Assembly: GCA_013823505.1 (NCBI GenBank)
Contig: PNMH01000044.1
Coordinates: 1 to 32,157, forward strand
Reading direction: 5' to 3'
DNA: 32,157 bases
From: Polaromonas sp.
Lineage (GTDB): Bacteria; Pseudomonadota; Gammaproteobacteria; Burkholderiales; Burkholderiaceae
A model generated the notes under the pieces. That model was given only the letters and a program-made list of their open reading frames with translations. It was not told the DNA's origin and did no database searches. The first letter of the stretch is position 1. Each line of letters begins with the position of its first letter. Shown here one piece after another: positions 1-32,157 of the stretch. A program made the translations under genes and the position numbers.

Positions 1-36
1 CACCTGTCCGTTTTTGCCCAGCAGCAAGACCTTCAT
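1..36 (-). CDS. rfbD: dTDP-4-dehydrorhamnose reductase, N-terminal fragment
   Basis: Only the first 12 codons are inside the window ([12 protein letters not shown]). This is the usual opening of RfbD, the beginning of an NAD(P)-binding Rossmann fold (GxxGxxG type). RfbD reduces dTDP-4-dehydro-L-rhamnose to dTDP-L-rhamnose, the last step of the pathway. Its ATG overlaps the TGA of rfbB in an ATGA arrangement (33-36), so the two genes are translationally coupled. The identification rests on this short sequence plus the position directly after rfbB. Confidence 0.8.
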
Positions 37-1103
37 GCAGACACCGGCGCCTCGTACTGCGCCTGCACCCACTGCCGGTACGAACCGCTTTGCACGTTCG
101 CCACCCATTCGGGGTGGTCCAGGTACCACTGCACGGTCTTGCGGATACCGGTCTCGAAGGTTTCGGCGGGCTTCCAGCCGAGTTCGTGTTCGATCTTTCG
201 TGCGTCGATCGCGTAGCGGCGGTCGTGGCCGGGGCGGTCTTTGACGTAGCTGATCTGGCTGGCGTAGGAATGGCCGTCGCTGCGGGGGCGCAATTCGTCG
301 AGAAGGGCGCAGACGGTGCGCACGATTTCGAGGTTGGGTTTCTCGTTCCAACCGCCAACGTTGTAGGTCTCGCCCAGGCGCCCGCCTTCGAGCACGCGGC
401 GGATCGCGCTGCAGTGGTCTTTCACAAAGAGCCAGTCGCGCACCTGCATGCCGTCGCCGTACACCGGCAGGGGTTTGCCCGCGAGCGCGTTGACGATCAT
501 CAGCGGGATCAGCTTCTCGGGAAAATGGAACGGCCCGTAGTTGTTGCTGCAGTTGGTGGTGAGCACCGGCAGACCGTGGGTGTGGTGCCAGGCGCGCACC
601 AGGTGGTCGCTGGCGGCCTTGCTGGCCGAGTAGGGGCTGTTGGGCTCGAAGCCGTGGGTCTCGGTGAAGGCCGGCGCGTCGGGCGCCAGGCTGCCGTAGA
701 CCTCGTCGGTGCTCACATGCAGGAAGCGGAACGCAGACTTCTCGTCGGCGGCAAGACCGGACCAATGCGCGCGCACTGCTTCAAGCAGCCGGAAGGTGCC
801 CACGATGTTGGTCTGGATGAAATCCTCTGCGCCATGGATGGAGCGGTCCACATGGCTCTCGGCCGCGAAGTTGATCACCGCACGGGGCCGGTGCTCGGCC
901 AGCAGGCGGGCCACCAGCGCGCCGTCACCGATGTCGCCCTGCACGAACACATGGCGTGCGTCGTCCTGCAGGCTGGCCAGGTTCTCCAGGTTGCCGGCGT
1001 AGGTGAGCTTGTCGAGGTTGATGACCGGCTCGGCCGACTGGGCGAGCCAGTCGAGCACGAAGTTACCGCCAATGAAGCCGGCGCCGCCAGTGACGAGGAT
1101 CAT
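33..1103 (-). CDS. rfbB: dTDP-glucose 4,6-dehydratase
   Basis: 356 residues, full length for RfbB/RmlB. It converts dTDP-glucose to dTDP-4-keto-6-deoxyglucose, the second step of dTDP-L-rhamnose synthesis for O-antigen or exopolysaccharide, in the cytoplasm. An extended-SDR Rossmann fold starts at once (TGGAGFIGG, residues 5-13). The catalytic Asp-Glu pair is in STDEVYG (D133, E134) and the YxxxK pair is Y158/K162 (YSASK). The start is supported by an AGGGAAG ribosome-binding site just upstream. It is first in the run, with rfbD overlapping it by 4 bp. An 8-bp GC hairpin at 1132-1150 lies in its leader. Confidence 0.95.
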
Positions 1104-1131
1104 GAAACTTCCCTAAAGGTGGCGTTCTTGG

Positions 1132-1150
1132 GGCGGCCCAAGGGGCCGCC
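1132..1150 (-). promoter_or_regulatory. GC-rich hairpin in the rfbB leader
   Basis: GGCGGCCC (1132-1139) and GGGCCGCC (1143-1150) form a perfect 8-bp stem with a 3-nt loop, about 28 nt upstream of the rfbB start codon on the minus strand. No T-run follows on the minus strand. It may shape the rfbB leader or be a residual repeat; a function is not demonstrated. Confidence 0.4.
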
Positions 1151-1176
1151 ATGTACCACGCATTATCTTGTCCAAA

Positions 1177-1192
1177 CCGCCGTTTCCGGCGG
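1177..1192 (-). terminator. weak terminator-like hairpin after the zf-CHCC gene
   Basis: On the minus strand a CCGCCG-gaaa-CGGCGG stem-loop stands 14 bp after the stop codon of the 1207-1413 gene and is followed only by TTTGG. The stem is solid but the T-tract is very short, so termination would be partial at best. It separates the radA-ilvE run from rfbB. Confidence 0.4.
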
Positions 1193-1206
1193 ATTCACAC
1201 CACGGA

Positions 1207-1413
1207 TCAGTGACCGTGTGAAACCGTTTCGCCGGCCTTGAGGCGGTACACGGTGCCGCAATACGGGCACTTGGCTTCGCCGCTGTGACCCACATCCAGG
1301 TAGACCTTGGGATGGCTGTTCCACAGCTTCATGTCGGCCAGCTTGTTCGGGCAGAACACCCCGCCCTGGGCGTTGAGGTCGCTGGCCTTGAGTTCGATGG
1401 CTTGCGTGGTCAT
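1207..1413 (-). CDS. zf-CHCC zinc-finger domain protein
   Basis: 68 residues. Cys21, a histidine (H34 or H43), and Cys49/Cys52 in KCPYCGTVYRL form the C-H-C-C zinc ligand pattern of the zf-CHCC family, related to the C-terminal domain of mitochondrial complex I subunit NDUFS6. The bacterial role is not known; a small cytoplasmic zinc protein is the safe description. The start lies 4 bp after the ilvE stop, so it is co-transcribed and probably coupled with ilvE. There is no strong Shine-Dalgarno, consistent with coupling. Confidence 0.85.
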   Translation of the reverse strand: MTTQAIELKASDLNAQGGVFCPNKLADMKLWNSHPKVYLDVGHSGEAKCPYCGTVYRLKAGETVSHGH

Positions 1414-1417
1414 GGCA

Positions 1418-2368
1418 TCAGACTTTCGAAAGCCAGTGGGCGTACTTGGGATTGCGGCCGTTGACGATGTCGAAGAACGCCGTCTGGATCTTCTCGGTGA
1501 TCGGGCCGCGGCTGCCCACGTAGTCGCCCTTGCCCATCTCGATGCGGTCGAGTTCGCGGATGGGCGTCACTTCAGCGGCGGTGCCGGTGAAGAAGGCCTC
1601 GTCGGCGATGTAGACCTCGTCGCGGGTGATGCGCTTCTGGATGATCTCGATCCCCAGGTCCTTGGCGATGTGGAACACGGTGTTGCGGGTGATGCCGTTG
1701 AGCGCGCCGGCCGAGAGGTCGGGCGTGTAGATCACACCGTTTTTCACCACGAAGATGTTCTCGCCAGCGCCTTCGCTCACGAAGCCGGAAGCGTCAAGCA
1801 ACAGTGCCTCGTCGTAGCCTTCGTCGGTCACTTCCATGTTGGCCAGGATGCTGTTGGTGTAGTTGCTCACCGCCTTGGCCTGCGTCATGGTGATGTTGAC
1901 GTGATGGCGGGTGTAGCTGCTGGTTTTCACGCGGATGCCGCGCTTGAGACCTTCTTCACCCAGGTACGCACCCCAGGCCCAGGCTGCCACCATCAGGTGG
2001 ATGGTGTTGCCCTTGGGCGAAACGCCGAGCTTCTTGTCGCCGATCCAGGTCAGCGGGCGGATGTAGCAGCTCTCCAGCTTGTTCTCGCGCACCACGGCTT
2101 TTTGCGCTTCCATGGCTTCTTCCATAGTGAAGGGCAGCTTCATGCGCAGGATCTTGGCGCTGTTGAACAGGCGCTCGGTGTGCTCTTCCAGGCGAAAGAT
2201 CGCCGTACCGCCGACCGCGTTGTAGGCCCGCACCCCCTCGAAAGCGCCGCAGCCGTAGTGCAGCGTGTGGGTCAGCACGTGGATCTTGGCGTCGCGCCAG
2301 TCCACCATCTGGCCGTCCATCCAGATCTTGCCGTCGCGGTCGGACATCGAGGGAACGATGGGGCTCAT
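1418..2368 (-). CDS. ilvE: branched-chain-amino-acid aminotransferase
   Basis: 316 residues from the chosen ATG. This is a fold-type IV PLP enzyme that exchanges the amino group between glutamate and the 2-oxo acids of leucine, isoleucine and valine. Family landmarks are HTLHYGCGAFEGVRAY near the N-terminus, the PLP-binding lysine in QAKAVSNY, and SEGAGENIF followed by the TPDLSAGALNGITR segment. The frame is open further upstream, but the start at 2368 (MSPIVPSMSDRDG) has AAAGGA six bases before it and fits the family length. It lies between the small membrane protein gene and the zf-CHCC gene on one strand. Confidence 0.93.
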   Translation of the reverse strand: MSPIVPSMSDRDGKIWMDGQMVDWRDAKIHVLTHTLHYGCGAFEGVRAYNAVGGTAIFRLEEHTERLFNSAKILRMKLPFTMEEAMEAQKAVVRENKLESCYIRPLTWIGDKKLGVSPKGNTIHLMVAAWAWGAYLGEEGLKRGIRVKTSSYTRHHVNITMTQAKAVSNYTNSILANMEVTDEGYDEALLLDASGFVSEGAGENIFVVKNGVIYTPDLSAGALNGITRNTVFHIAKDLGIEIIQKRITRDEVYIADEAFFTGTAAEVTPIRELDRIEMGKGDYVGSRGPITEKIQTAFFDIVNGRNPKYAHWLSKV

Positions 2369-2432
2369 GGGGGTCCTTTGGGTTGTTCGTGGGAGGCGCT
2401 CACCATCGGGGCGAGTCACCAAACGGGCGATT

Positions 2433-2855
2433 TTACGGCGCGGGACTGACCGCGTCTGACGCTTGCGGGTCCGGCCTGGTCAGTTGCCAGCGCACCAGCT
2501 TGCCGTGCTGGAACTCGGCTTCCACCTGGGACTGGCCGTTGTCGGTCCAGCGGTAGAGCTCGGGGTCGGCGCCCTCGGCGGACAGCCGTTCGCCCAGTGC
2601 GCGCGTCATGGCGATCACGTGCATCAGTGTCACCCCGGGCTTGAGCTTGGCGTTGAGCATCACCGCGCTGTCCACGTGGCCGATGGGGCGGTGGGCGGCG
2701 CGCTTGAGCACCGTCATGAGGCGGGTGAAGTGCAGCAGCAGCCACATGAGCAGGCCACCGCTGACGGCGGCCACGGCTGGCCAGCCCGAAGCGCGGTGCG
2801 CCACCACCAGCAAGGCGGCGCAGCCCAGGGGAATGAGGAATTTCTTGAATTGCAT
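2433..2855 (-). CDS. small membrane protein of unknown function
   Basis: 140 residues from the ATG at 2855, which is preceded by AAGGAC. The N-terminus has two closely spaced hydrophobic stretches (about residues 5-20 and 27-45), suggesting a membrane hairpin. A soluble, charged C-terminal domain of roughly 90 residues follows (VDSAVMLNAKLKPGVTLMHVI onward) and ends in a Pro/Asp-rich tail. I do not recognise the family. It lies 61 bp after radA and 64 bp before ilvE on the same strand, so it probably belongs to that transcription unit. Confidence 0.65.
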   Translation of the reverse strand: MQFKKFLIPLGCAALLVVAHRASGWPAVAAVSGGLLMWLLLHFTRLMTVLKRAAHRPIGHVDSAVMLNAKLKPGVTLMHVIAMTRALGERLSAEGADPELYRWTDNGQSQVEAEFQHGKLVRWQLTRPDPQASDAVSPAP

Positions 2856-2916
2856 GGGGCGATTGTCCTTGTGCGCGCTGGCCCGACCGCTGCGGTTTGT
2901 ACGCAGGCGGCCAGCC

Positions 2917-4293
2917 TCAGGCCAGGCTGCGGGCGAGCTCCATGGCTTCTTCGATCCGGTCCACGCCGTGCACCGTGAGGCCTTCAAAGCTCTTGTCGTT
3001 CTTCTTGGGCAGGTTGGCCTTGGGCACCACCGCCACGCTGAATCCGAGCTTGGCGGCTTCCTTCAGGCGTTCCTGGCCCCTGGGCGCCGGGCGCACCTCG
3101 CCCGCCAGACCCACTTCTCCAAAGGCAATGAAACCCTTGGGCAGCGGTTTGCCGCGCAGGCTGCTGGTGATGGCCAGCATCACCGCCAGATCGGCCGCCG
3201 GTTCGCTGATGCGCACGCCGCCCACCGCGTTGACGAACACGTCCTGGTCCATGCAGGCCACGCCCGCGTGACGGTGCAGCACCGCCAGCAGCATGGCCAA
3301 GCGGTCGCGGTCCAGGCCCACGGAGAGACGCCGCGGCGACGGGCCGCCGCTGTCCACCAGCGCCTGGATCTCAACCAGCATGGGCCGCGTGCCTTCCAGC
3401 GTCACCATCACGCAGCTGCCGGGCACGGGCTCGCTGTGCTGGCTCAAGAAGATCGCACTCGGGTTACTCACGCCTTTGAGGCCTTTTTCCGTCATTGCAA
3501 ACACGCCGATCTCGTTCACCGCGCCAAAGCGGTTCTTGATCGCGCGGATCAGGCGGAAGCTGCTGTGCGTGTCGCCTTCGAAGTACAGCACGGTGTCGAC
3601 CATGTGCTCCAGCACGCGTGGGCCGGCCAACGCGCCTTCCTTCGTCACGTGGCCCACCAGCACGATGGCCGTGCCGCTGGCCTTGGCCGCGCGGGTGAGG
3701 TGGGCCGCGCACTCGCGGACCTGCGCCACCGATCCCGGCGCGGAGGTGAGCTGTTCCGAATACACGGTCTGGATCGAGTCGATCACCGCGATGCCGGGTT
3801 TCACATGGTCCAGCGTGGCCAGGATTTTTTCCAGCTGGATCTCGGCCAGCACGCTCACTTGCGAGCCGTCCAGCCCAAGCCGGCGCGAGCGCAGCGCCAC
3901 CTGGGCGCCACTTTCTTCGCCAGTGACATAGAGGGTTTTCACGCCCGCGCGCTGCAGCGAATCCAGCGCCTGCAGCAGGAGGGTCGACTTCCCGATGCCC
4001 GGGTCGCCGCCGATCAGCACCACGCCGCCTTCCACGATGCCGCCGCCCAGCACGCGGTCGAGTTCGTCGTGGCCAGTGGGCGTGCGCTGCACGTCGGTGG
4101 CGTCGATGTCGGCCAGCGTGGTGACTTCGGCGGTCTTGGCCAGCGAGGCAAAGCGGTTTTTGGACGGCGCGGCGGATTCGGCCACCGATTCCACCAGCGT
4201 GTTCCAGGCGTTGCAGTGCGGGCATTTGCCCAGCCACTTGGGGCTGGAGCCGCCGCACTCGTTGCAGGTGAATTGGGTTTTGTCTTTGGCCAT
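2917..4293 (-). CDS. radA: DNA repair protein RadA
   Basis: 458 residues, close to E. coli RadA (460). RadA is a RecA-like ATPase that promotes branch migration of recombination intermediates. It opens with a four-cysteine zinc finger (C10, C13, C24, C27). The Walker A is GGDPGIGKST (95-104), the RadA-specific KNRFG motif is present, and the C-terminal part resembles the Lon protease domain (FGEVGLAGEVRP). The frame stays open far upstream, but the ATG at 4293 gives the conserved N-terminus MAKDKTQFTC. It is divergent from the J-domain gene, with only 27 bp between start codons. Confidence 0.95.
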   Translation of the reverse strand: MAKDKTQFTCNECGGSSPKWLGKCPHCNAWNTLVESVAESAAPSKNRFASLAKTAEVTTLADIDATDVQRTPTGHDELDRVLGGGIVEGGVVLIGGDPGIGKSTLLLQALDSLQRAGVKTLYVTGEESGAQVALRSRRLGLDGSQVSVLAEIQLEKILATLDHVKPGIAVIDSIQTVYSEQLTSAPGSVAQVRECAAHLTRAAKASGTAIVLVGHVTKEGALAGPRVLEHMVDTVLYFEGDTHSSFRLIRAIKNRFGAVNEIGVFAMTEKGLKGVSNPSAIFLSQHSEPVPGSCVMVTLEGTRPMLVEIQALVDSGGPSPRRLSVGLDRDRLAMLLAVLHRHAGVACMDQDVFVNAVGGVRISEPAADLAVMLAITSSLRGKPLPKGFIAFGEVGLAGEVRPAPRGQERLKEAAKLGFSVAVVPKANLPKKNDKSFEGLTVHGVDRIEEAMELARSLA

Positions 4294-4320
4294 GGTGCAG
4301 GGCAATATAGTCGAGAGTCC

Positions 4321-5421
4321 ATGACCAAGATCCCCGCTGCAGCCTCCCTGCTCGTGCTGCCGCCCAGCGCACAACCCCTGTCCGCCGCGGCCCGCGCCTA
4401 CAACCTGCAGCTCACCCGCATCGACAAGCTCAAGAGCCAGCTCGCCGAGCTGGACGCGCTGGGCCAGCTGCACCGCCAGGAGCTGCATGGCGCCATCGAC
4501 CCGCTGCGCCGCCAGCTGGCACAAGGTCAGCGTGAACTGGCGCTGGCGCTGGACGGTTTCCTGCAAGGCAAGGAACTCAGCCTGGGCCAGGCCGATGTGG
4601 CGAGAGCGCTGCTTTGTCAGATCGCACGCCAGCTGGTCGAGGGCGGCGGGCCCGGCAGCGAGGCCATGCGCGAACTGCACGACCGCCACAGCCCACGCAC
4701 GCTCGCCCAGATCAAGCAGGACGCGGCCGATGCCTTGCGCGCGCGGCTGGAGTCGGTGCTGGGCGAGCCGCTGGACGACGAGGGCCAGGACCTCAGCGCC
4801 GAACAGCTGCTGCGCGCCGGCATGGCACGCCTGCGCCGCTCGCAGGAAGAAGCGCAAGACAAGAAGCGCGAAGCCGCCCAGGCCAAGCGCGAGCGCAAGA
4901 AGCCGGGCGCTGCGCTGCGCCAGACCGAGCAGATGGATGCCGACACGCTGTTGCGCCGCCTGTTCCGCCAGCTGGCCAGCGCGCTACACCCCGACCGGGA
5001 AACCGACCCGCAGGCCCGCCTGAAGAAGACCGCGCTCATGAGCGAGGCCAACGCGGCCTACGAAAAGCGCGACCTCGTCACCTTGCTGCAGATCCAGAGC
5101 CGAGCCGAACTGGCCGATCCCGAGGCCGCGCACAAACTCTCCGACGAGCGTCTGGCCTCACTCACCTTGCTGCTCAAAGCCCAGGTGGCCGAGCTGGAGC
5201 GCGAGCGCGCGGGTCGGCAAAGCGCGCTGGCCGACGAATTTGATTTGCCCGATGGCCTGTCACCCAACGCCAACACGCTGCTGCAGAACCGGATCGATCA
5301 GGCGCAGGACCTCGAAGCGGCGATCGCCGGCATCGAGCACGACCTGGCGCAGGTGAGCAATGGCGTGCGGGTCAAGCGCTGGCTCAACGCCCAGCGCGAC
5401 GCCGTCATGCGCGAGCGCTGA
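4321..5421 (+). CDS. J-domain (DnaJ-like) protein
   Basis: 366 residues. The diagnostic HPD tripeptide (223-225, in QLASALHPDRE) lies in a J-domain-like segment at about 204-260, so it probably stimulates the ATPase of an Hsp70 (DnaK). The domain is central to C-terminal rather than N-terminal, unlike DnaJ, and there is no Gly/Phe linker or CxxCxGxG zinc region. It is flanked by long Ala/Gln/Arg/Glu-rich, coiled-coil-prone helices (25-80, 165-200, 260-300). The client is unknown. The start is the ATG 27 bp from the divergent radA start. The stop overlaps the convergent monooxygenase gene by 17 bp. Confidence 0.85.
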   Translation: MTKIPAAASLLVLPPSAQPLSAAARAYNLQLTRIDKLKSQLAELDALGQLHRQELHGAIDPLRRQLAQGQRELALALDGFLQGKELSLGQADVARALLCQIARQLVEGGGPGSEAMRELHDRHSPRTLAQIKQDAADALRARLESVLGEPLDDEGQDLSAEQLLRAGMARLRRSQEEAQDKKREAAQAKRERKKPGAALRQTEQMDADTLLRRLFRQLASALHPDRETDPQARLKKTALMSEANAAYEKRDLVTLLQIQSRAELADPEAAHKLSDERLASLTLLLKAQVAELERERAGRQSALADEFDLPDGLSPNANTLLQNRIDQAQDLEAAIAGIEHDLAQVSNGVRVKRWLNAQRDAVMRER

Positions 5422-6457
5422 AGCCTTCGATCAGCGAGCGGGTGATTTCGGCCGCGGGCAGATCGCGGCAACCGCTGGCGTTCTGCCCCGACCACAGCGG
5501 TGAAAAGTCGCCACTGCCCTTGGCCTCCCAGTGCGCACGCAGCGGCGCCATGGCCGCACCCGCCAGCGGGAAGGCAGGCGCCACAGGGTTCATGGAACCG
5601 AGTTCGCGCATCACGCGGTTGACGATGCCGCGCGCCGGACGGCCGGTGAACAGGTGGGTCAGTGCCGTGTGGTGCGCGGCCTCACTTTGCAACGCGGCGC
5701 GGTGCAGGGCGCTGGTGGTGGCCTCGGCGCTGCACAGGTAGGCCGTGCCCACCTGCACGCCCGACGCGCCCAGCGCCATGGCCGCAGTCACACCCGCCGC
5801 GTCGGCGATACCGCCGGCCGCGATCACCGGCAGGCTCACGGCCGCCACGACCTGCGGCAGCAGGGCAAAGGTGCCCACCTGCGTGGTGAGGTCGTCGGTG
5901 AGGAACATGCCGCGGTGGCCGCCAGCCTCCACCCCCTGGGCAATGATCACATCGGCACCAAAGGCTTCCAGCCAGTGCGCCTCTTCCACCGTGGTGGCCG
6001 ACGCCAGCACCACACTGCCCCAGCTTTTCACGCGGTCCAGCAGGTCCAGGTCGGGCAGACCGAAGTGGAAACTCACCACCTTGGGTTTGAACCGCTCCAG
6101 CAGGTCGGCCGATGTGCTGTTGAACGGCACGCGGCCCGGGCCCGCAGGCACCGCGTCAATGTCCAGCCCGGCTTCGCGGTAGTAGGTGGCCAGCCAGGCG
6201 CGCCACGCGGCTTCGCGCGCCTCGTCGGGCAGCGGCGGCGTGTGGCAGAAGAAGTTGACGTTGTAGGGGCGCGTGGTGCCGGCGGCCAGCGCGCTCAGTT
6301 CGCGCTCCAGCGCGTCGGGCGCAAGCATGGCGCAGGGCAGCGAGCCGAGCGCGCCCGCGTTGCTGACCGCCACCGCGAGCGCGGCGTCCTGCACGCCGGC
6401 CATGGGCGCCTGGATCAGGGGGAAGTCGGTACCGATCAGCGAGGTGAGTGCGTTCAT
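5405..6457 (-). CDS. nitronate monooxygenase family protein
   Basis: 350 residues. FMN-dependent TIM-barrel enzyme of the nitronate monooxygenase (formerly 2-nitropropane dioxygenase) family, which oxidises alkyl nitronates such as propionate 3-nitronate. Signature segments are FPLIQAPMAGVQD at the N-terminus, SNAGALGSLPCAML, and AQGVEAGGHRGMF, followed by the FMN phosphate site (PVIAAGGIADAAGV). The start at 6457 has GGAGAA about 7 bases upstream. It is divergent from hpaR across a 78-bp region carrying the palindrome at 6520-6531, so HpaR may also influence it. The actual substrate is not shown by the sequence. Confidence 0.85.
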   Translation of the reverse strand: MNALTSLIGTDFPLIQAPMAGVQDAALAVAVSNAGALGSLPCAMLAPDALERELSALAAGTTRPYNVNFFCHTPPLPDEAREAAWRAWLATYYREAGLDIDAVPAGPGRVPFNSTSADLLERFKPKVVSFHFGLPDLDLLDRVKSWGSVVLASATTVEEAHWLEAFGADVIIAQGVEAGGHRGMFLTDDLTTQVGTFALLPQVVAAVSLPVIAAGGIADAAGVTAAMALGASGVQVGTAYLCSAEATTSALHRAALQSEAAHHTALTHLFTGRPARGIVNRVMRELGSMNPVAPAFPLAGAAMAPLRAHWEAKGSGDFSPLWSGQNASGCRDLPAAEITRSLIEGFSARA

Positions 6458-6500
6458 GCGCGAATTCTCCGCGAGCGCATCGGCCGGGTAAACCCTCAAA

Positions 6501-6511
6501 GGTGTAACACC
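6501..6511. repeat. short inverted repeat in the hpaR/monooxygenase divergent region
   Basis: GGTGT-A-ACACC, two 5-bp arms around one central base. It is close to the hpaR-proximal palindrome and could be a second protein site or part of the divergent promoter. The arms are short, so chance is a real alternative. Confidence 0.3.
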
Positions 6512-6519
6512 GCATTCAT

Positions 6520-6531
6520 TTAACATGTTAA
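6520..6531. promoter_or_regulatory. perfect palindrome, probable HpaR operator
   Basis: TTAACATGTTAA is a perfect 12-bp palindrome ending 4 bp before the hpaR ATG, in an AT-rich island within otherwise GC-rich DNA. MarR-family regulators typically bind such palindromes and autoregulate. Read on the minus strand, TTAACA could also serve as a -35 element for the divergent monooxygenase gene. The operator assignment is inferred from position and symmetry. Confidence 0.65.
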
Positions 6532-6535
6532 TTAA

Positions 6536-7012
6536 ATGAGCGAGACCACCCCCTTCATCCACCGCAACCTGCCGCGCCTGCTGCTTGAAGCGCGCGAGGC
6601 TGTGATGCTGCACACCCGGCCCAGCCTGAGAGAGCACGGTCTGAGCGACCAGCAATGGCGCGTGCTGCGCGTGCTCGGTGAACACGCGCGCCTGCCCGGC
6701 GGTGTGGAAACCGGTCGCGTGGCGCGCGAGGCGTTTCTGCTTGGCCCCAGCCTCACCGGCGTGCTCACCCGCATGGAGCGCGATGGGCTGATCGTGCGCG
6801 GCCGCTGCCCGCAGGACGCTCGCCGCACGGTGGTGCGCGCCACGCCCGCCGGGCTCAAGCTGGTCAAGCGCCTGTCCGCCACCATCGAGTCGCACTACAC
6901 CTGGATGGAAGAGCGGCTGGGCAAGGCGCGGCTGGCGCAGCTGTATGGCTTGCTCGATGACGTGATTGCGCTGGAGCAGCCCGTCGAGGTCACCGAAGAG
7001 GACGCCGAATGA
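6536..7012 (+). CDS. hpaR: MarR-family regulator of homoprotocatechuate degradation
   Basis: 158 residues. This winged-helix MarR-family protein belongs to the HpaR subgroup, whose members repress the hpa meta-cleavage operon and are relieved by pathway aromatics. The conserved N-terminus HRNLPRLLLEAREAVM is typical of HpaR. The helix-turn-helix spans about residues 55-85 and the wing contains DGLIVRGRCPQDARRT. The start is unambiguous because an in-frame TAA lies directly before the ATG. There is no Shine-Dalgarno upstream, so the mRNA may be leaderless. The TGA overlaps the hpaG1 ATG by 4 bp. Heading the hpa operon supports the assignment. Confidence 0.9.
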   Translation: MSETTPFIHRNLPRLLLEAREAVMLHTRPSLREHGLSDQQWRVLRVLGEHARLPGGVETGRVAREAFLLGPSLTGVLTRMERDGLIVRGRCPQDARRTVVRATPAGLKLVKRLSATIESHYTWMEERLGKARLAQLYGLLDDVIALEQPVEVTEEDAE

Positions 7013-7656
7013 ACGCCCACTGGATGCCGGAAGGCACGGTCTACGGAGCGCTGTTGAACTTTCGGCGCGAACACGCGCTGTGGGCGCCGCGCATGAGCGA
7101 GGCCCCTTACAAGGCGCCGCCGCAAGCGCCGGTGCTCTACATCAAGACCGCCAACACCTTCACCGCCGCCGGCCACAGCGTCGCGTTGCCGGCTGGCCAA
7201 CCAGTGGCGGTGGCCGCGACGCTCGGGCTGGTGATGGGTGATACCGGCGTGGCGGGCGCCGTGCTGTTCAACGACGTGGCCGTCGTGCACGAGAGCTACT
7301 ACCGCCCACCGGTGAAGTTCCAGTGCGTGGACGGGTTCCTGGGTGTGGGCCCTGAGTGTGTGCCGCTGCAGCGCCTGGGCGGGCTTGAGGGTCTGGCTGG
7401 CTTGCAGCTGGAGCTGCGCATCAACGGCGTGTATCGCCAGACGACGGTGCTGGCCGAGCTGGTCCGCGACGCCGCCACGCTGCTGGCCGACGTCAACGAA
7501 TTCATGACGCTGCGCTGCGGCGACGTGCTGATGTTCGGCAGCGACTGTCTGCCGGACGGCACGCGAGCGCTGGTGCATGCGGGTGACACGGTGGAGATCA
7601 GTGCCACCGGTTTCAAGCCGGCGGTGCACCGCTTCGAGCAGGAGGTGATCGCATGA
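7009..7656 (+). CDS. hpaG1: 4-hydroxyphenylacetate degradation isomerase/decarboxylase, N-terminal subunit
   Basis: 215 residues, fumarylacetoacetate-hydrolase (FAH) fold. It corresponds to the N-terminal half of enteric HpaG, which decarboxylates 5-oxopent-3-ene-1,2,5-tricarboxylate and isomerises the product. The APVLYIKTANTFTAAG and HESYYRPPVKFQCVDGF segments match that half. The E-x-E metal motif is absent at the expected place (VAVAATLGLVMGD), and the segment linking that strand to FNDVAVVHES is shorter than in HpaG2. It overlaps hpaR and hpaG2 by 4 bp each. In enterics the two halves are one fused gene; here they are separate. Confidence 0.87.
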   Translation: MNAHWMPEGTVYGALLNFRREHALWAPRMSEAPYKAPPQAPVLYIKTANTFTAAGHSVALPAGQPVAVAATLGLVMGDTGVAGAVLFNDVAVVHESYYRPPVKFQCVDGFLGVGPECVPLQRLGGLEGLAGLQLELRINGVYRQTTVLAELVRDAATLLADVNEFMTLRCGDVLMFGSDCLPDGTRALVHAGDTVEISATGFKPAVHRFEQEVIA

Positions 7657-8432
7657 AGCACGCCCGCATCGCCTGGGCCGGCGCGGTCCACGACGCCGTG
7701 GAAGTCGACGGCCAGCTGGAACTGCGCACGCCTGCGTTCAAGGGTCGCCGCGTGGCCTTCGACGAGGTGGTGTGGCTGCCCCCGCTCGCGCCCAACCCGC
7801 CCACGCGCCCGCGCACCGTCATCGCCCTCGGCCTGAACTACGCCGACCACGCGAAAGAACTCGCCTTCAAGGCGCCCGATGAGCCGCTTGCGTTTCTGAA
7901 AGGCGAAGCCAGCCTCACGGGCCACAACGGCTTCACCGTGCGCCCGGCGGGCGTGCAGCACATGCACTACGAATGCGAACTCGCGGTGGTGATCGGCCGC
8001 ACCGCCAGGCGCGTGAAGAAGGCCGATGCGCTGGACTTCGTGGCCGGCTACACCGTGGCCAACGACTACGCGATCCGCGACTACCTGGAGAACTGGTACC
8101 GCCCCAACCTGCGCGTGAAGAACCGCGACACCTGCACGCCCATCGGCCCATGGTTGGTCGACGCGGCGGATGTGCCCGATCCCATGAGCCTGGCCCTGCA
8201 GACCACCGTCAACGGCAAAGTCACGCAGCAGGGCAGCACGCGCGACATGATCTTCGACGTGCCCACGCTGATCGAGTACTTCACCGCCTTCATGACGCTG
8301 CAACCCGGCGACCTGATCCTCACCGGCACGCCCGACGGCGTGGTCGACTGCCAGCCCGGCGACGTGGTCGTCACGTCCATCGAAGGCATTGGCGACTTGG
8401 TCAACACCATCACTTCATCCGAACCCGCATGA
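7653..8432 (+). CDS. hpaG2: 4-hydroxyphenylacetate degradation isomerase/decarboxylase, C-terminal subunit
   Basis: 259 residues, FAH fold, equivalent to the C-terminal half of enteric HpaG. The metal-binding acidic residues are visible: E107 and E109 in MHYECELAVVIGR and D138 in ANDYAIRDY. The LILTGTPDGV segment near the C-terminus is typical of the family. The expected chemistry is decarboxylation and isomerisation that yields 2-oxohept-3-ene-1,7-dioate. It starts with an ATGA overlap on hpaG1 and ends with an ATGA overlap into hpaE, so these genes are tightly coupled. Confidence 0.92.
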   Translation: MKHARIAWAGAVHDAVEVDGQLELRTPAFKGRRVAFDEVVWLPPLAPNPPTRPRTVIALGLNYADHAKELAFKAPDEPLAFLKGEASLTGHNGFTVRPAGVQHMHYECELAVVIGRTARRVKKADALDFVAGYTVANDYAIRDYLENWYRPNLRVKNRDTCTPIGPWLVDAADVPDPMSLALQTTVNGKVTQQGSTRDMIFDVPTLIEYFTAFMTLQPGDLILTGTPDGVVDCQPGDVVVTSIEGIGDLVNTITSSEPA

Positions 8433-9898
8433 CCCTCCAGCACCTCATCAACGGCCGGTCCGTGGCCAGCGCCACCACCTTCGAGACGATCAACCCCGCT
8501 TCGCAAGAGGTGCTGGCCGAAGTGAGCGCTGGCGGGGCGGACGAGATCAACTCGGCGGTGCAAGCCGCCAAAGACGCCTTCCCGAAATGGGCCGGCCTGC
8601 CCTCCACCGAGCGCGCCAAGCTCATGCGCAAACTCGGCGAGTTGATCGCCGCGCACGTGCCCGAGATTGCGCAGCTGGAGACGAACGACAGCGGCCAGGT
8701 GATCGCGCAGACCGGCAAGCAGCTCATTCCGCGCGCGGCCGACAACTTCTCGTACTTCGCCGAGATGTGCACCCGCGTGGACGGCCACACCTACCCCACG
8801 CCCACCCACCTGAACTACACGCTGTTCCACCCGGTGGGTGTGTGCGCGCTCATCAGCCCGTGGAACGTGCCCTTCATGACGGCCACCTGGAAGGTCGCGC
8901 CGTGCCTGGCGTTCGGCAACACGGCGGTGCTGAAGATGAGCGAGCTCAGCCCGCTCACCGCCGCGCGGCTGGGCGAACTGGCGCTCGAAGCCGGCATTCC
9001 GGCCGGCGTGCTGAACGTGGTGCACGGCATGGGCAAGGAAGCGGGTGAACCGCTGTGCGCCCACCCGGATGTGCGCGCCATCTCGTTCACCGGGTCCACC
9101 GCCACGGGCAACCGCATCGTGCAGAGCGCGGGCCTCAAGAAGTTCAGCATGGAGCTGGGTGGCAAGAGCCCGTTCGTGATCTTCGACGACGCGGACCTGG
9201 CCCGCGCGCTGGACGCCGCCGTGTTCATGATCTTCAGCAACAACGGCGAGCGCTGCACCGCGGGAAGCCGCATCCTGGTGCAGCAGAGCATTTACGCCGA
9301 CTTCGCGGCCAAGTTCGCCGAGCGGGCCAAGCGCATCACCGTGGGTGATCCGCTGGACGAACAAACCATCGTCGGTCCAATGATCAGCCGGGCGCATCTG
9401 GCCAAGGTGCGCAGCTACATCGAGCTGGGTCCGAAAGAGGGCGCGACGCTGCTCTGCGGCGGGTTGGACCGGCCGTCATACGCTGCCGAGTTGCCTGCGC
9501 GCGTGGCTCAAGGCAACTACGTGTGGCCCACGGTGTTCGCGGATGTGGACAACCGCATGCGCATCGCGCAAGAAGAAATCTTCGGCCCTGTGGCCTGCCT
9601 CATTCCGTTTCGCGATGAAGCGCATGCGATCGAGCTGGCCAACGACATTCAGTACGGGCTGTCCAGCTATGTGTGGACGGAGAACCTGGGCCGTGCGCAC
9701 CGGGTGGCGGCCGCTGTCGAAGCCGGCATGTGTTTCGTGAATTCGCAGAACGTACGGGACCTTCGCCAGCCGTTTGGCGGCACCAAGGCGAGTGGCACAG
9801 GACGCGAGGGTGGCACCTGGAGTTATGAGGTGTTTCTGGAGCCGAAGAACGTGGCTGTTTCTCTTGGGTCGCATCACATTCCTCACTGGGGTGTTTGA
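8429..9898 (+). CDS. hpaE: 5-carboxymethyl-2-hydroxymuconate semialdehyde dehydrogenase
   Basis: 489 residues, NAD-dependent aldehyde dehydrogenase superfamily. It oxidises the ring-cleavage product of HpaD to the diacid used by HpaF and HpaG. The catalytic cysteine is C276 in NNGERCTAGSR and the general base is E242 in MELGGKSPF. The Rossmann segment SFTGSTATGNRI (219-230) follows the family pattern and SPWNVPFM is conserved. The start ATG overlaps the hpaG2 stop by 4 bp. After it the operon is broken by 312 bp containing two hairpin elements before hpaD. Confidence 0.93.
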   Translation: MTLQHLINGRSVASATTFETINPASQEVLAEVSAGGADEINSAVQAAKDAFPKWAGLPSTERAKLMRKLGELIAAHVPEIAQLETNDSGQVIAQTGKQLIPRAADNFSYFAEMCTRVDGHTYPTPTHLNYTLFHPVGVCALISPWNVPFMTATWKVAPCLAFGNTAVLKMSELSPLTAARLGELALEAGIPAGVLNVVHGMGKEAGEPLCAHPDVRAISFTGSTATGNRIVQSAGLKKFSMELGGKSPFVIFDDADLARALDAAVFMIFSNNGERCTAGSRILVQQSIYADFAAKFAERAKRITVGDPLDEQTIVGPMISRAHLAKVRSYIELGPKEGATLLCGGLDRPSYAAELPARVAQGNYVWPTVFADVDNRMRIAQEEIFGPVACLIPFRDEAHAIELANDIQYGLSSYVWTENLGRAHRVAAAVEAGMCFVNSQNVRDLRQPFGGTKASGTGREGGTWSYEVFLEPKNVAVSLGSHHIPHWGV

Positions 9899-9924
9899 AA
9901 TGCCTTCACTCCTGCTTGTGGGCG

Positions 9925-10030
9925 GGATCGCGAGGGCATGGCGCTCTGCTCCGCGAATGTCCCCCGGTCCGGGCGTTGCCCGGCCCTCCTCCTTTATTTC
10001 GCTGCGCAGAGCGCCCGACCCTCGCGATCC
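9925..10030 (+). repeat. nested-hairpin repeat element, copy 1
   Basis: Outer stem: 9925-9949 pairs with 10006-10030 at 22 of 25 positions. Inside are conserved block A (9950-9967, begins TCCGCGAATG), an inner 6-bp hairpin CCGGGC-gtt-GCCCGG (9969-9983), and conserved block B (9984-10006, ends TTTCGCTGCG). Blocks A and B recur exactly in copy 2 at 10075-10178 in inverted orientation, while both stems have different sequences there. No open frame of note is present. It lies between hpaE and hpaD. Confidence 0.85.
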
Positions 10031-10074
10031 GAAGCGGCACCTTGGCGCCCGTTCGTTGGCGTGCGTGGTCCGCA

Positions 10075-10178
10075 GTGGCATGAAGCCTTGGGGTGTCCAC
10101 CGCAGCGAAATAAAGGAGGAGGGGCCAAAGGCCCCGGGGGACATTCGCGGAGGTGGGCGCCCCAAGGCCTCATGCCAC
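10075..10178 (-). repeat. nested-hairpin repeat element, copy 2 (inverted)
   Basis: Outer stem: 10075-10100 pairs with 10153-10178 at 23 of 26 positions, and two of the three mismatches would be G-U pairs in RNA. Block B (10101-10123) and block A (10134-10151) are exact reverse complements of those in copy 1 over 23 and 18 bases. The inner hairpin is GGGGCC-aaa-GGCCCC (10121-10135), a different sequence from copy 1. The element ends 32 bp before the hpaD start. The stretch 10031-10074 between the copies shows nothing else I can name. Confidence 0.85.
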
Positions 10179-10210
10179 GGAGCAAACAACCAGCAGCAGA
10201 GGAGCAAGAC

Positions 10211-11134
10211 ATGGGACAACTAGCCCTGGTAGCCAAAGTCACCCACGTCCCCTCGATGTACCTCAGCGAACTCGACGGACCCAGAAAGGGCACGAGACAG
10301 GACGCCATCGACGGCCACCAGGAAATCAGCCGACGCTGCAGAGAACTCGGTGTGGACACCATCGTCGTTTTCGACACCCACTGGCTCGTCAACGCCAGCT
10401 ACCACCTCAACTGCGCACCGCACTTCGAAGGTCGCTACACCAGCAACGAACTGCCGCACTTCATCAGCAACCTGCCGTTCAAGATCCCCGGCAACCCCGC
10501 GCTCGGGAAGATCCTGGCCCGGGTGTGCAACGAACACGGCGTGGAAACCCTCGCCCACGACGCCACCACCCTCGGCCCCGAATACGGGACGCTGGTGCCC
10601 ATGCGCTACATGAACGCCGACCAGCACTTCAAGGCCATCTCGGTCTCCGCGCTGTGTCAGGCCCACTACCTCAACGACAGCGTGCGCCTCGGCTGGGCCA
10701 TGCGCAAGGCCGTGGAAGACCACTACGACGGCACCGTCGCGTTCCTCGCCAGCGGCAGCCTCAGCCACCGCTTTGCCCAGAACGGCCTGGCGCCCGACTA
10801 CGCCTTCAAAATCTGGAGTCCCTTCCTGGAGACGCTCGACCGCCGCGTCGTGCAGATGTGGGAGCAAGGCGAGTGGAAGGCGTTCTGCGAGATGCTGCCC
10901 GAGTACGCCGCCAAAGGCCACGGCGAAGGCTTCATGCACGACACCGCCATGATGCTGGGCGCGCTCGGCTGGAGCGAATACACCGGCCAGGCCGAGGTCA
11001 TCACACCGTACTTCGGCGCCTCCGGCACCGGCCAGATCAACGCCGTCTTTCCCGTCACGCCACAGACCGGCGCCGCCATTCCCGCCGCACAGGCCTCGGC
11101 GGCGCACGGCTATCAAACCGTCTCACGTCTCTGA
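10211..11134 (+). CDS. hpaD: 3,4-dihydroxyphenylacetate 2,3-dioxygenase
   Basis: 307 residues, extradiol dioxygenase of the LigB (type III) superfamily. It uses Fe(II) and O2 to cleave homoprotocatechuate (3,4-dihydroxyphenylacetate) to 5-carboxymethyl-2-hydroxymuconate semialdehyde. Likely metal ligands are H12 (KVTHVPSM) and H57 (FDTHWL), with a glutamate further on. The ASGSLSHRF segment and GHGEGFMHDTAMMLGALG are characteristic. The start is set by GAGGAGCAAGAC immediately upstream of the ATG; the open frame extends further up but only into the repeat element. hpaF follows after 5 bp. Confidence 0.93.
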   Translation: MGQLALVAKVTHVPSMYLSELDGPRKGTRQDAIDGHQEISRRCRELGVDTIVVFDTHWLVNASYHLNCAPHFEGRYTSNELPHFISNLPFKIPGNPALGKILARVCNEHGVETLAHDATTLGPEYGTLVPMRYMNADQHFKAISVSALCQAHYLNDSVRLGWAMRKAVEDHYDGTVAFLASGSLSHRFAQNGLAPDYAFKIWSPFLETLDRRVVQMWEQGEWKAFCEMLPEYAAKGHGEGFMHDTAMMLGALGWSEYTGQAEVITPYFGASGTGQINAVFPVTPQTGAAIPAAQASAAHGYQTVSRL

Positions 11135-11139
11135 CCACC

Positions 11140-11586
11140 ATGCCTCACCTCGTTGTTCTCTACACCCCCAACCTCGACAAGCCTGAATCGGAAGGCGGCC
11201 TCGACATGAGCCGCCTGTGCCGTGCGCTGTGCGACGCGATGCTCGCTGTGCGCGACGAAGCGGACAAACAGGTCTTCCCCACCGGCGGCACACGCGTGCT
11301 GGCCTACCCCGCCGCGCACAGCGCCATCGCCGACGGTGGTGCAGCCGGCGAGGCCGCCGGCCTGGGCGGCGACTATGCGTTTGTCTACATGAACGTGCGC
11401 ATGGCCAAGGGCCGCAGCGCGCTCACGCACCAGCGCGTGGGCGATGCATTGCAGGCCTGCGTGAAAACCAACTTCGCCGCGCAACTCGCCGCGCGCCCCA
11501 TCGGCATCACCGTGCAGGTGGACGAAGGCCACGAGGTCTTCGACGGCAAGAACAGCTCCATCCACCCGCTGTTCAACCGAGGCTGA
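11140..11586 (+). CDS. hpaF: 5-carboxymethyl-2-hydroxymuconate isomerase
   Basis: 148 residues, tautomerase-superfamily enzyme that ketonises 5-carboxymethyl-2-hydroxymuconate before decarboxylation by HpaG. The protein starts MPHLVVLYTPNLD, so the proline after the removable Met is positioned to be the catalytic base, as in the family. It is about 20 residues longer than the enteric enzyme. The ATG at 11140 is chosen because it places that proline at the N-terminus; it lies 5 bp after hpaD. The C-terminal GKNSSIHPLF segment is typical. Confidence 0.88.
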   Translation: MPHLVVLYTPNLDKPESEGGLDMSRLCRALCDAMLAVRDEADKQVFPTGGTRVLAYPAAHSAIADGGAAGEAAGLGGDYAFVYMNVRMAKGRSALTHQRVGDALQACVKTNFAAQLAARPIGITVQVDEGHEVFDGKNSSIHPLFNRG

Positions 11587-11604
11587 CTGATCAACAAGGA
11601 CACC

Positions 11605-12432
11605 ATGTTTGACGACACCCTCATCCAGCAACTCGCCGCCGAGCTCGACCTCGCCGAGAAGTCCCGCAAGCCGCTGGAGCACTTCTCCAAACGGTTTCCC
11701 GGCATGACCATCGAAGACGGCTACCGCGTCGGTCGTGCCTGGGTTGCGTTGCAGGTGGCCGGCGGCAACAAGGTCATCGGCCACAAGATCGGCCTCACCA
11801 GCCGTGCCATGCAGATGGCCAGCCAGATCGACGAGCCCGACTTCGGCACCTTGTTGCAGAGCATGTTGTTCACCGCGCCGGCCGGCCAGGTGCTGGAGAT
11901 CCCGGCCTCGCGCTTCATCGCGCCGCGCGTGGAAGTGGAGCTCGCGTTCGTGCTCAAGGCCCCGCTCAAGGGCACGGGCGTGACGGTGGCCGACGTGATC
12001 AACGCCACCGAGTACGTGACGCCTGCCATCGAGATCATCGACGCGCGCATCGAGCAGTTCGACCGCCACACCAAAGTCATGCGCAAGGTGTTCGACACCA
12101 TCAGCGACAACGCGGCCAACGCCGGGATCGTGCTGGGTGCGGGTGACGAGCGCTACCACGCCGACCCGCTCACCACCGACCTGCCCTGGTGCGGCGCGGT
12201 GCTGAAACAGAACGGTGTGGTGGAAGAAACGGGGCTGGCAGCCGGCGTTCAGGGCCACCCGGCCATCGGCATTGCCTGGCTGGCGCACAAGCTCGCGCCC
12301 TGGGGCGAGTCGCTGCGCGCGGGCCAGATCGTCCTGGCCGGCTCGTTCACCCGACCGGTGGCCGCGAAGGTGGGTGACCTGTTCGAGGCCGACTACGGCC
12401 CGCTCGGTTGCCTCAAGTTCAAGTTCGTCTGA
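11605..12432 (+). CDS. hpaH: 2-oxo-hept-4-ene-1,7-dioate hydratase
   Basis: 275 residues, FAH-related hydratase family (with MhpD). It adds water to 2-oxohept-4-ene-1,7-dioate to form 4-hydroxy-2-oxoheptanedioate, the substrate of HpaI. Family landmarks are [12 protein letters not shown], the acidic metal-site segment [20 protein letters not shown] and [19 protein letters not shown] precedes the ATG at good spacing. It is 18 bp after hpaF and 9 bp before hpaI, all in the same direction. Confidence 0.93.
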
Positions 12433-12441
12433 GGCTTTTCC

Positions 12442-13269
12442 ATGCACACCCCCATCAACACCTTCAAGCAGGCACTCGAAGCGGGCACCCCGCAGATCGG
12501 TCTGTGGGCCGCGCTGGCCAGCGCATACAGCACCGAGCTGCTGGCCGGCATCGGCTACGACTGGTTGCTGCTCGACGTCGAACACGCGCCCAACGACGTG
12601 CGCAACACGTTGGCGCAGTTGCAGGCCGTGGCCAGCGCGCAGCACGCGTTTGGCGACGCGCGCTCACATCCGATCGTGCGTGTGCCGGTGGGCACGAGCG
12701 ACGTGGGCGTGGCCCTCATCAAGCAATACCTCGACATCGGCGCGCAGACCCTGCTGGTGCCCATGATCGACACCGCCGAACAGGCCGAGTTGGTCGTCAA
12801 AGCCACACGCTACGCCCCCGCCGGCATCCGCGGCATGGGCAGCGCGCTCGCGCGGGCCTCGCGCTGGCAGACCCACGCACGCTACGTTCACGAGGCCAAC
12901 GACCAGGTCTGTGTGCTGGTGCAGGCCGAAACCGTGGAGGCCATGAAGAACCTCGATGCCATCGCTGCCACGCCCGGCGTGGACGGTGTCTTCATCGGGC
13001 CGGCCGACCTCAGCGCCTCCATGGGCCACCCGGGCAACGCGGCACACCCGGAAGTGCAGGCGGTCATTGTCGATGGCGTGAAGCGGATCCGAGCCGCCGG
13101 CAAGGCGCCCGGCATCCTGGCCACCACCGAAGCGGGCGCGAAGCAGTGGCTGGCCGCCGGTGCGCTGTTCGTGGCGGTGGGTGCCGACACCATGCTGCTG
13201 GCTTCAGGCGCCTCGCAATTGCTCGCCCAGTTCAAGGGCCCGGTGGCCACTGGCGCCAACACCTACTGA
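12442..13269 (+). CDS. hpaI: 4-hydroxy-2-oxoheptanedioate aldolase
   Basis: 275 residues, HpcH/HpaI class II pyruvate aldolase on a TIM barrel. It cleaves 4-hydroxy-2-oxoheptanedioate to pyruvate and succinate semialdehyde, finishing the meta pathway. The catalytic histidine is H48 in [16 protein letters not shown] and the metal-binding glutamate in [10 protein letters not shown] follow. [16 protein letters not shown] is the family signature. It starts 9 bp after hpaH with GAGG upstream. In enteric clusters hpaX, hpaA and hpaBC follow; here two unrelated genes do. Confidence 0.93.
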
Positions 13270-13280
13270 AGGAGACCCCC

Positions 13281-14075
13281 ATGAACGCCACGCTCAGAGC
13301 CACCACCGTGCTGCCGGCCGGCATGCACCCCGACGAATGGGCCGCCCGCCTGGAGCTCGCCGCCTGCTACCGCGTGTTCGCCATGCTGGGCTGGACGGAG
13401 ATGATTTACAACCACATCACCTTGCGCCTGCCTGACTCGGTGGCGAGTGGCGAAAAGCAGTTCTTGATCAATCCCTTCGGGCTGCACTATTCAGAAGTGA
13501 CCGCCAGCAACCTGGTGAAGATCAATCTGCAGGGCGAGGTGCTCGGCGGCTCGACCCACCGCGTCAACCCGGCTGGCTTCACGGTGCACGCCGCCATTCA
13601 CGACGGCTTGCCGGGCGCGCACTGCGTGATGCACACCCACACCACCGCCGGCGTGGCCGTGGCCTGCCTGAAAGGCGGCTTGCAGCAGACCAACTTCTAC
13701 ACCGCGCAGCTGCACGGCATGCTGGCGTACCACGACTTCGAGGGCATCACCATCCACGCCGAAGAGGCGCCGCGCCTGCTCCGCAGCATCGGTGACAAGC
13801 CGGCGGTGATCCTGCGCAACCACGGCCTGCTGGCCTGGGGCGCGACCGTGCCGCAGACCTTTGCCATCCTCTGGACTTTGCAGCGCGCCTGTGAAATCCA
13901 GCTGGCCACCTTCAGCATGGGCGGTGCCGCCGCCGCGATCCCCGTGCCTGAAGAAATTGCAGCGAAATGCACGCGCGACGCGCTACAGTTCAGCCCCAAC
14001 CACGGCGCAGGCCGTGACGTGTTCGACGCGCTGGTGAGGCAGGTGAACCGCCTGGACAGCAGCTACCTGGAGTGA
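13281..14075 (+). CDS. class II aldolase/adducin family protein
   Basis: 264 residues. The fold is that of zinc-dependent class II aldolases (fuculose-phosphate aldolase, RibB-like epimerases). The metal histidines are present in CVMHTHTTAG and probably RNHGLLAWG. By eye, the position of the catalytic glutamate of FucA (before the RFH-type motif) is glycine or phenylalanine here (NPAGFTVH), as in the adducin-like subgroup, so classical aldolase chemistry is doubtful. A strong AAGGAGA site precedes the ATG. It is 11 bp after hpaI and 4 bp before the reductase gene, so it belongs to the operon, but no step of the known pathway needs it. Confidence 0.85.
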   Translation: MNATLRATTVLPAGMHPDEWAARLELAACYRVFAMLGWTEMIYNHITLRLPDSVASGEKQFLINPFGLHYSEVTASNLVKINLQGEVLGGSTHRVNPAGFTVHAAIHDGLPGAHCVMHTHTTAGVAVACLKGGLQQTNFYTAQLHGMLAYHDFEGITIHAEEAPRLLRSIGDKPAVILRNHGLLAWGATVPQTFAILWTLQRACEIQLATFSMGGAAAAIPVPEEIAAKCTRDALQFSPNHGAGRDVFDALVRQVNRLDSSYLE

Positions 14076-14079
14076 ACGT

Positions 14080-15078
14080 TTGAGCCACCCGGATTTCCAG
14101 CGTGTTGCCATCGTCGGCGCCGGTGCCATCGGCGGCTGGCTGGGTGTGCTGCTCTCGCACACCGGTTGCATCGTCAGCGCGCTGGCCCGGGGTGAGACGC
14201 TTGCGGCCTTGCAGCGCGAAGGCCTGCAACTGCATGAAAACGGCCGCCTCATCGGCGCGCCGGTGGAGGCTTCCAGCAGCGCGGTGGCCCTGGGCGTGCA
14301 AGACCTCGTGATCGTGGCGGTGAAGGCGCCCGCGCTGGCCGATGTGGCGCGCAGCATCGCCCCGCTGATCGGGCGCCACACCATCGTGCTCACCGCCATG
14401 AACGGCGTGCCCTGGTGGTTCTTCAACGGCTTTGGTGGCGAACGCGCTGGAACAAGACTGCAATCGGTGGACCCCACCGGCGCGATCGACCGTGCGATTC
14501 CCGCGCGCAACGTGATCGGTGGTGTGGTGCATGCGAGCTGCTCGGTGGACGCGCCCGGCATCGTCCGCCACCACTTCGGTAACGGGTTGATCATTGGCGA
14601 GCCCTCGGGCGAAGCCAGCGAGCGCGTGGCCGCTCTGGCCGCGTTGCTGCAGCGCGCCGGGCTCAACGCCACGGTGTCGCCGCAGATCCAGAAAGACGTC
14701 TGGTACAAGCTTTGGGGCAACATGACGGTCAACCCGGTGAGTGCCCTCACGGGCGCCACCACCGACCGCATCCTGGGCGACGAACTCGTGCGCGGCTTCA
14801 TCAGCAGCGTGATGCTGGAAGCCAAAGCTATCGGCGCCAAGATCGGCATCCCGATCGAGCAACAACCCGAAGACCGTCACGCGGTCACGCTCAAGCTGGG
14901 CGCATTCAAGACCTCGATGCTGCAAGACGTGCAGGCGAAGAAAGCGGTGGAACTCGACGCGCTGGTGAGCGTGGTGCGCGAACTCGGCCAACTCACCGGC
15001 GTGGCCACGCCGTTCACCGACGCGCTGCTCGGCCTCTCGCGGCTGCAGGCGCAAACGCTGGGGCTGTACCCACAGTAA
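14080..15078 (+). CDS. ketopantoate reductase family (ApbA/PanE-like) protein
   Basis: 332 residues. The N-terminal Rossmann motif is VAIVGAGAIGGWLG (residues 9-22) for NADPH; the middle has VKAPALADV; the C-terminal helical domain contains KDVWYKLWGNMTVNP with the lysine and asparagine typical of PanE. The family reduces 2-oxo acids such as 2-dehydropantoate. Location at the end of the hpa operon makes a catabolic 2-oxo acid equally possible, so panE is not assigned. The start is TTG at 14080, supported by GGAG 7 bases upstream and the 4-bp gap from the previous stop. Confidence 0.85.
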   Translation: MSHPDFQRVAIVGAGAIGGWLGVLLSHTGCIVSALARGETLAALQREGLQLHENGRLIGAPVEASSSAVALGVQDLVIVAVKAPALADVARSIAPLIGRHTIVLTAMNGVPWWFFNGFGGERAGTRLQSVDPTGAIDRAIPARNVIGGVVHASCSVDAPGIVRHHFGNGLIIGEPSGEASERVAALAALLQRAGLNATVSPQIQKDVWYKLWGNMTVNPVSALTGATTDRILGDELVRGFISSVMLEAKAIGAKIGIPIEQQPEDRHAVTLKLGAFKTSMLQDVQAKKAVELDALVSVVRELGQLTGVATPFTDALLGLSRLQAQTLGLYPQ

Positions 15079-15086
15079 AAATGCAG

Positions 15087-15108
15087 AATCGAACTGCTCG
15101 GTTCGATT
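15087..15108. promoter_or_regulatory. hip dyad 1, probable HipB-type operator
   Basis: AATCGAAC-N6-GTTCGATT, perfect 8-bp arms, centre at 15097.5. It is the first of three related dyads and lies just after the stop codon of the reductase gene. Confidence 0.7.
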
Positions 15109-15133
15109 GCTTCTGTTGAAATCGGGCTTGGTT

Positions 15134-15161
15134 AGAAATCGATCAGAACAGATCGATTTCT
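15134..15161. promoter_or_regulatory. hip dyad 2, probable HipB-type operator
   Basis: AGAAATCGATC-N6-GATCGATTTCT, perfect 11-bp arms with the same 6-bp spacer as dyad 1, centre at 15147.5. Its right end overlaps the first base of the candidate -35 hexamer TTGACC (15161-15166). Confidence 0.8.
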
Positions 15162-15189
15162 TGACCGAATGCGCTTCCATGGCCAAAAT
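15161..15189 (+). promoter_or_regulatory. candidate hipBA promoter
   Basis: TTGACC (15161-15166) and CAAAAT (15184-15189) are separated by 17 bp and match the sigma-70 consensus at 5 of 6 and 4 of 6 positions. The -35 abuts dyad 2 and the -10 overlaps the start of dyad 3, so a protein bound to these dyads would block RNA polymerase. Transcription would start near 15196, about 20 bp before hipB. Confidence 0.55.
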
Positions 15190-15208
15190 CGATCCGTTCT
15201 CATCGATA
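15187..15208. promoter_or_regulatory. hip dyad 3, probable HipB-type operator
   Basis: AATCGATC-N6-CATCGATA, arms matching at the six core bases ATCGAT, same 6-bp spacer, centre at 15197.5. It covers the predicted start of transcription and ends 10 bp before the hipB ATG. Confidence 0.65.
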
Positions 15209-15218
15209 CGAGGCTGCC

Positions 15219-15512
15219 ATGCAACTCCCCATCCACTCCGTCTCCGACCTCGGCCTGGCCATCCGCGCCGTTCGCAAGGAACAAGGCTTGCGCCAGGACG
15301 ACACCGCGGGCAGTGCCGGCGTGGGCCATGTGTTTTTGCGCGATGTCGAGCGAGGCAAGGAGACCGTGCAGCTTGGCCTTGTGCTCAAGGTGCTTGACGA
15401 GCTGGGCATCGGGCTGAGCATCGACGTCCCGGGTGAAGCCCTGCCGCGGGTCAATGCGCTGCGCACCAAAGGCCTGAAGCCGCTGCCAGGTCGAGGCAAG
15501 GTGCGCCCATGA
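15219..15512 (+). CDS. hipB: HipB-like antitoxin, XRE-family HTH
   Basis: 97 residues. The helix-turn-helix spans about residues 9-60 (DLGLAIRAVRKEQGLRQDD ... VGHVFLRDVERGKETVQ), as in HipB antitoxins, and a basic C-terminal tail follows. HipB binds HipA, neutralises it and represses the operon with it. The gene overlaps hipA by 4 bp (ATGA at 15509-15512), the usual arrangement. It is preceded by three ATCGAT-type dyads that are good candidates for its own operators. No strong Shine-Dalgarno is present (GAGGCTGCC). Confidence 0.88.
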   Translation: MQLPIHSVSDLGLAIRAVRKEQGLRQDDTAGSAGVGHVFLRDVERGKETVQLGLVLKVLDELGIGLSIDVPGEALPRVNALRTKGLKPLPGRGKVRP

Positions 15513-16840
15513 GCCCCGAGCGGCGTCTATCGGTATCCAGCAACGGCAGCAGCATCGGCGCACTCCTGGAGCAAGACGGCATCTGGACCTGGGTGTACGA
15601 CGACGCCTGGCTTCGTGCCCGGGACGCATACCCGCTATCGCCAGCACTGCCCTTGTCAGAGCAACGCGTGCGCGACGGATCAACGCAGCGGACGGTCCAG
15701 TGGTACTTCGACAACCTGTTGCCCGAAGAGCAGATGCGTGAAGTGCTCAGCCAAGAGCAACGGGTGAGCACGGGCGACGCTTTCGGTCTCTTGGAACGCC
15801 TCGGTGCGGAATCGGCCGGCGCGCTGGTGTTGCTGCCGCCCGGAAGTTCTGAGGCCGAGAAGGGTGACCAGCCGCTGACCGCCGGTGAGCTGTCAGCGAG
15901 GATTCAGAACCTGCCGAGGGCCTCCCTCTCATCTAGGTCGCCCAAACGCATGTCGCTCGCCGGTGCGCAACACAAGATGGTGGTCCTGTTCAATCCCGAA
16001 ACTGGCGAGTTGCGGGAGCCTTTGAGAGCCAGCGCCTCTTCGCACATCCTCAAACCCAACAGCCGTTCCGAGCAGTACCCGCATTCCGTCGTCAACGAAA
16101 CTTTTACGATGCGCCTGGCGCGCCAACTGGGGGTGAATGTGCCCTCCGTGCACCGGCTTTACGTGCCCGAGCCGGTGTACATCATCGAGCGCTTTGACCG
16201 CGCATGGGACGCCGACACGAAGATGTGGACGCGCAAGCACGTGATCGATGCCTGCCAGTTGCTGAATCAGCCTTCGATCTTCAAATACAGCAACGCCAAT
16301 CTCGACACGCTGGCGCACGTGATCGACCAGTGCCGGTCGAAGGCGGCAGCGCGCATGGCCATTTTCAGATGGGTGCTGTTCAACACCCTGGTGGGCAACT
16401 CGGACAGCCATCTAAAGAACATCTCGTTCCTCGTAAGTCATGAAGGCGTGCAGATCGCCCCGTTCTACGACCTTCTGTGCACCGCCGTGTATCACGCCCG
16501 CATGTACGCAGGCGATCTGGCGGTCTGGCCTGATGAGCCACTGGCCATTCCCGTCGTCGATGCCGCCGTGTTTGGCGACGTGACGCGCGACAAGCTGATC
16601 AAGACGGGTGTTGCGCTTGGCCTGCCGCCAGCTGCCGCGACCCGTGAGGTGGTGAAGATGGTCCGGCAATTGCCGCTGACTGCAGACGCGCTGATGATCG
16701 AGATGGAGCGTGAGTTCGAAGCGCTCAAGTCCGTGTCTCCTCAACCCGAAGCCATGAGCGCTACCCAGGGCGCAGAAGCTCACTTGTTGCGCGGTGTGCG
16801 AAAACTCGTGATGGCCGAAATGCTCAAGCGCGCGGCGTGA
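15509..16840 (+). CDS. hipA: HipA-like serine/threonine kinase toxin
   Basis: 443 residues, full length for HipA. In E. coli HipA phosphorylates glutamyl-tRNA synthetase, stops growth and promotes persistence. The HipA N-terminal subdomain is at about 10-115. The flexible P-loop carries the autophosphorylation serine S149 in RMSLAGAQHK. The ATP-binding lysine is K182 (HILKPN), the catalytic aspartate D299 (GNSDSHLKN) and the metal aspartate D321 (FYDLL). All key residues are intact, so the kinase should be active. The target in this organism is unknown. It converges on marC with 13 bp between stop codons. Confidence 0.92.
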   Translation: MSPERRLSVSSNGSSIGALLEQDGIWTWVYDDAWLRARDAYPLSPALPLSEQRVRDGSTQRTVQWYFDNLLPEEQMREVLSQEQRVSTGDAFGLLERLGAESAGALVLLPPGSSEAEKGDQPLTAGELSARIQNLPRASLSSRSPKRMSLAGAQHKMVVLFNPETGELREPLRASASSHILKPNSRSEQYPHSVVNETFTMRLARQLGVNVPSVHRLYVPEPVYIIERFDRAWDADTKMWTRKHVIDACQLLNQPSIFKYSNANLDTLAHVIDQCRSKAAARMAIFRWVLFNTLVGNSDSHLKNISFLVSHEGVQIAPFYDLLCTAVYHARMYAGDLAVWPDEPLAIPVVDAAVFGDVTRDKLIKTGVALGLPPAAATREVVKMVRQLPLTADALMIEMEREFEALKSVSPQPEAMSATQGAEAHLLRGVRKLVMAEMLKRAA

Positions 16841-16853
16841 GCGCTGCCGGAAT

Positions 16854-17474
16854 TCAGCCCAGTAGGACCGGGAACAGCTTCACCAGGCCAGTGGCCATCA
16901 CCTCGACCGACAAGGCCGCGAGGATCAGCCCCATCAACCGCGTCATCACGTTGATGCCGGTCTGCCCGAGAAAACGCGCGATGGGTTCGGCCAGCGTGAA
17001 GCAGATGGCGGTGGCCAGCGCGATCACCACGCCGTAGCCCACCAGCGCGGCATGTTGAAAAAAGGTCTTGGCCTGGTCGGCGTAGATCACCACGGTGGAC
17101 ATGGTGGCCGGGCCGGTGAGCAGCGGGATGGTCAGCGGCACCACGGCAATGGATGCGCGGGCCGACGCGTCGCTCACCTCCAGCTCGTTGGTCTTGGCCT
17201 CAGCCGGTTGCGCGTTCAACATGGACAGCGCCGAGGTCAGCAGCAGCATGCCGCCGCCCACCTGGAAACTCGCCAGCGAGATGCCGAAGAATTCCAGAAT
17301 CTGCAGGCCGATGATGGCGCAGATGGCGATGACGGAGAACGCGCTGATCGACGAAATCAGCACCGTGCGCTGGCGCTGCTTGCGGCTGAAGCCCTGCGTG
17401 TAGTGGATGAAGAAGGGCACGATCGCCAACGGGTTGACGATGGCCAGCAAGGTGATGAGCGGCTTGAAATCCAT
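16854..17474 (-). CDS. MarC-family integral membrane protein
   Basis: 206 residues with about six hydrophobic segments (near residues 5-25, 40-62, 70-87, 110-130, 142-162, 178-203). LAIVNPLAIVPFF at the N-terminus and VPLTIPLLTGPATMSTV in the middle are the repeat signatures of the MarC/YhgN family of inner-membrane proteins. The function of this family is unsettled; the early link to multiple antibiotic resistance was not upheld. It stands alone between hipA (convergent) and the MaoC gene (same strand, 55 bp upstream). Confidence 0.88.
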   Translation of the reverse strand: MDFKPLITLLAIVNPLAIVPFFIHYTQGFSRKQRQRTVLISSISAFSVIAICAIIGLQILEFFGISLASFQVGGGMLLLTSALSMLNAQPAEAKTNELEVSDASARASIAVVPLTIPLLTGPATMSTVVIYADQAKTFFQHAALVGYGVVIALATAICFTLAEPIARFLGQTGINVMTRLMGLILAALSVEVMATGLVKLFPVLLG

Positions 17475-17529
17475 GAGCTGGATTGTGGCTTACCCCCGCC
17501 GCGCTGCGCGCGTCGGCGCTGTGTGTGGG

Positions 17530-17997
17530 CTACGGATTCCCTGGCTCACGGCGGCGGAACATGCCGTAACCCTCCATGAACAGCACCTTGTCCCCGTGCT
17601 GGTTGAACATCTCCCAGCTGGTGCGCACCAGGCCAACGTCCAGGCGTTTGCTCATGGGCCGTTTTTCCAGAATGGTGTGTTGCAGGCGCAGCGTGTCGCC
17701 GGGGAACACGGGTTTGAGCCATTTCAGGCTGTCCAGGCCGGGCGATCCCAGGCTGGAGCTCTCGCTCAGGAAGTTCGTGACCATCAGCCGCATGGCCATG
17801 GCGCAGGTGTGCCAGCCGCTCGCACTCAGCGCGCCGAACACTGAGGCCCGGGCGGCGTCGTGGTCGAGGTGAAAGGGCTGCGGGTCGAACTGGCGCGCGA
17901 AGGCCACGGTCTCTTCTTCGGTCGGGGTGATGGTGCCGAGGTCTCGTGTGCTGCCCACTTCCAGGTCTTCCCACCAGTACTTGATTTCAGGGGTCAT
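17530..17997 (-). CDS. MaoC-like hot-dog dehydratase
   Basis: 155 residues from the ATG at 17997. The hydratase-2 type hot-dog motif is clear: FARQFDPQPFHLDHDAA, carrying the Asp and His of the active site, followed by SVFGALSASGWHT. Such enzymes hydrate 2-enoyl-CoA or dehydrate 3-hydroxyacyl-CoA thioesters in fatty or aromatic acid catabolism. The frame is open further upstream, but the chosen start leaves 2 bp after the stop of the SDR gene and matches the family N-terminus (YWWEDLEVG). The two genes probably form one unit. Confidence 0.87.
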   Translation of the reverse strand: MTPEIKYWWEDLEVGSTRDLGTITPTEEETVAFARQFDPQPFHLDHDAARASVFGALSASGWHTCAMAMRLMVTNFLSESSSLGSPGLDSLKWLKPVFPGDTLRLQHTILEKRPMSKRLDVGLVRTSWEMFNQHGDKVLFMEGYGMFRRREPGNP

Positions 17998-17999
17998 CG

Positions 18000-18758
18000 C
18001 TAGCGTCCTCCAGACACGTCCAACAAACTCATGGTGGTGTAACTCGCCGCGTCTGACAGCAGCCAAACAATGGCCTGCGCCACCTCGTCGGCCGTGCCGC
18101 CGCGCTGCATGGGCACCAGGTGCTGCAGGTCGCGCACCCGCGTGGGCAAGCCGCCCGATGCATGGATCTCGGTTTCGATCAGCCCCGGGCGCACCGCATT
18201 CACGCGAATGCCTTCGGCCGCCACCTCCTTGGCCAGACCGATGGTGAAGGCGTCGATGGCGCCCTTGGCCGCGGCGTAGTCCACGTACTGGCCGGGCGAG
18301 CCCAGGCGCGACGCGGCGCTGGACACGTTGACGATCGCACCGCCTTCGCCGCTGTGCTTCGTGCTCATGCGGCGCACCGCTTCGCGCGCGCAGAGCATGG
18401 AGCCGATCACGTTGATGTCGAACATGCGGCGCCAGCGCGCCACGCTCATCTCGTCGACCCGTGCGCTCACGTCGACCACGCCCGCGTTGTTCACCAGGCC
18501 GGTGAGGCGGCCGAGCTTGGCGTCGATCTTCTGGAACATCGCGAGCACCTGGGCTTCATCGGCCACGTCCGCTTTCGCTGTGATGGCCGTCCCGCCCAGC
18601 TCGCGGATGCCGCGCACCACCTCATCGGCGGCCAACGAATTGGCGGTGTAGTTCACCGCCACGGCCCAGCCCTGGGAAGCCGCCAGCCGCGCGGTCGCCG
18701 CCCCGATGCCGCGCCCGCCACCGGTGACCAGGAGCACCCGCCCACTCGACTCGTCCAT
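18000..18758 (-). CDS. SDR-family oxidoreductase
   Basis: 252 residues, classical short-chain dehydrogenase/reductase. The cofactor motif TGGGRGIG is near residue 12, NNAG is in LVNNAGVVD, and the catalytic Ser-Tyr-Lys triad appears as NVSSAAS ... YVDYAAAK. An NAD(P)-linked alcohol or 3-oxoacyl substrate is likely but cannot be named. AGGAGA precedes the ATG at 18758. It pairs with the MaoC gene downstream, suggesting consecutive beta-oxidation-like steps, and is divergent from the DsbA-fold isomerase gene. Confidence 0.9.
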   Translation of the reverse strand: MDESSGRVLLVTGGGRGIGAATARLAASQGWAVAVNYTANSLAADEVVRGIRELGGTAITAKADVADEAQVLAMFQKIDAKLGRLTGLVNNAGVVDVSARVDEMSVARWRRMFDINVIGSMLCAREAVRRMSTKHSGEGGAIVNVSSAASRLGSPGQYVDYAAAKGAIDAFTIGLAKEVAAEGIRVNAVRPGLIETEIHASGGLPTRVRDLQHLVPMQRGGTADEVAQAIVWLLSDAASYTTMSLLDVSGGR

Positions 18759-18844
18759 AACCTGTCTCCTGCAGAAAGTGGTGGCATCGCGTACAACACG
18801 GGCTCGCCGCCGAACAGCCATTACAACAGTGCGAGGAGACCACC

Positions 18845-19444
18845 ATGCGTCACACAGTCGACTACTTCTTGGCCCCTCAGAGCCCCTGGACCTACCTGGG
18901 TCACGAGCGGTTTGCCGCCCTGGTGCGCGAGACCGGCTCGGTCGTGCGGGTGTTGCCCATGGACCTAGGCAAGATCTTCCCCCTCTCCGGCGGCCTGCCG
19001 CTGCCCAAGCGGGCACCGCAGCGCCAGGCCTATCGGTTGTTGGAGCTGCGACGATTCAGCCAGGCGCTGGGTGTACCGCTGAATCCCGAGCCGCGTTTCT
19101 TTCCGGTGGCGGGCGATCCGGCCGCGCGCCTGATCACCGCCGTGGCCCTGCACGACGGCGCTGATGCCGCGATGCAACTGACCGGCGCGGTGACCACCGC
19201 GGTGTGGGCGCAGGAGCGGGACATTGCATCCATGGACGTGTTGGCGGCCTTGCTCGCAGAATGCGGTCTGGACGCGGCGCGCCTGGAGCAGTCGCAGCAG
19301 CCCGACGTGCAGGCGCGTTACGACGAGAACACGCAGGCCGCGATCGACGCCAGCGTGTTCGGCGCACCCAGCTACGTGATCGGCGGCGAGCTGTTCTGGG
19401 GCCAGGACCGGCTCGACTTCGTGGCGCGCAAGCTGCGCGCCTGA
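18845..19444 (+). CDS. 2-hydroxychromene-2-carboxylate isomerase family protein
   Basis: 199 residues, thioredoxin-fold protein of the DsbA-like/kappa-class GST group. The N-terminus VDYFLAPQSPWTYLGHERF and the C-terminal FGAPSYVIGGELFWGQDRLDFV are family signatures. In naphthalene degradation the enzyme interconverts 2-hydroxychromene-2-carboxylate and trans-o-hydroxybenzylidenepyruvate using glutathione. The usual catalytic serine position would be within SPWTYLG. No naphthalene genes are nearby, so the physiological substrate is open. GAGGAGA precedes the start. It is followed 28 bp later by a dienelactone hydrolase. Confidence 0.88.
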   Translation: MRHTVDYFLAPQSPWTYLGHERFAALVRETGSVVRVLPMDLGKIFPLSGGLPLPKRAPQRQAYRLLELRRFSQALGVPLNPEPRFFPVAGDPAARLITAVALHDGADAAMQLTGAVTTAVWAQERDIASMDVLAALLAECGLDAARLEQSQQPDVQARYDENTQAAIDASVFGAPSYVIGGELFWGQDRLDFVARKLRA

Positions 19445-19472
19445 TTTTTCAACCGACAACAGGAGAACACCC

Positions 19473-20162
19473 ATGGGACACATGATCGACCTCAAGGCCG
19501 CTGACGGCACTACCTTTCCAGCCTATGTCGCAGGGCCCGCAGGCAATCCCAAAGCCAAAGGCGGTGTGGTCGTGCTGCAGGAAATCTTCGGCGTGAACTC
19601 GCACATCCGCGCCGTTGCCGACGGCTACGCGGCCGACGGCTACTTCGTGGTCGCACCCGCCACCTTCCACCGCGTGCAGCCGGGCGTGGACCTGGGCTAC
19701 ACCGAAGCCGACATGGGCACCGGTTTCGGCTTCAAGACGGCCGTGGAAGGCCTGCCCGCACCCGGCGTGATGGCCGACATCCAGGCCGCCATCGACCACG
19801 CGTCGCAGGCCGGAAAGGTCGGCATCGTGGGTTACTGCTGGGGCGGCCTGCTCACCTGGCGTGCGGCTTGCACGCTGCAGGGCCTGTCGGCCGCCGTGCC
19901 GTACTACGGTGGTGGCATGACGGCAGCGGCCGAAGCGGCCCGGGAGCCGACCGTGCCGGTGATGGTGCACTTCGGCGATCAGGACCACTGGATTCCGATG
20001 GACACCGTGGAAGTTTTCAAAAAGGCCCAGCCCGATGTGGCCGTGCATGTGTACGCGGCCAACCACGGCTTCAACTGCGACCAGCGCGGGTCCTACAACG
20101 AAGCCGCTGCCAAACTGGCGCGTGAACGCACGCTGGCCTTCTTTGCCCAGCACGTCGGCTGA
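19473..20162 (+). CDS. dienelactone hydrolase family protein
   Basis: 229 residues, alpha/beta-hydrolase with a Cys-Asp-His triad: C122 in VGYCWGG, D171 in GDQDHWIP and H198 in ANHGFNCD. The family includes carboxymethylenebutenolidase, which opens dienelactone to maleylacetate in chloroaromatic degradation, but many members act on other lactones or esters. [11 protein letters not shown] is the conserved N-terminal segment. AGGAGA precedes the ATG. It lies between the isomerase and the amidohydrolase genes on one strand. Confidence 0.9.
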
Positions 20163-20167
20163 AGGCC

Positions 20168-21070
20168 GTGCGGCGCATCGGCCTGCTCGGCACCTTGATG
20201 GCGGTCTGCACGGCCGCCGCAGCGGCCGACTACAGCGGCCCGTTGTTTGACGCGCACCTGCACTACAACGACGAGGCCTGCACCCACGACACGCCGGCGC
20301 CGGGTTGCCCGCACCCCGTGTCCGATGTGCTGGAGCGCATGAACAAGAGCGGTGTACGCGCCATCGTCGCCAACTCGCGTCCCAACGATGGCACCACCGC
20401 GCTGGCCACCGCGCGCGAGCAGACCCGCGCCGCTGGCGTCACCGTGGTGCCCTTCGTGCGCCTCTACCGCAACCGCGCCGACTACAGCAACTGGTTCCGC
20501 GACCCCACCATCGTCGAGATGGTGAACATCGAGCTGGCGCGCGGCACGCCCGCCGGGCCCTACCGCGGCCTGGGTGAGTTCCACCTGTACGACAGCGCCA
20601 ACGCCAACGGCCCGGTGGCCAAACAGCTCATGGCGCTGGCCGAAGAAAAAGACCTCGCCATCCTGGCGCATGTGGACGACGTGGCGATCGACCTGCTGAT
20701 GGCGAACACGCCGTCCAAGGGCCAGAAGATGCGCCTGATCTGGGCACACACGGGCATTGGCGGAACACCGGCTCCGAGGGTGGACGCGCTGCTCGCGCGC
20801 TACCCCAGGTTGATGGGGGAACTCTCGTACCGCCCGGGCCTGACGTGTTCCGATGGCCAGCTCTGCCCCGAGTGGCGCGCGCTGCTGCTCAAATACCCCG
20901 ACCGTTTCATGATCGGCTCCGACACCTGGGTCAACCAGCGCTGGCAGTACTACGGCGAACTCATGCAGGGTTACCGCACCTGGCTCGGCGGCCTGCCCGC
21001 CGACGTGGCGCGGCGCATCGCGTGGGACAACGGCGCCAAGCTCTTCGGGGTCGCCACACCCACACCCTGA
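20168..21070 (+). CDS. exported amidohydrolase-family protein
   Basis: 300 residues starting with GTG. An N-terminal signal peptide ([20 protein letters not shown]) ends near residue 20, so the protein is probably periplasmic. The metal-site residues of the amidohydrolase superfamily are visible: H30 and H32 in DAHLHYND, H168 in LAHVDD, H194 in WAHTGIGG and D252 in GSDTW. This pattern resembles the amidohydrolase-2 (decarboxylase/lactonase-like) group. The substrate is unknown. The start is 5 bp after the hydrolase stop with AAGG nearby, suggesting coupling. It converges on corA. Confidence 0.83.
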
Positions 21071-21077
21071 GGCGGAC

Positions 21078-22187
21078 TCAGCGCGCTGTGCGTGCCAAGT
21101 AGCGCTTGCGCCAGAACACCACGCCCAGCGCCGCGGCGGTCAGCACCATGGACCCCATGGCCCACCAGAAGCCGCTCTTGAGGTGGGTCAACGGAATGAA
21201 CTCGAAGTTCATGCCGAAGATGCCCGCGATCAGGTTCAGGGGCAGGAAGATCGCGGTCAGCGCGGTCAGCGTGCGCATGATGTCGTTGGTGCGGTTGCTT
21301 TGCGCCGAAAAGTGCATCTGCACGGCGGTTTCGGCGTTTTGTTCCAGCCGGCGAACGTGGTGCACCACGCGTTCGATGTGTTCGAGCACGTCGCGCGAGC
21401 GAACCTTGAGAAGCTCCAGGCCGCGCTGGCCGCCGTTGTAGTCGTTGGGCTCCCAGTTCGCCAGTGACTCGTTCCAGTCCTGAATGGCCGAGCGCTGGTC
21501 TTCACAGACTTCGTCAAGCTGGTGCAGCGAGATGCGCGCATCCAGCAATGAGCCCCAGTTGTTGAAGCGCGCGCTCGGGCTCAACAGTTCGGTCTGCCAG
21601 TGGTCGAGCTGGCGCGTGAGCTCGCGCCGCAGTTCGAGGTAGCCGTCGACCATCTGGTTGACGATGCGCAGCATCAGGTCGGCCGGGCTGGGCGGCAGGT
21701 GGATGCCGGCCGCACGCGAGGCTGCGCTGGCCGCCGACAGCAGCCGTGTGGAGTACTGGTCCAGCGCCTGGCATCCCGCGGGATGAACCGTGAGCAGTAC
21801 ACGGTCGAACACCGCAAAGCCCACCGGGCTGGTGTCGATGCGCCGCAGCACCGGCGGCCCACTGCGCTTGGTCGACTGCGTGAGCACAGCGCCCGGGTGG
21901 GCGAGATCGGTTTCGCTGTGGCCGGCGGCCAGTCGGCGAAACACCAGGATGTCGTATTGCGAGGTATAGTCGTAGTGCGAGGGCAGCTGGTTGTTGAGCA
22001 GATCGGAGAGGTGCAGGTCCACCAGCGTCATGCCGCACAGCACCTGCAGCGTGGACTGCACAGCGCCCTGCTCCAGCTCGAATTCGCGCCGCCCGCAGGC
22101 GATCCAGATGTAGCCTTTCTCGGGCAGCACCATGGGCAGGCTGGCCGACTCAGTCACCGAGCCCGGCAGGATGTGGAAGACGCGCAT
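21078..22187 (-). CDS. corA: CorA-family divalent metal transporter
   Basis: 369 residues. The large N-terminal cytoplasmic domain is followed by a long coiled region and two C-terminal membrane helices (about 302-324 and 338-358), with the pore motif GMN at 325-327. CorA-like pentamers carry Mg2+, Co2+ or other divalent ions across the inner membrane. The GMNFEFIP loop follows the usual layout. It lies 9 bp after hemB on the same strand, so both are probably one transcript. This is notable because this HemB looks Mg-dependent. A ZntB-like role cannot be excluded. Confidence 0.88.
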   Translation of the reverse strand: MRVFHILPGSVTESASLPMVLPEKGYIWIACGRREFELEQGAVQSTLQVLCGMTLVDLHLSDLLNNQLPSHYDYTSQYDILVFRRLAAGHSETDLAHPGAVLTQSTKRSGPPVLRRIDTSPVGFAVFDRVLLTVHPAGCQALDQYSTRLLSAASAASRAAGIHLPPSPADLMLRIVNQMVDGYLELRRELTRQLDHWQTELLSPSARFNNWGSLLDARISLHQLDEVCEDQRSAIQDWNESLANWEPNDYNGGQRGLELLKVRSRDVLEHIERVVHHVRRLEQNAETAVQMHFSAQSNRTNDIMRTLTALTAIFLPLNLIAGIFGMNFEFIPLTHLKSGFWWAMGSMVLTAAALGVVFWRKRYLARTAR

Positions 22188-22196
22188 GGGGCAGCC

Positions 22197-24669
<2,473 letters not shown>

Positions 24670-24676
24670 GTCAAAG

Positions 24677-24705
24677 TTGGATAGCCGAGTTTTTTGGTGT
24701 ACGAT
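24677..24705 (+). promoter_or_regulatory. candidate promoter of the small RNA
   Basis: TTGGAT (24677-24682) and TACGAT (24700-24705) are separated by exactly 17 bp. The -35 is weak (three consensus bases), fitting an activated promoter; the -10 matches four of six. Transcription would begin near 24712. Confidence 0.5.
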
Positions 24706-24711
24706 TCCGGC

Positions 24712-24815
24712 GGGCCGCCGAAGGGTGGCTCCCCGCTTTTCCTCCCTGAGCGGGCGCCTTAGTGTGTGACAGCAAAAAGGCTTCCCAACCCGGCCCAACT
24801 GGCCGGGTTTTTTTT
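24712..24815 (+). ncRNA. candidate small RNA, about 105 nt, with C-rich loop
   Basis: Between the promoter-like elements and a strong terminator lies a sequence able to fold into successive hairpins: CGGCG-ggc-CGCCG at the 5' end, then CCCGC and GCGGG enclosing the loop UUUUCCUCCCUGA, a possible GCCUU/AAGGC pairing, and the terminator stem. No convincing reading frame is present. A pyrimidine-rich CCUCC loop is what sRNAs that pair with Shine-Dalgarno sequences present. The alternative is a 5' leader with attenuator for hemJ, whose ATG is 71 bp downstream. The sequence did not resemble 6S, tmRNA or 4.5S RNA to me. Confidence 0.55.
24787..24815 (+). terminator. strong intrinsic terminator
   Basis: AACCCGGCC (24787-24795), loop CAACT, GGCCGGGTT (24801-24809), then an uninterrupted T-run (24808-24815). 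The stem is a perfect 9 bp. It ends the candidate small RNA and lies upstream of hemJ. Confidence 0.9.
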
Positions 24816-24885
24816 GACCAACCGCACCCGGGCCCTCTTGGCGCACCAGGCGGCCCATGTCGTAGACGGGGGCTACACTGACCGC

Positions 24886-25314
24886 ATGCTTTGGGTCAAA
24901 TCCTTTCACATCGTCTTTGTGGCCAGTTGGTTCGCCGGCCTTTTTTACCTCCCCAGGATCTTCGTGAACCTGGCCATGGTGCCGCCCGAGAGCGTGGCCG
25001 AGCGTGAGCGCTTGCTCCTCATGGCGCGCAAGCTGATGCGGTTCACCAGCTTGCTGGCCGTGCCGGCGTTGGCGCTGGGTTTGTGGCTGTGGCTGGGTTA
25101 TGGCATCGGTCGCGGCCCCGGCAACGGCTGGATGCACGCCAAGCTGGTGATCGTGTTGCTGGCCCTGGCTTACCACCACACCTGCGGGGTGATGCTCAAG
25201 CGGTTTTCCCATGGGGCCAACCGTCGCAACCACGTCTGGTACCGATGGTTCAACGAGGCGCCCGTGATCCTGCTGGTGATCGCTGTGATCCTGGTGGTCG
25301 TCAAACCCTTTTGA
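24886..25314 (+). CDS. hemJ: HemJ-type protoporphyrinogen IX oxidase (UPF0093/CopD-like)
   Basis: 142 residues with four hydrophobic segments (about 5-27, 55-75, 84-103, 122-140). The N-terminus MLWVKSFHIVFVASWFAGLF with a conserved His8, GWMHAKLVIV with a conserved lysine, and the C-terminal FNEAPVILLV are the marks of HemJ, the membrane protein that oxidises protoporphyrinogen IX in many bacteria lacking HemG or HemY. Many databases label such proteins only as CopD family. The start at 24886 gives the conserved N-terminus. A TACACT element 8 bp upstream could be a -10. hemB, another heme gene, lies 1.7 kb away on the other strand. Confidence 0.85.
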   Translation: MLWVKSFHIVFVASWFAGLFYLPRIFVNLAMVPPESVAERERLLLMARKLMRFTSLLAVPALALGLWLWLGYGIGRGPGNGWMHAKLVIVLLALAYHHTCGVMLKRFSHGANRRNHVWYRWFNEAPVILLVIAVILVVVKPF

Positions 25315-25318
25315 TGCC

Positions 25319-26428
25319 TTGAAAGCGCGTTCCTCCGCCTGGCCACTGGCGTTCCTGTTCGCCGCCATGGTGGTGTATGCCAGCCTGTACCCGTTCAGCG
25401 GCTGGCGTGATCAAGGGGAAGTACCGCTGGCGTTCCTTCAGGCGCCATTGCCCCAGTACTGGACCGGGTTCGACATTGCAGCCAACTTGGTGGGTTACGC
25501 GCCACTGGGTTTTCTGCTGGCGCTTGCCTTGCGACGGTCGGGCGAGGGGCGTTGGACCTGGCTGGTGGCCTGGGGACTGCCGGTGCTGCTGTCGGTGGTG
25601 GTGGAAACCCTGCAGAGCTACCTTCCCATGCGCGTGCCGTCCAACGTGGACCTGGCGCTGAACGCGGTCGGCGCTGCGCTGGGGGTCATGCTGGCCCTGC
25701 TGATCGAGCGGCTGGGGGCTTTGCGCCGCTGGAGCCAGATCCGCGCCAACTGGTTCGAACCCTCGGCCCATGGTGGCCTCGTCCTGCTGGCGTTGTGGCC
25801 TTTTGCTCTCCTGTACCCCCAGTCTGTGCCGTTTGGGCTGGGTCAGGTCTGGGACCGGCTGGAATCGGGCCTCACGACGTTGTTGATCGACACGCCTTTT
25901 CTGGAATGGATCCCGGTTCGCCAGGCCGAGCCGGCCCCGCTGAGCCTGCTGGCCGAAGCGTTCTGCATCGGTTTGTGCGTCCTGTCTCCCCTGCTCATGG
26001 GTTACGCCGAGATGCGTTCGAGGGGGCGTCGGCTGGTGTTCTGCGCGCTTCTGGTGGGGGGTGCTGTGGCCGTGGCGGGATTGTCCGCCGCCCTGACCTA
26101 CGGGCCGGACCACGCCTGGGCCTGGCTCACGCCACAGGCGCAGCTGGGGCTCGTGCTGGCGCTGATCGCGGGTGTGTCGTGTGTCTTCATGCCGCGCCGG
26201 ATGTGCAATGTGGTCATGCTGTTGTGTCTGGCCGTCTCGCTGAGCCTGCTCAATGGGGCGCCGCTCATACCTTACTTTGACCAGTCGCTGGAGGTCTGGG
26301 AGCAGGGCCGGTTCATCCGCTTCCATGGCCTGTCCCAATGGTTGGGTTGGTTGTGGCCATTTGCCGCGCTGGTCTTCGGCCTGCTGTCGGTCTCCCGCTC
26401 GAACACCGCGTTCACACGCGCCACCTAG
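25319..26428 (+). CDS. VanZ-like membrane protein
   Basis: 369 residues, TTG start 4 bp after hemJ, with no good ribosome-binding site, so translation is probably coupled. About eight to ten hydrophobic segments. The first 130 residues match the VanZ-like domain: YASLYPFSGWR, DIAANLVGYAPLGFLLAL and VETLQSYLPMRVPSNVDLALN. The C-terminal half is a further set of membrane helices without a recognised motif. VanZ-like proteins are common in bacteria without glycopeptide resistance, and the role is unknown. It is the second gene in a same-strand run from hemJ to dacC. Confidence 0.8.
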   Translation: MKARSSAWPLAFLFAAMVVYASLYPFSGWRDQGEVPLAFLQAPLPQYWTGFDIAANLVGYAPLGFLLALALRRSGEGRWTWLVAWGLPVLLSVVVETLQSYLPMRVPSNVDLALNAVGAALGVMLALLIERLGALRRWSQIRANWFEPSAHGGLVLLALWPFALLYPQSVPFGLGQVWDRLESGLTTLLIDTPFLEWIPVRQAEPAPLSLLAEAFCIGLCVLSPLLMGYAEMRSRGRRLVFCALLVGGAVAVAGLSAALTYGPDHAWAWLTPQAQLGLVLALIAGVSCVFMPRRMCNVVMLLCLAVSLSLLNGAPLIPYFDQSLEVWEQGRFIRFHGLSQWLGWLWPFAALVFGLLSVSRSNTAFTRAT

Positions 26429-26437
26429 AATCTCCCC

Positions 26438-26776
26438 ATGGCCGACAACAAGTCTTATTACGAGCGTCACATCTTTTTCTGCCTCAACCATCGCGAAAAC
26501 GGTGAGGCCTCCTGTGCGCAACACAAGGCGCAAGCCGCATTCGACCGGTGCAAGTCGCAGGCCAAATCCCTCGGCTTGCTCGGCGCGGGCAAGGTGCGTG
26601 TGAACAAGGCGGGCTGCCTGGACCGCTGTGCAGGCGGCCCGATCGCCGTCGTTTATCCAGAGGCGGTCTGGTACACCTACGTTGACGAGCAGGACATCGA
26701 CGAGATCGTCCAGTCGCATCTGCGCGACGGTGTGGTGGTTGAGCGGCTGGTGACGCCCTCCGATGTGGGTCGTTGA
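26438..26776 (+). CDS. thioredoxin-like [2Fe-2S] ferredoxin domain protein
   Basis: 112 residues. Four cysteines are placed as in thioredoxin-like [2Fe-2S] ferredoxins: C15 and C26 (FFCLNHRENGEASC), C60 and C64 (KAGCLDRCAGGP); C38 is extra. VYPEAVWYTYVDEQDIDEIV is the conserved C-terminal segment. The partner is unknown; a cytoplasmic electron-transfer or iron-sulfur sensing role is likely. It starts 9 bp after the VanZ-like gene and is followed by an alpha/beta hydrolase after 35 bp. Confidence 0.88.
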   Translation: MADNKSYYERHIFFCLNHRENGEASCAQHKAQAAFDRCKSQAKSLGLLGAGKVRVNKAGCLDRCAGGPIAVVYPEAVWYTYVDEQDIDEIVQSHLRDGVVVERLVTPSDVGR

Positions 26777-26811
26777 CCCTGCGAAGCCGGTACTGGCCGC
26801 GGTGATTTGAC

Positions 26812-27435
26812 ATGAATGCCCAGACCGAAACGCTGACCATGTCGGGCCCTGCGGGCCTGATCGAGCTGGCCATCGACCACCCTGAAACGGCGCCCTCCGG
26901 CACCACTGTCATTGCACACCCACATCCCCTGCACGGCGGCACGCTGACCAACAAGGTGGTGCAGACGTTGGCTCGGGCCTGCGTGTTGTCCGGCTGGACA
27001 GCGGTTCGGTTCAATTTCAGAGGTGTTGGCGCCAGCGAAGGTGTTTATGACGAAGGGCGCGGCGAACTCGACGACCTGTTGGCTGTGGTGGCCGCGCAGG
27101 CGGCAGACGGCCCGTTGTGCCTGGCCGGGTTCTCCTTCGGTGCCTTCGTCACCAGCCACGCTGCCGCCCGGCTGCACACATTGCGCGACATTCAACGCCT
27201 GGTGTTGATCGGTACAGCGGCCAGCCGGTTTGACGTGGCGCCCGTGCCTGCGGAACTCCACGCGAGAACCCTGGTCGTTCATGGGGAGCAGGACGACACG
27301 GTTCCTCTGTCCAGCGTGATGGACTGGGCGCGACCCCAAGTGCTGCCTGTGATGGTGGTGCCTGGCGGTGGCCACTTTTTTCATGGCCAGCTCCCGATGT
27401 TGCGGGAACTGGTGCTGCGTCACCTGCGAGCCTGA
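26812..27435 (+). CDS. alpha/beta hydrolase
   Basis: 207 residues. The nucleophile elbow is GFSFGA with S108; the acid is in VHGEQDDTVP and the histidine in GGGHFFHGQ. HPHPLHGGT near the N-terminus (residues 36-44) and NFRGVGASEG are conserved in a subgroup of small cytoplasmic hydrolases in proteobacteria. The substrate is unknown. Coding starts at the ATG at 26812. dacC follows 43 bp later. Confidence 0.88.
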   Translation: MNAQTETLTMSGPAGLIELAIDHPETAPSGTTVIAHPHPLHGGTLTNKVVQTLARACVLSGWTAVRFNFRGVGASEGVYDEGRGELDDLLAVVAAQAADGPLCLAGFSFGAFVTSHAAARLHTLRDIQRLVLIGTAASRFDVAPVPAELHARTLVVHGEQDDTVPLSSVMDWARPQVLPVMVVPGGGHFFHGQLPMLRELVLRHLRA

Positions 27436-27478
27436 GGGTCGCGCGGGTCTTTTTTGATTCCTTTCCAAGGACCGGATT

Positions 27479-28660
27479 TTGTTGCGTCGTTTCTCTTCCC
27501 TTTTGCTCTCCGCCTTCCTGCTGGCAGGCTCGGTGCTCCCCGCGTCAGCCCAAATGCCCCAAGCCCCCGATGTGGCGGCCAAGGCCTTTCTGCTGATGGA
27601 TGTGACCTCAGGCCAGGTGCTGGCCTCCATGAACCCCGACCAGCCCGTCGAACCGGCATCGCTGACCAAGCTGATGACGGCGTACATCGTCTTTGATGCC
27701 TTGAAGGCCGGCAAGATCAGCCTCACGCAGACCTTTGGTGTGAGCGAACGCGCCTGGAAGATGCCCGGCTCGCGCATGTTCATCGATCCCAAGATGCAGG
27801 TGCCCGTGGAAGACCTGATCAAGGGCATGATCGTGCAGTCGGGCAACGACGCCACGGTGGCGCTGGCCGAGGGAGTCGCTGGTTCGGTGGAGCGTTTTGT
27901 GGAGCTCATGAACGCGCAGGCCAAGTCGTTGGGCATGAAGTCGACCGGCTATCGCAACACCGAAGGGTTGACCGAAGCCGGACACACCACCACCGCGCGC
28001 GACCTCGCGATCCTGGCCAACCGCCTGATGACTGACTTCCCGCAGTACGTGCCGTACTACTCGATCCAACGCTATCGCTATCCCGGCACGCCGGCGACCA
28101 ACGACACGAACCGCAACTTGCTGTTGTTCCGCGATCCCAGCGTGGATGGCCTGAAGACCGGCCACACGAGCGCCGCCGGCTACTGCCTGGTGGCCACGGC
28201 GCGGCGTCAGGTGGCCGGGTTGGGCGAGGGTGCACAGGGCCAGCGGCGCCTGATCAGCGTCCTGCTGGGCGCCTCCAGCGAAAACGCGCGGGCGGCCGAA
28301 AGCCAGAAGCTGCTGAACTGGGGATACACCGCCTTTGATGCCGTGCGCCTGTTCCCCGCCGGCCAGCCAGTGGCCACGCCTCGCATCTGGAAGGGCAAGG
28401 CCGAGCAGGTCAAGCTGGGTCGCCCCGAGGGTGTGGTGGTGTCCGTGCCGGCGGGTGAAGGCGCACGCCTGAAAACCGAGGTCGTTCGTCCCGACCCCCT
28501 GGTCGCTCCGCTCAATCGCGGCGATGCGCTGGGCACGCTGCGCGTGACGCTCGCCAGCGGCGCCACCGTTGCCGAAGTCCCGCTGATCGTCATGGACACG
28601 GTCGAGGAAAGCGGCGTGTTCGGCCGCGCGTGGGACGCCATCCGCCTCTGGATTCAGTGA
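27479..28660 (+). CDS. dacC: D-alanyl-D-alanine carboxypeptidase (PBP5/6 type)
   Basis: 393 residues. The signal peptide ends near residue 24 (VLPASA). All three serine penicillin-recognition motifs are present: S61-L-T-K64, S121-G-N123 and K226-T-G228. The C-terminal PBP5 domain (about 285-375) and an amphipathic last helix (AWDAIRLWIQ) suggest anchoring to the periplasmic face of the inner membrane. It removes the terminal D-Ala of peptidoglycan pentapeptides. The start is TTG at 27479, with AAGGA 7 bases upstream. dacA/dacC naming is not resolvable by eye. The str-operon promoter begins 17 bp after its stop. Confidence 0.9.
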   Translation: MLRRFSSLLLSAFLLAGSVLPASAQMPQAPDVAAKAFLLMDVTSGQVLASMNPDQPVEPASLTKLMTAYIVFDALKAGKISLTQTFGVSERAWKMPGSRMFIDPKMQVPVEDLIKGMIVQSGNDATVALAEGVAGSVERFVELMNAQAKSLGMKSTGYRNTEGLTEAGHTTTARDLAILANRLMTDFPQYVPYYSIQRYRYPGTPATNDTNRNLLLFRDPSVDGLKTGHTSAAGYCLVATARRQVAGLGEGAQGQRRLISVLLGASSENARAAESQKLLNWGYTAFDAVRLFPAGQPVATPRIWKGKAEQVKLGRPEGVVVSVPAGEGARLKTEVVRPDPLVAPLNRGDALGTLRVTLASGATVAEVPLIVMDTVEESGVFGRAWDAIRLWIQ

Positions 28661-28676
28661 CGCCGGCCGCCCTGCA

Positions 28677-28705
28677 TTGCCAGGGCGCCACCCCCGTGCT
28701 ACATT
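28677..28705 (+). promoter_or_regulatory. candidate str-operon promoter
   Basis: TTGCCA (28677-28682), a 17-bp spacer and TACATT (28700-28705), each matching the sigma-70 consensus at five of six or four of six positions. Transcription would start near 28712, leaving a leader of about 65 nt before rpsL. Confidence 0.65.
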
Positions 28706-28714
28706 AGCGGGCTT

Positions 28715-28730
28715 TTCGGAATTTTCCGAA
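28715..28730 (+). promoter_or_regulatory. inverted repeat in the rpsL leader
   Basis: TTCGGAA-tt-TTCCGAA, 7-bp arms right at the predicted 5' end of the rpsL mRNA. It could form a 5' hairpin that stabilises the transcript, or a protein site. No T-tract suits termination. Confidence 0.45.
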
Positions 28731-28776
28731 GGGCTTTCCGTCTTCGCTTTTTTCCAAACGTTTAGGGACGTTTTCA

Positions 28777-29154
28777 ATGCCAACCATCAATCAACTCGTG
28801 CGCCACGGCCGGGAGGTCGAAAAGACCAAATCCAAGAGCCCGGCCATGGAAAACTCTCCGCAGCGTCGCGGTGTGTGCACCCGTGTGTACACCACGACCC
28901 CCAAGAAGCCCAACTCCGCTCTGCGTAAAGTCGCCAAAGTGCGCCTGACCAACGGTTTTGAGGTGATCTCCTACATCGGCGGCGAAGGCCACAACCTCCA
29001 GGAACACAGCGTCGTGCTGGTTCGTGGCGGTCGTGTCAAGGACTTGCCCGGTGTGCGTTACCACATCGTTCGTGGCTCGCTTGACTTGCAAGGCGTGAAA
29101 GACCGCAAGCAGTCGCGCTCCAAGTACGGTGCGAAGAAGCCCAAGGCCAAGTAA
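28777..29154 (+). CDS. rpsL: 30S ribosomal protein S12
   Basis: 125 residues, full length. S12 sits at the decoding centre of the 30S subunit. The streptomycin-relevant lysines are wild type: K43/K44 in [12 protein letters not shown] (E. coli K42/K43) and K88 in [11 protein letters not shown] (E. coli K87), so ribosomal streptomycin resistance is not expected. The aspartate that RimO methylthiolates in E. coli (D89 here) is present. It heads the str operon behind the promoter at 28677-28705. 154 bp without other features separate it from rpsG. Confidence 0.98.
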
Positions 29155-29308
29155 TTCTGGTTTTTTCGGTGTTTGACCGGCCGGCAAGCCGTGTTGAACG
29201 TAGTGACCCCAAAGCGCCATGTCGGCGTCGGGTCGAGTAAGTGAGGGCCTTGCTGGGTTCTCGCGGTGTCTGAAAAGACGCCAACTGAAGCAATATTGAG
29301 GTGTAGAA

Positions 29309-29779
29309 ATGCCACGTCGTCGCGAAGTCCCTAAACGTGAAATCCTGCCGGATCCCAAGTTCGGCAATGTCGAGCTCTCCAAGTTCATGAACGTGATCAT
29401 GGAAGGCGGCAAGAAAGCTGTCGCCGAGCGCATCATTTATGGCGCGCTGGAGCAAATTGAGAAGAAGAGCGGCAAAGACCCGGTCGAAATCTTCTCGGTG
29501 GCCATCAACAACGTCAAGCCCATGGTGGAAGTGAAGTCCCGCCGTGTCGGTGGTGCCAACTACCAAGTGCCCGTTGAAGTGCGCCCCGTCCGTCGTTTGG
29601 CGCTGTCCATGCGTTGGATCAAGGAAGCCGCGCGCAAGCGCAGCGAAAAGTCCATGGCCTTGCGCCTGGCAAACGAGTTGATCGAAGCCACCGAAGGCCG
29701 TGGCGGCGCGATGAAAAAGCGCGATGAAGTCCACCGCATGGCCGAGGCCAACAAGGCCTTCAGCCACTTCCGCTTCTGA
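29309..29779 (+). CDS. rpsG: 30S ribosomal protein S7
   Basis: 156 residues, full length. S7 nucleates assembly of the 30S head on 16S rRNA and contacts the E-site tRNA. The start [19 protein letters not shown] and the segments [16 protein letters not shown] and [15 protein letters not shown] are typical. In E. coli S7 is the translational repressor of the str operon, acting between rpsL and rpsG. Here the strongest hairpin lies after rpsG instead (29815-29851). Confidence 0.98.
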
Positions 29780-29814
29780 TCCGGGCTGCCGCCCTTCAGA
29801 GCATTCAGTACCGA

Positions 29815-29851
29815 GAGCCCGCATCCCTTGATTTCCAAGGGTGGCGGGCTC
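29815..29851 (+). promoter_or_regulatory. long hairpin between rpsG and fusA
   Basis: GAGCCCGC (29815-29822) pairs with GCGGGCTC (29844-29851), and inside CCCTTG (29825-29830) pairs with CAAGGG (29836-29841) around the loop ATTTC, giving 14 base pairs with one 2x2 internal loop. It ends 22 bp before the fusA ATG. A CCCTTTT follows shortly, so partial termination, RNA processing or translational control are all possible. Confidence 0.7.
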
Positions 29852-29873
29852 GATCCCTTTTCGGAGTATTTCC

Positions 29874-31976
<2,103 letters not shown>

Positions 31977-31987
31977 GTTTTTTAGCC

Positions 31988-32048
31988 GGTCTGCGATCAC
32001 GCGCCGCCCTGTCCCCGTGCGGGGCGAACCAGCAGTGTGGTGCAGACC
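31988..32048 (+). promoter_or_regulatory. structured fusA-tuf spacer
   Basis: GGTCTGC (31988-31994) pairs with GCAGACC (32042-32048), enclosing a hairpin CCCCG-tg-CGGGG (32013-32024). The structure lies 40 nt before the tuf start. It may be a processing or control element of the tuf message. No T-run marks it as a terminator. Confidence 0.45.
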
Positions 32049-32088
32049 TTAAACCGTGACACGGGTTTTGTTCTTTAGGAATTGAAAA

Positions 32089-32157
32089 ATGGCAAAAGAG
32101 AAATTTGAGCGGACCAAGCCGCACGTGAACGTGGGCACGATTGGTCACGTTGACCAC
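32089..32157 (+). CDS. tuf: elongation factor Tu, N-terminal fragment
   Basis: 23 codons are in the window: MAKEKFERTKPHVNVGTIGH followed by VDH, running into the G1 loop (GHVDHGKT in complete proteins). EF-Tu carries aminoacyl-tRNA to the ribosome as a GTP complex. AGGA stands 9 bases before the ATG. The position after fusA is the standard one for the str operon copy. The window ends inside the gene. Confidence 0.97.
   Translation, partial: MAKEKFERTKPHVNVGTIGHVDH

Follow-up and report, generated by a model that had tools for sequence, protein, structure and literature searches.

The paired hairpins in the hpaE-hpaD gap of a Polaromonas genome appear to be a copy of a small mobile DNA repeat of beta- and gamma-proteobacteria

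The hpaE-hpaD hairpins and their family

What are two large nested hairpins, inverted with respect to each other, doing in the gap between two neighbouring genes of Polaromonas sp.: do they belong to this one junction, or did they come to it as a copy of something more widespread? Comparing the locus with other bacterial genomes, we find that these hpaE-hpaD hairpins appear to represent a single instance of a small mobile DNA repeat, which is present in many beta- and gamma-proteobacterial genomes. The whole stretch analysed (contig PNMH01000044.1, 32,157 nt, hereafter the window) carries hpaE at 8429..9898 and hpaD at 10211..11134, both on the plus strand and both above the cut-offs of their families (TIGR02299 at 791 bits, cut-off 638, and TIGR02298 at 447 bits, cut-off 316, respectively), and the location given by the initial annotation is hereby confirmed. 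Between the two genes lie a left half (9925..10030, core on the minus strand) and a right half (10075..10178, core on the plus strand), nested hairpins of 104-106 nt each, which were recognised by their arms, their folding and a covariance model and which are separated by a 44-nt spacer (10031..10074), which by eye does not resemble the spacers found in other genera. The 33-nt arms of the left half (9925-9957/9998-10030) are 85% complementary and the 35-nt arms of the right half (10075-10109/10144-10178) 86%, in agreement with the earlier statement that the stems are unlike between the copies and self-paired within each. The two blocks said to be common to both copies are likewise present: block B of the left half (9984..10006, minus strand) shows 100% complementarity to its partner at 10101-10123 over 23 nt, and block A of the right half (10134..10151, plus strand) shares an exact stretch of 18 nt (by eye) with 9950-9967, inside a 28-nt match at 89%. 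A core pattern scan placed the internal-loop strands together with the P3 helix at 9958..9994 (minus strand) in the left half and at 10113..10143 (plus strand) in the right half; these are two occurrences in the whole window versus 0.00 expected.

Folded on the core strand, the two halves reach -70.1 and -73.6 kcal/mol (z -7.1 and -8.7), and for neither half was any of 200 shuffles equally stable. The opposite strands (-67.7 and -68.6 kcal/mol, z -8.3 and -9.7) fold about equally well, and folding by itself therefore does not identify the selected strand. The covariance model scores 91.8 bits at 9931-10024 and 84.4 bits at 10083-10170, both halves being among its 45 training rows. No Rfam family matched the element above its gathering threshold (best 26.3 bits, cut-off 100). 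Elsewhere in the window, at 24730-24816 (plus strand), there is an Rfam match to anti-hemB (RF02837, 64.4 bits, cut-off 49.5).

Further copies, for which the initial annotation had recommended a search, are found in other genomes, and the pair is thus not a local accident. On the megaplasmids of three Variovorax strains, 13 sites differ by at most three mismatches from an 18-nt piece (reversed control 2), and 12 of the 13 make six inverted couples. The exact core pattern was found in at least 119 stretches in one scan of a genome collection; among the matches listed are Comamonadaceae (Variovorax, Ramlibacter, Rhodoferax, Hydrogenophaga, Pseudorhodoferax and Xylophilus) as well as Xanthomonadales (Thermomonas, Luteimonas, Lysobacter, Stenotrophomonas and a Xanthomonas metagenome bin). 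Sixteen genomes, selected because each already had a core match, contain 1-71 copies per genome, with a reversed control of 0 in all 16. A looser core, many single matches of which are chance, was matched in 58 of 399 Burkholderiales genomes, and 19 of these had at least three matches, 17 of which we accept as real on inspecting the letters matched (the reversed control reached three in one genome); in the GTDB class Gammaproteobacteria it was matched in 29 of 369 genomes, four of them with at least three matches and one of these common with the Burkholderiales set. The stricter search with the covariance model (strict filters, at most 21 candidates scored per genome) detected copies in 7 of 200 Burkholderiales genomes. 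Because the search patterns partly dictate which letters of the core are conserved, this conservation is not counted as evidence here; pairing is imposed in the exact pattern only at GAA/TTC.

The inverted arrangement is nearly invariable: 93 of 94 neighbouring couples at most 3 kb apart are minus-then-plus (overlapping loci are partly double-counted; 72 distinct couples were inspected), 76 of these 93 are spaced 90-130 bp, and the single direct repeat is that of locus L027. Right halves in G594, a Burkholderiales genome, have an altered core, AAGAAGGAGGAG..CGACGGGTGACA or similar (L331, L332, L333, L341), and possibly represent a diverged subfamily. Outside some Variovorax copies (L101, L058, L079, L002), a short unit like GCGCCCTGAACAACA seems to stand in tandem, two or three times.

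Fold, covariation and the probable selected strand

On the core strand, a half-element can fold into P1, P2, a purine-rich internal loop (RTMAAGGNGGAG / CGGNGGACA) and P3. P1 comprises about 25 bp, and its sequence is mostly free except for a GGG patch and two G.A mismatches. Two of the loop positions supposed earlier turned out to be mostly G.A mismatches within one continuous helix. We aligned 45 halves from 40 loci (51 were picked and 6 left out), the arms being gap-free, and the stem covariation which had been proposed as a check is evident: changes occur on both sides in 32 of the 36 base pairs, paired cells amount to 86.7% versus 59.7% in shuffled alignments, and the covariation score is 0.638, compared with 0.166 for shuffled and at most 0.133 for slid alignments. 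P2 changes in step (GCGAA/TTCGC, GCGGA/TCCGC, GCGGC/GCCGC), and it also exists in versions with a tandem G.A (GCGAAGT with ATGAGC, GCGAGGT with ACGAGC). Within the loop, too, certain combinations of two positions are avoided: in 284 distinct copies with a paired P1, the pair N11/N9' is A/G in 238, G/A in 30, A/A in 11, C/G in 4 and C/T in 1, and G/G was observed 0 times versus about 26 expected if the two positions were independent. Since N11 varies with N9', a Shine-Dalgarno role of the loop was dropped; the Shine-Dalgarno-like run, which had been pointed out in block B, is not kept in the family, its variants AAGG[A/G/C]GG tracking the other loop strand.

The mismatches within the stems are informative about the strand on which selection acts. 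Among the 4650 stem cells of 186 A-type halves at 25 positions, 3756 are Watson-Crick, 363 are G.T and 33 are A.C, G.T making up about 9% of the paired P1 cells. In columns 1-19 of the alignment, G.T exceeds A.C in 35 of the 45 halves, the reverse is seen in one and a tie in nine; with positions 12 and 18 removed, the 45-row alignment contains 57 G.T versus 9 A.C. The G.T at P1 position 12 recurs in 72 of the 186 A-type halves, many of which are related Variovorax copies. Palindromes produced by copying errors or selected as duplexes should have as many G.T as A.C, and the excess of G.T therefore points to a core strand selected in single-stranded form. From these counts, the core strand seems to be selected as a folded single strand, the alternative being a strand-biased mutation process.

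Whether this strand is DNA or RNA can be approached through the loops of P3. The C(GNA)G triloop is present in 68 of 157 distinct P3 hairpins, its reverse complement in 1, GNRA in 7 and UNCG in 0; terminator-like hairpins at the same loci (n=225) gave 0 for C(GNA)G, 19 for UNCG and 5 for GNRA. GNA triloops are very stable in DNA. As C(GNA)G is common in P3 and GNRA and UNCG are rare or absent, the loop types point to DNA, and we lean towards single-stranded DNA as the folded strand, the share of G.T suiting RNA too.

Dispersal, decay and genomic surroundings

Two copies in G594 are 94% identical across 267 bp and have unrelated flanks. On a conjugative plasmid of Burkholderia anthina, two catechol-pathway genes lie 269 bp apart, and the gap contains one intact half; in Achromobacter pestifer (94.1% identity over 56% covered) the two genes have a 4-bp overlap, as do the corresponding genes in Ideonella (87.1% identity over 49% covered). 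The 94%-identical copies at unrelated loci, together with the empty version of the plasmid site, indicate that the element disperses. Two genes which are 5 bp apart in Variovorax SRS16 (flanks 81-85% identical) have a full pair between them in strain SPNA7, strain 2u118 (94.7% identical) retains the outer arms only and PDNC026 a remnant; the covariance model found no match in the empty or deleted versions of these sites. By eye, no clear target duplication was seen in the copies inspected, with a possible RTGA repeat in B. anthina. The outer ends are alike among Variovorax copies and differ between genera among copies with the common loop, a loop which in this comparison is common because of how the search was built.

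Once resident, copies in Variovorax appear mostly to decay, judging from related copies with 4 paired double changes versus 27 pair-breaking single changes (13 half-comparisons, not independent). At the end of an ETF-QO-like gene, a full pair is present in 4 of 30 Variovorax loci, the others having a lone half, a remnant or none. At some of these loci (within L242-L271) the element occupies the position at which relatives have a terminator-like hairpin and T run, and elsewhere both are present.

The hpaE-hpaD site itself was followed by searching the end of hpaE in 399 genomes of the family, 334 of which matched, and by inspecting the best 30 of the 334 loci; hpaD lies 11-799 bp downstream of hpaE in 18 of these 30 and was not found beside it in the remaining 12. 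Among the 18 loci (the covariance model was applied to 15), an intact pair with other stems is found in 6 and no element in 10, in Hydrogenophaga sp. IBVHS1 the left half is present and the core of the right half is deleted, and one locus has, by our own reading, a short remnant. Between the copies of L185 and L188 at this site there are 6 paired double changes per half, with 1 and 5 breaks, and a comparison of the left halves of the window and IBVHS1 shows two paired double changes, along with one change that keeps the pair, one that breaks it and one at an unpaired position. Such paired double changes imply either that some of the resident copies are under selection or that the hpaE site was re-used. 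The copies at L372 (4001-4076) and in the window (9925-10178) directly follow aldehyde dehydrogenase genes in ring-cleavage operons of different genera.

Occupied junctions (n=113; called with a simple gene caller, 25 locus-edge groups and 6 groups within an ORF being dropped) are convergent in 45 cases compared with 100 of 468 in the background, which is an excess, co-directional in 57 (background 299 of 468) and divergent in 11 (69 of 468). Lone halves, counted inclusive of L274-L330, which are mostly chance matches, lie along transcription in 27 and against it in 18 cases at co-directional junctions; at convergent sites, 29 are opposite to and 10 along the nearer gene, a bias which we read as the geometry of decayed pairs.

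Because the layout is REPIN-like, a RAYT was tested as the mobiliser. Y1_Tnp is encoded in 12 of 16 and in 15 of 17 element-bearing genomes, some of those lacking it being drafts or metagenome bins, and in 13 of 15 genomes chosen for having no core match, and the draft G594, with 57 core matches, gave no Y1_Tnp match. We scanned 45 Y1_Tnp loci (31 from element-bearing genomes, in which there are 7 further matches, and 14 from core-free genomes); none of the 31 had a convincing core match, four loose ones being judged chance by eye, loose matches occur at 5 of the 45 loci (reversed control 1), and the best covariance-model hit at the 31 loci is 15.2 bits (E 0.84). RAYT/Y1_Tnp was consequently rejected as the mobiliser, being without convincing linkage to the element at the loci scanned and equally common in core-free genomes. 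Among ORFs within 1.5 kb of the copies, the 20 largest clusters look metabolic or antisense by eye, none transposase-like. A larger autonomous version was also rejected, a couple about 0.7 kb apart (L235) enclosing a 173-aa ORF taken for a host gene, as was a phage origin, for which matches were weak only (E 0.08 or worse) and, for a Variovorax pair, absent; the sole viral contig with the element carries genes that by eye are of chromosomal type.

Possible explanations and known repeat families

The explanation which we regard as about evenly poised between right and wrong, and which is built from comparison of sequences, is a non-autonomous mobile element, the folded single-stranded DNA of which a candidate host enzyme would recognise. 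Such an element would comprise about 250-300 bp in two inverted halves and would be non-autonomous; the folded form of its core strand would be single-stranded DNA, on which an enzyme encoded elsewhere in the host, given the single-strand fold perhaps one of the HUH single-strand type, would act. This enzyme may read the loop and the lengths of the helices, not the sequence of the helices, and may use one half as each end of the element, and copies would persist wherever the host tolerates them, for example between hpaE and hpaD. Copies are indeed dispersed between genes, some in partly deleted states. Several observations speak against this explanation: searches for a mobilising gene found none, a G.T share of about 9% fits RNA at least equally and could be raised by strand-biased mutation, the paired double changes between L185 and L188 hint that resident copies are selected, provided that the site was not re-used, folding is just as good on the opposite strands, and target duplication is not clear. 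A structured RNA, the main rival, in which the transcribed core strand would, for example, bind a protein at the purine-rich loop or set the processing of RNA between operon genes, is possible and in our opinion rather unlikely. The inverted pair would provide one sense copy for either direction of transcription, and the G.T count far above that of A.C, the recurrent G.T at P1 position 12, the paired double changes at the hpaE-hpaD site and the co-directional placement in 57 of 113 occupied junctions all suit an RNA; the P3 loops, however, are mostly outside the RNA-favoured types, lone halves are divided 27 with to 18 against transcription, chance matches included, close relatives lose or degrade their copies, and there is no Rfam match.

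We consider it improbable that the element is a classical MITE, in which case an insertion sequence would supply the DDE transposase that reads its double-stranded ends and the nested hairpins would be secondary. Dispersed 267-bp units with abrupt ends and the likeness of the outer ends among Variovorax copies agree with such an element, but the outer ends vary across genera despite the common loop (common by construction of the search), the strand-asymmetric excess of G.T has no reason under double-stranded recognition, and target duplication is, again, none that is clear. The initial annotation had suggested a small mobile REPIN- or MITE-like repeat, and its mobile look and similar layout stand, whereas REPIN membership fails at the link to the transposase: a REPIN moved by a resident RAYT (Y1_Tnp) would match the inverted pairs and the frequency of Y1_Tnp in element-bearing genomes, but Y1_Tnp is just as common where the core is absent, none was found in the draft G594 and none of the 31 loci has a convincing core match, leaving this origin mostly refuted and very hard to believe. 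A local accidental duplication has nothing beyond the window itself in its favour and, given the copies in other genomes and the covarying stems, is refuted with near certainty. Departing from the named classes, one may tentatively propose, as an idea with a better chance of failing than of holding, a mobile element whose selected form is a single-stranded nucleic acid folded on itself. In this element the purine-rich loop would be recognised, its two GGNGG strands perhaps building a quadruplex-duplex hybrid looped by P3, and the helices would drift by compensation, the mover being an enzyme of a type so far linked to no repeat family or, more boldly, the folded RNA itself being the functional or mobile form.

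The element adds to the bacterial palindromic repeats a family inheriting structure more than sequence, with many copies, one loop, largely free stems and a presence in two orders. It offers a handle on the movement of REP-like repeats that lack a linked RAYT, since the loop can serve as bait for a protein that reads it. Searches by sequence similarity undercount such structure-kept repeats, and operon junctions, as that of hpaE and hpaD, can be split by them.

To our knowledge, ERIC, NEMIS and YPAL-type repeats are mobile-looking intergenic palindromes without a known transposase. These repeats are conserved along their sequence; the element described here is likewise a mobile-looking intergenic palindrome, but its stems vary and covary. 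Integron attC sites act as single strands that fold, their terminal hairpin being variable and their unpaired bases fixed, a folded-strand design resembling that of our element, the copies of which, in contrast, come as inverted pairs. In the literature searched, with most subscription journals outside its coverage, no description of the element was found. REPINs and BIMEs likewise join two inverted palindromic units into one dispersed, mostly intergenic, many-copy element, but the REP unit measures 20-40 bp (PMC3733652), whereas each of our halves is about 100 nt long and has its helices nested about an internal loop, the helix sequence is largely free and no linked RAYT was found. The nearest published repeat in the same taxa is BRE (Beta-proteobacterial Repeat Element; Hot et al. 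2011, PMC3110155), which is described as about 90 bp long, GC-rich, usually intergenic, conserved in sequence and hosted by Bordetella and several Comamonadaceae, standing in direct tandem arrays at some loci and also singly; our element, in which one of 94 couples is a direct repeat, may be related to it. The best reading of the hpaE-hpaD hairpins is a small palindromic mobile repeat which is not a REPIN.
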